A stretch of 64,000 nt of DNA from Paludibacter jiangxiensis. Its GTDB lineage: Bacteria > Bacteroidota > Bacteroidia > Bacteroidales > Paludibacteraceae. The notes under the pieces were generated by a model. It saw only the letters and a program-made list of their open reading frames with translations. It had not been told where the DNA came from and searched no databases. Every line of letters starts with the position of its first letter. Within the stretch, counting starts at the first letter, position 1. The stretch is taken from contig CAMBSB010000004.1 of NCBI GenBank assembly GCA_945870155.1, forward strand, positions 20,134 through 84,133, given 5' to 3'. Shown here one piece after another: positions 1 to 64,000 of the stretch. Made by a program: the position numbers and the translations under genes.

Positions 1-453
1 TCAAACTTTTTGATTTAAACTATTCATTTATAGCAATATAAATAATATAGACAGGATGTTACAAACATGTTACATTTAACACTTTTTATAATTGAAAAAA
101 GCTGATTTTTATGTTGTAAAACATGTTTTTGAGGATTTTTGATGAAAAAGTGAATGAAAAATTCGAAAAAATGAAATCCTAAATGCTACATAATACTAAC
201 AAACAATTTCGATATTTCTCATATTTGCTAAATATTTTCCAAAGTATAGTCAGAAAAAAATCAAAAAATAATCTAAAACATATTTGAATAATAAGTTAAA
301 TTCAACAGCATAAAATATATTTACAAAAAAAACATATATATAAATAAAATTATTGTTATTTTTGTTGCAACTTTCCATTTTATTTATAATTATTTACCCG
401 ATAAGAAAATAATTTATATAAATATCTATTAATAAGCTAAAAATATAAGTATT

Positions 454-3400
454 ATGAAAAAGAATTTATTTATCATTCTAATGTTAACTATTACTTTTAA
501 GGTTTTTGGGATAGTTTATAATGTTACAGTACCGGCCGTAACAAAAGCTTGTTATATTGCAGGCGAAATGAACTCGTGGGCACAAGAGGCAATGATTAAA
601 ATAGATGCTACACATTACACAATTGACTTAAGCTCAGCTACGGCATTACAAAAATACAAGTATTGTTCCGGACCTTCATGGAACTATGTGGAAAACACTC
701 CAAATGGTGATAACAGGTCATACACTGCAAATGACATTGTTAGTTCGTGGGCATTGGTTTATGACCCGACAGTTATTGCTACAGATGTTAAATATAGCGT
801 AACCGTTCCAGTTGGTACCAATGTATGTTATATAGCCGGAGCATCAAACAGTTGGCAATTTCAGGAAATGACAAAAACTGATGCAACACATTTTACCATT
901 ACTATAAATACTGCACTCCCTAATTCTTATAAATATTGCTCAGGTCCCGGTTGGAAATACGAGGAACTTGATGCTGCGAATCAACCAATTGCGAATAGAA
1001 ATTATAATGCGAATGATGTTGTAATAAAATGGGCAGAAATATATATCCCAACAGTTACTTATAATGTTACAGTGCCTTCAGGTACTAATGCTTGCTATAT
1101 TGCAGGTGAAATGAATAATTGGGCTCATCAGGCTATGGATAAAATAGATGATACGCATTACAGATTAACAATTCAAAATGCAACAACAACTCAAAAATAC
1201 AAATACTCTTCAGGTCCGGACTGGAGTTATGAGGAATTGAACTCAGCAGGCGAAAAAATAGAAAACAGATCATATTCAGCTTCTGACATTGTGGCAAAAT
1301 GGTCTTCAATTTGGAATCCTGGTGAGCTTGTTACGCCAATTGCTAACACATTAACACTTGCCTCAGGTAAAGTTGAAAGATATTCATTCAACAAAGCTGC
1401 AATCAACAACCGAACAGTAGATGTTTGGCTACCAGCCGGATACACAACAGATAAAAAATATTCAGTTTTATATATGCACGATGGTCAAATGCTTTTTGAT
1501 GCCACCCAAACCTGGAACAATCAGGAATGGAAAGTAGATGAAACAATTTCTCAACTTATTCAAAATGGTGAAATAAAAGACCTTATCGTGGTAGGTGTTT
1601 GGAATAGTACAAATCGATATAGTGAATTTTATCCTGAAAAATCACTTAATTATTTACCTTCAGATATTAAAACCCAAAAAATGACCGAATTTAACAATGA
1701 ACCAAAAGGAGATGAATATTTAAGTTTTATTGTCGATGATTTAAAACCATTTATCGACAAAACATATTCGGTTTATTCAGATCAATCAAATACTTATATT
1801 GCAGGTTCAAGTATGGGTGGACTGATTTCGTGGTATGCGCTTTGCGAATATCCTTCTGTTTTAGGTGGAGCTATTTGCATGTCGACCCATTGGGCTAATA
1901 ATGAATTGGATAGCCCTTCTATTCCTGATTCGTTCCGAAAATATTTATTAGCAAAAATGCCCAGTCCACAGAATCATACTTTATATTTCGACCATGGTAC
2001 TGTAGGGTTGGATGCAAATTATCCACAGCATCAGGTATTGACTGATACAATAATGAGATTTAAAAAATATAGTGCAAGCAACTGGATTACAAGAACTTAT
2101 TCAGGTGACGATCATAACGAAACATGCTGGGCAAATAGATTTAATATTCCGCTAAAGTTCATGTTCAAAAAGGCAGATGTAACTTTAGCTTTGATTACCC
2201 AATTTGAACAAAAATCATTCGAATGTGGAAGCACAATACCTATAGTTTGGGACAATAACTCATTGGTAACCAATGTAAAAATTGAATTTTCGGGCGATAA
2301 TGGAGTTACATGGTCAACAATAGCAGCTTCAGTTGCAGCCTCAAATAAAACTTTTAACTGGACAGCACCAAACACAGCACTTTATGAGTGTAAAATAAGA
2401 ATTAGTAGTACAACAAATGCTGGATTAATGGTAGAATCACCCGGAATTTTTGTTTTATACAATCATTTAGCAACAAAAGTAGAACCGCTATTAAAAAACT
2501 ATTTGCCTGTATTTGTTTATCCTTATAATCAACAATATCCGGTTACAACAGCCACAGATTCACAAATAATAAATGGTAAAGTTGGAAATGCATGTGGACC
2601 AACAGCGGTATCAAACATATTATCCTTTTGGGAGTTTCCAAGAAAAGGATTTAGTTCAAGAACTTTTACCGATCATTTAAATTGCGTGTGGTCAGCAAAT
2701 TTTTCAGAAACAGAATATAAATATGATTTAATAACTGATAAACTTAATATTAATAGTCCTCAAGCAGTAATAGATGCCAATGCAACATTGATGTATCATG
2801 CCGGAGTTGCCATGCATGATACCTGGAGAACGGGTAATAGTTCCGGTGCACTTCAAGCATTTAAAACATATTTCGGCTATAATTCAAATGCAAAAGAATT
2901 AAACAGAGATAATTACACTCCCGAACAATGGGAAAAAGTAATGAAATCGGAATTAAGCCTGGGGCGTCCTCAAATAGTGCAAGGTTGGGCAAAAATTAAT
3001 CCCGATGGTAGTCACGATGGGCATTGGTTTATGTGTGATGGATATTCCGAGGAAAACACTTACCACGTAAGTTATAATTATGGTGCAGGAAGTGATTGGT
3101 ATTTTCCATTATATGAATTTGGCATTTACAAATTAAAAAATTGGATATTTGCATATTTAGAACCTGATTTTAAAGGAAAGAAGATTTCATTAACAAGTCT
3201 GGCAGGGAATGAATATTGGCAGAAAGGAACTCAAAAAAACCTAATTTGGACGAGTACAAATGTTGCAAAAATAAAAATTGAATTTTCGGGCGACAATGGC
3301 ATTACCTGGTCGGAAGTTGCTTCTAATATTGATGCAAATTTAGGAAATTACAATATTAATTTACCCAATGCTGAATATGAAAAATGCAAAATAAGGATTA

Positions 3401-4665
3401 CCGACATGGATAATATTAATATTTCAAGCCACAATCAAATAACATTTTCAATTTTCGACACTAAAGAATTGACCCTCAAGCAATCAATTCCCACACAAAT
3501 TACATGCAAAAGTAAATTACCTATACGTTGGATAGCAAAAGGATTAAATACTGTAAAAATTGAATATACCGAAAATGAAACTGAATGGTTATTCATTGGT
3601 GATACAATTGCTTCAGCTCAAAATTTTATTTGGACTGTACCTGATAAAATAATTCAAAATTGTAAAATCAGGATTTCAGATAAATCAGATAACAGTCTGT
3701 TTGCTAGTTCTTCAGCATTTACAGTTAACAAAACAGTAAAAGTTGGTGGCCCATACATCATTGATAATAACACCTTAGTTTTGTGTCATTTCAACAAAAA
3801 CTATGTAAATGAAATAGAACCAACAAAAACACTTACAGCTTATAATTCAACTAGTTTTGAAGAAAATTTTGATTTATCGCTCGATTATGGGTTGAAAATT
3901 GATAATTCGAGCTCAACATCATATAGTTGTGTTGTAGTACCACATTCCGAATTATTAAGTTTAATTGGCGATTGGACTATTGACTTTTGGTTTAAAATTC
4001 TGTCCTGGGGAAGTGGAACTGTTGCTTATCCATTTATTTTTTTTAAGCCTGGTGCTAACTATTTTATAAATTTAAATGCGTCAAATCAAACATTAAGAGC
4101 AGGTTACGATTATGATGGCGGCGCTGAATTTTTGGATTTACCTATAAATTCATTAGTGTTAAATAAATGGTTTCATCTTTCGTTTACAAGAAACACTTTA
4201 AACAATACCTTAAATTGTTATATTCATAACGACAAAAGAGCTTTAACTACTAGTAAATCAATCATATATAATCCAACACATATACCCAAAACAAATACTA
4301 ATGATATAAGGATTGGTGGTTATAATTATGGATCGAATGTACAGTTTGATGGATATATTGACGAACTTAGAATAAGTAATGTGGTACGGAACTTTGAAAC
4401 AACCGGATTGTCGGAAATAAAAGCAAGTAAACTATTTGAAATTTCACCTAATCCTTCGAAAGGATATATCGAAATCACATGCAAAAAAGCAATACAAGAG
4501 CCTGCAAAATTAACAATAGTGAACCTTAATGGTCAAATTATTCTTGAAAAAATATTGTTATCCGAAAAACAAACATTAAATTTGACAGCATTTGAAAAAG
4601 GTATCTATTTTATTCAGTTTAAAAACAAGGAAAAATCGGAAACGAAAAAGTTAATTTTGTACTAA
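454..4665 (+). CDS. Secreted multidomain protein: three N-terminal ~85-aa beta-sandwich (starch-binding/E-set-like) repeats, putative esterase (GxSxGG), C10/streptopain-like cysteine peptidase, Ig-like repeats, LamG/ConA-like domain, T9SS type A sorting domain
   Basis: Signal peptide; repeats YNVTVPxxTxxCYIAGEMNxW; AGSSMGGLISWYAL (esterase nucleophile elbow); GNACGPTAVSNILSFW and GHWFMCDGYS (Cys/His of C10-type peptidases); C-terminus SPNPSKGYIEITCKK...GIYFIQFKNKEKSETKKLIL typical of Por sorting domains. Confidence 0.8.
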   Translation: MKKNLFIILMLTITFKVFGIVYNVTVPAVTKACYIAGEMNSWAQEAMIKIDATHYTIDLSSATALQKYKYCSGPSWNYVENTPNGDNRSYTANDIVSSWALVYDPTVIATDVKYSVTVPVGTNVCYIAGASNSWQFQEMTKTDATHFTITINTALPNSYKYCSGPGWKYEELDAANQPIANRNYNANDVVIKWAEIYIPTVTYNVTVPSGTNACYIAGEMNNWAHQAMDKIDDTHYRLTIQNATTTQKYKYSSGPDWSYEELNSAGEKIENRSYSASDIVAKWSSIWNPGELVTPIANTLTLASGKVERYSFNKAAINNRTVDVWLPAGYTTDKKYSVLYMHDGQMLFDATQTWNNQEWKVDETISQLIQNGEIKDLIVVGVWNSTNRYSEFYPEKSLNYLPSDIKTQKMTEFNNEPKGDEYLSFIVDDLKPFIDKTYSVYSDQSNTYIAGSSMGGLISWYALCEYPSVLGGAICMSTHWANNELDSPSIPDSFRKYLLAKMPSPQNHTLYFDHGTVGLDANYPQHQVLTDTIMRFKKYSASNWITRTYSGDDHNETCWANRFNIPLKFMFKKADVTLALITQFEQKSFECGSTIPIVWDNNSLVTNVKIEFSGDNGVTWSTIAASVAASNKTFNWTAPNTALYECKIRISSTTNAGLMVESPGIFVLYNHLATKVEPLLKNYLPVFVYPYNQQYPVTTATDSQIINGKVGNACGPTAVSNILSFWEFPRKGFSSRTFTDHLNCVWSANFSETEYKYDLITDKLNINSPQAVIDANATLMYHAGVAMHDTWRTGNSSGALQAFKTYFGYNSNAKELNRDNYTPEQWEKVMKSELSLGRPQIVQGWAKINPDGSHDGHWFMCDGYSEENTYHVSYNYGAGSDWYFPLYEFGIYKLKNWIFAYLEPDFKGKKISLTSLAGNEYWQKGTQKNLIWTSTNVAKIKIEFSGDNGITWSEVASNIDANLGNYNINLPNAEYEKCKIRITDMDNINISSHNQITFSIFDTKELTLKQSIPTQITCKSKLPIRWIAKGLNTVKIEYTENETEWLFIGDTIASAQNFIWTVPDKIIQNCKIRISDKSDNSLFASSSAFTVNKTVKVGGPYIIDNNTLVLCHFNKNYVNEIEPTKTLTAYNSTSFEENFDLSLDYGLKIDNSSSTSYSCVVVPHSELLSLIGDWTIDFWFKILSWGSGTVAYPFIFFKPGANYFINLNASNQTLRAGYDYDGGAEFLDLPINSLVLNKWFHLSFTRNTLNNTLNCYIHNDKRALTTSKSIIYNPTHIPKTNTNDIRIGGYNYGSNVQFDGYIDELRISNVVRNFETTGLSEIKASKLFEISPNPSKGYIEITCKKAIQEPAKLTIVNLNGQIILEKILLSEKQTLNLTAFEKGIYFIQFKNKEKSETKKLILY
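511..1320 (+). repeat. Three tandem protein-level repeats (~85 aa) within the esterase/protease fusion
   Basis: VYNVTVPAVTKACYIAGEMNSW / KYSVTVPVGTNVCYIAGASNSW / TYNVTVPSGTNACYIAGEMNNW, each followed by KYKYxSGPxWxYEE. Confidence 0.85.
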
Positions 4666-4741
4666 TATTGAGCTATTAAGCTGTAAAAAGTTTTATCAAG
4701 GATGTTTTCACTTATATTTGTATGCTTTTCACTGAAATATT

Positions 4742-4772
4742 TTTGTTTGCATACACATTGCTTATACATTTG
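4742..4772 (+). promoter_or_regulatory. Bacteroidota-type promoter upstream of the 4839 lipoprotein
   Basis: TTTG (4742-4745) and TACATTTG (4765-4772) with a 19-bp spacer, matching TTTG/TAnnTTTG. Confidence 0.5.
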
Positions 4773-4838
4773 CATTATTATAAATTTATAAGTAAACAAC
4801 AAATTACAGATTTAACAATTTAATAAAGAAGGTAAATT

Positions 4839-5936
4839 ATGAAAACATTCAATTATTTTATGGTAATGCTTGCAATAAGTATTATTACATGGAGTTGTTC
4901 AAACAACGAAATATCAAATGAAGCATCTGTTAAAACATCTATGGAAACTGGTGTTATAGAATTAAGTACATCTTTGAATGCCATTGCAAATTCAGAAGGT
5001 TATCAGGTTTTGTCAATTTCATCAATTAATGAGAACACTTCTAGTAAAGTTTTAAGTATCAGTCCACTGGTCATTGACTCTACTTTTAGCAGCATTGTTT
5101 TGGCAGATATTGCAGGAGTATGGGATTATAAAGCAATCAGTTACAAAAAAGGTCCGTCTATGTATATGCGCTATTTCACAAAAACAGCTGTAAGCGATAA
5201 AATGGTATTACGTTTACCTGAAGAAAAAGCAAAAAGACCAAAAATTTTGTTTCAGTTCACTCCTACTGATACTTTATTGGCAAATAATTATGTAATATCA
5301 TTATCAAAATACGATTATAAGTTTAATCGATTTTTAGGTTGGGATTACAAGATGGCTTCAACTATTAATATAAAAGCAGTAGATGCCGGAGCATTAAACA
5401 TCCAATCATCTAGTTCAAAAGCAAGTGGTTACAAATATGCTTCTGAGTTTATATTTACCGATGGTAACAAAATTAACACCAGTTATTCAACAGGAGATAC
5501 TGCCATTAGCATTTATTCGATTAGCAATGCTGTAAAAAATCTTTATGAAGAAAAGTTTACTGCAATAAAAACTTCAACTGACAACAAACACAGAGAAAGA
5601 CTTTATACATTAACAGTTGGTGATGTCAAAATTGTACGCGAACCCGGAAAAAATGGCTTGGATAGTGCAAAAGTTTATTTAAAAGGTGTTTTACAACTCA
5701 ATTCAAAGGTTGAAATTATTGATATTGTTGCCTCAACTGACCCAACAGACAATTCGGTGATTCAGAAAAAACGCGAATTAAAAATTACTTTTGACGATGG
5801 AACCAGTAAAACAATGACTGAATTGCTCGGAACTTCGGTTGATTTAATCCGTCAAATTTTTGCTACACTTCGCCAATCAACTTTTGCTGTTGATATAGTT
5901 GATGCTATTGCTTGGGATGTTTATAAGAATAAATAA
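4839..5936 (+). CDS. Hypothetical lipoprotein
   Basis: Lipobox-like IITWSCSNN at N-terminus; intact 365-aa ORF. Confidence 0.75.
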   Translation: MKTFNYFMVMLAISIITWSCSNNEISNEASVKTSMETGVIELSTSLNAIANSEGYQVLSISSINENTSSKVLSISPLVIDSTFSSIVLADIAGVWDYKAISYKKGPSMYMRYFTKTAVSDKMVLRLPEEKAKRPKILFQFTPTDTLLANNYVISLSKYDYKFNRFLGWDYKMASTINIKAVDAGALNIQSSSSKASGYKYASEFIFTDGNKINTSYSTGDTAISIYSISNAVKNLYEEKFTAIKTSTDNKHRERLYTLTVGDVKIVREPGKNGLDSAKVYLKGVLQLNSKVEIIDIVASTDPTDNSVIQKKRELKITFDDGTSKTMTELLGTSVDLIRQIFATLRQSTFAVDIVDAIAWDVYKNK

Positions 5937-5979
5937 TAAACCATATATCATTATATATCAAGCTATTTAGAATTTAGTA

Positions 5980-6012
5980 TAGGGGAAGAGTCATAAACTT
6001 CCCCTAATTTTT
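5980..6012 (+). terminator. Rho-independent-like terminator
   Basis: TAGGGGAAG agtcataaa CTTCCCCTA followed by ATTTTT. Confidence 0.7.
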
Positions 6013-6058
6013 ATAAAATAAAAATTGGTAAAAACATCTACAATAAAATATTTCAACA

Positions 6059-7207
6059 ATGTATATAAAAAATAAGACTATCAATTTAAAATACATTGAA
6101 ATTATCATTTATTTCATTATTTGGTTAAGTGTATTCACTTTACCTTACTTTATTCATCGCGAAAATTATATAGTAGATTGGGAAAAAGTAATAATTGAAT
6201 GGCTGAGATTATTCGCATATTTAACTATTTTCATACTAAATGTTTATTTACTCATCCCTAAATACCTCTTTAACAAAAACTATAAATTATATATTAGCCT
6301 TTCTATTTTAACTATTATTTTTGTATTAAGTTCGAGTATTGCTTTACAAAAATTCTTAAAACCATCAAACACTTTATCCATGCCACCCATGGAAATTGGT
6401 CCTGGTATGCCACCCATGGAATTAGGAAACAATATGCCTGCACCAATGGGTTACAGAGCACCAAAAGCACCAATGGAAAAATCGCTATTTATGATTATTG
6501 TTGATAATCTGATAATTGCATTTTTGGTTTTTGCGGCTGGAACTACTATAAAACTAATGACTCGTTGGCTCAACGAAGAAGAAAAAAGGAAAGATGTGGA
6601 AAAGGAGCAATTGAAAACTGAACTTGCACTTTTAAGACATCAGGTAAGTCCGCATTTTTTTATGAATACGCTTAACAATATACACGCATTGATTGATATA
6701 AATTCAGATACAGCCAAAGATGCAGTTATCAGACTTTCTACATTGATGCGATATTTGCTTTACGAAACTTCCCATGGTCAGACTAGTCTACAAAAAGAAA
6801 TTGATTTTATTGAAAGTTACATTATACTCATGCAACTAAGATTTTCAAAAAAAGTGAAAATCACACTCGATATTCAAAAAAAGCTACCGGCAATTCAAAT
6901 TCCTCCTATGCTTTTTATAACGTTTATTGAAAATGCATTTAAACATGGTGTAAGTTATCAGAACGAATCATTTGTTATTTTTAAGCTCCAATTAATTGAT
7001 AATCAGATTATTTGCAAAATAAAAAACAGCAAAAACAAACAAGTAGAAAATTACAATAAATCATATTCCGGAATAGGTTTAACTAACATTCGAAAAAGTT
7101 TAAATTTGCTTTTTGAAAACGATTATTATTTAAATATTACCGAAAATGAAAAAGAATTTGAAGTTGATTTAAAAATACCAATTTACAATAATAACATAAG
7201 CTCATAA
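6059..7207 (+). CDS. LytS-family sensor histidine kinase
   Basis: Four hydrophobic segments; LRHQVSPHFFMNTLNNIHALI (His_kinase motif), PPMLFITFIENAFKHG and GIGLTNIRKSL. Confidence 0.92.
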   Translation: MYIKNKTINLKYIEIIIYFIIWLSVFTLPYFIHRENYIVDWEKVIIEWLRLFAYLTIFILNVYLLIPKYLFNKNYKLYISLSILTIIFVLSSSIALQKFLKPSNTLSMPPMEIGPGMPPMELGNNMPAPMGYRAPKAPMEKSLFMIIVDNLIIAFLVFAAGTTIKLMTRWLNEEEKRKDVEKEQLKTELALLRHQVSPHFFMNTLNNIHALIDINSDTAKDAVIRLSTLMRYLLYETSHGQTSLQKEIDFIESYIILMQLRFSKKVKITLDIQKKLPAIQIPPMLFITFIENAFKHGVSYQNESFVIFKLQLIDNQIICKIKNSKNKQVENYNKSYSGIGLTNIRKSLNLLFENDYYLNITENEKEFEVDLKIPIYNNNISS

Positions 7208-7376
7208 AAATTTTATAACGAACTATTATAAATCAGTTAAACATAAAACACTAATTTTTAGCGAGAAACATATCACTATAATCAAGCAAAAACACATGAA
7301 ACTTACATGTTCAAAATTAAAAATTTGGACAAAAGGTGAAGATATATCATTATTTAAAAAACATAATTACCTGTCA

Positions 7377-7406
7377 AATTCCCCCTTTAGGGGGATAGGG
7401 GGCAGA
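7377..7406. repeat. GC-rich dispersed palindromic element, copy 1 (AATTCCCCCTTTAGGGGGATAGGGGGCAG)
   Basis: Near-identical to the copy at 8247-8275. Confidence 0.8.
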
Positions 7407-7423
7407 TAAAATATTATAAACCT

Positions 7424-8140
7424 ATGAAAATAAAGTGCTTGGCAATAGACGATGAACCTTTGGCATTAGAACAAATTAGCATATACATTGACAAAACTCC
7501 TTTTCTTGAAAAAGTAGCTTTGTGCCAAAGTTCTTATGAGGCTATAGAGTTTTTATCAACAAACGAAGTAGATTTGATGTTTGTTGACATAAATATGCCT
7601 GACATAAACGGCATAGACTTAGTAAAATCATTAGCGAATAAGCCACAGATAATTTTCACAACAGCCTACAGTGAATATGCTATCGAAGGTTTTAAAGTGG
7701 ATGCAATTGATTATATCTTAAAACCAATTAGTTACAATAACTTTTTAAAGGCTGCCAACAAAGCTTTTTCATGGTTCGAGTTAAATCAAAAACAGCCTGA
7801 AACTCTACAAACCACACAAGATTCATTATTTGTAAAATCGGAATATAAGTTAATAAAAATCATGCTTTCCGAAATAAAATATATTGAAAGTGCCAACGAA
7901 TATGTTCAAATTCATATTGATAACGAAAAACCAATTTCAACACTGATTCGACTGAAAAATATGGAAGAGCAACTTCCTAAAAACCACTTTATGCGTGTAC
8001 ACCGCTCATTTATTGTGAATCTCGATAAAGTGAAAATAATTGACCGCAATCGCATAGTTTTTGACAAAGTATATATTCCTATTGGCGATCAATATAAAGA
8101 TGTTTTTCAAGCTTTTATTGATAAAACATTTTTGGTTTAG
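7424..8140 (+). CDS. LytTR-family response regulator
   Basis: Receiver domain (CLAIDDEPLA, MFVDINMPDINGIDL, FTTAYSEYAIEGF) and LytTR DNA-binding domain (FMRVHRSFIVNLDKV). Confidence 0.94.
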   Translation: MKIKCLAIDDEPLALEQISIYIDKTPFLEKVALCQSSYEAIEFLSTNEVDLMFVDINMPDINGIDLVKSLANKPQIIFTTAYSEYAIEGFKVDAIDYILKPISYNNFLKAANKAFSWFELNQKQPETLQTTQDSLFVKSEYKLIKIMLSEIKYIESANEYVQIHIDNEKPISTLIRLKNMEEQLPKNHFMRVHRSFIVNLDKVKIIDRNRIVFDKVYIPIGDQYKDVFQAFIDKTFLV

Positions 8141-8246
8141 CATTTTTATAAATAATTTATATTAAATTAGAATACCCCTGAATAAATAAAAGTTAGAACA
8201 CATAAGTAGATGATTAAAGATTACTAAAAAAATTATTAACTATATA

Positions 8247-8275
8247 ATTCCCCCTTCAGGGGGCTAGGGGGCAGG
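8247..8275. repeat. GC-rich dispersed palindromic element, copy 2 (AATTCCCCCTTCAGGGGGCTAGGGGGCAG)
   Basis: Near-identical to the copy at 7377-7406. Confidence 0.8.
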
Positions 8276-8294
8276 TATAAAAAAATTAATTCAA

Positions 8295-10367
8295 ATGAAA
8301 AAAATCATATTATCACTAATCATTTTATTTACAGCACAATACATTTTTAGCCAAAGCATAAAATCTATAAATATAACAACGGCAGGTACTTTAAAAGACA
8401 ATATAAGTTTAACAGAACAAAAAACTGTAACTACACTTACAGTTTCGGGTAATATTGATGCACGTGATTTTGCTTTTATGCGCGATAAAATGCAAGTTTT
8501 GTCAGTTCTCGATTTAAATTCTTCTGTAATTAATAGTTATACAGGAATTCAGGGCACTTATTCCGGTTCAAACACAGTGTATCCTGCAAACGAAATTCCT
8601 GTATATGCTTTTTTCAATCCACTATTATATACTTATAAATCATCGCTTACAAGCATAAAATTTCCCTCAACAACCACAAAGATTGGGACACAAGCATTTT
8701 ATTATAGTTGGAATTTGGCTGGCACAATAAATATACCGGCATCATTGACATCGATTGCCGATTATGCTTTTTATGGTTGTTCGTCAATTGCATCATTCAC
8801 TGTAGCTAACTCAAATACACGATTTTCGGCCTTAAATGGTGTGCTTTTTAACAAAATTCAGGACAGTTTATTTGTTTTTCCTCCGGCAAAAAGTGGTTCA
8901 TACACCATTCCAACTACTGTAAAACATATTGGCGCATCGGCATTCGAGAGCTCATATAATTTAACTTCAGTAATAATTCCAAATACTATAACAAGTATTG
9001 GAAGTTATGCATTTTCATATTGTTCGGGCATTTCGGGTGCTTTAACTTTACCAACATCTTTAAAAAAACTAGGCGATGGTGCATTTTATGGTTGTTCGAA
9101 ACTTACAAGTGTAACAATTCCAGCTACATTAACCGATATTGGTTATTACTGTTTTCTCGAAAGTAATTTAGTTACAGCCTTTAACGTAATTTCATCAAAC
9201 CCTGATTATACTTCGGTGGATGGTATGTTGATGAGTAAAAACCAGGACACTCTTTTTAGTTGTCCACCGGCTAAAACAGGTCCGATTACTGTACCAAGTA
9301 CAGTGAAACTAATTGGAAGTTATGCTTTCTACAATTGCACAAAAATTTCCGGTACATTAACAATTCCAGCTTCGGTTGATTATATTGGGAATTATGCATT
9401 TTACAACAGTTCACTTATCTCATCTTTCGAAGTAAACCCGCAAAATTTATATTTTACTGCCGAAAATGGAGTTTTATTCTCAAAAACCAAAGATCGTTTA
9501 TTGGTTTACCCGGTTGCAAAATCAGGTGTGTATCAAATGCCTAGAACTATAAAAACAATCGATCCGGCTGCATTCGCTTTTTGCTCAAGTATAACCGGCA
9601 CATTACAATTACCCGCATCGGTTACATCAATTGGCCTTTATGCATTTTATAATTGTACACAAATTTCAGCCCTTGATGTTGATGCCGGAAACAAGGAATA
9701 TTCCTCAGATAATGGTGTATTATATAAACATGAAATGGATACTCTATTAATTTGTCCATTAGGTAAAACAGGAAGTTATACCATTCCAGAAAACGTGAAA
9801 TATATTAGTTATTCTGCATTTGGAGGATGTAGCGGCATCACTTCAATTACATTTCCAACAACTCTGACAGGTATAGGCAATTATGCTTTTGCATATTGCA
9901 CTGGGTTAAGCAAAATTCAAATTTCTAAAAGCACATCAAACATTGCAAATGGAGCCTTTTATAGTTGCTCAAATTTAGTTGAAATTAGCATTGTCAACCC
10001 GGAACCTCCTATAGTTGATTATTACACTTTTGATTTGGTAAATAAAACTACTTGTAAACTTATTGTTCCTACAGGATCTAAATCTACTTATCAAACCGTG
10101 CCATATTGGAGTGAATTTATAAACATTTCAGAAAGCGAATTTTCCAACAAAATTGAGGTTCAAAAAATAGATCAACATGTTTATGTGCAAAACAATGGAA
10201 TAATGGTTGAAGAATTAAAACTTGGTGAACTGATTGAAATATTTAGCATTGAAGGACGAAAACTCATTTCAGAAAAAGCTACATATCAAAAAAAGTTTTG
10301 GAGATTACCCTCAAATTCAATATATTTGGTGAAAATATCAAATAATGTTTTTAAAATATCACTATAA
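8295..10367 (+). CDS. BspA-like leucine-rich-repeat surface protein with probable T9SS C-terminal domain
   Basis: Signal peptide; repeated IPASLTSIADYAFYGCSSI-type LRR_5 units; C-terminal IEIFSIEGRKLI...SIYLVKISN. Confidence 0.88.
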   Translation: MKKIILSLIILFTAQYIFSQSIKSINITTAGTLKDNISLTEQKTVTTLTVSGNIDARDFAFMRDKMQVLSVLDLNSSVINSYTGIQGTYSGSNTVYPANEIPVYAFFNPLLYTYKSSLTSIKFPSTTTKIGTQAFYYSWNLAGTINIPASLTSIADYAFYGCSSIASFTVANSNTRFSALNGVLFNKIQDSLFVFPPAKSGSYTIPTTVKHIGASAFESSYNLTSVIIPNTITSIGSYAFSYCSGISGALTLPTSLKKLGDGAFYGCSKLTSVTIPATLTDIGYYCFLESNLVTAFNVISSNPDYTSVDGMLMSKNQDTLFSCPPAKTGPITVPSTVKLIGSYAFYNCTKISGTLTIPASVDYIGNYAFYNSSLISSFEVNPQNLYFTAENGVLFSKTKDRLLVYPVAKSGVYQMPRTIKTIDPAAFAFCSSITGTLQLPASVTSIGLYAFYNCTQISALDVDAGNKEYSSDNGVLYKHEMDTLLICPLGKTGSYTIPENVKYISYSAFGGCSGITSITFPTTLTGIGNYAFAYCTGLSKIQISKSTSNIANGAFYSCSNLVEISIVNPEPPIVDYYTFDLVNKTTCKLIVPTGSKSTYQTVPYWSEFINISESEFSNKIEVQKIDQHVYVQNNGIMVEELKLGELIEIFSIEGRKLISEKATYQKKFWRLPSNSIYLVKISNNVFKISL

Positions 10368-10571
10368 CATGTTGAATTATTAACAGCTCAACTATTTGTT
10401 TACAAATGAAACTGTAATAATTATAGAAATCAAAGAATTGTAAAAAGGATAAAACAGACTTTCACTGAATTTAATAGATTGTTTACTGAATTTATTTGTC
10501 AAAAGTGTGCTACAATAGTAATTTTGAATTATTAAAAATCAAAATTATTCATCTATTAAAAATTTAAAGTC

Positions 10572-11252
10572 ATGAAAAAAGAAAATTTATTTATTGCAAC
10601 TTTTTTGGGTGTAGCACTTAGTTTTTGTGCATGTCAGAGCAATGATGCTCTTAACAGTGAAATTTTAGCTCCTGAAGTTGAACAGGCAGTTAGCAATGAA
10701 ATTGAAAGTACTGATGGTTTGATGCAAGTATCTTCCTTTACTTCAAATCCTATTTCACTTACAGATGCTGAAAAATCAGGTTTGTATTTGATGCGTGAAG
10801 AAGAAAAAATGGCACGTGATGTATATAGTTTTTTCTATACAAAATTTAAATTTCGTATATTTGGGAATATCACTAAAAGTGAAAATGTGCATTCAAATGC
10901 TGTTTTAAGACTTATTACTTATTTTGGGTTAACTGATCCGGCTGTAGCAACTGTTGCAGTTTTTAAAGATCCTACTTTGCAGGCGCTTTACAACAAATTT
11001 ACTACAGAAGCAACTACTGTTGATCAAGCATTGAAAACAGGAGCATTTATCGAAGAATATGATATTGCCGATTTAAAAAGATTAATAGCAGAAACACAAA
11101 ACAAAGACATCAAGTTGGTGTATGGTAATTTGATGAGAGGCTCAGAGTTTCATCTGAAAGCATTTACCGGTGTTTTAAAATTAAGAGGTATAGTTTATGT
11201 ACCAACAATTCTTTCAATAGAAGAATATAATTTAATAATTGCGAAAAAATAG
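10572..11252 (+). CDS. DUF2202 ferritin-like domain lipoprotein
   Basis: Lipobox SFCACQS; LYLMREEEKMARDVYSFFYTKF and GSEFHLKAFTGVL typical of DUF2202. Confidence 0.82.
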   Translation: MKKENLFIATFLGVALSFCACQSNDALNSEILAPEVEQAVSNEIESTDGLMQVSSFTSNPISLTDAEKSGLYLMREEEKMARDVYSFFYTKFKFRIFGNITKSENVHSNAVLRLITYFGLTDPAVATVAVFKDPTLQALYNKFTTEATTVDQALKTGAFIEEYDIADLKRLIAETQNKDIKLVYGNLMRGSEFHLKAFTGVLKLRGIVYVPTILSIEEYNLIIAKK

Positions 11253-11275
11253 TTAAAGCACACCAATTTGGTTTA

Positions 11276-11310
11276 AAAAATGTATCCTTAATGAAGGATA
11301 CATTTTTTAA
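11276..11310 (+). terminator. Terminator after the DUF2202 gene
   Basis: TGTATCCTT aatg AAGGATACA followed by TTTTTT. Confidence 0.8.
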
Positions 11311-11433
11311 GTAATTAAATTAAAGGCACAAGAATTTGTAGCTATTTTGACAAATTAGTATTATCAGAAAAAAGAAAAAATCAGAATTAAAAATCTGGCA
11401 TTCTTAAAAATATATATAAAATAAGCAGAAATC

Positions 11434-11673
11434 ATGACAATCAGGAAAAACATTGCTATCAGCGACGAAGGATTTTTATTTAATCCTACCACAGGCGATT
11501 CGTTTTCGACAAATGGAATTGGAGCTGAGATAGTATTATTAATGAAAAAAAATATTTTATTGTCCGAAGTGGTAGATACTATGTGCAATAAATACGATGT
11601 AGATAAAACACTTTTCGAACGTGATCTTGAAGAATTTATGCTTCAATTGAAAGATTACAGTATTCTTGAGTAG
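11434..11673 (+). CDS. PqqD family protein (RRE-like)
   Basis: 79 aa; IAISDEGFLFNPTTGDSFSTNGIGAEIVLLMKKN...VVDTMCNKYDVDKTLFERDLEEFMLQLKDYSIL matches the PqqD-fold pattern. Confidence 0.75.
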   Translation: MTIRKNIAISDEGFLFNPTTGDSFSTNGIGAEIVLLMKKNILLSEVVDTMCNKYDVDKTLFERDLEEFMLQLKDYSILE

Positions 11674-11713
11674 AGGTAAGAGGTAAGTGGTAAGAAAGTA
11701 AGAAATTAATAAA

Positions 11714-12769
11714 ATGAGTAAAGACATTAAACATAAAATTGTAATTGCAGTAACAGGCTTGAATGCCATTGATAGTCCGGGGCCAGGTGTAGCTGTAATA
11801 AGAGCGATACGTGAATGTCCCGATTTTGAAGTACGTATCATTGGATTGTCATACGAATCGCTTGAGCCTGGATTATATATGCACGATTTGGTAGATAAAA
11901 CCTATCAAATTCCCTATCCAACAGCTGGAACTGATGCACTAATGGGTAGAATACAATATATACATGAAAAAGAAAACTTAGAACTAATCATACCCAATTT
12001 TGACGCAGAACTTTTTAATTTTATGAAATTACGTGATGCGCTAAAAAAAATGGGGATAGCCACATTTATGCCCGATTTGGATCAATTCGAAGCACGGGAT
12101 AAAATGAAATTATTCGAATTTGGTAAAAAACATGATTTTTGCGTACCCAAGGACAAAATTATTCATGAGTTTAGAGAATTGGCTCAACTCGAAAAAGATT
12201 TTGAATATCCTATGGTAATAAAAGGTAAGTTTTACGATGCTATTATTGCTAATAGTATGGAGCAGGTTGAAAAAGCCTTCTATAAAATTCTATCCAAATG
12301 GGGATTACCAATTATTGTCCAGGAATTTATAAAAGGAACTGAGATAAATATAGCTGCATTGGGCGATGGCGAAGGAAATGCTATAAGTGTGATACCTATG
12401 CGAAAACTCTATATCACTGATAAAGGAAAAGCTTGGGCCGGTATTACCCTCGACGATGAAAGTTTTATTGAATTGGCTCAAAAATTTATTAAAGCTACCA
12501 AATGGCGTGGAGGGTGTGAGTTGGAAGTAATGCTAAGCTACGATGGAAAACCTTACATAATGGAAGTCAATCCACGATTCCCTGCTTGGATTTACCTTAC
12601 AGCTGCTGCCGGTCAAAATCAGCCTGCTAGCTTAGTTAAAATGGCTTTTGGTCAAAAAGTAGAACCATTTACAGAGTACGAAGTAGGAAAAATATTTGTT
12701 CGCTACGCTTGGGATTTAATAACTGATATCAGGGAGTTTCAAAAAATATCGGGAAATGGGGAACTCTAA
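11714..12769 (+). CDS. ATP-grasp (CarB-like) ligase
   Basis: YPMVIKGKFYDA, IIVQEFIKGTEINIAALGD, GGCELEVML...PYIMEVNPRFPAWIYLTAAAG. Confidence 0.88.
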   Translation: MSKDIKHKIVIAVTGLNAIDSPGPGVAVIRAIRECPDFEVRIIGLSYESLEPGLYMHDLVDKTYQIPYPTAGTDALMGRIQYIHEKENLELIIPNFDAELFNFMKLRDALKKMGIATFMPDLDQFEARDKMKLFEFGKKHDFCVPKDKIIHEFRELAQLEKDFEYPMVIKGKFYDAIIANSMEQVEKAFYKILSKWGLPIIVQEFIKGTEINIAALGDGEGNAISVIPMRKLYITDKGKAWAGITLDDESFIELAQKFIKATKWRGGCELEVMLSYDGKPYIMEVNPRFPAWIYLTAAAGQNQPASLVKMAFGQKVEPFTEYEVGKIFVRYAWDLITDIREFQKISGNGEL

Positions 12770-12813
12770 GCATTTACAATTTAATCATTTACGATTTACA
12801 ATTTGAAGATATT

Positions 12814-14163
12814 ATGGAAAAATTAAGATACGAAAGGCCATTCATAATTAAAATGAACGCCGGATTAATGAATAAATTTGGTTCAAAAACTGAAAATGAG
12901 CCTGTTACACATATCGAAAGTGTAGCTGTTAAAAGCTTAATGAATGAATATGGGTCACCGCTATTTGTAATTTCCGAAAAACAAATCAGACGTAATTATC
13001 AGAATGCACAACGCATTTTTAAAACCCGTTATCCAAAAGTACAATTTGCATGGTCATATAAAACCAATTACAACAATGCTGTGTGTCGAATTTTCCATCA
13101 GGAAGGTTCGTGGGCCGAAGTGGTTTCGGGCTTTGAATACGAAAAAGCTCTCGGAAATGGCGTTTCGGGCAGTAAAATAATTTTCAACGGACCTGATAAA
13201 AGTGATAAAGACTTGATTACAGCATCCCAAAATGGTTCATTGATTCATATCGATCATTATGATGAATTATATACTTTGATTCGGTTGAGCGAAGAAAACA
13301 ACCTGAAACCACGTGTTGCCATTCGTGTTAATATGGATACAGGCATTTATCCAAAGTGGGACAGATTTGGCTTTAATTTCGAAAACGGTCAAGCTTGGAA
13401 TGCCTTAACGCGAATTATCAATTCCCAAAACCTCGAACTTGTAGGAATTCATTGCCATATAGGTACTTTTATGCTTTCGCCTAATGCGTATGCCATTGCT
13501 GCCCGTAATTTATGTGAGTTAGCGTGGACAGCTAAAGAACGTTTTGGAAAAATGGTTCAATACATTGATCTTGGTGGTGGATTTCCTTCAACCAATACAC
13601 TCAAAGGTGCTTATTTACCCGGAACAGATACAGTTCCATCTATCGACCAATTTGCCGATGCTATTTCCGATGTTATTCTTGGCTATGGTTTTAAGCAGGA
13701 CGAATTGCCTTTGCTGATTCTCGAAAGTGGTCGTGCTTTGATTGACGATGCCGGATATTTGCTAGGTACTGTACTAGCGACCAAACGATTATCAGATGGC
13801 AGGCGTGCTACAATTATGGATTTTGGATTAAATTCATTGTTCACATCGCTGTGGTACGAACATAAAATAAGTCCGGCTCAAAAATTGGGCAATCAAAACG
13901 AAGAAATGGTCATGTTTGGACCGCTTTGTATGAATATTGATGTAGTTCGTGAAAGTATAAACATGCCAATGTTACAAAAAGGCGATCAGGTAGTAGTGCA
14001 TAAAGTAGGAGCATATAATATGACGCAATGGATGCAATTTATCACCTATCGTCCGGCTATAGTTTTGATTGATACCGAAAATAATACACATATTATTCGC
14101 AAAGGCGAAGATTTGAGATACATGGAGGAATTGGAAAACATCCCGGAACATTTAAAATCGTAA
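12814..14163 (+). CDS. PLP-dependent decarboxylase, DAP/ornithine decarboxylase fold (LysA-like, not necessarily LysA)
   Basis: FAWSYKTNYNNAV (PLP Lys), VGIHCHIGTF, YIDLGGGFPS, LILESGRALI, MFGPLCMNIDVV. Confidence 0.88.
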   Translation: MEKLRYERPFIIKMNAGLMNKFGSKTENEPVTHIESVAVKSLMNEYGSPLFVISEKQIRRNYQNAQRIFKTRYPKVQFAWSYKTNYNNAVCRIFHQEGSWAEVVSGFEYEKALGNGVSGSKIIFNGPDKSDKDLITASQNGSLIHIDHYDELYTLIRLSEENNLKPRVAIRVNMDTGIYPKWDRFGFNFENGQAWNALTRIINSQNLELVGIHCHIGTFMLSPNAYAIAARNLCELAWTAKERFGKMVQYIDLGGGFPSTNTLKGAYLPGTDTVPSIDQFADAISDVILGYGFKQDELPLLILESGRALIDDAGYLLGTVLATKRLSDGRRATIMDFGLNSLFTSLWYEHKISPAQKLGNQNEEMVMFGPLCMNIDVVRESINMPMLQKGDQVVVHKVGAYNMTQWMQFITYRPAIVLIDTENNTHIIRKGEDLRYMEELENIPEHLKS

Positions 14164-14178
14164 TTGAGATAGAAAAAT

Positions 14179-16392
14179 ATGAGCATTCCCAAACCATTAG
14201 TGTTTTTGCAAAAAGAAGTATTACCGGCAATTTTAAACAGTTATTCTATTATCTTTTTTTTAGATAATAAGGTTTTAGCATCCACAATAATGTTGGTAAG
14301 TTTTTTTAATTTCTGGGCCGGTTTTAGTGGACTAGTTTCGGTTTTAATTGCTTTAACCATAGGCTATTCCATGCATCTTGATAAACAAACGCTTCGAAGT
14401 GGATTGTTTACATTTAATGCGTTATTGGTAGGTATTGGGATGGGTACATTTTTCGATCCGGGACTCGTATTTTTCAGTTTACTGGCATTGGCTTCATTGT
14501 TAACTATTTTACTCTCAGTAAGTTTTTCAAGTTGGTTTGGAAAATACAAATTACCATTTCTAAGTGTGCCGTTTGTAATAACATTTTGGTTTATAGTACT
14601 TCCTTCTTCTCATTTTGAGAACTTAGGTTTAACGCAACGAAGTATTTACTGGATAAACGAAGTGTATGCAGTTGGTGGTAATAATTTGCTTGATTTTTTT
14701 CAAACTGTCGACAATTTTAAAGTTAATTCACTGATTGATATTTACTTAAAATCTATCGGCTCAATTTTGTTTCAAAGCAATGTGTTAGCTGGCTTATTGA
14801 TTTCATTAGCATTACTTTATAGTTCACGTATATTATTTTCATTGTCGGTAATAGGTTTTTTATCGGCCTATTTCTTTGCACAATTTACCGGCTCGGAAGC
14901 AGCAAGTATAAATTATTACAATATTGGTGCTAATTACATGATGGTTGCATTTGCCATTGGTGGGTATTTTATTATTCCATCCAAACAGTCGTATCTTTGG
15001 ACAGTTTTGCTTATACCACTCACTTCCTTAGTTTTATTGTTTTTTTATAAACTCTTATCCTACATTCAGTTACCGGTATTTTCGTTGCCATTTTCGTTTG
15101 TAACAATATTGTTTCTATATTTCCTTCAAATGAGAACTCAGGTAAAAAGTCTTATTATCACCCCATTACAACAAAATTCACCTGAAAAAAATTTATATAC
15201 TTTCAGCAATAATAAAGATAGATTATCCGGTTTGTATTATATACCTTTGCATTTACCGCTGATGGGAGAATGGACTGTAACACAGGCACATAATGGAGAA
15301 ATAACACACAAAGGAGATTGGGGGCAAGCTTTCGACTTTATGATAACAGACCATGAAGGAAAAACCTATAAAAACAATGGCATAGCACTAAGCGATTTCT
15401 TATGTTATAATAAACCAGTATTTGCTGCAGCCGATGGTTATGTTGAGTCAATAATCGATTCGGTGGAAGACAATGTAATAGGAAAAGTAAACACAGTTAG
15501 CAATTGGGGAAATAGCATTGTAATTCGTCATGCATCCGGCTTATATACACAGCTGTCGCACCTAAAAAAAGGTTCATTTAAAGTAACTAAAGGCGATTTT
15601 GTAAATAAAGGCGATATGTTGGCACTCTGTGGAAATTCAGGACGTTCACCCGAACCGCATGTACATTTTCAGGTACAGATATATCCTATAATTGGATCAA
15701 GAACAATAACTTATCCTTTTGCATATTATTTCAAACAACTTGCAGATGACAAACAGCAATTGGTTCAATTCGAAATACCAAAACTTGGAGATAAAATTAG
15801 TAATGTTTCAATTGACAAATTTCAATTTAATGCATTTAACTTATTACCCGACAGTTCGTTTACTTTTAAATATACACTCAACAATTCAGTTGAGAAAAAT
15901 CTAAGTTGGGATATATATACTGATGCTTACAATCAAAAATACGTACATTGTTCGCAGACTAACTCAGTTGCATATTTTGTTAACGATGGGTATATGTTTT
16001 ATTTTACAGCGTTTTATGGTGATAAATCTTCTATACTTTATTACTTTTTTCTATCTGCTTATAAAATATTTTTGGGTGAAACAACTAAAAACCGCTTGGA
16101 TGATTCATTGGCTTTAAGCATGTTAGCAAGTTCAAAATTTTATACTTGGATAAACGATTTTATTGCACCATTCTATAATTTTATCCGTGTAAGTTTTCAT
16201 TCAAATATTATTGAATCCGAAATGTCATTGAATAAAGGAACCATTAAATATAGTTCCGAAATTGAATTGAAATACCTGAAAAAATCAAAAATAATTAGTC
16301 GTTCGGAACTCACAATTAACGAGACCGGTATTACTGCTTTTGAATATACAAATGATAAAATAAAGATGAAAGCCACATGTATAAACCTCTGA
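14179..16392 (+). CDS. Urea-transporter-family membrane domain fused to C-terminal M23 (LytM) peptidase domain
   Basis: UT-like NFWAGFSGLVSVLIALTIGYSMHLDKQTLRSGLFTFNALLVGIGMGTFF; M23 motifs HKGDWGQAFD and SGRSPEPHVHFQVQIYP. Confidence 0.85.
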   Translation: MSIPKPLVFLQKEVLPAILNSYSIIFFLDNKVLASTIMLVSFFNFWAGFSGLVSVLIALTIGYSMHLDKQTLRSGLFTFNALLVGIGMGTFFDPGLVFFSLLALASLLTILLSVSFSSWFGKYKLPFLSVPFVITFWFIVLPSSHFENLGLTQRSIYWINEVYAVGGNNLLDFFQTVDNFKVNSLIDIYLKSIGSILFQSNVLAGLLISLALLYSSRILFSLSVIGFLSAYFFAQFTGSEAASINYYNIGANYMMVAFAIGGYFIIPSKQSYLWTVLLIPLTSLVLLFFYKLLSYIQLPVFSLPFSFVTILFLYFLQMRTQVKSLIITPLQQNSPEKNLYTFSNNKDRLSGLYYIPLHLPLMGEWTVTQAHNGEITHKGDWGQAFDFMITDHEGKTYKNNGIALSDFLCYNKPVFAAADGYVESIIDSVEDNVIGKVNTVSNWGNSIVIRHASGLYTQLSHLKKGSFKVTKGDFVNKGDMLALCGNSGRSPEPHVHFQVQIYPIIGSRTITYPFAYYFKQLADDKQQLVQFEIPKLGDKISNVSIDKFQFNAFNLLPDSSFTFKYTLNNSVEKNLSWDIYTDAYNQKYVHCSQTNSVAYFVNDGYMFYFTAFYGDKSSILYYFFLSAYKIFLGETTKNRLDDSLALSMLASSKFYTWINDFIAPFYNFIRVSFHSNIIESEMSLNKGTIKYSSEIELKYLKKSKIISRSELTINETGITAFEYTNDKIKMKATCINL

Positions 16393-17534
16393 TATTTATA
16401 CTTTTAATCACTATTCCTTTACATGCTCAAATTACGATGGATGAGCAAAAAATTGACAGTTTAAGTTATAGTTACTACATGAGTGGCGACTGGAAGCAAT
16501 TAATTGAACTCGGAAAAGTAGCTGACAAAGAAGATGTGAATTTTAAGCATTTACAACAGCGTTTGGGTTATGCCAATTTTATGTTGGGAAATTATTACAA
16601 AACTATAAAACATTATACAAATGCCTTGCAATTTGATCCTACTGATCAAATTACGCATAGCTATTTGTATTATGCAGCCATTAATGTGGGTGATAATGAA
16701 ATGGCTATGTTTCATGCTTCGAAACTAAATAAAGAAGCTCAAAAAGTCATGAAATTGAAAAGATTGCAAGTGGTTGATGCCGTTGATTTTGAATTTAATT
16801 ACAAAATTAACGACAGTGATATTCGCTCAAATCCAAATTATACACGTATTGGAATAAATTCAAAACCTGATTTTCGATTTAATATTTATCAGTCCTTTTC
16901 ACAATATAACCAAACTAATGATTCAACAACTCAAGTAAAACAAAACGAATATTTCTTATTGTTATCTTACAGTTTATTTAGTAGAACAACAATGCGTTTT
17001 GGGTATCATTACCTGAATACTAAAGTGGATGATGCCATGTATAATTATAAAGATACAATAAAAACAAATGTGTTTTATGGTAATTTAAGTCAGCGAATTG
17101 GCAGGTTTGATTTGGGGCTAAGTAGCTCATTATTAACCGGCGATACTATACAAATTCAAACCGGTGCTCATATTGGATTAGCATTACCAGGTAAATTAAA
17201 ACCATATCTAAAATCTTCGTTGTATACAATAAGCCGAAACAATATTAACCGACTAATTTATTCCCAATCTGCCGGTATATTCGCTACAAAAAAATTGTGG
17301 CTCGAAGGCGAAATCACATTGGGAAATTTAGATAATTACGTAGAAAACAATGGATTATATGTTTACAATTCGCTTGATGCTACAAAATTCAGAGTTGGTA
17401 CAACTGCATTTTGGTATTTAGCTCCCAAAATTACTTTATTTGCAAATTATACTTACGACAAAAAACAAATAACAGATACTCAAATTTATTACAATCAAAA
17501 TTCATTATCAGGAGGATTTATATGGAAACTTTAA
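16377..17534 (+). CDS. TPR protein with C-terminal outer-membrane beta-barrel-like (YaiO-like) region
   Basis: Signal peptide; TPR-like segment; alternating amphipathic C-terminal strands ending SLSGGFIWKL; start overlaps upstream stop. Confidence 0.7.
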   Translation: MYKPLIFILLITIPLHAQITMDEQKIDSLSYSYYMSGDWKQLIELGKVADKEDVNFKHLQQRLGYANFMLGNYYKTIKHYTNALQFDPTDQITHSYLYYAAINVGDNEMAMFHASKLNKEAQKVMKLKRLQVVDAVDFEFNYKINDSDIRSNPNYTRIGINSKPDFRFNIYQSFSQYNQTNDSTTQVKQNEYFLLLSYSLFSRTTMRFGYHYLNTKVDDAMYNYKDTIKTNVFYGNLSQRIGRFDLGLSSSLLTGDTIQIQTGAHIGLALPGKLKPYLKSSLYTISRNNINRLIYSQSAGIFATKKLWLEGEITLGNLDNYVENNGLYVYNSLDATKFRVGTTAFWYLAPKITLFANYTYDKKQITDTQIYYNQNSLSGGFIWKL

Positions 17535-18139
17535 AATTCAGGATATTAGTTGTAACTGTTTTATTTTCAGGCTTATTGCTTAATGCACAAACAGCAGCTC
17601 GTCAATCAGCCTTTAGTAAAAGCTACGAATTAGAAAATGCATCGAATTATGCATCTGCAATAAAAGAAGTGAAAACTGTATTTGATACGGATGATTATTT
17701 TTGCAATATCCGATTGGGATGGTTGTATTATTTAAGTAAAAATTATACTGAATCAATCAAATATTACGATAAAGCCATTTCTTTAAAACCTTATGCCATA
17801 GAAGCCCGGTTTGGATGTATAAAACCATTAAGTGCAAGCGAAAATTGGGAAAAAGTGAAAGCACATTACTTACAAATTCTTAAAATAGACCCTCAAAACA
17901 CTACTGCAAACTACTGGTTAGGAGTTATTTACTATAATCGCAAGCAATATAGTTCCGCAGCCAATTTATTCGGTAAAGTAATAAATTTGTATCCGCTGGA
18001 CTACGATTCGGTGATTATGTTGGCATGGACAAAACTATATTTGGGAAAAATGGGGGATGCAAAAGTACTATTTAATCATGCACTTACCATTCGTCCTAAT
18101 GATGTTTCCGCAGTTGCCGGACTGAAGTTAATAAAGTAG
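17522..18139 (+). CDS. TPR protein, exported (true start probably 17522, not 17411)
   Basis: METLKFRILVVTVLFSGLLLNAQ signal peptide; TPR units; overlap with upstream stop fits translational coupling. Confidence 0.75.
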   Translation: METLKFRILVVTVLFSGLLLNAQTAARQSAFSKSYELENASNYASAIKEVKTVFDTDDYFCNIRLGWLYYLSKNYTESIKYYDKAISLKPYAIEARFGCIKPLSASENWEKVKAHYLQILKIDPQNTTANYWLGVIYYNRKQYSSAANLFGKVINLYPLDYDSVIMLAWTKLYLGKMGDAKVLFNHALTIRPNDVSAVAGLKLIK

Positions 18140-18154
18140 AGAAAGAAATTATTA

Positions 18155-20155
18155 TTACTTATTCTTCAATATATCTTCCAGCTTAATTAATTCATCACGG
18201 AGCTGCGCAGCTTCGAGGAATTCGAGTTTTTTGGCGGCTTCGTGCATGGCTTTGCGGGTTTTAGCAATGGTTTTTTCAAGTGCCGGTTTCGACATATATT
18301 GTACTACCGGATCGGCTGCTATACCCGGTGTATTTTCCGGTTCAATGTAAGCAGTTGGTTCTGCTTTGCTGAACGAATTTCTTTCTCCCTTGATAATGGC
18401 AGTTGGTGTAATTCCGTGTAATTCATTGTATGCCAACTGCTTTTCTCTTCTGCGAGTCGTTTCGCTAATAGTCTTGGCCATACTATCTGTAATTTTATCG
18501 GCATACATAATAACCCTGCCATTTAAGTTACGGGCAGCTCTACCCGCTGTTTGCGTCAACGAACGATGGGAACGTAAAAAACCCTCTTTGTCGGCATCGA
18601 GAATTGCCACAAGGGAAACTTCAGGCAAATCCAAGCCTTCGCGCAATAAATTTACACCCACTAAAACATCATAAATTCCACGTCGCAAATCTTCCATTAT
18701 CTGCACCCTGTCCAAAGTATCTACATCAGAATGGATATAATTACACCTCACACCCATTTTAGCCAGATAATCGGTCAACTCTTCTGCCATACGTTTTGTA
18801 AGCGTGGTAACCAAAACACGTTCATCCTTTTCTACTCTAAGCGTTATTTCTTCCAGCAAATCATCAATTTGATTCAAGCTTGGTCGCACATCAATAATGG
18901 GATCGAGCAATCCGGTAGGACGTATTAACTGGTCTACAATAATTCCTTCGCTTTTTGCTAATTCGTAATCGGCCGGTGTGGCACTTACATATATTGTTTG
19001 CGGATTCAATGCTTCAAACTCGTCAAATTTAAGTGGTCTGTTATCTTTGGCCGAAGGAAGCCTAAAACCATATTCAACTAAATTCAGTTTACGAGCTGCA
19101 TCACCGCCAAACATGGCTTTAATTTGGGGCAATGTAACATGACTTTCGTCGATGACCATCAAATAATCATCCGGAAAATAATCGAGCAAGCAAAATGGAC
19201 GAGTTCCTGCGGCACGACCATCAAAATAACGGGAATAGTTCTCAATTCCAGAACAATAGCCCAACTCTTTTATCATTTCCAAATCGTAATTTACACGTTC
19301 GTAAATACGTTTGGCTTCATAATCTTTACCTTGCGACTTGAAATATTCAACTTGCAGCAGTAAATCGGCTTCAATATACTGTATAGCACTGTTGATGCGT
19401 TCTTTGGTAGTTACAAATATGCTTGCCGGATAAATTTTATAGGCATCGAAATGTTCAATTACTTTTAAATTGATAGGCTCAACCGTTAATATTTCATCAA
19501 TTTCGTCGCCCCAGAAAACAACACGTAAAATAAAATCGGTGTAAGCCGGAAAAATGTCTACGGTGTCGCCTTTAACCCTGAAATTTCCGCGATTCAGCTC
19601 AATCTCATTGCGTGAATACAAGCTATCGACTAACGAACGTAAAAATAAATTCCTAACAATTTTCTGACCTTTGAATATTTCAATTACATTACTCGTAAAA
19701 TCATCTGGGTTACCTATACCATATAAACACGAAACCGAAGACACAACCAGCACATCCCTCCTACCCGACAGCAAAGATGATGTTGTTGCCAAGCGGAGTT
19801 TTTCTATTTCCTGATTGATAGACAAATCCTTTTCGATATAAACATCGCTTACCGGCAAATAAGCTTCAGGTTGGTAATAATCGTAATACGACACAAAATA
19901 CTCAACCGCGTTATCAGGAAAAAAGGCTTTAAACTCGCTATACAACTGAGCAGCAAGCGTTTTATTGTGGCTTAATACTAAAGTTGGACGTTTCACCTCA
20001 TTCACTACATTGGCAATAGTAAATGTTTTTCCCGAACCGGTTACTCCCAATAAAGTTTGAAATGGTATGTGAGAATTTAAACCCGCCACCAGCTGTTTAA
20101 TAGCTTCGGGTTGATCACCGGTAGGACGATAAGGTGAAGTGAGATTAAAAGACAT
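18155..20155 (-). CDS. uvrB: Excinuclease ABC subunit B
   Basis: FQTLLGVTGSGKTFTIANVV, SYYDYYQPEAYLP, DESHVTLPQ, LLREGLDLPEVSLVAILDADKEGFLRS, C-terminal UVR domain. Confidence 0.98.
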   Translation of the reverse strand: MSFNLTSPYRPTGDQPEAIKQLVAGLNSHIPFQTLLGVTGSGKTFTIANVVNEVKRPTLVLSHNKTLAAQLYSEFKAFFPDNAVEYFVSYYDYYQPEAYLPVSDVYIEKDLSINQEIEKLRLATTSSLLSGRRDVLVVSSVSCLYGIGNPDDFTSNVIEIFKGQKIVRNLFLRSLVDSLYSRNEIELNRGNFRVKGDTVDIFPAYTDFILRVVFWGDEIDEILTVEPINLKVIEHFDAYKIYPASIFVTTKERINSAIQYIEADLLLQVEYFKSQGKDYEAKRIYERVNYDLEMIKELGYCSGIENYSRYFDGRAAGTRPFCLLDYFPDDYLMVIDESHVTLPQIKAMFGGDAARKLNLVEYGFRLPSAKDNRPLKFDEFEALNPQTIYVSATPADYELAKSEGIIVDQLIRPTGLLDPIIDVRPSLNQIDDLLEEITLRVEKDERVLVTTLTKRMAEELTDYLAKMGVRCNYIHSDVDTLDRVQIMEDLRRGIYDVLVGVNLLREGLDLPEVSLVAILDADKEGFLRSHRSLTQTAGRAARNLNGRVIMYADKITDSMAKTISETTRRREKQLAYNELHGITPTAIIKGERNSFSKAEPTAYIEPENTPGIAADPVVQYMSKPALEKTIAKTRKAMHEAAKKLEFLEAAQLRDELIKLEDILKNK

Positions 20156-20267
20156 AAATGTAAATTTACAGAAAATGTAGTCCCGACTAAAATCAGGACT
20201 TGAGAAGGCAGTTAAAGAAAAAATCTATTTGAAATTATTTTAATGTCAATAAATCAAATTTCGAAAT

Positions 20268-20471
20268 TTAAGCCAAATCAACAGGCATGATTAACATCAA
20301 AATAATATAAACCAAAATACCGGGAAAACCGATTGATAAAATTGATAATAAAACAAAAGCTACCCTAATTATTGTTGGGTCAACATCAAAATACTCGGCT
20401 ATGCCTGCACATACTCCCGCAATCATTTTATTGCGCGATCTCATAAGTTTTTTATCCATAATCTGTTTCAT
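20268..20471 (-). CDS. PspC domain protein
   Basis: KLMRSRNKMIAGVCAGIAEYFDVDPTIIRVAFVLLS. Confidence 0.9.
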   Translation of the reverse strand: MKQIMDKKLMRSRNKMIAGVCAGIAEYFDVDPTIIRVAFVLLSILSIGFPGILVYIILMLIMPVDLA

Positions 20472-20527
20472 TTTAATTTATAAGCAAAGAAACAAAAAAA
20501 CTATGATATAAGCAATTTTCATTTAAA

Positions 20528-21625
20528 TCATTTTATTTTCAATACACATTTTATAGGAAAATGATCAGAAGCCCGGGTCTTTCCAACTTGAAAATCAAGA
20601 GCTTCGAAATTATCATCATAAAAAATATAATCAATACGAGATTTAAAAATTGATGAATTAAATGTCCAACCTAAACCATTTCCACATTCAATAAATGCAT
20701 CATTGAGCTTGTGTTTAATCCTAGTGTAAACATACGAATTCGGCACATCATTAAAATCGCCACAAACAATAACAGGATAAGGTGATTTTTTTATTTCATC
20801 GTGTAATTTATCGGCTTGTAATGCCCTGATTGGATAAGCTACATTTAATCTTTGAGAGAATATCTTTGTAGTTTTAGCCAAAACTTCCGGGTTGAGTTGG
20901 TCGGTAAGTTCTTGAGCTAAAACCAAATCATCGCCTAAAAACCGATTTGACTCTAAATGACAGTTAATAAACCTTATAGTATCATTCTTGACAACAATAT
21001 CAGCTAAAACAGCACCATTAAACTTCGATATTAAGTCAATTTCTTTAGTATTTATAATTGGATACTTTGAAATAACAGCCAAACCAGTTTTAGTAAGTAC
21101 ACCTAAATCTTCAAATTTTATATATTTATAAGGATAGTTTTTAAATATATTATTAACGTCCTCTTGTGTCAATAAAATTGAATCTTTTGCAACAAAGTAT
21201 TCCTGAATACAAATAACATCAGGGTTTTCATCCAACAAATATTTAAAAACACCTATGGGATATTCAGCTGAATATTTAAGCAATTTTCCATTTAAATGTG
21301 TATTGTATGAAACAATAACTAATTCTTTATCTGATACTTTGCTCTTTTTATTTAAAATATTTATTGCCAAATAATTGTAAATATGGTTGTATGACAACAA
21401 TATAAAAATCAGCGACACAATAAAATACCATTTTTTAAACACTAACCAAAAAATCACAAAAAAGATATTTGCAGCAAGCAGTATGGGAAAAGCAATCACA
21501 AAATAAATAGGTAATACAAAACTAGCAGGACTAATAAAAAACCCTACTAATGATAATATTAGAGCCAGTATAAAGATTAAATTTAATAGAGGTATTATGT
21601 AGTTTTTTATTGAGGTATGGGGCAT
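20528..21625 (-). CDS. Membrane-anchored endonuclease/exonuclease/phosphatase family protein
   Basis: VVSYNTHLNG, VICIQEYF, VIVCGDFNDVPNSYVY, RIDYIFYDD, ASDHFPIKCVL. Confidence 0.9.
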   Translation of the reverse strand: MPHTSIKNYIIPLLNLIFILALILSLVGFFISPASFVLPIYFVIAFPILLAANIFFVIFWLVFKKWYFIVSLIFILLSYNHIYNYLAINILNKKSKVSDKELVIVSYNTHLNGKLLKYSAEYPIGVFKYLLDENPDVICIQEYFVAKDSILLTQEDVNNIFKNYPYKYIKFEDLGVLTKTGLAVISKYPIINTKEIDLISKFNGAVLADIVVKNDTIRFINCHLESNRFLGDDLVLAQELTDQLNPEVLAKTTKIFSQRLNVAYPIRALQADKLHDEIKKSPYPVIVCGDFNDVPNSYVYTRIKHKLNDAFIECGNGLGWTFNSSIFKSRIDYIFYDDNFEALDFQVGKTRASDHFPIKCVLKIK

Positions 21626-21722
21626 AGAAATTGAATAAAATAAAACTAGACCTTTCGAAAAATCCCTAACTTTAAAAAAATGGAATGAATTATATATATT
21701 GAAAATTATAATATTAAAACAT

Positions 21723-22883
21723 CTATACTGTTTTAGATAAAGAATATATTACATTTACTACTCTATCAATATCATTTTCTGATAATACAGGACTGGAAGG
21801 TAAACATAAACCTTTCTCAAAAAGAGCTTCTGATGTCCCATCACCGTAGAAAGGTGAATCGGCAAAAACGGGTTGCAAATGCATTGGCTTCCATAATGGA
21901 CGAGTTTCTATATCAGCTTTATCCATTGCCAAACGTAAATCTTCTTGCGTAAAACCAACCTTTACAGAATCAATTTGTACGCAAGTTAACCAATGATTTG
22001 ATTGATAATCTAAAGAAGGATTCTCCAATAAAGAAATTCCAGAAAGTTTTGACAACTTATCAGAATATTTTGAGTGAATTTCTCTACGTCGAGCAACATG
22101 ATAATCTAAAACGGTCATTTGACCTCTACCGATGCCAGCACAAATATTGCTCATTCTATAATTATAACCTATTTCAGAGTGCTGATAATGAGGTGCATCA
22201 TCCCTAGCTTGAGTCGCATAAAACATAGTTTTTATTGTTTCTTCGGTTGTAGAACAAACCAACGCACCACCACCAGATGTAGTTATAATTTTATTACCAT
22301 TAAATGATAAACATGCAAATTCACCAAAAGTACCGCATTTTTTATTTTTATACTTTGAGCCAAGAGCCTCTGCAGCATCTTCTATTACAGGTATTGAATA
22401 CTTATTCGCAATCTTTAATATTGCATCCATATTTGCAGGCATTCCATACAGATGCACAGGAATAATTGCTTTTGGCTTCTTTCCTGTTTTTGAAATTCTA
22501 TCTTTTATTGCAATTTCTAAAAAATCTGGACTCATATTCCATGTTTCCTTTTCACTATCGACAAAAACAGGTGACGCATTTACATATATAATTGGATTTG
22601 CTGTTGCTACAAATGTAAATGATTGGCATATTACTTCGTCGCCAAAACCTACACCAAGCTGAATTAAAGCTAAATGAATAGCTGATGTTCCAGATATTAA
22701 TGCAACAACTTTTTTGTTTTCTTCTAAATAATCTTCCAAAGATTTCTCAAAAGCATTGACATTTGGGCCTAACGGCACAACCCAGTTTGTATCAAATGCT
22801 TCTTGAATAAATTTTTGTTCTACTCCACTCATGTGTGCAAGTGAAAGCCATATTTTTTTGTTCATAATTTTAGAATTCAACAT
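21723..22883 (-). CDS. DegT/DnrJ/EryC1/StrS aminotransferase (PglE-like)
   Basis: ALISGTSAIHLALIQLGVG, VIEDAAEALGSKYKNKKCGTFGEFACLSFNGNKIITTSGGGALV. Confidence 0.93.
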   Translation of the reverse strand: MLNSKIMNKKIWLSLAHMSGVEQKFIQEAFDTNWVVPLGPNVNAFEKSLEDYLEENKKVVALISGTSAIHLALIQLGVGFGDEVICQSFTFVATANPIIYVNASPVFVDSEKETWNMSPDFLEIAIKDRISKTGKKPKAIIPVHLYGMPANMDAILKIANKYSIPVIEDAAEALGSKYKNKKCGTFGEFACLSFNGNKIITTSGGGALVCSTTEETIKTMFYATQARDDAPHYQHSEIGYNYRMSNICAGIGRGQMTVLDYHVARRREIHSKYSDKLSKLSGISLLENPSLDYQSNHWLTCVQIDSVKVGFTQEDLRLAMDKADIETRPLWKPMHLQPVFADSPFYGDGTSEALFEKGLCLPSSPVLSENDIDRVVNVIYSLSKTV

Positions 22884-23466
22884 TTAATTTTTTAATAATT
22901 TTGCATCTATTACCAGCGGCTAAAACAAAATCAGGAATATCTTTGGTTACTACTGACCCTGCAGCTATTACACACCATTTTCCAATTTTTACACCTGGAG
23001 TTACAACAGAACCTGCACCAATGTGAGTTCCTTCTCCTACAAAAACATTGCCACAAAGTGTAACATTAGGTGAAATGTGTACGAAATTTTCAATTATGCA
23101 ATCATGATCTACTGTTGCTCCAGTATTAATAATACAATGACTTCCAATTCTTGCACACGATTGAATTATTGCACCCTGCATTACAACAGTACCATTTCCA
23201 ATTTCGCAGTTAGGTGAAAGAATTGATAATGAATGAATACCAATTCCAAATTCTACAGATAATTTATCAACAATTGTTTTTCTAATAATATTATTACCAA
23301 TACTAACTATTATTGGAGACTTAAATTCTGAATTATGAATTATTGGCAAATTCAATAAATTATCAATTTTATCATTGTCATCATATAATCCATTTATTGC
23401 AATATCTTGGCTATACAAAATATCAATAATTACTTTTGCATGTCCACTAGCACCGTATAAATACAT
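22870..23466 (-). CDS. PglD-like sugar O/N-acetyltransferase (left-handed beta-helix)
   Basis: MYLYGASGHAKVIIDIL; hexapeptide repeats; VHISPNVTLCGNVFVGEGTHIGAGSVVTPGVKIG. Confidence 0.9.
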   Translation of the reverse strand: MYLYGASGHAKVIIDILYSQDIAINGLYDDNDKIDNLLNLPIIHNSEFKSPIIVSIGNNIIRKTIVDKLSVEFGIGIHSLSILSPNCEIGNGTVVMQGAIIQSCARIGSHCIINTGATVDHDCIIENFVHISPNVTLCGNVFVGEGTHIGAGSVVTPGVKIGKWCVIAAGSVVTKDIPDFVLAAGNRCKIIKKLNVEF

Positions 23467-23476
23467 AAAAATAATT

Positions 23477-24106
23477 TTAATTTCCTTTAAATTCTTCCAT
23501 TGTAGAAGAGGTTTCTGATTTTATTCCTTCTCTTGTTATTACTTTTCTAATTGTTAAATATAGTATTTTAAGATCTAAGAGAAAAGACATGTTATCTACA
23601 TACCAAACATCTAAATCAAATTTTTGTTTCCAACTTATCGAATTTCTACCATTAACTTGTGCCCATCCTGTAATACCCGGACGAACTTCATGCCTTCGCA
23701 TCTGATATTTGGTATATAAAGGTAAATACTGAACCAATAAAGGTCTGGGACCAATTATTGACATATCACCTTTCAATACATTATACAATTGAGGTAACTC
23801 ATCGAGTGAAGTTGAACGAACCAATTTTCCAATCATCGTTAAACGATCACTATCAGGAAGTAACTTACCATTCTCGTCTTTTTTATTATTCATGGATCTG
23901 AATTTGATTACATCAAATAACTTTTGATTTTTACCTGGTCTTTTTTGAATAAAAAAAGGATTGCCATCATTTATAAAAAAAAGAAAAATACTTACTATTA
24001 ATAAAATTGGACTAAAAAAAAGAATTGCAAGAAACGATAAAAATACATCGATAATTCGTTTTAAGTGTTTATAATGCATATTATTATATTTTTTTATAGA
24101 ACTCAA
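23477..24106 (-). CDS. Initiating sugar transferase (PglC-like, phosphoglycosyl transferase)
   Basis: LKRIIDVFLSFLAILFFSPILLIVSI, FKFRSMNNKKDENGKLL-type motif, LDELPQLYNVLKGDMSIIGPRPLL. Confidence 0.94.
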   Translation of the reverse strand: MSSIKKYNNMHYKHLKRIIDVFLSFLAILFFSPILLIVSIFLFFINDGNPFFIQKRPGKNQKLFDVIKFRSMNNKKDENGKLLPDSDRLTMIGKLVRSTSLDELPQLYNVLKGDMSIIGPRPLLVQYLPLYTKYQMRRHEVRPGITGWAQVNGRNSISWKQKFDLDVWYVDNMSFLLDLKILYLTIRKVITREGIKSETSSTMEEFKGN

Positions 24107-25256
24107 CCCACTTATCTGTTAGATAAACTCCTGAAAATTTTGACAATACTCTTTTTCTTCCATTTTCACCAAATGTATTTCTTAAAGATTCATCTTTATA
24201 TAAAATTACCATAGCATTTAAAAGTGAATCAACATCTTTTACTTTGCAGCGTAATCCAGTTACATTTTCTACCATTGCATCCATAACCCCATATGTATCA
24301 CTACAAATTACAGGTAAACCTAAACATGATGCTTCAATTACACTTAAACCAAATCCTTCTCTGTAAGTTGGCAAACAAAACACATCTCCAGCTTGAAGTA
24401 ATATTTCAGGATTTTGTGTTTTGCCATAAAACAAAAAATTCTTATTTGGCTCAATATTTGAAAAATCTGAAATTTTTAAAAGTAAATTTTCTTCGTCAAT
24501 TCCAATTAATAATAAAAAAGCATTATTATAATCTAATACAAGTTTGTTGAACGCAAATAATAATTCATTAATACCTTTGTCTTTATTTAATCTTCCCAAA
24601 AAAACAAAAACAATTTGATTAGAAAATATCTTTAATTTATTCCGAATCTCATTTCTGGTATCTATTGTTGGATGAAAAAGTTCTGTATTAACACCTGCAA
24701 TTGATCCTTCACCTAATACAAATGAATTATTTTTCTTAATTATTTTGTGTTTTGTTAAAAAATCCTTTTGAGACTTTCCATCAACTAAAATTAATGTATT
24801 TAAGTGTCCTATAAGCCAGTCAAAAAAAATTAATAAAATTCGTAAAAGACCTTTTTTTGTAATCCAAACTTGACCTGTGAAAATATGAATTCTGTTTTTA
24901 ATCTGTAAAAAAAAACCTGCAATAGATGTAATTAATCCCGCTTTGGGGGTTACAGAGTGTACTGCATAAAAATTATTTTTTTTAAAATAAGACATTAGCA
25001 TTAATAGAGATTTAACATCATTTATTAAATGAATTTTTCTTTCTAAAGGTATTATTTTATATGATTTAATATTGAGATTTTCCAATTGTCCTAAGTCTTC
25101 AATCTTAAAATTACCAACTAAATATATTTCATAATATTTTGACAATTCATTTATATGATTTTTAAGAAATGAATCAACAGTAATATAAACAGAAACTATA
25201 AAACAAATTTTCTTTTTAGGAGTGTTATTTATCATTATAATATATTTTAATAGCAA
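24084..25256 (-). CDS. Glycosyltransferase family 4-like
   Basis: VFVFLGRLNKDKGINELL, PTYREGFGLSVIEASCLGLPVICSDTYG. Confidence 0.9.
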   Translation of the reverse strand: MLLKYIIMINNTPKKKICFIVSVYITVDSFLKNHINELSKYYEIYLVGNFKIEDLGQLENLNIKSYKIIPLERKIHLINDVKSLLMLMSYFKKNNFYAVHSVTPKAGLITSIAGFFLQIKNRIHIFTGQVWITKKGLLRILLIFFDWLIGHLNTLILVDGKSQKDFLTKHKIIKKNNSFVLGEGSIAGVNTELFHPTIDTRNEIRNKLKIFSNQIVFVFLGRLNKDKGINELLFAFNKLVLDYNNAFLLLIGIDEENLLLKISDFSNIEPNKNFLFYGKTQNPEILLQAGDVFCLPTYREGFGLSVIEASCLGLPVICSDTYGVMDAMVENVTGLRCKVKDVDSLLNAMVILYKDESLRNTFGENGRKRVLSKFSGVYLTDKWVEFYKKI

Positions 25257-25310
25257 AAATTGTAGTAAATTTAAAACAACCTATTATTTTAATAAATAAA
25301 GTTTATTTGA

Positions 25311-26183
25311 TTACATTATTGATATATTAAGAATTTTTGTAGCCTCATCAAATTCTTTATTTGAAATTGATTTAGAACGTTTTTTTACTATAAATTCCAA
25401 CCCCCCAATTAAATAAAACAAAAAATATATGATTATTTTTAGTAAATTCACAAAACTATAATAAACCATATCGAAAAAATCAATATTATAGTATTTACGT
25501 TTTTGTATCAATTTAATAACATTAAAGGTTTGTCTTGAATATTTTTTTAATGTTGGAACTCCAACACTTCTATAAAACAACAATGGTTCTTTAATATTTG
25601 TAAAATTGCTTATAGAAATAGTTCTAAGCCATAATTCATAATCCTCCATCATAGTGTTCCAATTTTCATTATATGGATTATTTCTAAACCATTCTGATTT
25701 ACCTAATATAGTAGGATGAGCAAAACAACCAGATTTTAAAAAACTATGTACAGAATCTGGGGTTAAGTTTACATCTGTTATTCCTACAATTTTGTTATTT
25801 ATATCAATGGAGTAATATCTTGAACCGACAACATCTACTTCTGGATTATTTAGAAGAAATTTCAGCTGTTTACTAATTCTTTCATAATGCATAATATCAT
25901 CTGCATCCATACGTGCATAATAAATCCCATTTATTAGAGTTGTTAATTGATTTAATCTTATTACTAAACCTTTGTTCTCACCATCTGAAATAAGTTTAAT
26001 TCTAGGATCATTAAATGATTTTGCAATATCCAAAGAACGGTCTACACTTCCATCATCTAAAAGGATTAATTCCCAATTAGTATAAGTTTGATTTATCACA
26101 GAATGAATAGCTTGTTCTAGATACTTTTCAGCATTGTAAAATGGAATACCAATTGTTATTAGTACATTATCAATTTCTTTCAT
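25311..26183 (-). CDS. Glycosyltransferase family 2
   Basis: LITIGIPFYNAEKYLEQAIHSVINQTYTNWELILLDDGSVD, YARMDADDI. Confidence 0.92.
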   Translation of the reverse strand: MKEIDNVLITIGIPFYNAEKYLEQAIHSVINQTYTNWELILLDDGSVDRSLDIAKSFNDPRIKLISDGENKGLVIRLNQLTTLINGIYYARMDADDIMHYERISKQLKFLLNNPEVDVVGSRYYSIDINNKIVGITDVNLTPDSVHSFLKSGCFAHPTILGKSEWFRNNPYNENWNTMMEDYELWLRTISISNFTNIKEPLLFYRSVGVPTLKKYSRQTFNVIKLIQKRKYYNIDFFDMVYYSFVNLLKIIIYFLFYLIGGLEFIVKKRSKSISNKEFDEATKILNISIM

Positions 26184-26189
26184 ATCATT

Positions 26190-27062
26190 TTAAATTCTTA
26201 TCCAATTTGGGGGAATCAAATCAATAGTTGTTTCATTTAAATTTCCGTTATACCAATTTTTGGGGGCAATTACAATTTTTTCTATAAATGGATTAAGATA
26301 TGCTCCCCACCAACTAAATGTACTATTTGCTAAAATTTGGTGTTTACAAGAAGACATCAAAAATAAATCCTTGATTGCCGAATTTTCTGAATGAGAATTA
26401 TCAACAAAAAATTTATTGATACCTTCTAAATCCATAAACTCCTGTCTTATCCAATTAATATCATTTGAAAAAATAAAAAAAACCGGATTTGAAATTTTAC
26501 TTGAAATTATATTTATAGCTTTTCTATAATAGTCTAAATCGCAATTATAGTAAATCTTTCTATTTTTTGAATTCAAATAATCACCACGTCTTATATGTAA
26601 ACTAACTGAATTTGATGAATTTATTAAGTTTATGTATTCCGAATTATACAAAAATATTTTTTTGTGTTTTTCAAAGTCATATTCATAATTAAAATTATTC
26701 AAATACCTAAATGATTGCCAATAACCATCAAAGACATTTGATTTTGCAGGTAATTTATTTTTATAAAAAAAATTATTTTCAATATAAACTTTTCTGTGTA
26801 AAAATGGGAAAAGTTGATTCAATTTTCTAAAAATTCTGTAAATATTTTTGTTCTTAATAATTATATTGTTTTTAAAAACCTCTTTTTCTTCAACAACATG
26901 AATATCATTAAACAATTTAAGAATCGATTTATCAGTATTGTTATGTAATACATTATCAAAAAAATACTCAACTTTTATATTTCTTTCTTTGGCGATAAAT
27001 TTACCAAAAAAATATTGAAATAATTGATTTCCTAAACCACCCCAAAGTTTTACAACTACCAT
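26190..27062 (-). CDS. Alpha-1,2-fucosyltransferase-like GT11
   Basis: VKLWGGLGNQLFQYFFGK, SLHIRRGDYLN, ILANSTFSWWGAYLNP. Confidence 0.88.
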   Translation of the reverse strand: MVVVKLWGGLGNQLFQYFFGKFIAKERNIKVEYFFDNVLHNNTDKSILKLFNDIHVVEEKEVFKNNIIIKNKNIYRIFRKLNQLFPFLHRKVYIENNFFYKNKLPAKSNVFDGYWQSFRYLNNFNYEYDFEKHKKIFLYNSEYINLINSSNSVSLHIRRGDYLNSKNRKIYYNCDLDYYRKAINIISSKISNPVFFIFSNDINWIRQEFMDLEGINKFFVDNSHSENSAIKDLFLMSSCKHQILANSTFSWWGAYLNPFIEKIVIAPKNWYNGNLNETTIDLIPPNWIRI

Positions 27063-28264
27063 TTAAACTTAAATTTATGATTTCTAGCAATGAGATCGAT
27101 TATAAAAATCTTTACGATGAATAAGAAGAAACTAAATCTAATAAATTCATTATTCATAAAAGACATTATTAAATAATAACAAATTAGCCCATAAACAACC
27201 AAGCTTGATAAAGATAGTGTTTTGATAAATTGAAAATAAACAATTCTGCCAATATAACCAATTAGATATGAACCAATTAAAATACCGAAAATTCCAAAAT
27301 CTAAAGTAAAACAATCTAAAAATGTATAAACATTGCTATCAGTAATATAGTTCCATTCTCTAATCAATGCGGGGTACGAATCAATTAAACCCAACCTTTG
27401 CAACACATAATTTATAAAATCAAGTGAATAAAAACTACTTGAATACTTGCCTTCTTCAGGATAATTACCATCAAACAAAATTTGAAAATTATTAACTCCC
27501 CCAAATAAATATAATTTTATTTGATAAAAAACATCAGAAAAGTCTTTTGTATCTGAGACCAATATTGATTGAGATATTATAAAAACTAAAAAGAGAGTAA
27601 AAGCAATTATTACAACTTTAACTATTGGTATTTCTGTCGTTTTTTTTAAAAGTAAAAAACACACTAGACTTACAACTAATAATTCCAATAATGGAGCTCG
27701 AGTGAAATTTATTACACTTGTCAATAAACCAAAAGCAAAAATTAGAACAAATTGTATTAAACTGATTTTTTCTTTAATTAATAGAAAAATTGCTATTGGA
27801 ACATATATACTATAATTGCGAGCAAATAATGTGAAAATAATATTTTCCTTTGTTGCTACATCAAATTCTTTATCTGTTCTTACATTTGCCCATGATTCAA
27901 TGCTTGTTATTTGAGCTATCATTTCTTTTAAATTAACAAGGTATGCAAAAAAAGACAACAATACTAAAATATACAGTACAATCTTTAGTCTATCTAGATT
28001 ATAGTCTATTAAATATTCACAATCAAATTCTATTAATTTTATTTTATACGAACCTAATAAAAAAAATATCCATGCTAATAGTAAAAGATTTATTGTACTA
28101 AATCTTAAATTAACTTCTAATGGAAAGATTAAAGACCCTATTAAAATCAACAACCAGCTTATTGAAAACAAATTAACATGATTAATCGGATATGAGTAAT
28201 TTGTTTTTACTTTAAACCAAATAACAACACCGAGTATCAATAAAAGAATTGTAATTAAAATCAT
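27056..28264 (-). CDS. Oligosaccharide repeat-unit polymerase (Wzy-like)
   Basis: Polytopic membrane protein within the glycosyltransferase cluster; NFTRAPLLELLV. Confidence 0.7.
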   Translation of the reverse strand: MILITILLLILGVVIWFKVKTNYSYPINHVNLFSISWLLILIGSLIFPLEVNLRFSTINLLLLAWIFFLLGSYKIKLIEFDCEYLIDYNLDRLKIVLYILVLLSFFAYLVNLKEMIAQITSIESWANVRTDKEFDVATKENIIFTLFARNYSIYVPIAIFLLIKEKISLIQFVLIFAFGLLTSVINFTRAPLLELLVVSLVCFLLLKKTTEIPIVKVVIIAFTLFLVFIISQSILVSDTKDFSDVFYQIKLYLFGGVNNFQILFDGNYPEEGKYSSSFYSLDFINYVLQRLGLIDSYPALIREWNYITDSNVYTFLDCFTLDFGIFGILIGSYLIGYIGRIVYFQFIKTLSLSSLVVYGLICYYLIMSFMNNEFIRFSFFLFIVKIFIIDLIARNHKFKFKW

Positions 28265-28277
28265 AATATTTAATATG

Positions 28278-29186
28278 TTATTTCAAAATATAAACCTTTA
28301 GAATACTTAAAATATACATTTCAGTTATTCTTAATTGTCTAATAATGAATAGTACCCAAATTGGCACATTAAAATAATTTTTAAAATAATAAATTTCACT
28401 ATTAATTTTCTCGAATTCCATTTTAATATTATATTGATTTTTATTGCTTTTTGTTGAAACTCCTTGTAAATGTTTAATACTGGAAAAACCATCTAAAACA
28501 CATTTAAAACCATTGTTCTTAAGTTGTTTCCCTAAAATCAACTCTTCAAGAAATAAAAATGTGCCTTCATCTAAATAATTATTATCCCGAAAAACATCTC
28601 CTTTTATTAAAAAAGCGGCACCATTGATTGATTCACAAATAGTGTATTTGTTTAAATACGGCATTTCATATTTATATATATATCTATTGAATACTCTATA
28701 AAAAATTTTATTTAAAAATGGACTATTTACAATTAATTGTTCAATAAATGGAACAATACGTCTAACTTGAATTTGATTTTCGATACTGATTTTTGAAGAC
28801 ACTGTATCTACAATAGGTGAAGCAGCAACCACATTTAAATATAAATTATCCTCAATAGATTTGATTAATTTAAAAATAAAATCATTATCCTCAATAATCA
28901 CATCATTATTTAGGATTAAATAATAATCAATGTGTAGTTTTGAAGGAAATCTACAACCCAAATTGTTTCCTTTGGAATATCCATGATTAGTATTTGATTT
29001 AATGAGTTCTATCCCTTTAGGTAATTTATTTTTCAGAATTTGATATTCAATTTCTTTACTTGCATTATCAACAACAAATATTTCTATATTTTTGTAATTT
29101 TGTTTTAAAAGATAATTAACAGTAGACAAAGTATATTCAGCTTGATTGTAATTTAGAACAACAATTCTTACTCTTTTATTCTCCAT
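28278..29186 (-). CDS. Glycosyltransferase family 2 (rhamnosyltransferase-like)
   Basis: RIVVLNYNQAEYTLSTVNYLLKQNYKNIEIFVVDNAS, YYLILNNDVIIED, NGAAFLIKGDVF. Confidence 0.9.
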   Translation of the reverse strand: MENKRVRIVVLNYNQAEYTLSTVNYLLKQNYKNIEIFVVDNASKEIEYQILKNKLPKGIELIKSNTNHGYSKGNNLGCRFPSKLHIDYYLILNNDVIIEDNDFIFKLIKSIEDNLYLNVVAASPIVDTVSSKISIENQIQVRRIVPFIEQLIVNSPFLNKIFYRVFNRYIYKYEMPYLNKYTICESINGAAFLIKGDVFRDNNYLDEGTFLFLEELILGKQLKNNGFKCVLDGFSSIKHLQGVSTKSNKNQYNIKMEFEKINSEIYYFKNYFNVPIWVLFIIRQLRITEMYILSILKVYILK

Positions 29187-29191
29187 ATATT

Positions 29192-30643
29192 TTATGCTTT
29201 CTTGAAAATTAAACTTTTCACATCTTTAACTAATTCATGATAATGAAACAAACCACTAAATCTCACAAAAATATAGCTTGTAATTATTGCGATAATCCCT
29301 TGAAATAAAATATTAAAAATGTATTCATTAACATTCAAATATAAATGTGAGATATAAGACACAAACCCTACAGTAATACTTAAAATTAATGGTGAAAATA
29401 AATCTTTACATTGCTCCAAAATTCCATATCCTATTAATTTTTTTGAATATGCAGCATTAACAAAAAAACCTATCCAATAATGAACTGCAAATCCTATAAG
29501 TAATATATAGATACCAAAATAAATTCCTAATATAATAACTGGAATAAACAAAATATATTTTAAAATTTCTGTATTTAAGAAATAATCCGATCTCCCTTTT
29601 ATATTCATTATTATTTGGTTTGATGCATGTAAGATTGGAGCCATATACGCAATACATAAGATTTTAAAGTATGGAATAGATGAAATCCATTTATTTCCAA
29701 ACAACAGTGGGATAAAAGAGTCTGCTATAGAAATTAAAAATAACATTAAAGAAAATGTAATAATCAACAAAGGCTGTCCGATTTTTTTTATATAAACTTT
29801 TAAATGTTCATTGTCATTCTGAAAATTTGATAAAACTGGATAAGCTACTTTATTATATAGAGTTGTCAATGTGCCAGAAGGTAAACCTGACATCTGGTCA
29901 GCATTAGTATAAAGACCCAAAATAGAAGGATTGTAAATTTTCCCAATTAAAACGTTATAAACATTTTTAAAAAGAATTGATAACGAATATACAAATAATA
30001 ATTTTGAGCCAAATCCAAACAACTCTCTAAAAGATTCCTTTGAAAATAAAAAAACAGGTCTCCATTTTGATATTATCCACAAAAGTAACACCATAAAAAT
30101 TTGACTTGATACACTTCTTACAACTAAACTCCAAACCCCATAACCATTTAAAGCCATATAAATTGAAATACTGAAACCAGCAATAGAACCAATTAATGAA
30201 ATAATTGCTTGATTTTTAAAATCTATTTTTTTTGTCAATAATGTTCTATGTATAATCCCAAATGAATTTATTACTATTGAAATTGAGATAATTCGAATTA
30301 TATTGATTAAAGAATCTTGATTAAAGAAATTAGCAACGTATGGAGATACAGCAAAAATTAAAAAATAAATCGTTATTGCAATTGAAACATTTAAAATAAA
30401 AACAGTATTATAATCTTTTTCAGTACAATTCTGTTTTCTTATTAGAGCTTGACTAAATCCACTATCTACAAATACTTGAGAAAGTGAAGTAATAATAGCT
30501 GTCATGCCAATTAAACCAAAATCACTAGGAAATAATATTCGTGCTAATATTATTGTTGATATAAAACCTATAGCTTGTGAAGAGAATGTCTCAATAAAAT
30601 TCCAAAAAAGCCCATGTATAGTTTTCTGTTTTAATGATGTCAT
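29192..30643 (-). CDS. Lipopolysaccharide biosynthesis flippase (Wzx/MOP family)
   Basis: GLFWNFIETFSSQAIGFISTIILARILFPSDFGLIGM; polytopic. Confidence 0.9.
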   Translation of the reverse strand: MTSLKQKTIHGLFWNFIETFSSQAIGFISTIILARILFPSDFGLIGMTAIITSLSQVFVDSGFSQALIRKQNCTEKDYNTVFILNVSIAITIYFLIFAVSPYVANFFNQDSLINIIRIISISIVINSFGIIHRTLLTKKIDFKNQAIISLIGSIAGFSISIYMALNGYGVWSLVVRSVSSQIFMVLLLWIISKWRPVFLFSKESFRELFGFGSKLLFVYSLSILFKNVYNVLIGKIYNPSILGLYTNADQMSGLPSGTLTTLYNKVAYPVLSNFQNDNEHLKVYIKKIGQPLLIITFSLMLFLISIADSFIPLLFGNKWISSIPYFKILCIAYMAPILHASNQIIMNIKGRSDYFLNTEILKYILFIPVIILGIYFGIYILLIGFAVHYWIGFFVNAAYSKKLIGYGILEQCKDLFSPLILSITVGFVSYISHLYLNVNEYIFNILFQGIIAIITSYIFVRFSGLFHYHELVKDVKSLIFKKA

Positions 30644-30711
30644 TGTTGATAAATCAAATTACTATTTCGAAAACATTAAATAAGCAAATTAAATATTTTT
30701 AAATTTTCATC

Positions 30712-32001
30712 TTACAATCTCCCATCTACCCATCTCCTATCCACTACCGCTTTGGCATCAAAAACCACGGCACCTGCATTATAGTACTTTTCAAAGTCAA
30801 AGCTTTTGTACTCATCATGTGCCACAGTTAGAAGTATGGCATCGTATTTTTTGTCATCATCAATTTTAGACATTATTTCAATTCCATATTCGTGCTTTAC
30901 TTCATCGGCTATTGCCCAAGGATCATAAATATCTACGTTTGTTCCAAACTCATGAAGTTCATTGTAAATATCAACCACTTTTGTATTGCGTATATCGGGA
31001 CAATTCTCTTTGAAAGTAATTCCGAGTATCAACACGTTTGCACCCTTAATTGTTTGTCCTTTGTGTATCATTAGCTTCAGGACTTTATTTGCAATAAAGG
31101 GCGCAATGCTATTATTTACATGTCGGCCGGATAAAATTACCTGTGGTACATAGCCCAATGACTCAGCTTTTGAAGCCAAATAATATGGATCCACACTGAT
31201 ACAATGCCCGCCAACTAAGCCTGGACGGTATTTAAGAAAATTCCATTTTGTACCTGCTGCTTCGAGCACATCGTTTGTGTCAATGCCAACTTTATCAAAA
31301 ATTAATGCTAATTCATTTACAAATGATATATTCACATCGCGTTGGGCATTTTCAATAATTTTTGAAGCCTCGGCGACTTTAATACTTGGAGCTTTGTGCG
31401 TACCGGCTAAAATAATCGATGCATAAAGATTATTCACTAAATCGGCTATTTCGGGTGTTGAGCCGGAAGTTACTTTTTTTATACGGGTAAGTGTATTCAC
31501 TTTGTCACCCGGGTTGATACGCTCCGGACTGTAACCGGCATAAAAATCTTTATTAAAAATCAATCCGGATTTTTTCTCAATTACCGGAACGCAATCTTCT
31601 TCGGTACATCCCGGGTAAGTTGTTGATTCATAAATTACTATATCATTTTTCTTAATAATTCTACCTAACATTTCCGATGCTTTGAGCAGAGGAGTTAAAT
31701 CGGGCATATTAAAGCTATTGATAGGCGTTGGAACTGTAACTATAAATACATTATAATCCTTTAAATCAGATTCTTGACTTGAGAAAGCCAAACCCAATTC
31801 ACTGTTTTCAATACGCAATTTTGTAGCTATTGACAATCCATCCAAGTCGGCTTCTAAAGTGTGGTCGTAGCCACTTTGCAATTCTGTTACCCTGGTTGAA
31901 TTGATATCATAACCTAAAACTTTGTACTTTTTACCAAATTCAATGGCTAATGGTAAACCAACATATCCTAAACCAATAACAGCAATTTTTAAATCTTTCA
32001 T
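30712..32001 (-). CDS. Nucleotide sugar dehydrogenase (TviB/WbpA-like UDP-GlcNAc/GalNAc dehydrogenase)
   Basis: KIAVIGLGYVGLPLAIEFGKKYKVLGYDIN, YSPERINPGDK, GGHCISVDPYYLASKAE. Confidence 0.93.
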   Translation of the reverse strand: MKDLKIAVIGLGYVGLPLAIEFGKKYKVLGYDINSTRVTELQSGYDHTLEADLDGLSIATKLRIENSELGLAFSSQESDLKDYNVFIVTVPTPINSFNMPDLTPLLKASEMLGRIIKKNDIVIYESTTYPGCTEEDCVPVIEKKSGLIFNKDFYAGYSPERINPGDKVNTLTRIKKVTSGSTPEIADLVNNLYASIILAGTHKAPSIKVAEASKIIENAQRDVNISFVNELALIFDKVGIDTNDVLEAAGTKWNFLKYRPGLVGGHCISVDPYYLASKAESLGYVPQVILSGRHVNNSIAPFIANKVLKLMIHKGQTIKGANVLILGITFKENCPDIRNTKVVDIYNELHEFGTNVDIYDPWAIADEVKHEYGIEIMSKIDDDKKYDAILLTVAHDEYKSFDFEKYYNAGAVVFDAKAVVDRRWVDGRL

Positions 32002-32252
32002 TGATATTCCAAAATTAGAGCGTAAAATAAATATTTTTATTGTTCAAATGCAAAAGGAACGCAAAAGGAATGCAAAGATACAAAAAATCAATTAATAAAT
32101 TTGTTTTGCTTAGAGTATGATATTGTGTTTTCGGAAATTGAAAATTTTAAATTATCTTTGATTTTAAAATCCGGTGTAATTGCCAACAAACAAAAGATTT
32201 CGAAGTAAAATAAAATTGATTTGTATAATTTGTAAAAATGTAATATAAATAC

Positions 32253-33701
32253 ATGATATTTAATTCATTAAACTTTGCTTTATTTCTACCAATAGTTTTT
32301 GGTCTTTATTGGTTTGGGTCAAAAGGAAATCTAAAACTGCAAAATTTATTACTACTTATATCAAGTTATTTCTTTTACGCATGTTGGGATTGGCGATTTA
32401 TGTTTTTACTTGTTTTTTCAACAATACTTGATTTTTTCACTGGTAAAAAAATATATCTATCTGAAAATAAAAGAAGTAAGTTAAACTGGCTGTTAATTAG
32501 CATAATAATTAATCTTGGTTTTTTGGGTGTATTTAAGTATTATAATTTTTTCATATCTTCATTTGCAGATGCCTTGTCAGTTGTTGGATTAAATGTAAAC
32601 TACTTTAGCATTCAAGTTATATTGCCAGTAGGCATTTCGTTTTACACTTTCCATGGTTTATCTTATGTTTTTGATATTTACAAAAACAAAATAATTCCCG
32701 AGAAAAATTTCATTAACTACTCTGTTTTTGTTAGCTTTTTCCCTCTTCTTGTTGCAGGACCAATAGAAAGAGCAACGCATTTATTACCTCAGATAACAAA
32801 AAAACGACATTTTGATTATTCTAAAGCTGTGGATGGGATGCGGCAAATATTGTGGGGATTGTTTAAAAAAATAGTAATTGCTGATAATTGTGCTACTTAT
32901 GTTAATACAATTTTTGAAAATTATACCGATTATTCCGGTAGTTCTTTATTGCTTGGTGCTTTCTTTTTTACATTTCAAATATATTGCGATTTCTCAGGAT
33001 ATTCCGATATTGCATTGGGAACAGCTCGTCTTTTTGGCATAGAACTATTAAAAAACTTCGCATTTCCATATTTTTCAAGAGATATTGCTGAATTTTGGAG
33101 AAGATGGCATATTTCTCTTTCTTCGTGGTTTAAAGATTATTTATATATCCCTTTAGGCGGTAGTAAAGGAAATATGTGGTCAAGAATCCGTAACACATTT
33201 ATCATTTTTTTGGTCAGTGGTTTTTGGCACGGGGCAAACTGGACATATATTTGCTGGGGTTTGTTAAATGCAATTTACATTTTACCTTCAATTATATTTA
33301 AAACTAATAGAAAAAATCTTGAAATAGCTGCAAAAGGAAAATTATTTCCAAACTTTCATGAAATTTCAGCTATATTTATAACATTTTGTTTAACTATATT
33401 AGCGTGGATTTTTTTCAGATCGGCTACAGTAATTGATGCTTTAAGCTTTATCAAAAGCATTTTTAACAGTTCATCATTCACTCCACCTGACTTTCCGGGT
33501 TTTAACTTATCTTTAAAATTAATTTTTATAATAATTGTTTTTCAAATTATTGAATGGCTTGGTCGGGAACAAAATTATGCTATTGCTGGTATTGCAAATT
33601 ATGCAAACAGAACTTTACGTTGGATGGTTTATATTTCGATTATTTTTGTGATTTTAATTTTCAGTGGTGTTAATCAGGAATTTATATATTTTCAATTTTA
33701 A
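32253..33701 (+). CDS. MBOAT-family membrane O-acyltransferase (AlgI-like)
   Basis: SYFFYACWDWRFM, PLLVAGPIERATHLLPQ, CDFSGYSDIALGTARLFGIELLKNFAFPYFSRDIAEFWRRWHISLSSWFKDYLYIPLGGS, SGFWHGANWTYICWG. Confidence 0.95.
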   Translation: MIFNSLNFALFLPIVFGLYWFGSKGNLKLQNLLLLISSYFFYACWDWRFMFLLVFSTILDFFTGKKIYLSENKRSKLNWLLISIIINLGFLGVFKYYNFFISSFADALSVVGLNVNYFSIQVILPVGISFYTFHGLSYVFDIYKNKIIPEKNFINYSVFVSFFPLLVAGPIERATHLLPQITKKRHFDYSKAVDGMRQILWGLFKKIVIADNCATYVNTIFENYTDYSGSSLLLGAFFFTFQIYCDFSGYSDIALGTARLFGIELLKNFAFPYFSRDIAEFWRRWHISLSSWFKDYLYIPLGGSKGNMWSRIRNTFIIFLVSGFWHGANWTYICWGLLNAIYILPSIIFKTNRKNLEIAAKGKLFPNFHEISAIFITFCLTILAWIFFRSATVIDALSFIKSIFNSSSFTPPDFPGFNLSLKLIFIIIVFQIIEWLGREQNYAIAGIANYANRTLRWMVYISIIFVILIFSGVNQEFIYFQF

Positions 33702-33707
33702 TTTTAA

Positions 33708-34631
33708 ATGAAAAAATTCGTCAAAAATCTTTTAATCTTTTCAACTATCGTTACAATAATATTTGCTCTAACAGTAATATCAAATTTTTATTTAATAAAA
33801 TCTGAGAGTCTTATTAAGTCAAATCAAAAAAAAATTATTGTACTTGGCGATTCGAATATCGAATGCGCCATAGATGATTCTATTTTTTTTAATGCTCAAA
33901 ATTTAAGTGCTTCTTCAGATTCATATTATTATTCGTACTTAAAGATTAAAAAAATATTAAACAACAAAAACAATATTGATACTATTTTATTGGCTTTTGC
34001 ACCTCATAATATATTCGATAACGGTTGGCTTTTGAGTGAAAGTCATATTTACACTCGTTTTGCAACATACTATCCCTTAATGAATTGGGATGATTTTTCA
34101 TTTCTATTCTTTAGTAAACCAAAGGCAGTAATTAGTGCTTTTCCACGCATAATCAAGCAATCAATAATAAATTTCGATAACAAATTTAATCCTCCTATAA
34201 AAGATTTTACTTATGGTGGATTTGATAGAATTGAAAGAAATGTACTTCCTGAAGTGCGTAAAAAACTAATAAAAGGTGAAAAAATGCCTTTTTTCAAAAT
34301 ACCTGATAACTTTGAAATCGCTAAAAAAGAAGTGCTTTATCTTAATAAAATTATTAACTTATGTAATTCAAAACAAAAAGTGTTATTTCTAATTAACACT
34401 CCAAAAAGGATTGAACTGCTAAATTACCCAAAATATGGCGTAAAAGAATTTAATGCTTTTTATCTGAAAAATTACAAATCTGTTCACTTTATAGATTTAT
34501 CAAAAATGGACATTCCTGAAGATTGTTTTGGCGATTTTGTTCACTTAAATAGTAAAGGATCTAAATTGTTTTCAAATATTCTACAATATAAAAGAATTGA
34601 ATATTTGTATGAAATATATGGTGTAAAATAA
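33708..34631 (+). CDS. Hypothetical SGNH/DltD-like partner of the MBOAT acyltransferase
   Basis: Starts 6 bp after the MBOAT gene; N-terminal TM; KIIVLGDSNIECAIDDSIFFNAQNLS resembles the GDS block; DFVHLNSKGSKLFS near C-terminus. Confidence 0.6.
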   Translation: MKKFVKNLLIFSTIVTIIFALTVISNFYLIKSESLIKSNQKKIIVLGDSNIECAIDDSIFFNAQNLSASSDSYYYSYLKIKKILNNKNNIDTILLAFAPHNIFDNGWLLSESHIYTRFATYYPLMNWDDFSFLFFSKPKAVISAFPRIIKQSIINFDNKFNPPIKDFTYGGFDRIERNVLPEVRKKLIKGEKMPFFKIPDNFEIAKKEVLYLNKIINLCNSKQKVLFLINTPKRIELLNYPKYGVKEFNAFYLKNYKSVHFIDLSKMDIPEDCFGDFVHLNSKGSKLFSNILQYKRIEYLYEIYGVK

Positions 34632-34789
34632 TAATCAAAAAACCCAAAAATTAATCTCATAAATTTATTATAATTTAAGCATTCATCATCTTTTGAATTC
34701 AATTAGATCAAATTTCATTAAGCTCAAAACATTTCAAAATTAAATCAAGAAATAATTAAAATTTTCATCTTTAATTACATAAAATTAAG

Positions 34790-34797
34790 TACTTTTG
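34790..34797 (+). promoter_or_regulatory. -7 box (TACTTTTG) of the patatin gene
   Basis: TAnnTTTG, 25 bp before the start codon; no clear -33 box. Confidence 0.4.
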
Positions 34798-34822
34798 CTA
34801 AGCAATTTATTATACTGAAATT

Positions 34823-37114
34823 ATGAAAAAAAGAGAGTTAATTTTGTTGTTTTCCTTCTTTTTAATACCTTCAATTTATGCCCAAAAAGTGGGGCTTGTG
34901 CTAAGTGGTGGTGGTGCTAAAGGAATTACGCACATTGGGATTATTAAAGCCTTAGAAGAAAACAATATCCCTATTGATTATATTACCGGTACCTCTATGG
35001 GAGCAATTATTGGAGGATTATATGCCATGGGATATTCTACAGATCAAATGATAACAATTTTCAAGTCGAATGATTTTAAAAATTGGTCCACAGGTGACGT
35101 AGACCCTGACTATAAATTTTCATATTTGCACGACAGTCCCAAACCATATTTTGTTGAAATTCCATTTAATATCAATAGAATTGATTCATTTATTTTAAAG
35201 TCATTTATTTTACCCTCCAACTTGATTTCGCCTCGGCAAATGAATTATGCATTTTTGCCGCTTACTTCTCAAGCCAATGCAATAGCCGGAGGTGATTTCG
35301 ACAAGTTATTTGTTCCATTCAGATGTGTGGCATCAGATGTTTATAACAAAAAAGCAGTTGTATTTAATCAGGGTAATTTAGGTGATGCTATACGTGCCTC
35401 CATGGCATATCCTTTTGTTTTTAAACCTATTAATGTTGATGGACGTTTGTTATTTGATGGTGGAATTTTCAACAATTTCCCTGTGGACGTAATGCGATCG
35501 GACTTTAAACCCGGGTTTATTTTAGGAAGCGTTGTAACTGATAATCCTCGTAAACCAGAAGAAAGAGACATCGTAATGCAATTTTTAAATATGCTAATGA
35601 ATAAAACAGATTATACTTTGGCAGAAGATGAAGGCGTTTTGTTGAAATTTGAATTAAATAATATAAAGTTTTTAGACTTTACAAAAGTGGATCAAATGGT
35701 TCAGATAGGATATGATTCAACAATGAAACATATTGATGAAATTAAAAAACGTGTTCAAAACAGAATTTCAAATACAGAACTTGCACGCAAACGTCTGTTT
35801 TTTCAAGCTCAATTTCCGGAATTAAAATTTCAAAATATTATTGTTGAAGGAGTTGATAGTCTTCAGGAAAGCTATGTAAAACAAATGTTTCATGCAAAAA
35901 ATAAAATTTTCACGCTCGAAGAACTTAAAACCGCTTACTTTAAATTAATTTCGGATGATAAAATTCTTGAAGTTATGCCCAAAGCAATATATAATTCTAA
36001 AACAGGTTTATTTGATTTGCTATTGAATGTAAAAACACAAAATCATTTAACGGTTAAGTTTGGTGGAAATGTTTCATCTTCAACATCCAATCAGGCATAT
36101 TTTGGTTTTAGCTATCAAAATTTAACTAAACATGCACAGTCTGTTAATTTGGATGCTCAATTTGGTAAGGTTTACAATGGACTTGGTTTAGAGACCCGAA
36201 TTGAAATTCCTGCTCAAAGAAATTGGTTTGTTAAAATGTCAATAATAATACACAAATTCGATTATTTTGAAGGAAATAAATTGTTTTATGCCGACAATAG
36301 ACTTTCGAACTATAGGCAAAATGAAGTTTATGGTAAGCTTAGCTCCGGTTTTACACTAACTATGAAAGGTAGGATGGAATTTGGGTTGAAATATGGACTG
36401 CTCTCAGACAATTATGTATTGAATAAAGAAATAAGTAATAGTAAAGCTGATGAGAGTAATTTTAGAATTGGGTGTTTATTTACAAAATTTGAAAGTAATA
36501 CCTTAGATAATTATATGTATCCCACAAAAGGCTATCTTTATGCCGGTTCAATTCAGGGTTTTGGTAGTGAAGAATCATTTCAATCAGAAACAAATCCTGC
36601 ATTAAATATTAAAAACATAAAAGAATCGTGGATACAAACAAAGGCAAAATATGAGAATTACACCGCAATAAGTAATAAAATTACATTGGGAACTTATGCT
36701 GAAGCAACATATTCAAATCGTTCATTATTAAACAATTATATGGTTAGCGCTATTCAAGCACCTGCATTCAGACCAACCCCTCATAGTCGTTCGGTTTTTA
36801 ATGAATCTTTTAGTGCCAATAAGTTTTTGGCGGTAGGACTTAAACCTATTTACAATATTAACAACGATTTTCATTTAAGAGGTGAAGCATATTGGTTTTT
36901 ACCATACAAAACTATACTTTCAGCCAATGATATGTCGGCTTATTTGTCAAAACCTTTTGCAAAATCACAATTTATGGCTGAAACATCTGTTGTTTACAAC
37001 TTAAAATTTGCTACCGCAGCCATGTTTGTAAATTATTATAGCAACTCTATTAGCAAATGGAATTTTGGAGTTAATATTGGATTATTACTTTTCAATCCAA
37101 AATTTACAGAATAA
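34823..37114 (+). CDS. Patatin-like phospholipase with POTRA/BamA-like outer-membrane barrel
   Basis: VGLVLSGGGAKGITHIGIIKALEENNIPIDYITGTSMGAIIGGLYAMGYS, DGGIFNNFP; C-terminal surface-antigen-like barrel. Confidence 0.93.
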   Translation: MKKRELILLFSFFLIPSIYAQKVGLVLSGGGAKGITHIGIIKALEENNIPIDYITGTSMGAIIGGLYAMGYSTDQMITIFKSNDFKNWSTGDVDPDYKFSYLHDSPKPYFVEIPFNINRIDSFILKSFILPSNLISPRQMNYAFLPLTSQANAIAGGDFDKLFVPFRCVASDVYNKKAVVFNQGNLGDAIRASMAYPFVFKPINVDGRLLFDGGIFNNFPVDVMRSDFKPGFILGSVVTDNPRKPEERDIVMQFLNMLMNKTDYTLAEDEGVLLKFELNNIKFLDFTKVDQMVQIGYDSTMKHIDEIKKRVQNRISNTELARKRLFFQAQFPELKFQNIIVEGVDSLQESYVKQMFHAKNKIFTLEELKTAYFKLISDDKILEVMPKAIYNSKTGLFDLLLNVKTQNHLTVKFGGNVSSSTSNQAYFGFSYQNLTKHAQSVNLDAQFGKVYNGLGLETRIEIPAQRNWFVKMSIIIHKFDYFEGNKLFYADNRLSNYRQNEVYGKLSSGFTLTMKGRMEFGLKYGLLSDNYVLNKEISNSKADESNFRIGCLFTKFESNTLDNYMYPTKGYLYAGSIQGFGSEESFQSETNPALNIKNIKESWIQTKAKYENYTAISNKITLGTYAEATYSNRSLLNNYMVSAIQAPAFRPTPHSRSVFNESFSANKFLAVGLKPIYNINNDFHLRGEAYWFLPYKTILSANDMSAYLSKPFAKSQFMAETSVVYNLKFATAAMFVNYYSNSISKWNFGVNIGLLLFNPKFTE

Positions 37115-37333
37115 GTATCGATTTAAGGGATAGATATTAAATTTATTACAAATTCCATTCTGATGAATAAGAAAAAAAGCTAACTTTGCAAATAGTTATC
37201 ATTTAGGACGATACAATGTTAATTTAGTAATCCTATTCAGACAAAAAATAATACCATACTTGCATATTTTGTGGTAATATTTAAATAAAAAAATCAGAAA
37301 TTCAATAGGCATCAAACTTTTAATTTAAAATTT

Positions 37334-37609
37334 ATGGCTAACCAATCAGAAAACGGAAAAGAATACAAAATTATTTATAAAATAAATTATGTTGGCGGTG
37401 GTACATTTATTTTCGAGCATTATAGCACCAAAGCAAACTCCTTGTGTATAAATGATGATTTCAATTCATATTTAACACAAAACAAACCACTTGGAAAAAC
37501 TTATGCCTATAACGCACAAAAACCTTATGCAAATCAAGGGGCTGATTCAATTATTACAATCAACTTTTCTCAAGTTGCTTCAATTACATATACGCATGTA
37601 ATTCAATAA
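37334..37609 (+). CDS. Small hypothetical protein
   Basis: 91-aa ORF, ATG 26 bp downstream of AT-rich leader; no recognised family. Confidence 0.6.
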   Translation: MANQSENGKEYKIIYKINYVGGGTFIFEHYSTKANSLCINDDFNSYLTQNKPLGKTYAYNAQKPYANQGADSIITINFSQVASITYTHVIQ

Positions 37610-37636
37610 GTTATAATTTTTATAATAGCTCGTTTT

Positions 37637-38068
37637 TCAATCTTTTTTATTTACCATCCAAGCCGAAAAAACCTGGATATATTCCCAAAACGACTCAATT
37701 AAATGTTCGGGCAAATTAGTTTCCATCAAGGCTTGTTGATAACATTGTAACCAAATTTGTCTGCCAGCTTCGTTGATTGTAAAAGGTGCATGGCGATTAA
37801 TTAACATAGGTTTACCTCTGTGTTGATTAAAATAATCAGGACCGCCACAAATTTGAATCATAAAATCAGCTGAACGAGTTTTAGCTGTCTCAAATTCCTC
37901 ATTATCAGCAGGAAATAAACTATTAATGGCACTTAACCGCATCAAATCATAGTGTCTGCTAACCATTTTCCGAATACCTTCTTCTTTCAAAGTTTTATAG
38001 AAATCGGGATGTGGTTTCGTTACATCGGGGCGAGAACCAAAGGGATATATATTTATTTGTAAATTCAT
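37637..38068 (-). CDS. Truncated-hemoglobin/globin family protein
   Basis: FMIQICGGPDYFNQHRGKPMLINRHAPFTINEAGRQIWLQCYQQAL pattern of group II truncated globins. Confidence 0.85.
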   Translation of the reverse strand: MNLQINIYPFGSRPDVTKPHPDFYKTLKEEGIRKMVSRHYDLMRLSAINSLFPADNEEFETAKTRSADFMIQICGGPDYFNQHRGKPMLINRHAPFTINEAGRQIWLQCYQQALMETNLPEHLIESFWEYIQVFSAWMVNKKD

Positions 38069-38229
38069 AAAATCAAGTTTTTTATCATCAAACCCTTTAT
38101 AATGAGAAATTGTTTTCCGAAAAGGATTTTTTAAATAAAAACATTCGTGATTTTATTCAAATAAATATTGTAAATTGCATCATTAAAAATTAAGATCACA
38201 TTGTACTTAATACGACAACAAATAATAGA

Positions 38230-39795
38230 ATGGCAAATAAAATTGAAAAAATAGAACTTGATTTCTTGACAATTGATGATTATCAGGAATTAAAACAGGC
38301 TATGATTATTGCATATCAAACAATTCCAAATCCTTACTGGGAAGAACATCAGATAAAAACCTTACTCACCAAATTTCCTGAAGGTCAAATAGCAATAAAA
38401 GCTGACGGTCATATTGCCGGATGTGCGCTCTCAATTATTATTGACCATGATCAGTTCGAAGAGCTTCATACTTACAAGAGGATAACCGGCAACTATACGT
38501 TTAACACACATAGGAAAACTGGAGACACTTTATACGGTATCGATGTGTTTATAAAACCGGAATTTCGTGGTTTACGCTTGGGTCGACGATTGTACGATTA
38601 CCGGAAAGAACTTTGCGAAAAGCTCAATTTAAAAGGCATTGAGTTTGGTGGACGAATACCAAATTATCATAAATATGAATCGGAATTGAGTGCCAAACAG
38701 TATATAGAGAAAGTAAAATCGAGAGAAATTTCTGACCCGGTTCTCGACTTTCAATTGTCGAATGATTTTTATCCGGTTAGAGTTCTAAAAGGTTATTTAG
38801 AAGGCGATAAAGCATCTAGCGACTATGCTGTTTTACTAAAATGGGATAATATCTATTACGAAAAACCATCGAAAAGAGCACTCGAAATTAAAAAAATTGT
38901 CCGCCTGGGATTGGTTCAATGGCAAATGCGTCCGTACAAGGATATCAATGAATTAATGCAACAAGCAGAGTATTTTGTGGATACACTAAGTGCATATCAC
39001 AGCGATTTCGCCTTATTTCCAGAGTTTTTTAACGCACCACTCATGGCCGAATTCAACAAACTTGGCGAGGCAGAAGCTATTCGGAAACTAGCTGAATATA
39101 CAGCACTTATAGTAGAGGAATTTTCAAAATTATCAATTTCGTACAATATCAATATCATCACCGGCAGTATGCCCGAGATAGTAGGCGATACACTTTATAA
39201 TGTAGGCTATTTATGCAAACGGAATGGTACAGTGGAACGATATGAAAAATTACATATTACACCCGATGAACAAAAAGCATGGGGAATGAGAGGTGGAAAC
39301 ACTTTACAAACTTTTGATACTGACTGCGGAAAAATAGGTATTCTGATTTGTTATGATGTGGAATTTCCTGAATTAAGCCGCCTCCTTGCCGATGAAGGAA
39401 TGGATATTTTATTTGTACCGTTTCTGACTGATACTCAAAATGGATATTCGCGAGTTCGATATTGTGCCCAAGCTAGAGCTATCGAAAATGAATGTTATGT
39501 GGCCATTGCCGGAAGTGTTGGAAATCTACCAAAAGTTCACAACATGGATATTCAGTATGCTCAATCCATGGTATTTACACCGAGTGATTTTGCGTTTCCA
39601 ACCACCGGAGTCAAATCGGAAGCAACACCAAACACCGAGATGATATTAATTGCAGATGTAGATTTAGATTTGATAAGAGAATTACATAATTTTGGTACAG
39701 TAAAAAATCTAAAAGATAGAAGACTGGACTTGTACGATATTAAAAGACGAAAATTATTAAATAAACCAATTGCTACAACTGAAATATCAGAGTGA
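38230..39795 (+). CDS. Bifunctional GNAT acetyltransferase / carbon-nitrogen hydrolase (nitrilase superfamily)
   Basis: GNAT-like VFIKPEFRGLRLGRRLYDYRKEL; nitrilase FALFPEFFNAPL, YEKLHITPDE, ICYDVEFPELSRLLADEGMDILFVP. Confidence 0.9.
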   Translation: MANKIEKIELDFLTIDDYQELKQAMIIAYQTIPNPYWEEHQIKTLLTKFPEGQIAIKADGHIAGCALSIIIDHDQFEELHTYKRITGNYTFNTHRKTGDTLYGIDVFIKPEFRGLRLGRRLYDYRKELCEKLNLKGIEFGGRIPNYHKYESELSAKQYIEKVKSREISDPVLDFQLSNDFYPVRVLKGYLEGDKASSDYAVLLKWDNIYYEKPSKRALEIKKIVRLGLVQWQMRPYKDINELMQQAEYFVDTLSAYHSDFALFPEFFNAPLMAEFNKLGEAEAIRKLAEYTALIVEEFSKLSISYNINIITGSMPEIVGDTLYNVGYLCKRNGTVERYEKLHITPDEQKAWGMRGGNTLQTFDTDCGKIGILICYDVEFPELSRLLADEGMDILFVPFLTDTQNGYSRVRYCAQARAIENECYVAIAGSVGNLPKVHNMDIQYAQSMVFTPSDFAFPTTGVKSEATPNTEMILIADVDLDLIRELHNFGTVKNLKDRRLDLYDIKRRKLLNKPIATTEISE

Positions 39796-39950
39796 AATGG
39801 GGTGGAAATTAAATTTTATATTATACTCCAATATCCGCAAATCATAGTATGATTTATTGATATACATAAATTTATGAGTTTAGTTTTAAAATAGACATGC
39901 TTAGCAAGCAATATCTATTAATGATAGAATTCTTAAATAATTAATTTTTA

Positions 39951-39986
39951 CGACCCCCAACCCCCAAAGGGGGCTTTAAGACAGGG
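39951..39986. repeat. GC-rich dispersed element (CGACCCCCAACCCCCAAAGGGGGCTTTAAGACAGG)
   Basis: ~35-bp near-identical copy at 62615-62651. Confidence 0.85.
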
Positions 39987-40032
39987 TCTATTCTATTTTA
40001 GAGTATTTTAATAAAACAGGAAATTCTTTCTG

Positions 40033-40077
40033 AAGCCCCACCCGATAGCTATCGGGATAAACAGGGGTTGGGGGGTC
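40033..40077. repeat. Oppositely oriented GC-rich element with embedded 16-bp palindrome CCCGATAGCTATCGGG
   Basis: GAAGCCCCACCCGATAGCTATCGGGATAAACAGGGGTTGGGGGGTC; outer parts are the reverse complement of the 39951 element type. Confidence 0.8.
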
Positions 40078-40729
40078 AAAACCTAAAATATATCATTAAA
40101 TATTTTCAATTACTTATGATTATCATAAGTTTACATATTTATTGCGGATTTAAGGATAAAAGCCCTTATTCTTCTTTTTTCTTCCCTTAGTAGTCACGAA
40201 TTAGAAAATGTTTTAACCCTTATTGATACCAATTTCGACAACTAAATTAAATCTTTTTTGTTTGTTATAGTTTATAAAACCACTTCAGATTATATTTTGG
40301 GAATAACATTTAAACAACCACAACCCAAATAATATTGTCTTAAATGTAAATTCTTCAAGAAATATTAGTTAAATAGATATTTCAAATTACCTCACAAACA
40401 ATGCTTACAGTACGATAATGAAATTTATTTTATAACTTTGATAATATTTGATAAGTGAAAGCAATTATTTTAAAAATTATCTTTATATTTGCATCAAGTT
40501 TAAAACAAATAAACATTTTTTACTATTAAACTTAAAACTCTTTGCTAACAACTGTTTTAATTTCCTTATAACTAATAGGACTTATGACATTTTGCAACAC
40601 CATATCTAAGTTTTACTTGTATGCCACTAATGTAAAATTAGCTGCAAACGGTGTTTTGCTTGAAAGATTATTTTTTCTAACAATATCAGCGCAAAAACAA
40701 TTTATAGTTTTCGCGTGATTTTATTTTAT

Positions 40730-40776
40730 ACTGCCTTTGAAGGAAATGTAAATTTCTTTCAAAGGCAGTTTTTTTA
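40730..40776 (+). terminator. Strong hairpin terminator
   Basis: ACTGCCTTTGAAGGAAATgtAAATTTCTTTCAAAGGCAGT followed by TTTTTT. Confidence 0.8.
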
Positions 40777-40791
40777 CTAGTAAATACAACT

Positions 40792-40959
40792 CTTGGCGTA
40801 GAAATAGCTTCTCTTGGTAGTGAAACAGCATCTCTTGATCGAGAAATGCAATCTCTTGGTTGTGAAATGGTATCTCTTAATTGCGAAATGGTATCTCTTG
40901 ATTGCGAAATGCCATCTCTTGGTTGCGAAATGGCATCTGTTGATAAAGAAATGGCATCT
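40792..40959. repeat. Array of eight 21-bp tandem repeats
   Basis: Consensus CTTGRTTGYGAAATGGYATCT; eight contiguous degenerate units, then a partial ninth. Confidence 0.92.
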
Positions 40960-41047
40960 GTTGGAAAAAAATCGAAAATTATTATTACAAATACAATGAT
41001 ATATACAATTTCAATCTTCAATCTTTAATCCTTAAAAAATTTACAAA

Positions 41048-41737
41048 ATGACAAGAGTAGAACAAAACCAATTGAACATGATGAAAAGTGTAGATCAATT
41101 CTTCACTAACAATCAATCTCATTTTAGTGCCCATCCGGCTATAGTGGCAGCTGCCAACAAGTTGAAAACACTTATTAGCGATATTAATTCGCATAGTCAG
41201 GTACAGGCAGTTAGCACCAAAGCCGACACTGCGATTAAAGCCAAAGCCAAAAGCATTTTAATTGACACTTTACTTAAAGTGGTTGGAGGAATGGCTGCCC
41301 ATGCTGCTACCACGGGCGATACCCGGCTGAAAATGACTGCCGACATCACCCCCTCGGAACTTAAAAAGATGCCTGAAAACGAACTGATGATAAAAATCCG
41401 CGCTACTTACGAAGCCGCTTTGCCACTTGCCACAGAGCTGGCACCATGGGGAGTAACCCAAGTCGATATTGATGCACTCAATGCCGGAGCCGATGAATAT
41501 ACTACCAAAAGTCCCGGCATACGCAACCTGAAAGCAAAAACCGTACAAGCCACCACCGATCTCAAGGCCAAACAGGATGAAGCCAATACCCATATCAAAT
41601 CTATCCTGGATCCCATGATGTTACCCTTCAAAAACCTGAACCCAACCCTACATGGCGAATACCTGAATGCCCGTGTTATTGTGGATTTAGGAGGTGGAAA
41701 AAGCGCAGCACCTGTGGATGTGAAGCCGGTGGAATAA
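41048..41737 (+). CDS. Hypothetical protein (uncharacterised Bacteroidota-type family)
   Basis: 229-aa ORF with visibly higher GC than neighbours; C-terminal LNPTLHGEYLNARVIVDLGGGKS. Confidence 0.8.
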   Translation: MTRVEQNQLNMMKSVDQFFTNNQSHFSAHPAIVAAANKLKTLISDINSHSQVQAVSTKADTAIKAKAKSILIDTLLKVVGGMAAHAATTGDTRLKMTADITPSELKKMPENELMIKIRATYEAALPLATELAPWGVTQVDIDALNAGADEYTTKSPGIRNLKAKTVQATTDLKAKQDEANTHIKSILDPMMLPFKNLNPTLHGEYLNARVIVDLGGGKSAAPVDVKPVE

Positions 41738-41739
41738 AA

Positions 41740-41792
41740 ACATTACAACTCCTACGATGGGTTTAAAGTCATCGTAGGAGTTGAATGTTTTT
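41740..41792 (+). terminator. Long hairpin terminator after the 41048 gene
   Basis: AACATTACAACTCCTACGATGggtttaaagtCATCGTAGGAGTTGAATGTTTTT. Confidence 0.85.
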
Positions 41793-42085
41793 GTACTCCA
41801 GCACGTGAACTCACAAATGATTGATGCTTAATTGAATTTCTGTAGGTTTATTTTTTCAAATATTTTCTTCATTTCGTAAATAAGATTTATGCTAGAATTA
41901 AAATCTTATTTTAAATATTTACGATTTGATAAAAAATTAATTTACGAAACTTTTAAGTGTTTTCTTTAAGAAAGTTGTATATTTGTACTTTCGTAAAATA
42001 AATGTTAACGGCAAAGTTAAAAAGTGACTCGACGACAGGGTCATGGTTATACCGACAAATAAAATAAATCTGTAAAAACTAAAAT

Positions 42086-43066
42086 ATGAGCAAGAAAAAC
42101 TATTGGTGTTATAGAGTCGATACTAGTAATATCAAATATTTCACCAACGAACTTAACGAAGGAAGATTAAGACAAGGTTGGGGTTGGGATAAGGCGCAAG
42201 ATTTAAGAAACTTTAAGCTAGATGAAGGTGCTGGTCGAAATAGACCTATGTTTAATAAAGTTAAAAAGGGCGATATTCTACTAATTCCTCAATTACCAAA
42301 TTGGGGGGAGGTTGCTTTGGTTGAAGCGACTGAAGACTGGAACAAAGGATATTTTTTTGATATAAACCCAAAGTATGGAGACTATGGACACGTATTTCCA
42401 GCTAAATATCTTAAAAAATTCACAAGAGATAATGCAAATGTAACTGGCAATTTACGTTCTACTTTAAAAAATCCATCCAGATTTTGGAATATCAATCATT
42501 ATTCAGACGATGTAGATTTATTACTTAATACACAAATCACAGAACTATCCAAGAGACAAGACCATAATAGTCGATTAGAAAGTTCAATTGGTTCAGTATT
42601 TAATGATGTTTTTGATCAAACGTTATTTGCTGATAAGTTGTATGAGAAATTGACAGAGCAATTCACTAGAGAAGAATGGGAGTTTGCACTGGTTTATGGA
42701 CTTAAACAAATGTTCCCATTTTACCAAATAGAACGAGTAGGCGGGAAAGAAGAAAAAAATCATGGCACTGACATTTTAATAAAAATACCGAGTATTCTAT
42801 CAAATTATGGTTATGCAATAGCTATTCAAGTTAAAGATTACGATGGGTTCGTTGGTAATGAAGTTATCGCACAGATAAACAAAGCTGACAATTATTGGGA
42901 TAGCGAAAATTTAAAACTTATAGAGAAAATAGTAATTATTACCAAAGCAAAAAAAGACGAAAACATTAGACTTCTTGAACACGATAAGAATGTAAAGTTT
43001 ATTTTTGCGACTGAATTAAAACAACTTTTGACTGAAATTGGAAAATGTTTTATCGGGATGAAATAA
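42086..43066 (+). CDS. Putative restriction endonuclease: N-terminal EVE/PUA-like domain plus C-terminal Mrr-like PD-(D/E)xK nuclease domain
   Basis: N-term YWCYRVD...GWGWDKAQDL...VKKGDILLIPQLPNWGEVALVEAT; C-term GGKEEKNHGTDILIKIPSI...YAIAIQVKDYDG (D...QxK). Confidence 0.72.
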   Translation: MSKKNYWCYRVDTSNIKYFTNELNEGRLRQGWGWDKAQDLRNFKLDEGAGRNRPMFNKVKKGDILLIPQLPNWGEVALVEATEDWNKGYFFDINPKYGDYGHVFPAKYLKKFTRDNANVTGNLRSTLKNPSRFWNINHYSDDVDLLLNTQITELSKRQDHNSRLESSIGSVFNDVFDQTLFADKLYEKLTEQFTREEWEFALVYGLKQMFPFYQIERVGGKEEKNHGTDILIKIPSILSNYGYAIAIQVKDYDGFVGNEVIAQINKADNYWDSENLKLIEKIVIITKAKKDENIRLLEHDKNVKFIFATELKQLLTEIGKCFIGMK

Positions 43067-43074
43067 ACCCAGCC

Positions 43075-43196
43075 GTTTACAAAGTGTAGCGGTCATTAAG
43101 GGTTTCCGTGGTATTCGAGCATTCTGCCCCGCATAAACTTCGCTGTAGCTTGACAGTGACGAAGCCCGCAATCCCTTACTGCCGCTACACTCAAAC
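43075..43196. repeat. ~122-bp imperfect cruciform-forming element
   Basis: GTTTacaAAGTGTAGCGGTCATTAAGGGTTTCCG ... CGCAATCCCTTACTGCCGCTACACTcAAAC; inner stem CTTCGCTGT/ACAG(tga)CGAAG. Confidence 0.75.
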
Positions 43197-43280
43197 ATTA
43201 TGATCATTCTTAAACATCAGGAGATGATAGTATAAATATACAGGGTTATTAATTAATAACTTTCATTAAAACTAAATAAA

Positions 43281-43757
43281 ATGGCAAAATTCATTATCAT
43301 CAGAGGCAAGAAAGATTCAGGAAAAACAACAACGGCAGGTCTTGTTTTTATTGAACTTTTAAAAATTTCCGAATTAAAACATCTGGTCAATGGTAAAGAC
43401 GTTGTTTCAAACAGTCTAGAATATAATTCTGATACTGGCGATTTAAAAGACTTTAGTGCAATTCTAACAATAAATAGTAAAAAAATTGCTATTATAAGTG
43501 CTGGTGATGAGGTAAATCCTTTAGCAAATAATATTAATGATTTTATCGCAAATAATATAAATATAATAATTTGCTGTGCGCGAAGCAGAAATGTTAAAGG
43601 TTCTACTTACAGAATGATAATTGACACATATACTAAAGATCATCAAATTCTAAAAGAAATTTGGGTTTACTATAGTATAGATAAAGAAGACAAAGATGTA
43701 ATAAAGAAAGCTTCTGTTTTCGAAATTTTCGAAATTGTAAATAAATATGTAAAATAA
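43281..43757 (+). CDS. Small P-loop NTPase-like protein
   Basis: FIIIRGKKDSGKTTTAGLVF Walker A. Confidence 0.7.
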   Translation: MAKFIIIRGKKDSGKTTTAGLVFIELLKISELKHLVNGKDVVSNSLEYNSDTGDLKDFSAILTINSKKIAIISAGDEVNPLANNINDFIANNINIIICCARSRNVKGSTYRMIIDTYTKDHQILKEIWVYYSIDKEDKDVIKKASVFEIFEIVNKYVK

Positions 43758-43789
43758 ACAAGTACTTTAATTTTATAAATAATAATCAA

Positions 43790-45190
43790 ATGAAATCAAT
43801 ATCAAGAAAATACATTTGTATTCTATTTGTTTTTCAGCCTTTATTTTTACTTTGTCAAATAACTATTAAAGAGATGGATAAGAAGATAGAAGAAAAGATA
43901 GTTATAAAGCCTGAACCTTACGATAGTCTAAAAAACTGGGAGACTCATGAAAATGAAAAAGACTATAAAATGTATATAGGTCTTCAAGTATATTTACCAC
44001 CTTTCGTGAACCAAACAGATGAATCAATGCGTATCGAAATTGGGAATAGAACATATAATGAATATGAGATACCAATTTTGTTTACTCAAACACCAACTAT
44101 TATTAATCTTGATAGTTTAAATAAAACTATGACTTTACGAGAATATAATTTAAGGGGTGAAATTAAAAAGATTACAATATATAAGAAAGCTGCTACTTTA
44201 GCCTATAAACCTTTTATTTTGTCAAGTCTAAAAGACTACACAACCGATTCTAGAGTCTATTTAATTGTTACAAATGATATCAGTATAGGAGATAAATATT
44301 ATACTATTATCGATGTTATTTACGGGGAGAGAAGGGATTCTTTATATAAAAGAATAAGAGAGAACTTAAAATCACAAGATGTTAGTGGTCAATTTCAAGA
44401 TAATTATGTGTTTTCTCAGAGCTATAAATATAATCGAGTATTTGTTCTAAAAAATGACATATCAGGAGATACAACATATTGTGTTGACTTAGAAAGATTT
44501 TTTTTGGTTCCATACTTTGTTAAACAAAAGGAGCTATTCAAGAATAAAAAACTTGTTTATGACGATCTCAAAACTGGTTCGGGAGATTGGAGTAGTTTTG
44601 TTAACTCTGATATTGTGACATTTGATACTCGTTATGAAATAAAAAAAGAAAATGATAAGGGAAAAGATGTAACTGAAGGGAAAGAAGTAGTAGTTGTACC
44701 TGGTAGTAAATGGTATTGTTCTGACGTAACATTGGTAAAAGAAAAATCAACATCTAGATATGAATCAAGAACGTATAATATTCGCTATATACTTGGGAAT
44801 GAAAAGAATGAAGAGATTGCATTAGAGTCTTTAAAGGGCTTTATGACAGAAGTGGAATATTTAAAGAGAGAAGCAAATAACAAAATACAAATGGAGCAAC
44901 TGCTTATAAAACAGAAACAAGAACTGCAACTTAGGAATGAAAATGTTCGTAAAGCAACAGAAAAACGAAAAGCTGAATGTGTCAATTTATATGGACAAAT
45001 AAATGGTGAGTTAATTGCCCAAGAAAAAATAAAAATTGGAATGACACAAGAAATGTGTAAATATGCTTGGGGTAATCCTTATTCGTCAAACAAAACAACA
45101 ATAAAAGATCGTGTTACCGAAAATTGGTTCTATTTGATGGGATATATTCTTTATTTTGAGAATGGTATTTTATCAAGAATTGAAGAATAA
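43790..45190 (+). CDS. Hypothetical exported protein
   Basis: Signal peptide-like N-terminus; coiled-coil segment; 466-aa intact ORF. Confidence 0.65.
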   Translation: MKSISRKYICILFVFQPLFLLCQITIKEMDKKIEEKIVIKPEPYDSLKNWETHENEKDYKMYIGLQVYLPPFVNQTDESMRIEIGNRTYNEYEIPILFTQTPTIINLDSLNKTMTLREYNLRGEIKKITIYKKAATLAYKPFILSSLKDYTTDSRVYLIVTNDISIGDKYYTIIDVIYGERRDSLYKRIRENLKSQDVSGQFQDNYVFSQSYKYNRVFVLKNDISGDTTYCVDLERFFLVPYFVKQKELFKNKKLVYDDLKTGSGDWSSFVNSDIVTFDTRYEIKKENDKGKDVTEGKEVVVVPGSKWYCSDVTLVKEKSTSRYESRTYNIRYILGNEKNEEIALESLKGFMTEVEYLKREANNKIQMEQLLIKQKQELQLRNENVRKATEKRKAECVNLYGQINGELIAQEKIKIGMTQEMCKYAWGNPYSSNKTTIKDRVTENWFYLMGYILYFENGILSRIEE

Positions 45191-45381
45191 ATAAAGTGTA
45201 ATTTTTCAAATTGTGTGTAAAATAATTTAAAACCCTTGTTGGTCGTAAAGTATTTATTTAATAGGAGTTAGTCATAGCGTTCAATTATGTCGTAGCTAAA
45301 TGCAAGGCTAACTTGATATAATTATCATTTAAGGTTTCAGATAGCAATTATTGGTAAGTGCCACTTGCGTTTACAAATATT

Positions 45382-45445
45382 AAAATCCATTACATTTCAC
45401 TATCCATTTATATAATTGGCTGAATTTCAGGTTTGAAGTTCAGCC
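45382..45445. repeat. Direct repeat A (~64 bp) with terminator-like hairpin, upstream of HEPN-MNT
   Basis: AAAATCCATTACATTTCACTATCCATTTATATAATTGGCTGAATTTCAGGTTTGAAGTTCAGCC, close match to 46367-46431. Confidence 0.85.
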
Positions 45446-45563
45446 GTTTATTTATTAGTATAAAAAATCAATTCTATTAAAGCTCAAATTGTTTAAAAAT
45501 ATTTTTTGTATTTTTACATCAATTTTCGGTCTAAGTGTGTATCTTTGCATATTATAAAAAAAA

Positions 45564-45956
45564 ATGACTAAAGAAGAGCATATATTTTATTGGGAAAAAC
45601 AAGTTGATGAGGATTTTGATTGTGCAAATGTTCTGTATAAGGCGAAACATTTTGCTCAATCTTTATTTTGGGCTCATTTAGCTCTCGAGAAACTTACGAA
45701 AGCCCTTTGGATAAAAAACAATGAAAGCAATACGCCTCCGCTTGTTCATAATCTACTTCGTCTTTTTACTCAAACAAATGAAGAGTTTACGGATGAACAA
45801 TTGATTTTTGTAAATGAAATGAACTCATTTCAGATCAAAGGAAGATATCCCGATTATATTGAGAGTCTTGAAATGAGTGTAACTAAAGAAGTTTGCGAAG
45901 AATATCTTATTAAAACACAACAAATGATACTATGCTTACGAGAGAAATTGCTTTAA
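45564..45956 (+). CDS. HEPN domain protein (toxin of HEPN-MNT module)
   Basis: AKHFAQSLFWAHLALEKLTKALW, LVHNLLRL, GRYPDY; overlaps downstream nucleotidyltransferase ORF. Confidence 0.88.
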   Translation: MTKEEHIFYWEKQVDEDFDCANVLYKAKHFAQSLFWAHLALEKLTKALWIKNNESNTPPLVHNLLRLFTQTNEEFTDEQLIFVNEMNSFQIKGRYPDYIESLEMSVTKEVCEEYLIKTQQMILCLREKLL

Positions 45957-46258
45957 AACAAGCTACCGATTTTATTTTAGACTGTTTAAAAAGCGGCATT
46001 AATATTGATAAAGCAATCTTGTTTGGGTCTATTGCTAAGAACGAACAACGAGAATTTTCGGATATTGATATTGCTTTGATATCAAGTCAATTTACAAAGA
46101 ATTTTGTTTCAAACAGCAAATTAACATCAAAGATTAATATTCGTTTTCCGTTAATTGAAGTGCATCATTTTAATTCGGAATACTTTACACAAGGTGACCC
46201 ATTTATAAGCGAGATTAATAAAACCGGATTGGAAATTAAATTTAGAAACCAGCTTTAG
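45932..46258 (+). CDS. Minimal nucleotidyltransferase (MNT antitoxin)
   Basis: AILFGSIAKNEQREFSDIDIALIS (GSxnDxD). Confidence 0.88.
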   Translation: MLTREIALKQATDFILDCLKSGINIDKAILFGSIAKNEQREFSDIDIALISSQFTKNFVSNSKLTSKINIRFPLIEVHHFNSEYFTQGDPFISEINKTGLEIKFRNQL

Positions 46259-46366
46259 TTTAGAGTCAACGTAACAAACGGTTTTAGTCTTCAAGGTTTT
46301 ATAATTTTGTCATATAGATTTACGTAAATATTTATCCGCATTAATCACTTTGGTTTAGCAAGTCCT

Positions 46367-46431
46367 AAAAATCCTCTACATTCAACCATCCATTTATATT
46401 ATTGGCTGAATTTCAAGTTTGAAGTTCAGCC
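46367..46431. repeat. Direct repeat B (~64 bp) with terminator-like hairpin, downstream of HEPN-MNT
   Basis: AAAATCCTCTACATTCAACCATCCATTTATATTATTGGCTGAATTTCAAGTTTGAAGTTCAGCC. Confidence 0.85.
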
Positions 46432-46484
46432 AATAGGTGCATTTTATCTATCTTAATCAAGACTCAAGCAATTTAATACTTAAT

Positions 46485-49400
46485 CTACCTCGTTAACATA
46501 AACTTAAAGCTCATGCCAAAATTGGTTGATGAAACAGGGAACGATGACGAAATAAGCGGTGTGCTCATCTGTCGGTCGAAGTACATTTGTATATTAATCT
46601 TGGAGCTAAATACATAATCGGCAATAATTTTAAGCGTAAACATTTTGTTACCGCTCGAAGCTTGCGTGATGTTTTCATCAATTTTTCGAAGCAAAGTTTT
46701 AATATCTTTGTACGATAAATCGGCACTCAATTTCAAATCGTTGGTTACCCTTGTCTGCTGACTATTTTTTAATTTCATTATCACATCAAAGTCCTTTAAC
46801 AAATACCCCACTCCAACTACAAATTCATCCGAAGAAGCTTCGATTAATTGTGTGCTTGTCAGGTTTAAAGCCAGATTACGCTGTTTACGATACTCTAGTT
46901 TGGTTGTCATACTGTTTTTGAGAGCTGCATTTATTCCAATTAATGGGGCAAACTGCTCAGTTATCGAAACCGAAGCAATATCGTAAGGCGACGAAGGAAT
47001 TGGGTTATTTGACTGTACATCACGCACATAACCAAGTGCATTATTATCGTCCATGGCTACCCAAGTTGAAAATGAAGTGTAATTCCCAACACTGTAACGC
47101 GATGTATAAGCATGCGTTAAACTGATATTCCTGAAATTATCTTTCACCCAGGGAATACGCGTTAGCCCATCAAAATTAATACGCCAGTTTGGTAATATAT
47201 TCAAGATAGAAAGGAATGGATTTGTATCCATATTATTGGCATCCCTACCATTATAAGCAGCTAAAAAGGCAGGAATTAACACATCAGATGAGTTGATTCC
47301 ATAAATACCTTTTTTTGAATCATAATCTTTTCCTTTAATTGTTTCATCTTCGGCAAAGAAACCTGTTGATGGATATTTAGTTCTTTCCAGCTTGGCATTC
47401 AGTCTGTTAGCAATAATCTGGCGGTTAGCTAAAAAATTATCAAAAACATCAGATGCATAATTATTTGTAACATCACCTATAGGCTTAAATGCAGTTGCCA
47501 ACGAAATTTGAGTAATATTATAACTTCCTGTAAATGTGCGCGGCATACCATCAAACATATACTGAACAGTAGTATTATCTGCCGTATAACGTTTGGCATT
47601 CAGGTCAATCTTAAATCCGGGGAATGGTTCAAGACTGGCTTTGATATCTAAATCGGATGTAAATGCTGTAGACGCCGGATTTACTATTGAATCATTCATT
47701 ATTAACCAATCATTCTTAACAGCATTATTAATTGTATTGGCATCAAAGAACCCAAAAGCAAAGCCATAACCGGGAGCATTAAGTCCGTTGTTATCTTTTT
47801 CCTGACCAAGAATTCCCGGTTGATTGCGGAATCCGGGCAACACCATACTATTGGATTGACGATAAGTAATGGAAGCACGTCGGGTCATCATTATCAATCG
47901 TGTTGCAAAATCAATTACGTTTCGGCCAGCTGATTGCATATTGGGATCTAATGTAATAACCGATACAGAAATACTATCCATATTCAATTTAGGCGAAATT
48001 TCGAGGGATGTTGCATTCACCGTTTTATAATCTACAGGAAATGCTTTTCCGGTTTTTGTTTTGGCTATTAATGCAATCTTTTCGGAACCTAAATTATGCG
48101 TTATGGTAATTTTTTGATTCTTTTCCAGTTTAACTACCTGATTATAAGTTTTTGGATTAAACTTCTGATTATTATTTTGTTGCGAAGCAAATTTACGATT
48201 TAATTCTTTTAAATATTTCGATTTATTGTACAAAGTCTCAAAGTTTAACTGAGCATCAGCCGACCATGCACCCATAGTTGTAGCAATATTTCCAATTTCG
48301 GTTTTTCCTTTCATTAAAGCCGATCTGTTCCAACTATAAGTAGAATTGTATGAAGTATTGGCATTGATCCAGTCCAACAATGGAATTTTATTGATAGGCA
48401 ATGTCCATGAAGCTGAGAATACTTGTTGGAAAGTATAGGGATTACCCAATTTCTTGATACTCGACCAAACAGTATCTCGCCATTGCTCGTAATAATCTTT
48501 TCCAATTTCAGGAGTAAAATATGCCTCTTCTATGTTGGAGTTCATAGCCGACTGATAAGTAAAATGCAGGGATTTTGTCATATCATATTTTATGTCGAAA
48601 TTTCTATTCCACATAAAATCCTTACTGAAACTCAAATCGAAGTTTGTTGGAGCTCCTACCTGAGCCAAATCGCGCAATTTTATTTGTGAAAATTGTCGAT
48701 TCATATCGGTATTGAAACTCAAAGACGAAGGCAAATAATTGAAATTAAAATCTGAAATGATTTTAAATGCCGGTTTTTTGAGTGCTTTAATATTTTTAAA
48801 TGGTTCAACGGGTTGCGGATTAAATGAGAAATCGTAATTTAACGCCGCACGTTCCTGTTTTATCAAATTGGTTTCAATCTCAGCACTCGATTGATTTGTT
48901 TCGGTATATGCATAAGTAAAGCTCAGATTAGCAGGGTCATAAATCTGTGGTGTTTTACTTTTAATATTGATACGAGCAGATGATATATTAAAACTCTTCG
49001 AAGTGTTTCTTGTTTGCGAATTCATTGTCAAAGTATCTCTTTGAGCTTTGTTTTTCATAGCATTCAATGCATCATTTAACAACACATCTTCATCCAAAGG
49101 ATTGTATTTTGGTGTCAATTTTTCATCGGTATAGGAGAAATAAGCCGGCAACTGTATTTTTGCTTTTTCGGGCAAAAATCTTCCCAATTCAAGACTGGTA
49201 GAGAAATTCATTTGGTATAAATCATCATTACGCCTGTCCATAACATTGCTTTCGATGCTACCATAGCCGGCAGTTTCAACACGGCCCGATAAATTTACAT
49301 TTCCTAAATCGGACAATCCTATAGCCAAATTACCCATAGCAGCCCAGCCACCCTCTTCGTTAAATTCGGACATGCGCAATTCATTTACCCAAATTTCACC

Positions 49401-52400
49401 CGATTTTACTTCGCCACTAGTGTTTCTGATACCAATCATTATATTTTCTACATTCGAAATTGATGGATTTCCTACAACCCTTATTTTATTTTTTCCTTTA
49501 TCGTAAAATGGAATTAAATCAGAAATATAGGATCCATCTTGCTTGGATTGGTTGCGTTTAGTTTTAGCAGCTGTGAGCACATCAAATGAGAAATCGAACA
49601 TATTTTCAGGATACCAAACTATAGCGCGATCAGCTTCTGTGTCGGTATAAGTTCCTTCCGGAGTCAATTTCAATGGAATTTCATATTCATAATAATTATT
49701 TACCATATCAGAACCCATGCGAATAAAGCATGACAACTGATTATCTCCCAGATTATGAACATCTTCAGGTAATTTTTCGGCATGTACAAACATTTGTAAA
49801 CGTTTGTATTGACGCATGTCATAAGCGGTTTTTTTATAAACTGCACGGGCATCATTTGGCGAAAGTTCATTCACTTTCAATACCATAGCCTGTTCGTTCA
49901 GCTGCAATAACTGAGCCTGACCCGGATCAGAAACACGAGTTACACCCGGAGGTAACACATAATTTACAGGTGATTTATCTGCATTTTCTTCAATATTAAC
50001 TGCTTGTACATCAAGCGTTCCTAAGGATACAGGCAAATTGCCCGCCGTGTAAAGCTCTTTTGTGAAACTTCTCCATTCGCCACGAACTAAATCCATAGTT
50101 GCAAAGCGAAGATGCGTTTCTTTTTCAAAATCGGTCATAAACATACGCACGAAACGAATGGATTTAAAATTACGGATACTTCCAACTTTACCTCCATCTT
50201 TATCATAATCTCTGATTGGAATTTTAAACTGATACCAGGTAACTTTTTCTTCTTTTCCATTGGCTAAAGTTACATTGGAAGTATAACTATCGGTAATTCG
50301 GTTTTTGCCAATTTGCATGGAATCACGGCGGATAGAAATTTTATATTGAAAATACTTTTCGTATTCATTCAAAGTATTGTCCATATTAACATCCTCTACA
50401 TCGGGTAGTGAAGTAGCAGTTGTCGAAAAATTATCAGTTGTATTATTGGCTGCATCCGGCGAGTTACCATCTGTACCATTATATCTTTTATATCGCGTTA
50501 AAATATTGGCACTTTGGGTATCATAATAATTACCTTTGTAAAATTGGTAATCATCACCCGATGGGTCATTAATTGGTGAAAATTTATCTTCACTCATACG
50601 TTCGAGTGTCGAAGCATTGACTTTGGCTTTCACTTTATCAACATAGTCTTTGTATGTTGGAAAAATAAATTCTTTTTCGGTGGAAAGTCCATCTAAACCT
50701 ACGTCTTGATTTTTTCTGGCACCTACATTATTATCAAAAGCAGTTACTGTAGACTGTGTTTTAGGCACTCTACCCCAAATTGTTGACTCTGTTTTAGTAT
50801 CATCACCATCAAAAGACAAACCATGTTCAAAAAACTTTTTACCATCCTTTAAAATATCTTCACTTACATCACCCAAATTAAAATATAAATCGCCTCCTTT
50901 ATCTGTTCTATTTTCATCGTAAATAAAAGGATCCATCATCCAAAATTCGATATATTCGATATTTGATTTTTCAAAATCTGTTGCATCAAAACGGCGCATA
51001 ATACCTCCCCAACGATCTTTAGGATTTTTCAAAAACCCATTCTGATCCATTCCATCAATATCCAAATTATATGGACCCCGTTCGTTAGGATAAAACGAAA
51101 GATTCATAACAGTAAGTGTCGACCGGTCAGTAAAAAGTTGTTGTTTATTTGGGAAAACTTCCTTGTAAAGGACATCGCGTGTATAATGATTTGATTGTGA
51201 TTCTAAATTGTTTTGCAAATTTTTTGGCGTACTCGAGCCAGGAGTTTTGGTATTTAAAATCTGATCGACATAATACCAAGACATCAAGGCACGGTTTTTC
51301 CCATATTCAATGGTATTTTTTGTTGCTTCTTCAAAAAATGATGGGGTTGCCGACAAATACCAATTGAAAGGATAATGAATATCAATGGATGTTTTTGTTG
51401 ATTCAAAATCATCGAGATATGCCAATCCTTGTTTGCTTACAACTTTTGAATGTCCCGGAATTAATTGTGCAAACTCGGCGTTTAAAGCTATTGTAGATGG
51501 TTTTGTTGCGTTTACAAAGGGTAGTTTATCCAACATATTGGTCAAAAACTGTGATTCAGTTCGCCAAGCAGTATTTAATCCCCAAATTGTATTGGAAATA
51601 GGCTCACTACCTGTATTTACTTTTGTGGTTAAAGGCGTCTCCGACAAATGCATGATTGTTCCGCCTAAAGTAAAATTCTTATTGAATTCATACTCTAAAT
51701 GCGTACCCAACAAGGACTTACGTTGCATGCTAAACATGGATTGATTTTCGAGTTTAACATCGATATTTGTACCAGATTCTAAAATTGATTGGTTAATAAT
51801 ATTCACACTTCCCATGGTGTAATCAACCGTATAATCAACATTTTCGGTAAGCGTAGCGCCACCTGCAGTAACTGTAACCGAACCACGCGGTACATTCATG
51901 GCATTCAATCGAATTTCAGAACCGCTTGATGACTTATATTCACCAACAATTCTAAATTTATTTTTCTCGCTAAGTTCCTGAGCTACAACTAAGGTAGAAT
52001 CGTATAGTTCCTGAAAAACATATTTATTAGCTATAATACTATCACCAATTGCTTTTCTTAAGTGCGACCCAAAAGGTTCGAGAACGGGGAAAATAATTCT
52101 TCCTGAACTTGACATGGCTGTTAGTCCTTCCACATAGTCAAAACGACCATCGGGAGTTAAATTATTTTTCTGGTCAAGTCTATCCAAATTCATTACCCGA
52201 AGTAATAATTTATTTTTTATGTTTCCTTCGGTAATATATTGCATCTCGGTTCCAACTGAATCATTGCGGTAAACCACATTCAGTTCAAATTTTTCGGCTT
52301 CCATCTGCATTGCACCTAAGGAATACACGTTTTTCATCATCAAATCCCAAGTAGCAAGTTGTGGTGATTGCGCTGTACTTTTTATCAATTTTATCAACAA

Positions 52401-53891
52401 TGCATCCGGAGCAGTTACAGCATCGGTCGAAAACTCACCTACCTGAAAAATTTTACCCCCGTAACTATATTCATAAGCAACTCCCAAAACTTCGTCGGGG
52501 TTTAAAGTAGAACGAAGCGACAAAATACCTAAGGTACTATTAAAAGTGTATTCAGATGATTCAAGTCGACGAGCACTTTCAATTTTTTCATAATCTTCGC
52601 CTCCAATAATGTCATTTGTGCCAAAATTATCCGAAAGTACAGAATTTGTTTTCTGAATATCCCGAACATCGGTCAGGTTTTTAACCAAATCATAGAGTTT
52701 ATTTGCATTATTTTGAGGCAAATTTCCTGCACCAATCTTTGTCCAAAAATTATTATCAATTCTTTTAGGTTCACCTAAATCCATAAAAGCCACGATATTA
52801 CGTGCCTGATCGTAATCGGCTCTTTTATTTGTAATCCACACTTCAATCCTGTTAATAGTTATACCTGATGAAACCTGTGGTAGATTACTCATGGCATCTT
52901 CATAATTTTCTCTGAAATAATGACCAATAAAAAAATGCCTGTTCTCGTCATAATTATCAGCGCTAATAGTAAAATCGCTGGTTTGAGCACCACCTTTTGA
53001 ACTAACTGTTTTTGTTTCAGAATTTTGCTGAGTTGCAATTGCTGAAACGCTCAATTTTCCAAATTTTAAATCTGTTTTAATACCAAATAGAGCCGTACTT
53101 CCAGTAATCAATGAGCTATTCAGAGGCATACTAACGTTCCCCGCTTGCAAATTTTGAATAATATCATCTTCCTTGCCTTTGTAAGCCAATTTCACCATCT
53201 TCTGATCAAAATCAAAAGTTGATTCTGTATTATAATTTAAACCCAAATTTACTTTATCCCCCACAGTTCCTGTTACATTCATTTGAATTTTCATATCAAA
53301 ATCGGGCGTAATAGTTGATCTGTTTCGTTCCGTAAGAGCAGGATTATCTATTTTGTTTTGCTTAATTCCAAACACCAATTCGGCTGAACCGGAAGTACGA
53401 ACCTGAACACCACCAGGACCAAATATCTTATCGGCTGGACCGATATTAAATTTCATATCTGTAAGCGAAAACTTATCTTCATTGGATCTTTCTGAAGAAA
53501 TATTTTTTTCTTTCCAATAATCACGTATTTCTTTTTGAGCCGAATAATTTCTATATTCATTTTCAGTCATTAAATAGGGAGTTGCAATTTCCATATCACC
53601 AACTTGAATTTTGAACACATAAGTACCGGTTTTAGGATTATATTCAACCACAGATTTTACATTCTCAGGCTGTTTTGAATCCATAGGATAGCTTTGCTCT
53701 ATGTCCTCAAAGGTATTTTGAGTATATTTTTTAATAGGGAATTTTTTCAGTGTATCTTTTTCAACTACAGGACTATTAACATCCTGAATTTCAAAATCAA
53801 CTATTGGAGCTGAACTCATAAATGCGTAAACAGTGCTTACCACAACTATAAGGAATACAATGATTGGAAAGATTCTTTTAATATATATCAT
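46485..53891 (-). CDS. sprA: Cell surface / gliding motility protein SprA (T9SS translocon)
   Basis: 2468-aa OM protein; GPADKIFGPGGVQVRTSGSAELVFGIKQNKIDNP, NAEFAQLIPGHSKV, YLDDFESTKTSIDI, GEIWVNELRMSEFNEEGGWAA; adjacent to ruvA. Confidence 0.95.
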   Translation of the reverse strand: MIYIKRIFPIIVFLIVVVSTVYAFMSSAPIVDFEIQDVNSPVVEKDTLKKFPIKKYTQNTFEDIEQSYPMDSKQPENVKSVVEYNPKTGTYVFKIQVGDMEIATPYLMTENEYRNYSAQKEIRDYWKEKNISSERSNEDKFSLTDMKFNIGPADKIFGPGGVQVRTSGSAELVFGIKQNKIDNPALTERNRSTITPDFDMKIQMNVTGTVGDKVNLGLNYNTESTFDFDQKMVKLAYKGKEDDIIQNLQAGNVSMPLNSSLITGSTALFGIKTDLKFGKLSVSAIATQQNSETKTVSSKGGAQTSDFTISADNYDENRHFFIGHYFRENYEDAMSNLPQVSSGITINRIEVWITNKRADYDQARNIVAFMDLGEPKRIDNNFWTKIGAGNLPQNNANKLYDLVKNLTDVRDIQKTNSVLSDNFGTNDIIGGEDYEKIESARRLESSEYTFNSTLGILSLRSTLNPDEVLGVAYEYSYGGKIFQVGEFSTDAVTAPDALLIKLIKSTAQSPQLATWDLMMKNVYSLGAMQMEAEKFELNVVYRNDSVGTEMQYITEGNIKNKLLLRVMNLDRLDQKNNLTPDGRFDYVEGLTAMSSSGRIIFPVLEPFGSHLRKAIGDSIIANKYVFQELYDSTLVVAQELSEKNKFRIVGEYKSSSGSEIRLNAMNVPRGSVTVTAGGATLTENVDYTVDYTMGSVNIINQSILESGTNIDVKLENQSMFSMQRKSLLGTHLEYEFNKNFTLGGTIMHLSETPLTTKVNTGSEPISNTIWGLNTAWRTESQFLTNMLDKLPFVNATKPSTIALNAEFAQLIPGHSKVVSKQGLAYLDDFESTKTSIDIHYPFNWYLSATPSFFEEATKNTIEYGKNRALMSWYYVDQILNTKTPGSSTPKNLQNNLESQSNHYTRDVLYKEVFPNKQQLFTDRSTLTVMNLSFYPNERGPYNLDIDGMDQNGFLKNPKDRWGGIMRRFDATDFEKSNIEYIEFWMMDPFIYDENRTDKGGDLYFNLGDVSEDILKDGKKFFEHGLSFDGDDTKTESTIWGRVPKTQSTVTAFDNNVGARKNQDVGLDGLSTEKEFIFPTYKDYVDKVKAKVNASTLERMSEDKFSPINDPSGDDYQFYKGNYYDTQSANILTRYKRYNGTDGNSPDAANNTTDNFSTTATSLPDVEDVNMDNTLNEYEKYFQYKISIRRDSMQIGKNRITDSYTSNVTLANGKEEKVTWYQFKIPIRDYDKDGGKVGSIRNFKSIRFVRMFMTDFEKETHLRFATMDLVRGEWRSFTKELYTAGNLPVSLGTLDVQAVNIEENADKSPVNYVLPPGVTRVSDPGQAQLLQLNEQAMVLKVNELSPNDARAVYKKTAYDMRQYKRLQMFVHAEKLPEDVHNLGDNQLSCFIRMGSDMVNNYYEYEIPLKLTPEGTYTDTEADRAIVWYPENMFDFSFDVLTAAKTKRNQSKQDGSYISDLIPFYDKGKNKIRVVGNPSISNVENIMIGIRNTSGEVKSGEIWVNELRMSEFNEEGGWAAMGNLAIGLSDLGNVNLSGRVETAGYGSIESNVMDRRNDDLYQMNFSTSLELGRFLPEKAKIQLPAYFSYTDEKLTPKYNPLDEDVLLNDALNAMKNKAQRDTLTMNSQTRNTSKSFNISSARINIKSKTPQIYDPANLSFTYAYTETNQSSAEIETNLIKQERAALNYDFSFNPQPVEPFKNIKALKKPAFKIISDFNFNYLPSSLSFNTDMNRQFSQIKLRDLAQVGAPTNFDLSFSKDFMWNRNFDIKYDMTKSLHFTYQSAMNSNIEEAYFTPEIGKDYYEQWRDTVWSSIKKLGNPYTFQQVFSASWTLPINKIPLLDWINANTSYNSTYSWNRSALMKGKTEIGNIATTMGAWSADAQLNFETLYNKSKYLKELNRKFASQQNNNQKFNPKTYNQVVKLEKNQKITITHNLGSEKIALIAKTKTGKAFPVDYKTVNATSLEISPKLNMDSISVSVITLDPNMQSAGRNVIDFATRLIMMTRRASITYRQSNSMVLPGFRNQPGILGQEKDNNGLNAPGYGFAFGFFDANTINNAVKNDWLIMNDSIVNPASTAFTSDLDIKASLEPFPGFKIDLNAKRYTADNTTVQYMFDGMPRTFTGSYNITQISLATAFKPIGDVTNNYASDVFDNFLANRQIIANRLNAKLERTKYPSTGFFAEDETIKGKDYDSKKGIYGINSSDVLIPAFLAAYNGRDANNMDTNPFLSILNILPNWRINFDGLTRIPWVKDNFRNISLTHAYTSRYSVGNYTSFSTWVAMDDNNALGYVRDVQSNNPIPSSPYDIASVSITEQFAPLIGINAALKNSMTTKLEYRKQRNLALNLTSTQLIEASSDEFVVGVGYLLKDFDVIMKLKNSQQTRVTNDLKLSADLSYKDIKTLLRKIDENITQASSGNKMFTLKIIADYVFSSKINIQMYFDRQMSTPLISSSFPVSSTNFGMSFKFMLTR

Positions 53892-54132
53892 AAATTATTT
53901 CAGAAAAGTTTAATTTGTGAGGTCATCACATAACAATCGCAGATTTGTTTTTAGGTTTTCGTATTGTTATTTATTTTTAGGTGTAGGATTTATATCTATT
54001 GTTTTTTTACTTATTTGTAATTAAGGTATTTAAGTAAAGAGCAAAGTAGATTATTGTACTCATAATTTATTGTAAATCTGCTCTTTACTAATTGGTAAAT
54101 TTAAAAATTGTAAATACTTATATTTATTTGAA

Positions 54133-54723
54133 TTACATCATTTTTAATGCTAATTTTATCAGTTGCTCAACCCTTAAATTTGGTTCACTTTTTTGAATTT
54201 GCTCTACTGTTTTTTGCGAAGCTGAAGCTACAAAACCAAGCATAACCAATGCTGAAACAGCCTCGTCTCTCACTTGATTATTAACAGATGGTATTACACT
54301 ATTTCCTGAATCAAGTCCAGCAATTTTGAGAATTTTATCTTTTAAATCAATAATAATTCTTTGTGCTGTTTTTGTTCCAATTCCTTTGATGGCATTCAGA
54401 GCAGTTACATTGCTTGTAGCAATCATATCCTGAATTTCCTGCGCCGAATACGATGACATTATCATACGGGCAGTATTGGCTCCAATACCTGAAACTGATA
54501 TTAATAATAAAAAAAGTTGACGTTCACTTTGATTCAAGAAACCAAAAAGCAAGTGAGCATCCTCTCTAATAGCTTCATATACATACAATTTAGCTTTTGG
54601 ATTTGTGTTAAGCACCGAGTAAGTAGGTAGACTTATGTGTATGCAATACCCTACACCACCTGTATCAATTACCACAAAAGCCGGTGTTAACTCAGCAATT
54701 TCTCCTTTTATATAGTCTATCAT
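54133..54723 (-). CDS. ruvA: Holliday junction branch migration protein RuvA
   Basis: MIDYIKGEIAELTPAFVVIDTGGVGYCIHISLPT, SVSGIGANTARMIMSS, IKGIGTKTAQRIIIDLKDK. Confidence 0.97.
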   Translation of the reverse strand: MIDYIKGEIAELTPAFVVIDTGGVGYCIHISLPTYSVLNTNPKAKLYVYEAIREDAHLLFGFLNQSERQLFLLLISVSGIGANTARMIMSSYSAQEIQDMIATSNVTALNAIKGIGTKTAQRIIIDLKDKILKIAGLDSGNSVIPSVNNQVRDEAVSALVMLGFVASASQKTVEQIQKSEPNLRVEQLIKLALKMM

Positions 54724-54974
54724 CTGTAATAATTATTTAAATGCAAATGTACTTATTTTTATCATAATTACAATAAGTTTAATCTGGATGAACCTAATTT
54801 TCAGCATTGAAATGAATAACGTTGAAAGTATTTAAAAAGTACAATTAAAAAGTTAAAAGAATTGAAAATGAATAAAAGTCAAGTATAAGAAATTAATATG
54901 AGCTTAAACATTTAAGAATAATTGTTGTTATAAGCAATAAATAAACTAATTATTCATCTCGAAAAATTTAAATT

Positions 54975-55649
54975 ATGAAACAAGTAATTTTGACTTTAGC
55001 ACTTATTCTCACTGCATTATTTTCTAGTTTTGCTCAGCATAAACTTCCGGGTCTTCCATATAAATATAGTGCATTGGAACCTTTTGTTGATAGCACAACT
55101 ATGTATATTCATTTAAATAACCATCATGCTGCTTATGTAAATAATCTGAACAAAGCATTGGAAAAATATCCTGAACTTCAGAATAAAAGCATAGAAGAAC
55201 TTTTAACTGGTTTTAATAATTTACCTGCCGACATTCAAACAGTTGTACGCAATAGTGGTGGAGGACATTATAACCACATGCTTTTTTGGAAAATTTTAGC
55301 TCCCGCTAAAACAACTTCTATCTCAGAAAAAATGGAAAAAGCAATTATTAAAGACTTTAAATCGATAGATGCTTTCAAAGCAGAATTTGAAACTGCTGCA
55401 GCATCACGCTTTGGTTCAGGCTGGGCATGGTTAATTAAACTTCCTTCAGGAAAACTAAGCATAGTTTCAACTGCTAATCAGGATAATAACATTATGCAAA
55501 TTGCGGAAATAAAAGGTAAACCAATTTTAGCTCTTGATGTTTGGGAACATGCGTATTATCTTAAATACCAGTCTAAAAGGGCTGCTTATATCAAAGCTTT
55601 CTGGAATATTGTAAATTGGACTGAAGTAGAAAGACTATATAATGAATAA
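54975..55649 (+). CDS. Fe/Mn superoxide dismutase with N-terminal signal peptide
   Basis: MKQVILTLALILTALFSSFAQ + LPYKYSALEPFVD, HLNNHHAAYVNNLNKAL, GGGHYNHMLFWKIL, LDVWEHAYYLKYQSKRAAYI. Confidence 0.95.
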   Translation: MKQVILTLALILTALFSSFAQHKLPGLPYKYSALEPFVDSTTMYIHLNNHHAAYVNNLNKALEKYPELQNKSIEELLTGFNNLPADIQTVVRNSGGGHYNHMLFWKILAPAKTTSISEKMEKAIIKDFKSIDAFKAEFETAAASRFGSGWAWLIKLPSGKLSIVSTANQDNNIMQIAEIKGKPILALDVWEHAYYLKYQSKRAAYIKAFWNIVNWTEVERLYNE

Positions 55650-55671
55650 ACTTTTCAGTTAAAGACAAGAA

Positions 55672-55710
55672 AAAACGCAAAGTGTAAATTTTTATACTTT
55701 GCGTTTTTTT
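55672..55710. terminator. Bidirectional terminator between sod and metallophosphoesterase
   Basis: AAAAACGCAAAGTGTAAATTTTTATACTTTGCGTTTTTTT. Confidence 0.85.
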
Positions 55711-55749
55711 GTTTACTATTCTGATATTTAGCTCATTACGGAAATTAAA

Positions 55750-56865
55750 TCAATACTTTAAATTAATTACCACTAGCTCCGATTGCGTTCCAATTCTGTA
55801 TTGCGGACCCCAAAGACCTAAACCCGAAGAAACATAATAATGAGTTTTACCTTTTTTCATATAGCCATGTGTAAGTTCATACATAAGTTTAACTATCAGA
55901 TTTACAGGAAAAAACTGACCATTGTGTGTATGTCCTGAAATTTGCAAATCAACCTCATTTTCCTGAGCTTCGTTCAGTTTAAATGGTTGGTGATCAAGCA
56001 AAATTATCGGTTTTGATTTATCCAAATTTTGGACTAAATCTCCCAGTTTTTTACGAAGATTGTTTGTTTTATCATCTCTACCAACCAAGTAAAAACTATT
56101 GTCAATCAAAGCAATAGAATCGCGTAAAACTTGAATTCCTGCTGTTTTCAAATACTCAGCTGTTGAAAATGGATTTTCGGCATAAAATTCATGATTTCCA
56201 CTAATTGCAAAAACTCCCAAAGGTGCCTTGATCTGACTCAATTCTTCTGACATTTTCTGATCGATAAGTGGTTGGGTGGAATTATCAGCTATATCGCCCG
56301 CCATTAAAACAATATCCGGCTTTTGTGAATTAATTAAATCGACATACTTCTTCAATTGTTTCTTTTCTATTGATACTCCCAAATGAATATCACTTACTGC
56401 CACAATTTTTAACGATTTATGCTGCAAAGGTTTTTCTACTTGTAGATCGAGATTTACAATAGTTGGGTGATTAAACTTATAATTACCATAAATCATTGCA
56501 ACGAAAATAAGTGGTAAAGTACCAAAAAACACCCACATTCTGAATGCTTTCATGCCAACAGGGGCAAAGTGCAAAACCAAGTTGAACAAACGAACAATAT
56601 CAACCAAAAAGAATGATAACAACAAGTAAATAAGCACTATAAAATAGCTAAAACCTACAAAACTTATTACTTTGGCCAACTCAGGCGACAAAGCCCCTCT
56701 GGACATCATGCCCACCAGCAATACAATTAAAAACAAAATATGGGCGCCCACATACCAATATTTGATTTGCCCAAAAGTAGATAAAACCTGCCAACCTCTT
56801 AAACTTGCTAATCCTACCAAAAGCAATATAAAACTAAATACGAAAAGAAAAAAAGTTATTTTCAT
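55750..56865 (-). CDS. Membrane metallophosphoesterase
   Basis: VAVSDIHLG, VLMAGDIADNS, FAISGNHEFY, LQISGHTHNGQFFPVNLI. Confidence 0.94.
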   Translation of the reverse strand: MKITFFLFVFSFILLLVGLASLRGWQVLSTFGQIKYWYVGAHILFLIVLLVGMMSRGALSPELAKVISFVGFSYFIVLIYLLLSFFLVDIVRLFNLVLHFAPVGMKAFRMWVFFGTLPLIFVAMIYGNYKFNHPTIVNLDLQVEKPLQHKSLKIVAVSDIHLGVSIEKKQLKKYVDLINSQKPDIVLMAGDIADNSTQPLIDQKMSEELSQIKAPLGVFAISGNHEFYAENPFSTAEYLKTAGIQVLRDSIALIDNSFYLVGRDDKTNNLRKKLGDLVQNLDKSKPIILLDHQPFKLNEAQENEVDLQISGHTHNGQFFPVNLIVKLMYELTHGYMKKGKTHYYVSSGLGLWGPQYRIGTQSELVVINLKY

Positions 56866-57285
56866 TATGAATAATTTTTAATAGATAATTGGCAATTAAA
56901 CGTTAAAGAGACGAATATGTTTTTTGAATAACATAATTTAATAAAATATTTAATTATGATATAAAAGTTGATGTCAGAAATTTATTCACTCAAATCCGTC
57001 TCTGTCATAGAAAATTGTTTTGCAGAAAATAATCAAGAGAAAAACAAAAATTAACAGTAAAAATTGAAAGCAATAATTATAAAAAAATTGCAATTGCAAT
57101 CAAAATTTGATTCTTAATTTACAATTTGAAATTTTCCATATTTTCATCCTAAATTATCTGTATTTATATGCTGTTTTATGCAAAAAACAAGTATCTTTCG
57201 GAAAATTTAATACAAAATACACGGTGATTTTTAAATTAATCAACCACAAAAATGTTATTTTTAATCAAATCAACAATAAAATTTT

Positions 57286-60200
57286 ATGAATAAAATCACA
57301 TCAAACGAAGTCATTGAATGGGCAAAACAGTTTCTTGCCAAATCGGAAAAAGAAATAAGTACCGAAGAATTGAAGGAGCAAAAAAAATATGCTATTCTCA
57401 TTCAAAACCCCAATGACAAAGCACTTTTATCAAAATTACTGGATGAATCATCACAGATAAAGGACAATAAAAAGTTGGCACTTCGCATGAAAGTTTTAAT
57501 TGAAAAATACGGCGTTCCCGAATTTTTTAGTTCTACGGATGCTTATATGCTCAAGTTATTTACGGCTTTCGGTTATTGGTTCGATTTTATTGCTGTGCCT
57601 ATATTCAAAAAACGACTTCGCACCGATACATCTAAAGTAATTATCAACGAAAAACCCTCACTTTTAAACGAACATTTAAATTCAAGACGCAAACAAAATA
57701 TTGGTCAGAATGTGAATCTTTTGGGCGAAGTTGTGTTGGGAAATGGTGAAGCCAATTATAGATACGAACATTATCTGGAAGCATTAAAAGATCCCCGAAT
57801 CAACTATATTTCTATTAAAATTTCGGGTATTTATGCTCAAATTAATCCGCTTAATTACGAGCAAAACAAAATAGAGCTCTGCGAACGTTTAGCTCGTATA
57901 TATCAACAAGCCATTGATTTTAAATATATTAACGACAAAGGTGAACAAGTGAATAAATTTATTAACCTCGATATGGAGGAATATAAAGATACAGAACTTA
58001 CACTCGATGTTTTTAAAACAGTTTTGAGCTATCCTCAGTTTAAAAACTTTTCGGCAGGTATAGTTATTCAAGCATATTTGCCCGATGCCTGGGACTTTCA
58101 AACAGAACTGCTTGAATTCTCCAACAAAAGATTTTCCGAAGGTGGTGCGCCGCTTAAAATGCGCTTGGTAAAAGGGGCAAATTTGCAAATGGAAACCATA
58201 GTGTCATCACTCAAAGGATGGGAAAATCCGATTTTGGACACCAAAATTAAAGTGGATGCTAATTATTTACATATTTTGGACAGGGCCTTGTTGCCCGAAA
58301 ATGCCAAAGCTATGCATATTGGCGTGGCGTCACATAATTTTTTCAGCATAGCTTATGCTTATTTATTGGCACAGAAAAATGGAGTTGAAGATTATGTAAC
58401 ATTTGAAATGCTCGAAGGTATGGCCAATCACTTGCCACGCGTTATGCGACAGTTGGGCAAGCAAATCATACTTTATACCCCTGTGGTAAATGACGAGCAT
58501 TTTCTGAATGCTGTTTCCTATCTGGTTCGTAGATTGGACGAAAATACGGGTGTTGATAATTTTTTGAGTTATTCATTTAATTTGAAAGTAGATAGCAAAC
58601 AATGGAATTTTTTAGAAAGTCAATTTGTAGAGGCCTATATTCAAAAAGACAAACTTGTTTCTAAACCCAACAGAACTCAAAACAGACAGAGTCAAAAATC
58701 TAAAACTATTGATATACAGCATGTAAAAGAAAAATTCAGCAACGAACCCGATACCAACTTCGATTTAAAACAAAATCGTTTGTGGGCTGAGTCAATTCGG
58801 AAAAACTGGATGAAATCTCCAAATGAAACGGCTTATGAAATACCAATTCAAATTGGAGAAAAAGATTTCTTTTCGGAAAACAAATATTCGTATTATGATA
58901 GAAGTCAGGCGGAAGAAGTCTGTGTTTGTAAAGCAAATTTATCAAATTCAGAACAAATAAAAGAAATAATTCAAGTAGCCACAGCCGATGCCGGAAATTG
59001 GAGAAAAACTGAGCTGGAAAAAAGACATCAAACACTTTTGCAAGTGGCTGAAAATCTGGCAGAAAAGCGCGGACATCTGATAGGTTGTATGTCGGCTATT
59101 ACCGGAAAAACTATTTTAGAAGGCGATGTTGAAGTTTCCGAAGCCATAGATTTCTGCCGGTATTATCCCGAAACCATGCAGCAATTTGCTCAATTAAAGT
59201 CAATTACCATACAGCCTAAAGGCATAATATTAGTTATTCCGCCATGGAATTTCCCGTTGGCAATTCCGGTTGGAGGTGTTGCAGCGGCACTTGCCGGTGG
59301 AAATACGGTTATACTGAAACCTGCAACTGTAGCTCTGCCTGTTGCCTGGGAATTTGCAAAATGCTTTTGGGATGCTGGCGTTCCTAAAGATGCGCTTCAG
59401 GTGGTATGTACCGATGGACGCGAACCTCTGAATTTACTGACAGCACATCCTGCCATAAAACATATAATTTTAACTGGTGGAACTGATACTGCTTTCCGCT
59501 TATTGGCCAACAACCCTACTTGTATGCTATCGGCAGAAACAGGTGGTAAAAATGCAATAATATTAACTGCAAGTGGCGACAGCGATCATGCAATTCAAAA
59601 TATTATATCTTCGGCATTTAGCAATGCCGGTCAAAAATGTTCGGCTTGTTCCTTATTAATACTCGAAAAAGAAGTATATAACGATGCGAGTTTTAAAAGC
59701 AAACTCATTGATGCTGTTACAAGTATGCAAACCGGAAGTGTATGGAATGGTGGAAATATTGTAGGCCCAATGATAACTTCAAATAACGACAAACTACTTC
59801 ATGCCATCCATAATTTGGAAGAAGGTGAATGGTGGTTGGTAAAACCTGAATTTGTTGATGAGAAAAAATATATTTTGAAACCATGCGTTAAATGGGGAGT
59901 AAAACCCGATAGTTTCACTTTTAAAAACGAACTTTTTGCGCCATTGTTGGGTGTAGTTTGTATGGACGATTTGGCACATGGCATAAAATTGGTCAATAGT
60001 GGCGAATTTGGTTTGACTTCGGGTTTACAAAGTTTGGACGAAAGTGAACAAGAACTCTGGAAAAATAAAATTGAAGCGGGAAATCTATATATCAATCGTG
60101 GTATAACGGGTGCCATTGTGAGTCGTCAACCATTTGGAGGCATGAAAAGATCGGCCTTTGGCGGTGGAATAAAAGCCGGCGGACCCAATTATGTATCTTG

Positions 60201-60810
60201 TTTTGTGAATATTGAAAACAATAAAAATTTTACAGATAGCACCCAAAAAATTGATATAGGCGGATATAAAACTTATGCTTCAATCTTAAGGGCTGACGAT
60301 AAAATACTTTTTGAGAATGGAATTAGAAGTTATTTATACAATTTCAAAAATGAATTTTCGATAGAACGGGACATACACGATTTAGTAGGTGAACAAAATA
60401 TTTTCAGGTATTTACCACTAAAAAACATGCTTTTCCGCGTTTATGAAAAAGATGAATTATTTGAAGTTTTAATGATAATGGTTGCATCCAAAATTTCGAA
60501 AACGGCCATGACAGTAAGCATTTCAGCAGCAGATAATAAACTGAATACATTGCGTACTTTGTTTGATAAGAAACAAATAATAATTCAAAACGAGAGTGAA
60601 TTTATTTACAGCATGGAGAAGTTTGAAAGAATCAGAACCTGTTCGCCTGATTTAGCATTAGAAGTTTACAAAAAAGCAGCCGAACTTGGTAAGTATATAG
60701 CTAGCAATAAAGCACTTGCCGAAGGTCGCGTAGAATTACTTCATTATTTAAAAGAACAAAGTGTTACTTTTGAATATCATCGCTACGGAAGTATTACGGA
60801 AAAACCATAA
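57286..60810 (+). CDS. putA: Bifunctional proline dehydrogenase / L-glutamate gamma-semialdehyde dehydrogenase
   Basis: PRODH region (LVKGANLQMETIVSSL, ASHNFFSIAYAYLLA) and ALDH region (IPPWNFPLAIPVGGVAAALAGGNTVILKPA, FSNAGQKCSACSLLIL). Confidence 0.94.
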   Translation: MNKITSNEVIEWAKQFLAKSEKEISTEELKEQKKYAILIQNPNDKALLSKLLDESSQIKDNKKLALRMKVLIEKYGVPEFFSSTDAYMLKLFTAFGYWFDFIAVPIFKKRLRTDTSKVIINEKPSLLNEHLNSRRKQNIGQNVNLLGEVVLGNGEANYRYEHYLEALKDPRINYISIKISGIYAQINPLNYEQNKIELCERLARIYQQAIDFKYINDKGEQVNKFINLDMEEYKDTELTLDVFKTVLSYPQFKNFSAGIVIQAYLPDAWDFQTELLEFSNKRFSEGGAPLKMRLVKGANLQMETIVSSLKGWENPILDTKIKVDANYLHILDRALLPENAKAMHIGVASHNFFSIAYAYLLAQKNGVEDYVTFEMLEGMANHLPRVMRQLGKQIILYTPVVNDEHFLNAVSYLVRRLDENTGVDNFLSYSFNLKVDSKQWNFLESQFVEAYIQKDKLVSKPNRTQNRQSQKSKTIDIQHVKEKFSNEPDTNFDLKQNRLWAESIRKNWMKSPNETAYEIPIQIGEKDFFSENKYSYYDRSQAEEVCVCKANLSNSEQIKEIIQVATADAGNWRKTELEKRHQTLLQVAENLAEKRGHLIGCMSAITGKTILEGDVEVSEAIDFCRYYPETMQQFAQLKSITIQPKGIILVIPPWNFPLAIPVGGVAAALAGGNTVILKPATVALPVAWEFAKCFWDAGVPKDALQVVCTDGREPLNLLTAHPAIKHIILTGGTDTAFRLLANNPTCMLSAETGGKNAIILTASGDSDHAIQNIISSAFSNAGQKCSACSLLILEKEVYNDASFKSKLIDAVTSMQTGSVWNGGNIVGPMITSNNDKLLHAIHNLEEGEWWLVKPEFVDEKKYILKPCVKWGVKPDSFTFKNELFAPLLGVVCMDDLAHGIKLVNSGEFGLTSGLQSLDESEQELWKNKIEAGNLYINRGITGAIVSRQPFGGMKRSAFGGGIKAGGPNYVSCFVNIENNKNFTDSTQKIDIGGYKTYASILRADDKILFENGIRSYLYNFKNEFSIERDIHDLVGEQNIFRYLPLKNMLFRVYEKDELFEVLMIMVASKISKTAMTVSISAADNKLNTLRTLFDKKQIIIQNESEFIYSMEKFERIRTCSPDLALEVYKKAAELGKYIASNKALAEGRVELLHYLKEQSVTFEYHRYGSITEKP

Positions 60811-60940
60811 AAATATAATAAGAGACATTAGAAAAAAAGAGCAAAGAGCAAAGACAAAAGACAAGACCTCGTATATCAATACTTTACAAGAATCAAGGTG
60901 AAGGTTATATATGACATTTATTATAGTTTGATAAATTTTA

Positions 60941-60979
60941 AAAACGGCTAAATTTCAAAATTGAAATTTAGCCGTTTAT
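60941..60979. terminator. Hairpin terminator after putA
   Basis: AAACGGCTAAATTTCAAAATTGAAATTTAGCCGTTTATTTT. Confidence 0.75.
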
Positions 60980-61010
60980 TTTAAAAAAAAGAGAAACTTT
61001 TTATTCTTTG

Positions 61011-61036
61011 TGTAAATGAAAGTAATTTCATTTACA
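61011..61036. promoter_or_regulatory. 26-bp perfect inverted repeat abutting a -7 box, candidate operator
   Basis: TGTAAATGAAA gtaa TTTCATTTACA, immediately before TATCTTTG (61038-61045). Confidence 0.65.
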
Positions 61037-61107
61037 CTATCTTTGCAACTCAAATTTCAGAAAACTTGCTTCTGGTTTATTACTCTGAATTTCAATACGT
61101 TTGCATT

Positions 61108-61157
61108 ATTTAAACATATAAAAAGTTTTAGTAATACAACTTTTTATATGTTTAAAT
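61108..61157. promoter_or_regulatory. Perfect 20-bp-arm hairpin in the MATE 5' region
   Basis: ATTTAAACATATAAAAAGTT ttagtaatac AACTTTTTATATGTTTAAAT. Confidence 0.85.
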
Positions 61158-61212
61158 GAACAAAGAACATTCATAATCATTATAGATATTTTATCTACAT
61201 TAAAACCTAAAC

Positions 61213-62592
61213 ATGTCCCAAACATACAATCCAAGCAACAATTTAGCTACCGAAAATATTGGAAAACTTCTATGGAATTATTCCATTCCGGCCATTATTG
61301 GCACAGTAGTTATGTCATTATATAACATTGTCGATCGTATTTTTATAGGACAGGGAGTAGGTCCGCTGGCAATTTCCGGTTTAGCACTTACATTCCCGTT
61401 TATGATAATATTAATGGCATTTGGAATGTTGATTGGTGCAGGTTCTGCTTCGCGAATTTCAATAACTTTGGGTCAAGGCGATAAAATTAAGGCTGAAAAA
61501 ATTTTGGCAAATGCAGTTATTCTTACCTTTATAATTTCGGGAAGTGTTATTATCCTATCACTGATTTTCATGGACGATTTATTGCGCTTGTTTGGTGGAA
61601 CCGATAACACCATACAATATGCGCGCGATTATATGATTATAATTATTCCAGGTGGAATTTTGACTGCTCTTTATTTTGGATTGAACAATATTATGCGTGC
61701 ATCAGGACATCCCAAAAAAGCTATGTATAATATTTTACTAGGTGCCATAATCAATATTATTCTTGATCCCCTGTTTATTTTTGTTTTCGATTGGGGAATT
61801 CAAGGTGCTGCAATTGCTACTGTAATATCATATTTTATTGGCACATTGAGTGTTAGTTCTCATTTCTTCTTAAAAACTACATCCATCCGATTTCATATTC
61901 AAAACTTTAAACTCGAAAAAGATATAGTAAAATCAATTTTAAGTATAGGTATGTCGCCATTTAGTATGCAAATTGGAACAAGCTTGGTGGTGATATTAAT
62001 CAATGGAACTTTACTGAAACATGGTGGTGATTTGGCTATTGGTGCTTATGGAATAATTAACAGCATAAACATGTTGGTGGTTATGTTTATAATTGGTTTA
62101 AATCAAGGTTCTCAACCTATAATTGGTTATAATTTCGGTGCACAAAATTACGACCGTATGTTTAAAGCATTGCGATTGAGTGCAATAGCAGGAACCGGAT
62201 TAACTACTATCGGATTCCTGATTGGCATTTTTGTTCCACATCAGGTTGTATCATTATTCACTACCGATATTGAACTTCAAAACATAGCCACAACTGCATT
62301 AAGAATTTCGGTTTTAATGTTCCCAATAGTTGGATTTCAAATAGTTATATCTAATTTTTATCAATCTATAGGCAAAGCAAGAATGGCAATTTTCCTAAGC
62401 CTCACCCGACAATTTATTTTTCTTGTACCTGCGATACTCATTTTACCACCAATTTTTGGATTGAATGGTGCCTGGTCGGCCATGCCGGTATCCGATGGAT
62501 TATCAAGCTTAGTATTTGCAACAATCAGCATCTTTTTTATCAAAAAATTTAAAAAACAACATTATAATGGACAGTTGACTGTTGAAAATTGA
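61213..62592 (+). CDS. MATE family efflux transporter
   Basis: LLWNYSIPAIIGTVVMSLYNIVDRIFIGQGVGPLAISGLALTFP; LNQGSQPIIGYNFGA. Confidence 0.94.
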   Translation: MSQTYNPSNNLATENIGKLLWNYSIPAIIGTVVMSLYNIVDRIFIGQGVGPLAISGLALTFPFMIILMAFGMLIGAGSASRISITLGQGDKIKAEKILANAVILTFIISGSVIILSLIFMDDLLRLFGGTDNTIQYARDYMIIIIPGGILTALYFGLNNIMRASGHPKKAMYNILLGAIINIILDPLFIFVFDWGIQGAAIATVISYFIGTLSVSSHFFLKTTSIRFHIQNFKLEKDIVKSILSIGMSPFSMQIGTSLVVILINGTLLKHGGDLAIGAYGIINSINMLVVMFIIGLNQGSQPIIGYNFGAQNYDRMFKALRLSAIAGTGLTTIGFLIGIFVPHQVVSLFTTDIELQNIATTALRISVLMFPIVGFQIVISNFYQSIGKARMAIFLSLTRQFIFLVPAILILPPIFGLNGAWSAMPVSDGLSSLVFATISIFFIKKFKKQHYNGQLTVEN

Positions 62593-62617
62593 CAGAGTCG
62601 GAACTCTATCATCCCGA
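62588..62617. repeat. 30-bp direct repeat, copy 1 (ATTGACAGAGTCGGAACTCTATCATCCCGA)
   Basis: Perfect match to 62733-62762. Confidence 0.92.
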
Positions 62618-62651
62618 CCCCCAACCCCCAAATGGGGGCTTTAAGAACAGG
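62615..62651. repeat. GC-rich dispersed element (CGACCCCCAACCCCCAAATGGGGGCTTTAAGAACAGG)
   Basis: Near-identical to 39951-39986. Confidence 0.85.
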
Positions 62652-62732
62652 TTTTTTTAAAACAATAACTCAAATTTTCGAATCTCAAATCTTCGAATCT
62701 TCAAACCTTCAAACCTCAAACTTCAAACATAT

Positions 62733-62762
62733 ATTGACAGAGTCGGAACTCTATCATCCCGA
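62733..62762. repeat. 30-bp direct repeat, copy 2
   Basis: Perfect match to 62588-62617. Confidence 0.92.
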
Positions 62763-62805
62763 AACCCGAAACTTGAAACTAAAAAACCTTTTCTCAAGTA
62801 TAATA

Positions 62806-62836
62806 TTGCAAATTAAAATAAAAGCACTACCTTTGC
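62806..62836 (+). promoter_or_regulatory. rpsP promoter
   Basis: TTG (62806-62808) and TACCTTTG (62829-62836), 20-bp spacer. Confidence 0.6.
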
Positions 62837-62888
62837 AGCCGCTTTTCGAGTAAAAGCATTAGGTATAATCAATTTAAAAAACAAAAAA

Positions 62889-63428
62889 ATGCCAGTAAAA
62901 ATCAGATTGCAACGTCATGGTCGTAAAGGATATGCTTATTATCATATCGTTATTGCCGACAGTCGCGCACCACGTGATGGTAAATTTATCGAACGTATCG
63001 GTTCGTACAATCCTAACACCAATCCTGCTACAGTTGATTTAAAATTCGACCGCGCATTGTATTGGATGACAACAGGAGCTCAACCAACAGACACAACCCG
63101 TAACATTCTTTCAGCAGAAGGTGTGTTAATGAAAAAACACTTGTTAGAAGGTGTAAAAAAAGGCGCATTCGATGCAGAACAAGCCGAAGTTCGTTTTGAA
63201 GCATGGAAAGCATCAAAAGAAGCTAACGTAAGCAAAACAAAAGAACAATTAGCTGCCGAAAAAGCTGCTGACCTGAAAGCTCGTTTAGCTGATGAAGTAA
63301 AAGTAAACAAAGCAAAAGCTGCCGAAGTTGCTAAGAAAAAAGCTGATGCCATAGCTGCTGAAGCTGAAGCTGAAGTTGTAGTGGAAACACCCGCTGAAAC
63401 TCCAGTAACAGAAGAAGTAGCTGAATAA
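62889..63428 (+). CDS. rpsP: 30S ribosomal protein S16
   Basis: [60 protein letters not shown]. Confidence 0.98.
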
Positions 63429-63449
63429 AATCAGTGAAAATATATAAAA

Positions 63450-63478
63450 AAACCCGGAAGAAATTTCGGGTTTTTTTG
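63450..63478 (+). terminator. rpsP terminator
   Basis: AACCCGgaagaaatttCGGGTTTTTTT. Confidence 0.85.
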
Positions 63479-63560
63479 TTGTAATTCAAAATGTATCTTA
63501 AAGAAATTTTTTATTTCAAATTTACACAATTTTTATCTGACTTTTACGTTTAATTAAATA

Positions 63561-63869
63561 TTGTACAAAGCTGAAAAAATGACTAAAACTGTAAATATAG
63601 CTCTTCAAATTCTCCCTACAGCCTCGGATATTCATCCTTACATTTTGGTCGACAAAGCAATAGAAATTATTGCCAATTCAGGGTTAAAATACAAGGTTAC
63701 ACCTTTCGAAACAGTAATGGAAGGAAGTTACGATGATATTATGGAAGTAGTAAAACAAGCTCAACAAGCCTGTTACGAAGCCGGAGCCGAAAGTTTGATG
63801 ACCTATATTAAAATTCAAAGTTCATTGGAAGATGTGACGATAGAGGATAAAATTGGGAAATATGAGTGA
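63561..63869 (+). CDS. MTH1187/YkoF-family thiamine-binding protein
   Basis: TVNIALQILPTASDIHPYILVDKAIEIIANSGLKYKVTPFETVMEGSYDDIMEVVKQAQQACYEAGA; start could be the internal ATG at 63579. Confidence 0.85.
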   Translation: MYKAEKMTKTVNIALQILPTASDIHPYILVDKAIEIIANSGLKYKVTPFETVMEGSYDDIMEVVKQAQQACYEAGAESLMTYIKIQSSLEDVTIEDKIGKYE

Positions 63870-64000
63870 AAAGTTAAGCTCAACTTTAAAGAAATTCTTT
63901 AAAAGTAATGCCGAATATAAACAAGTAGGAACCAACATTATTGCATTAAGTTTACTAAATGGAATCTACTTTATTTCACCTTTAATTCTTATACCTTATT
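63862..64000 (+). CDS. Partial CDS truncated by window end: polysaccharide flippase-like protein
   Basis: MSEKLSSTLKKFFKSNAEYKQVGTNIIALSLLNGIYFISPLILIPY...; overlaps the upstream stop by 8 bp. Confidence 0.6.
   Translation, partial: MSEKLSSTLKKFFKSNAEYKQVGTNIIALSLLNGIYFISPLILIPY

Follow-up and report, generated by a model that had tools for sequence, protein, structure and literature searches.

A conserved six-gene operon of Bacteroidota combining ligase and decarboxylase enzymes with a channel-peptidase and a predicted porin

Six genes on the + strand of the Paludibacter jiangxiensis window (the whole 64,000-nucleotide stretch analysed) are inherited as one unit in many environmental Bacteroidota. 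The operon consists of a cytosolic enzyme module A (PqqD, ATP-grasp, decarboxylase) and an envelope module B (a urea-transporter-fold channel fused to an M23 peptidase, UT::M23; a TPR protein; a TPR-porin). Each of the parts has known relatives, and the combination matches no system found in the open-access literature or the family libraries. It may well be, with the case for and against about evenly balanced, that module A makes an amide-linked, decarboxylated amino-acid product, that module B exports it by a dedicated route, and that the M23 domain frees or trims it at the channel mouth.

Operon structure and co-inheritance

The features are as follows:
11273-11289 / 11294-11310: perfect 17-bp inverted repeat upstream of pqqD, ending in a T run, read directly from the sequence
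11434..11673, + strand: pqqD, 79 aa, PqqD-like RRE protein, module A (PF05402, E=1.7e-10)
11714..12769, + strand: ATP-grasp ligase, 351 aa, module A (PF02655, PF15632)
12814..14163, + strand: PLP decarboxylase of the alanine-racemase fold, FigC/FslC-like, 449 aa, module A (PF02784+PF00278)
14179..16392, + strand: UT::M23, 737 aa, module B (PF03253, E=2e-54, and PF01551, E=7e-16, in a single ORF)
16377..17534, + strand: TPR-barrel, 385 aa, exported, module B (TPR and predicted 14-strand porin-like barrel)
17522..18139, + strand: TPR protein, 205 aa, exported, module B (TPR_2, E=2e-20; AGGAGG followed by ATG)

The ORFs are spaced by 40, 44 and 15 bp, followed by overlaps of 16 and 13 bp, and our ORF calls reproduce every figure that the sequence-only reading had given for a six-gene operon. 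The operon is bounded by the repeat at 11273-11310 and by a convergent uvrB-like gene (18155-20155, minus), named from its sequence. That reading had also placed a terminator before the operon. The repeat with its T run is there and is likely the terminator of the preceding DUF2202 gene, but the consensus terminator scan does not list it, probably because the A/T flanks of the repeat pair on.

Some neighbours recur as well. Upstream of the operon, 10 Paludibacter-type loci retain a BspA-type leucine-rich-repeat protein (window 8295-10367) and 5 loci the DUF2202 protein (window 10572-11252). Loci L062, L063, L064, L066-L068, L091, L093, L094 and L097 share a conserved secreted protein of ~280 aa immediately upstream; it contains FG-GAP-like repeats, and its C-terminal tail is of the type IX secretion kind. 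The window also holds a 2468-aa ORF at 46485-53891 (minus).

Searching GTDB genomes with UT::M23 gave 27 close loci in Paludibacter, Mariniphaga and other Bacteroidia. In the phylum sample, UT::M23 is carried by 34/396 Bacteroidota genomes, about a tenth, and ATP-grasp orthologues (E <= about 2e-90) occur in exactly the same 34. The family-balanced class sample of 289 Bacteroidia genomes contains 61 with the ATP-grasp (about a fifth), 66 with UT::M23 and 59 with both (Fisher p about 7e-51); the ATP-grasp lacks UT::M23 in 2/61 carriers (G480 and G614), both of them fragmented drafts. Homologues occurring mostly apart would have spoken against a common system, and the opposite is seen. Pairwise distances of the operon proteins correlate with r 0.87-0.95. 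The order pqqD, ATP-grasp, decarboxylase, UT::M23, followed by barrel and TPR, is kept across the 60 loci read, a statement that rests on loci with enough flanking sequence. pqqD adjoins the ATP-grasp gene in 51/53 loci (simple ORF calling overlooks it in some), the TPR gene is present in 53/60, and in one group of loci the genes after UT::M23 are TPR and one for another exported protein that is unclassified. Such shared gene order across 60 related loci is far beyond chance. Co-occurrence and conserved order thus back the earlier claim that the six genes form one undescribed system and, since the operon is kept as a unit at such frequency, it should do something of general use.

A few loci deviate in detail. 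In L071 a GIY-YIG nuclease gene (11228-11707, minus) lies between the decarboxylase and UT::M23. In L072 (G005) and L170 (G445) the UT::M23 reading frame is broken into two that overlap or adjoin, by sequencing error, decay or frameshifting; the break in G005 sits at a T7 run, where a one-base shift accounts for the split, and separate UT and M23 genes were therefore rejected in this genome. An apparent ATP-grasp::decarboxylase fusion in G500 was rejected too, its 1465-aa frame consisting of the ATP-grasp and an adjoining stretch of GC-rich DNA read in the wrong frame. On plasmids the searches gave nothing for UT and, for the enzymes, no more than distant ATP-grasps and decarboxylases of a generic kind. 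The operon matched none of the PADLOC anti-phage defence models, and we found no open-access report in which PqqD and ATP-grasp are joined with a urea transporter or M23.

Enzyme module A and its replacement

The decarboxylase had been labelled LysA-like from its sequence. The structure-database match and the active-site residues correct this label to FslC/FigC-like: the best solved relative is 7kh2 (E=2e-58), and of the two families FslC/FigC lies nearer to the enzyme than LysA. It scores below the cut-offs of both profiles, with 223.2 bits against 297.9 for LysA (TIGR01048) and 223.6 bits against 500 for FslC/FigC (NF041039). The catalytic loop reads GPLCMNID in the operon enzyme and GPSCMQHD in FslC/FigC, with Met beside the catalytic Cys in both, whereas ODC and DAPDC have an acid next to this Cys. 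In the specificity helix of the operon members shown, Thr (Ser in L074) replaces the DAPDC Arg that binds the distal carboxylate. Gln405, Trp406, Gln408 and Trp347 are conserved and peculiar to the operon family. Note that FigC residues His357, Arg387 and Asn389, proposed to bind citrate, are Ile, Gln and Met here, and citrate is therefore not a likely acyl part. The placement of FigC itself in the decarboxylase tree is unsure owing to its long branch.

Plain lysine or polyamine biosynthesis, with the other genes as unrelated neighbours, would account for the distant similarity to LysA. Besides the operon enzyme, the genome encodes a LysA adjoining an aspartokinase-like gene (lysC-lysA), with a canonical DAP-decarboxylase site, i.e. 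Arg and an acid beside Cys; the absence of any other lysA, which would have spoken for lysine biosynthesis, therefore does not apply. Given this lysC-lysA pair, the DAPDC residues missing from the operon enzyme and the strict co-inheritance of the operon genes, this explanation is already contradicted, and we regard it as extremely improbable. By its residues the operon decarboxylase is not LysA and has a FigC-like pocket. Previously it has been shown that such decarboxylases form a clade of specialised metabolism that includes BtrK, which decarboxylates glutamate tethered to a carrier, and that FigC acts on N-citrylornithine, an amide-conjugated amino acid (PMC7857480).

The ATP-grasp keeps its catalytic motifs, ELE...ExNPR being conserved in 97% or more, and its sole solved relative, 2pn1, is a weak match. 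For PqqD the best solved relative is TbiB1, a lasso-peptide RRE (E=2e-8). We considered PqqD as a LysW-like C-terminal carrier and rejected this, the C-terminus of PqqD not being conserved.

Ribosomal peptides are the normal partners of PqqD-type proteins, and graspetides are made by ATP-grasp enzymes. A RiPP-type pathway is an alternative: a precursor encoded elsewhere would be recognised by PqqD and modified by the ATP-grasp and decarboxylase, and M23, a peptidase, would cut the leader before export. The likeness of PqqD to TbiB1 is in keeping with this. The sequence-only reading had noted the lack of a radical-SAM enzyme, a cyclase or an obvious precursor here, and none of the three is conserved across the 60 loci either. 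Apart from the operon genes no ORF of >=60 aa is common to the loci, and the gaps within the operon are <=44 bp. Moreover, neither operon enzyme reaches the curated cut-off of a RiPP family, and pores of the UT fold pass urea-sized solutes. We consider a RiPP-type pathway unlikely.

The two modules can be separated. G418 and G521 keep both on separate contigs, away from contig ends. In the class sample, 7 genomes have module B without module A, one of them (G572) being 68% complete. In the remaining 6/7 we find a second enzyme set, made up of a small VOC-like protein, a PRK06524 ATP-grasp and a decarboxylase of the fold-I Orn/Lys/Arg type (PF01276); in G430, G493, G482, G581 and G562 it lies divergent from UT::M23 on the same contig. 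The PRK06524 ATP-grasp family occurs in 22/289 genomes, in 6/7 genomes with module B only (Fisher p 6e-7) and in 0/61 genomes with module A; the six B-only genomes are related and represent one event, not six independent ones. The UT::M23 proteins of the B-only genomes form one clade (support 100/100) nested among the A-linked ones, which indicates that the enzyme module was swapped once. In the replacing ATP-grasp/PLP-decarboxylase pair the motifs STHKT and GELNPR are intact, and the decarboxylase has a different fold from the module A enzyme. This exchange for another ligase/decarboxylase pair is the strongest hint that module B serves chemistry of the type 'ligate, then decarboxylate'. It also gives a handle on the product: the candidate is any compound within reach of both enzyme sets.

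The second enzyme set occurs without UT::M23 in 16 Bacteroidia genomes (L200-L213 plus L214 and L215), again as VOC, Orn/Lys/Arg-type decarboxylase and PRK06524 ATP-grasp, and is therefore not dedicated to module B. There it lies mostly beside GABA-type genes, the usual neighbours being a GABA-transaminase-like enzyme, a C-N hydrolase, a C45 Ntn-hydrolase and a succinate-semialdehyde-dehydrogenase-like enzyme. This suggests amine or GABA-type conjugates. Judged from its genes, the VOC/decarboxylase/PRK06524 cluster appears to be a second undescribed ligase/decarboxylase pathway; its PRK06524 ATP-grasp is probably misnamed 'biotin carboxylase'.

Envelope module B

UT::M23 has a UT-fold domain at about 16-320, an M23 metallopeptidase domain at about 360-505 and a beta-rich C-terminal domain. 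The UT domain matches dvUT and UT-B in sequence and fold, and the M23 domain matches the LytM fold. At the position of the dvUT filter residue Glu187 nearly all of the 56 sequences have Ser, Ala or Leu, with neither Glu nor Gln among the residues listed; at the position of dvUT Gln24, Gln is found in only 25/56. The urea transporter profile TIGR03441 scores 114 against a cut-off of 275. The loss of the filter Glu makes a plain urea channel unlikely. The PF03253 fold and the structural matches could also speak for uptake of urea or a small amide that the operon enzymes would then use; transport through UT channels is passive and can run in either direction. The changed filter position, the low profile score and an operon with no urease gene make this very improbable in our judgement.

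The M23 zinc ligands (HxnD and HxH) and the catalytic His are conserved (H377, D386, H461, H494, H496). The side of the membrane on which the peptidase lies was judged from charge distribution: Lys/Arg average 11.6 in the predicted cytosolic UT loops and 2.5 in the outer ones, and all 56/56 sequences show this bias in the same direction. UT-B has the N-in/C-in orientation. On the positive-inside rule, the UT-B orientation and the lack of a hydrophobic segment after residue 320, the M23 domain is predicted on the cytoplasmic side (N-in/C-in). The AlphaFold2 model of UT::M23 (pLDDT 63) was discarded as topology evidence, its quality being too poor. A cytosolic M23 would be unusual, given that free-standing relatives of the same M23 subgroup carry signal peptides and are exported. 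Among exported free-standing M23 proteins, those of L225, L226 and L229 have an extra N-terminal domain before the peptidase, and they may be related to the protein from which the fused domain descends.

The orientation bears on a cell-wall or sensing system, in which a periplasmic M23 would trim peptidoglycan, perhaps for assembly of the TPR/porin conduit, while the enzymes decorate or recycle wall peptides. The intact zinc site with its catalytic His and the exported relatives, together with the export of the TPR proteins and the barrel, suit such a role. The charge bias in 56/56 and the missing later hydrophobic segment favour the other side for the peptidase, and wall function leaves the swap of ATP-grasp/decarboxylase sets unexplained. 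We hold a cell-wall or sensing role to be distinctly unlikely. Of the sequence-only reading, the cytosolic amide and decarboxylation enzymes working with envelope channels are retained; its wall remodelling by M23 gets no support from the charge bias, with the exported relatives pointing the other way.

The fifth gene is predicted to encode an exported TPR protein with a 14-strand porin-like barrel in the outer membrane. Its AlphaFold2 model (pLDDT 90, pTM 0.82) has TPR helices and 14 strands and resembles the barrels of OmpG, FadL and CymA.

Proposed pathway and comparison with known systems

In the dedicated-export pathway that we favour, the PqqD-like RRE protein would hold or present a peptide or protein partner in the cytosol, and the ATP-grasp would ligate an amino acid to an acceptor. 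In the order that we infer, the FigC-type PLP enzyme would then decarboxylate the ligated amino acid, as FigC does with N-citrylornithine and BtrK with its glutamyl-carrier. Release or trimming of the product ahead of transport would fall to the fused M23 domain, which is predicted to sit where the channel opens to the cytosol. The product, small and probably uncharged, would cross the inner membrane through the UT-fold channel, after which the TPR protein and TPR-porin may pass it onward through the outer membrane. The direction of transport could be import instead. Against this pathway stand the usual ribosomal role of PqqD-type proteins with no precursor conserved nearby, the exported M23 relatives, the poor UT::M23 model, and a second enzyme set that is not dedicated to module B.

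A bolder form, which we put forward tentatively and find rather doubtful, is a new metabolite factory: RRE-guided ligation and decarboxylation of a tethered amino acid, with release by a cytosolic M23 in a UT-fold channel that feeds a TPR-porin. If this is true, the single exchange of the enzyme half for an unrelated ATP-grasp/decarboxylase set shows that the exporter is specific for the chemistry and not for those proteins. What the operon points to in any case is a small molecule not yet described, together with a UT-fold channel that carries a fused peptidase.

Compared with RRE-dependent RiPP pathways (PQQ, lasso peptides), the operon shares the PqqD fold, nearest to TbiB1, but has no precursor (among ORFs of >=60 aa), radical-SAM enzyme or cyclase. 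With FigC/FslC of rhizoferrin synthesis it has in common the alanine-racemase fold, the Cys-Met loop and Thr in the specificity helix; it differs in the absence of an NIS synthetase gene, the replaced citrate residues and the missed NF041039 cut-off. BtrJ is the ATP-grasp ligase of the butirosin pathway, and BtrJ/BtrK/BtrI likewise combine such a ligase with an AR-fold decarboxylase, BtrK, for a tethered amino acid. In contrast, the six operon proteins have no ACP domain by Pfam, the small protein is PqqD-like, and an envelope module is added. dvUT and UT-B share the fold and repeat structure of the operon channel, which differs in the lost filter Glu, the fused M23 and C-terminal domain, and the operon context. 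LytM/M23 peptidases (Csd1/2, DipM) have the same fold and zinc site, whereas the operon M23 forms one protein with a membrane channel and is predicted to face the cytosol. Finally, TPR-barrel exporters of the BcsC/PgaA/PelB type also pair periplasmic TPR with an outer-membrane barrel; the operon barrel has 14 strands, is closest to OmpG/FadL/CymA and has a short TPR part, and it stands in a small-molecule rather than a polysaccharide context.

Follow-up and report, generated by a model that had tools for sequence, protein, structure and literature searches.

The first 23 residues of a decarboxylase encoded in a conserved four-gene operon of Bacteroidota would, on our reading, form a docking tail resembling the leader of a RiPP precursor, through which a PqqD-type protein joins the decarboxylase to an ATP-grasp ligase for joint chemistry. 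We consider this reading probable as a whole, in the absence of any experiment. Binding of the tail by PqqD is in itself very likely, an inference made without binding data; we are less sure that scaffolding is the purpose of that binding, and modification of the tail is the main rival. The evidence is computed, from the conservation of the tail, its linkage with PqqD, the residues of the pocket, covariation and predicted docking, and from it we infer a physical complex, a contact with the ATP-grasp ligase and the chemistry.

In the proposed mechanism, residues 4-15 would occupy the peptide-binding cleft of PqqD, a discrete RRE, in extended strand form and in the register of lasso and LPP leaders. 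Residue 6 (Tyr or Phe) would occupy a pocket beside PqqD position 64, followed by Pro9 and Ile11, and residues 11-15 would extend the PqqD sheet. Uniting the decarboxylase and the ligase, PqqD would assemble a complex of three proteins, where an amino-acid-type substrate would be ligated and the conjugate decarboxylated to an amino-acid-derived product, while residues 16-23, with Lys21, would point away from PqqD, probably to the ATP-grasp ligase.

The operon and the decarboxylase tail

The window, a 64,000-nucleotide stretch of the Paludibacter jiangxiensis genome, carries the four genes in the order PqqD, ATP-grasp, decarboxylase and urea-transporter/M23 fusion (Table 1), an operon conserved in Bacteroidota. 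The order from PqqD through ATP-grasp to decarboxylase is kept in nearly all loci whose contig extends far enough; two deviating orders are attributed to overlapping stop-to-stop ORFs, an explanation checked for L106 only. In all 70 of the loci that extend 1.5 kb or more past the decarboxylase, the fusion gene lies downstream of it. Our literature searches on the combination of PqqD, ATP-grasp, decarboxylase, urea transporter and M23 peptidase found no description of such an operon.

Table 1. Positions in the window of the operon genes and of the parts of the decarboxylase tail
Feature	Position	Strand	Remarks
PqqD-type discrete RRE, 79 aa	11434..11673	+	PF05402, E 1.7e-10; proposed tail receptor
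PqqD Asp64 codon	11623..11625	+	Equivalent to LppB D70 and PbaB1 Q79; partner of tail residue 6
ATP-grasp ligase, carbamoyl-phosphate-synthase-like	11714..12769	+	PF15632/PF02655; between the PqqD and decarboxylase genes
Fold-type III PLP decarboxylase (FslC/DAPDC/BtrK superfamily), 449 aa	12814..14163	+	PF02784/PF00278 (Pfam); N-terminal leader-like tail
Tail part 1, residues 4-15 (LRYERPFIIKMN)	12823..12858	+	Proposed PqqD-binding strand, from covariation and AlphaFold2
Tail part 2, residues 16-23 (AGLMNKFG)	12859..12882	+	Invariant Lys21; low pLDDT in both models; no predicted PqqD contact
Variable linker, residues 24-32	12883..12909	+	Near-constant length; mean information 2.36 bits
Urea-transporter domain fused to M23 peptidase	14179..16392	+	PF03253, E 1.9e-54; PF01551, E 7.2e-16; operon gene 4

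Several further features of these loci were noted. The peptidase part of the fusion protein is LytM-type, and two TPR proteins encoded after it on the same strand (16377-18139) may belong to the operon. Upstream lie a LytTR-type two-component pair (6059-8140), a BspA-type leucine-rich repeat protein (8295-10367) and a DUF2202 protein (10572-11252); nothing in this interval (6059-11252) indicated that these genes are operon members. Unusually long intergenic gaps of ~1-1.8 kb separate PqqD from ATP-grasp in L047, ATP-grasp from decarboxylase in L071, and decarboxylase from the fusion gene in L035 and L071. An apparent fusion of ATP-grasp and decarboxylase in L203 was rejected as a stretch of Ns in the assembled sequence, and a role in anti-phage defence was rejected after PADLOC gave no match.

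By both sequence and fold, the closest solved relative of the ATP-grasp protein is 2pn1, and its ExNPR motif is conserved. For the decarboxylase the nearest is FslC (7kh2; 28% identical in the structural alignment), with DAPDC and BtrK as further matches, and K83, H215, GGG254-256, E304, C372 and Y401 are conserved. Scores fell short of the NCBIfam cut-offs for both FslC (223.6 bits vs 500) and lysA (223.2 bits vs 297.9), so we left the substrate unassigned. Genome searches and a collection scan yielded 258 distinct homologues of the decarboxylase family, all from Bacteroidota where named, in Paludibacter, Pedobacter, Mucilaginibacter, Chitinophaga, Hymenobacter and other genera. Matches at E<=1e-40 occurred in 37 of 396 sampled Bacteroidota genomes, three of them distant only, and 119 of 295 genomes from the source genome's order, Bacteroidales, had a match.

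The decarboxylase begins with MEKLRYERPFIIKMNAGLMNKFGSKTENEP. A reading of the sequence alone had proposed that positions 12829-12882 encode a leader-like motif placed before the usual fold, and both parts of that proposal hold. These positions are exactly residues 6-23, which we regard as an extra tail because the catalytic domains begin at about residue 29-58 (Pfam/NCBIfam) and the alignment with 7kh2 starts at residue 30 only. The tail consensus is [YF]ExPx[ILV]xK...GxxxKxG, and [YF]xxPx[ILV] stands at residues 6-11 in 258/258 homologues, with Tyr at residue 6 in 213 and Phe in 45. Pro9 and Lys21 are each present in 258/258, Gly23 in 255 and Glu7 in 253. We placed the tail by searching for [YFWHL]xxPx[ILVM] near the N terminus; since zero sequences remained without this motif, the complete count is not an artefact of filtering. 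Mean information across 125 sequences is 3.39 bits for residues 6-23, 3.30 for the catalytic fold and lower for the linker (Table 1), and the distance from Tyr6 to GSP is identical (41) in 242 sequences, so that the length from tail to fold is near constant. By these measures, the tail is a conserved short motif carried on a variable linker.

The likeness to RiPP leaders holds for one part of the pattern that had been suggested. The YxxP-type RRE recognition sequence, [Y/W]xxPx[L/V/I/A/F/Y], is matched in 258/258 homologues with Tyr or Phe first; Phe at this position is absent from the published consensus. Lasso leaders follow YxxPxLxxxGxxxxxTx, with a penultimate Thr and the core peptide after it (PMC6856326). 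The tail fits YxxPx[ILV] but not this whole consensus: its Gly stands at Y+11 instead of Y+9, Thr is missing at its place, and an enzyme follows, so it does not qualify as a lasso leader. One divergent tail, YAPPTLRRLTAAPLSKFG in L165, has neither E7 nor G17 but keeps YxxPxL and K21, and the PqqD that goes with it is without the usual N27; this is a natural variant of the tail/PqqD pair.

The PqqD-like protein said to be encoded two genes upstream is indeed a member of that family (PF05402, 41.5 bits vs a curated cut-off of 23.4). Its nearest solved relative is the lasso RRE TbiB1 (5v1u/5v1v; E 7.6e-13 with the profile), followed by TfuB1 and PbaB1. In LppB, N33 and D70 hydrogen-bond the YxxP motif and F74 lines both pockets; mutation or structure shows that RRE positions of this type hold YxxP leaders (PMC13381572). 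Mapped through the 9x90 alignment of PbaB1 (G42, Q79, F83), these residues correspond to PqqD N27, D64 and F68, which are conserved in 101, 95 and 83 of 101 sequences, respectively, as membership among such RREs demands. In this set, the six exceptions to D64 are the six sequences whose tail has Phe6.

The tail was also found to accompany PqqD across genomes. In four sampled genomes where the decarboxylase is split off from the operon (G627, G684, G831, G800), and in the genome of L082, whose locus also lacks PqqD upstream, a PqqD of the family is encoded elsewhere (E ~1e-30), while three decarboxylases of ~30% identity (G203, G311, G346) have neither a family PqqD in the genome nor the tail. 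Homologue alignment thus shows the tail kept across the PqqD-linked family and absent from these PqqD-less relatives, so that within the sample it is not conserved independently of PqqD; the outgroup is three genomes and the search was not exhaustive. Lack of conservation with PqqD, or equal conservation without it, would have refuted the proposed recruitment, and neither was met with in the sampled genomes.

A profile of the tail found nothing above background outside the decarboxylase in 40 relative genomes, and the remaining ORFs of the loci gave a single chance match to the motif; a separate precursor elsewhere was rejected on these searches. Could the decarboxylase gene itself be the precursor gene, with cleavage of the tail setting a RiPP free? 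The leader-like sequence and its proximity to an RRE and an ATP-grasp enzyme invite this idea, but Pfam searches of the neighbours examined found no variable RiPP core, leader peptidase or lasso cyclase, and conservation runs up to residue 23 and then gives way to a short linker into the fold. We attach next to no weight to it. With a separate precursor, leader peptidase and cyclase missing, the locus does not qualify as a lasso or other RiPP gene cluster either. The tail works like a RiPP leader; since these searches gave no separate precursor, variable core, peptidase or cyclase, we do not class it as a RiPP precursor.

Covariation with the PqqD pocket and predicted docking

To look for coupling blindly, we scanned all 35,471 pairs of decarboxylase and PqqD positions by mutual information with average-product correction. 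The top pair (rank 1/35,471, z 16.7) was tail residue 6 and PqqD64. Among 230 pairs, the combinations were Y-D (176), Y-N (11), Y-H (1), F-Y (26), F-S (10), F-A (5) and F-H (1); F-D, and Tyr with Tyr, Ser or Ala, did not occur in any of them. By analogy with the LppB-leader crystal structure, this pair would be the Tyr-Asp contact seen there. Covariation of residue 20 with PqqD64 (rank 2-3) is read as indirect via residue 6.

Shared ancestry was addressed with FastTree phylogenies. On a decarboxylase tree built without the tail columns, residue 6 and PqqD64 each changed 8 times, in 6 cases on the same branch as the partner, out of 454 branches. When the two positions were simulated as evolving independently, a value as high as the observed one arose in 0 of 4000 runs on this tree and in 0 of 1500 on a second tree, from decarboxylase and ATP-grasp. 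Only 2-3 independent pairs of changes fall on strongly supported branches, and a sign test alone is not significant. Coevolution with the RRE pocket is a mark of YxxP-type recognition sequences that the tail shows.

Second in the scan came decarboxylase residue 4 and PqqD53 (z 11.6), positions that changed 25 and 34 times over the tree; Lys4 occurs with Lys or Arg53 once in 61, a pattern that looks like charge compensation. The backbone of the LppA leader is held at LppB E61, equivalent to PqqD 55. Residue 15 and PqqD22, ranked eighteenth, fit the antiparallel register of LppA -12 to -7 with LppB 33 to 27 (PMC13381572; renumbered here).

Structure prediction with AlphaFold2 pointed the same way. 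In the decarboxylase alone (75-row alignment), pLDDT was 60 for residues 1-10, 43 for 11-20 and 57 for 21-30, without secondary structure; the fold was above 80 throughout and mostly above 90. We also modelled a fused chain of PqqD, ATP-grasp and the first 65 decarboxylase residues from L006, a locus with all three genes in one reading frame (109-row alignment). This chain is an artificial read-through, with stops read as Ser and no scrambled control. In it, decarboxylase residues 4-13 reached a pLDDT of 97, with strands at 4-5 and 11-14 and disorder on either side, and a short strand appeared at PqqD 54-55. A tail disordered in the enzyme alone and ordered beside PqqD and ATP-grasp is the outcome that co-folding had been suggested to check, and the pattern is what RRE docking would give in such a model. 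That the tail would dock on PqqD instead of ATP-grasp is inferred from the strand pattern, without coordinates or contacts.

The decarboxylase-only model, being a monomer, cannot exclude an inter-subunit arm, and the tail might therefore be a structural part of the decarboxylase (a dimer arm or active-site lid) whose likeness to a leader is coincidental. This is scarcely credible to us: the tail lies outside the aligned part of the solved relatives, is absent from the three PqqD-less relatives, and has its covariation peak at the RRE contact, which largely contradicts such an arm. Recruitment of the decarboxylase by PqqD through a leader-like tail, as the sequence-only reading had suggested, is strongly supported by conservation, linkage, pocket residues, covariation and AlphaFold2, with no binding experiment.

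Lys21 and the ATP-grasp ligase

The second half of the tail is less easily accounted for. Residues 18-27 had a pLDDT below 50 in the fused model, as did residues 11-25 in the decarboxylase-only model, and the invariant Lys21 falls within this part; a pure docking role leaves its invariance unexplained. Residues 16-23 may contact the ATP-grasp ligase or be modified. The strongest covariation among 155,354 decarboxylase and ATP-grasp pairs linked residue 19 to alignment position 284, which is F289, directly after ExNPR (Met, Leu or Thr with Phe; Pro with Ile, Leu or Met). This signal would bring the second half close to the active site of the ATP-grasp ligase, where it could serve for docking or be the substrate, and is merely suggestive because the two positions changed just 5 and 2 times on the tree.

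Because Lys21 lies outside the PqqD-binding part, the idea that the N-terminal peptide is itself modified stays open. PqqD would then present the tail to the ATP-grasp ligase, with Lys21 as the most likely site. The near-complete conservation of Lys21 and Gly23 in a part apparently not touching PqqD, the constant length of the tail, the residue 19 signal beside ExNPR, and the presence among the solved relatives of two enzymes with conjugated amino acids as substrates, BtrK and FslC, all agree with it; the few changes behind that signal may however reflect shared ancestry, no modification has been shown, and Lys21 could equally be a salt-bridge residue. We regard a substrate role as unlikely, though worth keeping in view. 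Its strongest version, in which the ligase would attach an amino acid to Lys21 for the decarboxylase to decarboxylate there, on its own tail, while PqqD holds residues 4-15, likens the tail to a built-in carrier arm in the manner of BtrJ-BtrI-BtrK, and we think it improbable.

PqqD might instead regulate, stabilise or localise the decarboxylase through the tail without any joint work with the ligase, as the evidence for binding is independent of ATP-grasp. Two things count against this and make a role of that kind very doubtful: nearly every locus has the ATP-grasp gene placed between the other two, and PqqD binding alone would not require the conservation seen in the second half of the tail.

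Implications and comparison with known systems

RREs are relied on to flag RiPP clusters, and when a PqqD-like protein has no precursor close by, it is often deemed a false positive or a sign of an unknown RiPP (PMC7470986). Here a widespread PqqD has a ligand that seems to be an enzyme's tail, which precursor searches would miss. If this is true, metabolism can use leader recognition as a code for docking, and an ordinary metabolic enzyme is docked by a device for peptide recognition that is familiar from antibiotic-like peptides; if the carrier-arm version is true, a RiPP-style leader has become a swinging arm in the synthesis of small molecules. The tail also offers a handle on the otherwise undescribed operon.

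The decarboxylase differs from the N-citrylornithine decarboxylase FslC (7kh2) in scoring far below the NCBIfam cut-off and in being alignable only from residue 30. Butirosin biosynthesis (BtrJ/BtrI/BtrK) likewise combines an ATP-grasp enzyme with a fold-type III decarboxylase, and BtrK is among the solved relatives. Its carrier, BtrI, is an acyl carrier protein, whereas here a carrier gene is missing and PqqD and the decarboxylase tail stand instead.

With the discrete lasso RREs TbiB1, TfuB1 and PbaB1, the PqqD protein shares the fold, the N27/D64/F68 pocket positions and a YxxPx[ILV] ligand in a predicted strand; the ligand here is, by contrast, fused to a metabolic enzyme, and the precursor, B2 peptidase and cyclase of lasso pathways were not found among the neighbours examined. 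Elsewhere in the Paludibacter jiangxiensis genome itself (L031; G000:C36 near 29726), a second PqqD protein adjoins HPr-kinase-like and signal-peptidase-like ORFs and the start of an apparent ABC transporter; judged by eye from the ORFs, this locus resembles an LPP/lasso-type RiPP cluster. In the LPP system, the leader belongs to LppA, a precursor whose C terminus is variable, whereas the tail described here is part of an enzyme; LppB/LppA and our pair have in common the YxxPxV motif, the Tyr-Asp and Asn contacts and the strand register, and in both the RRE position 64/70 is matched to the leader's aromatic residue (PMC13381572).
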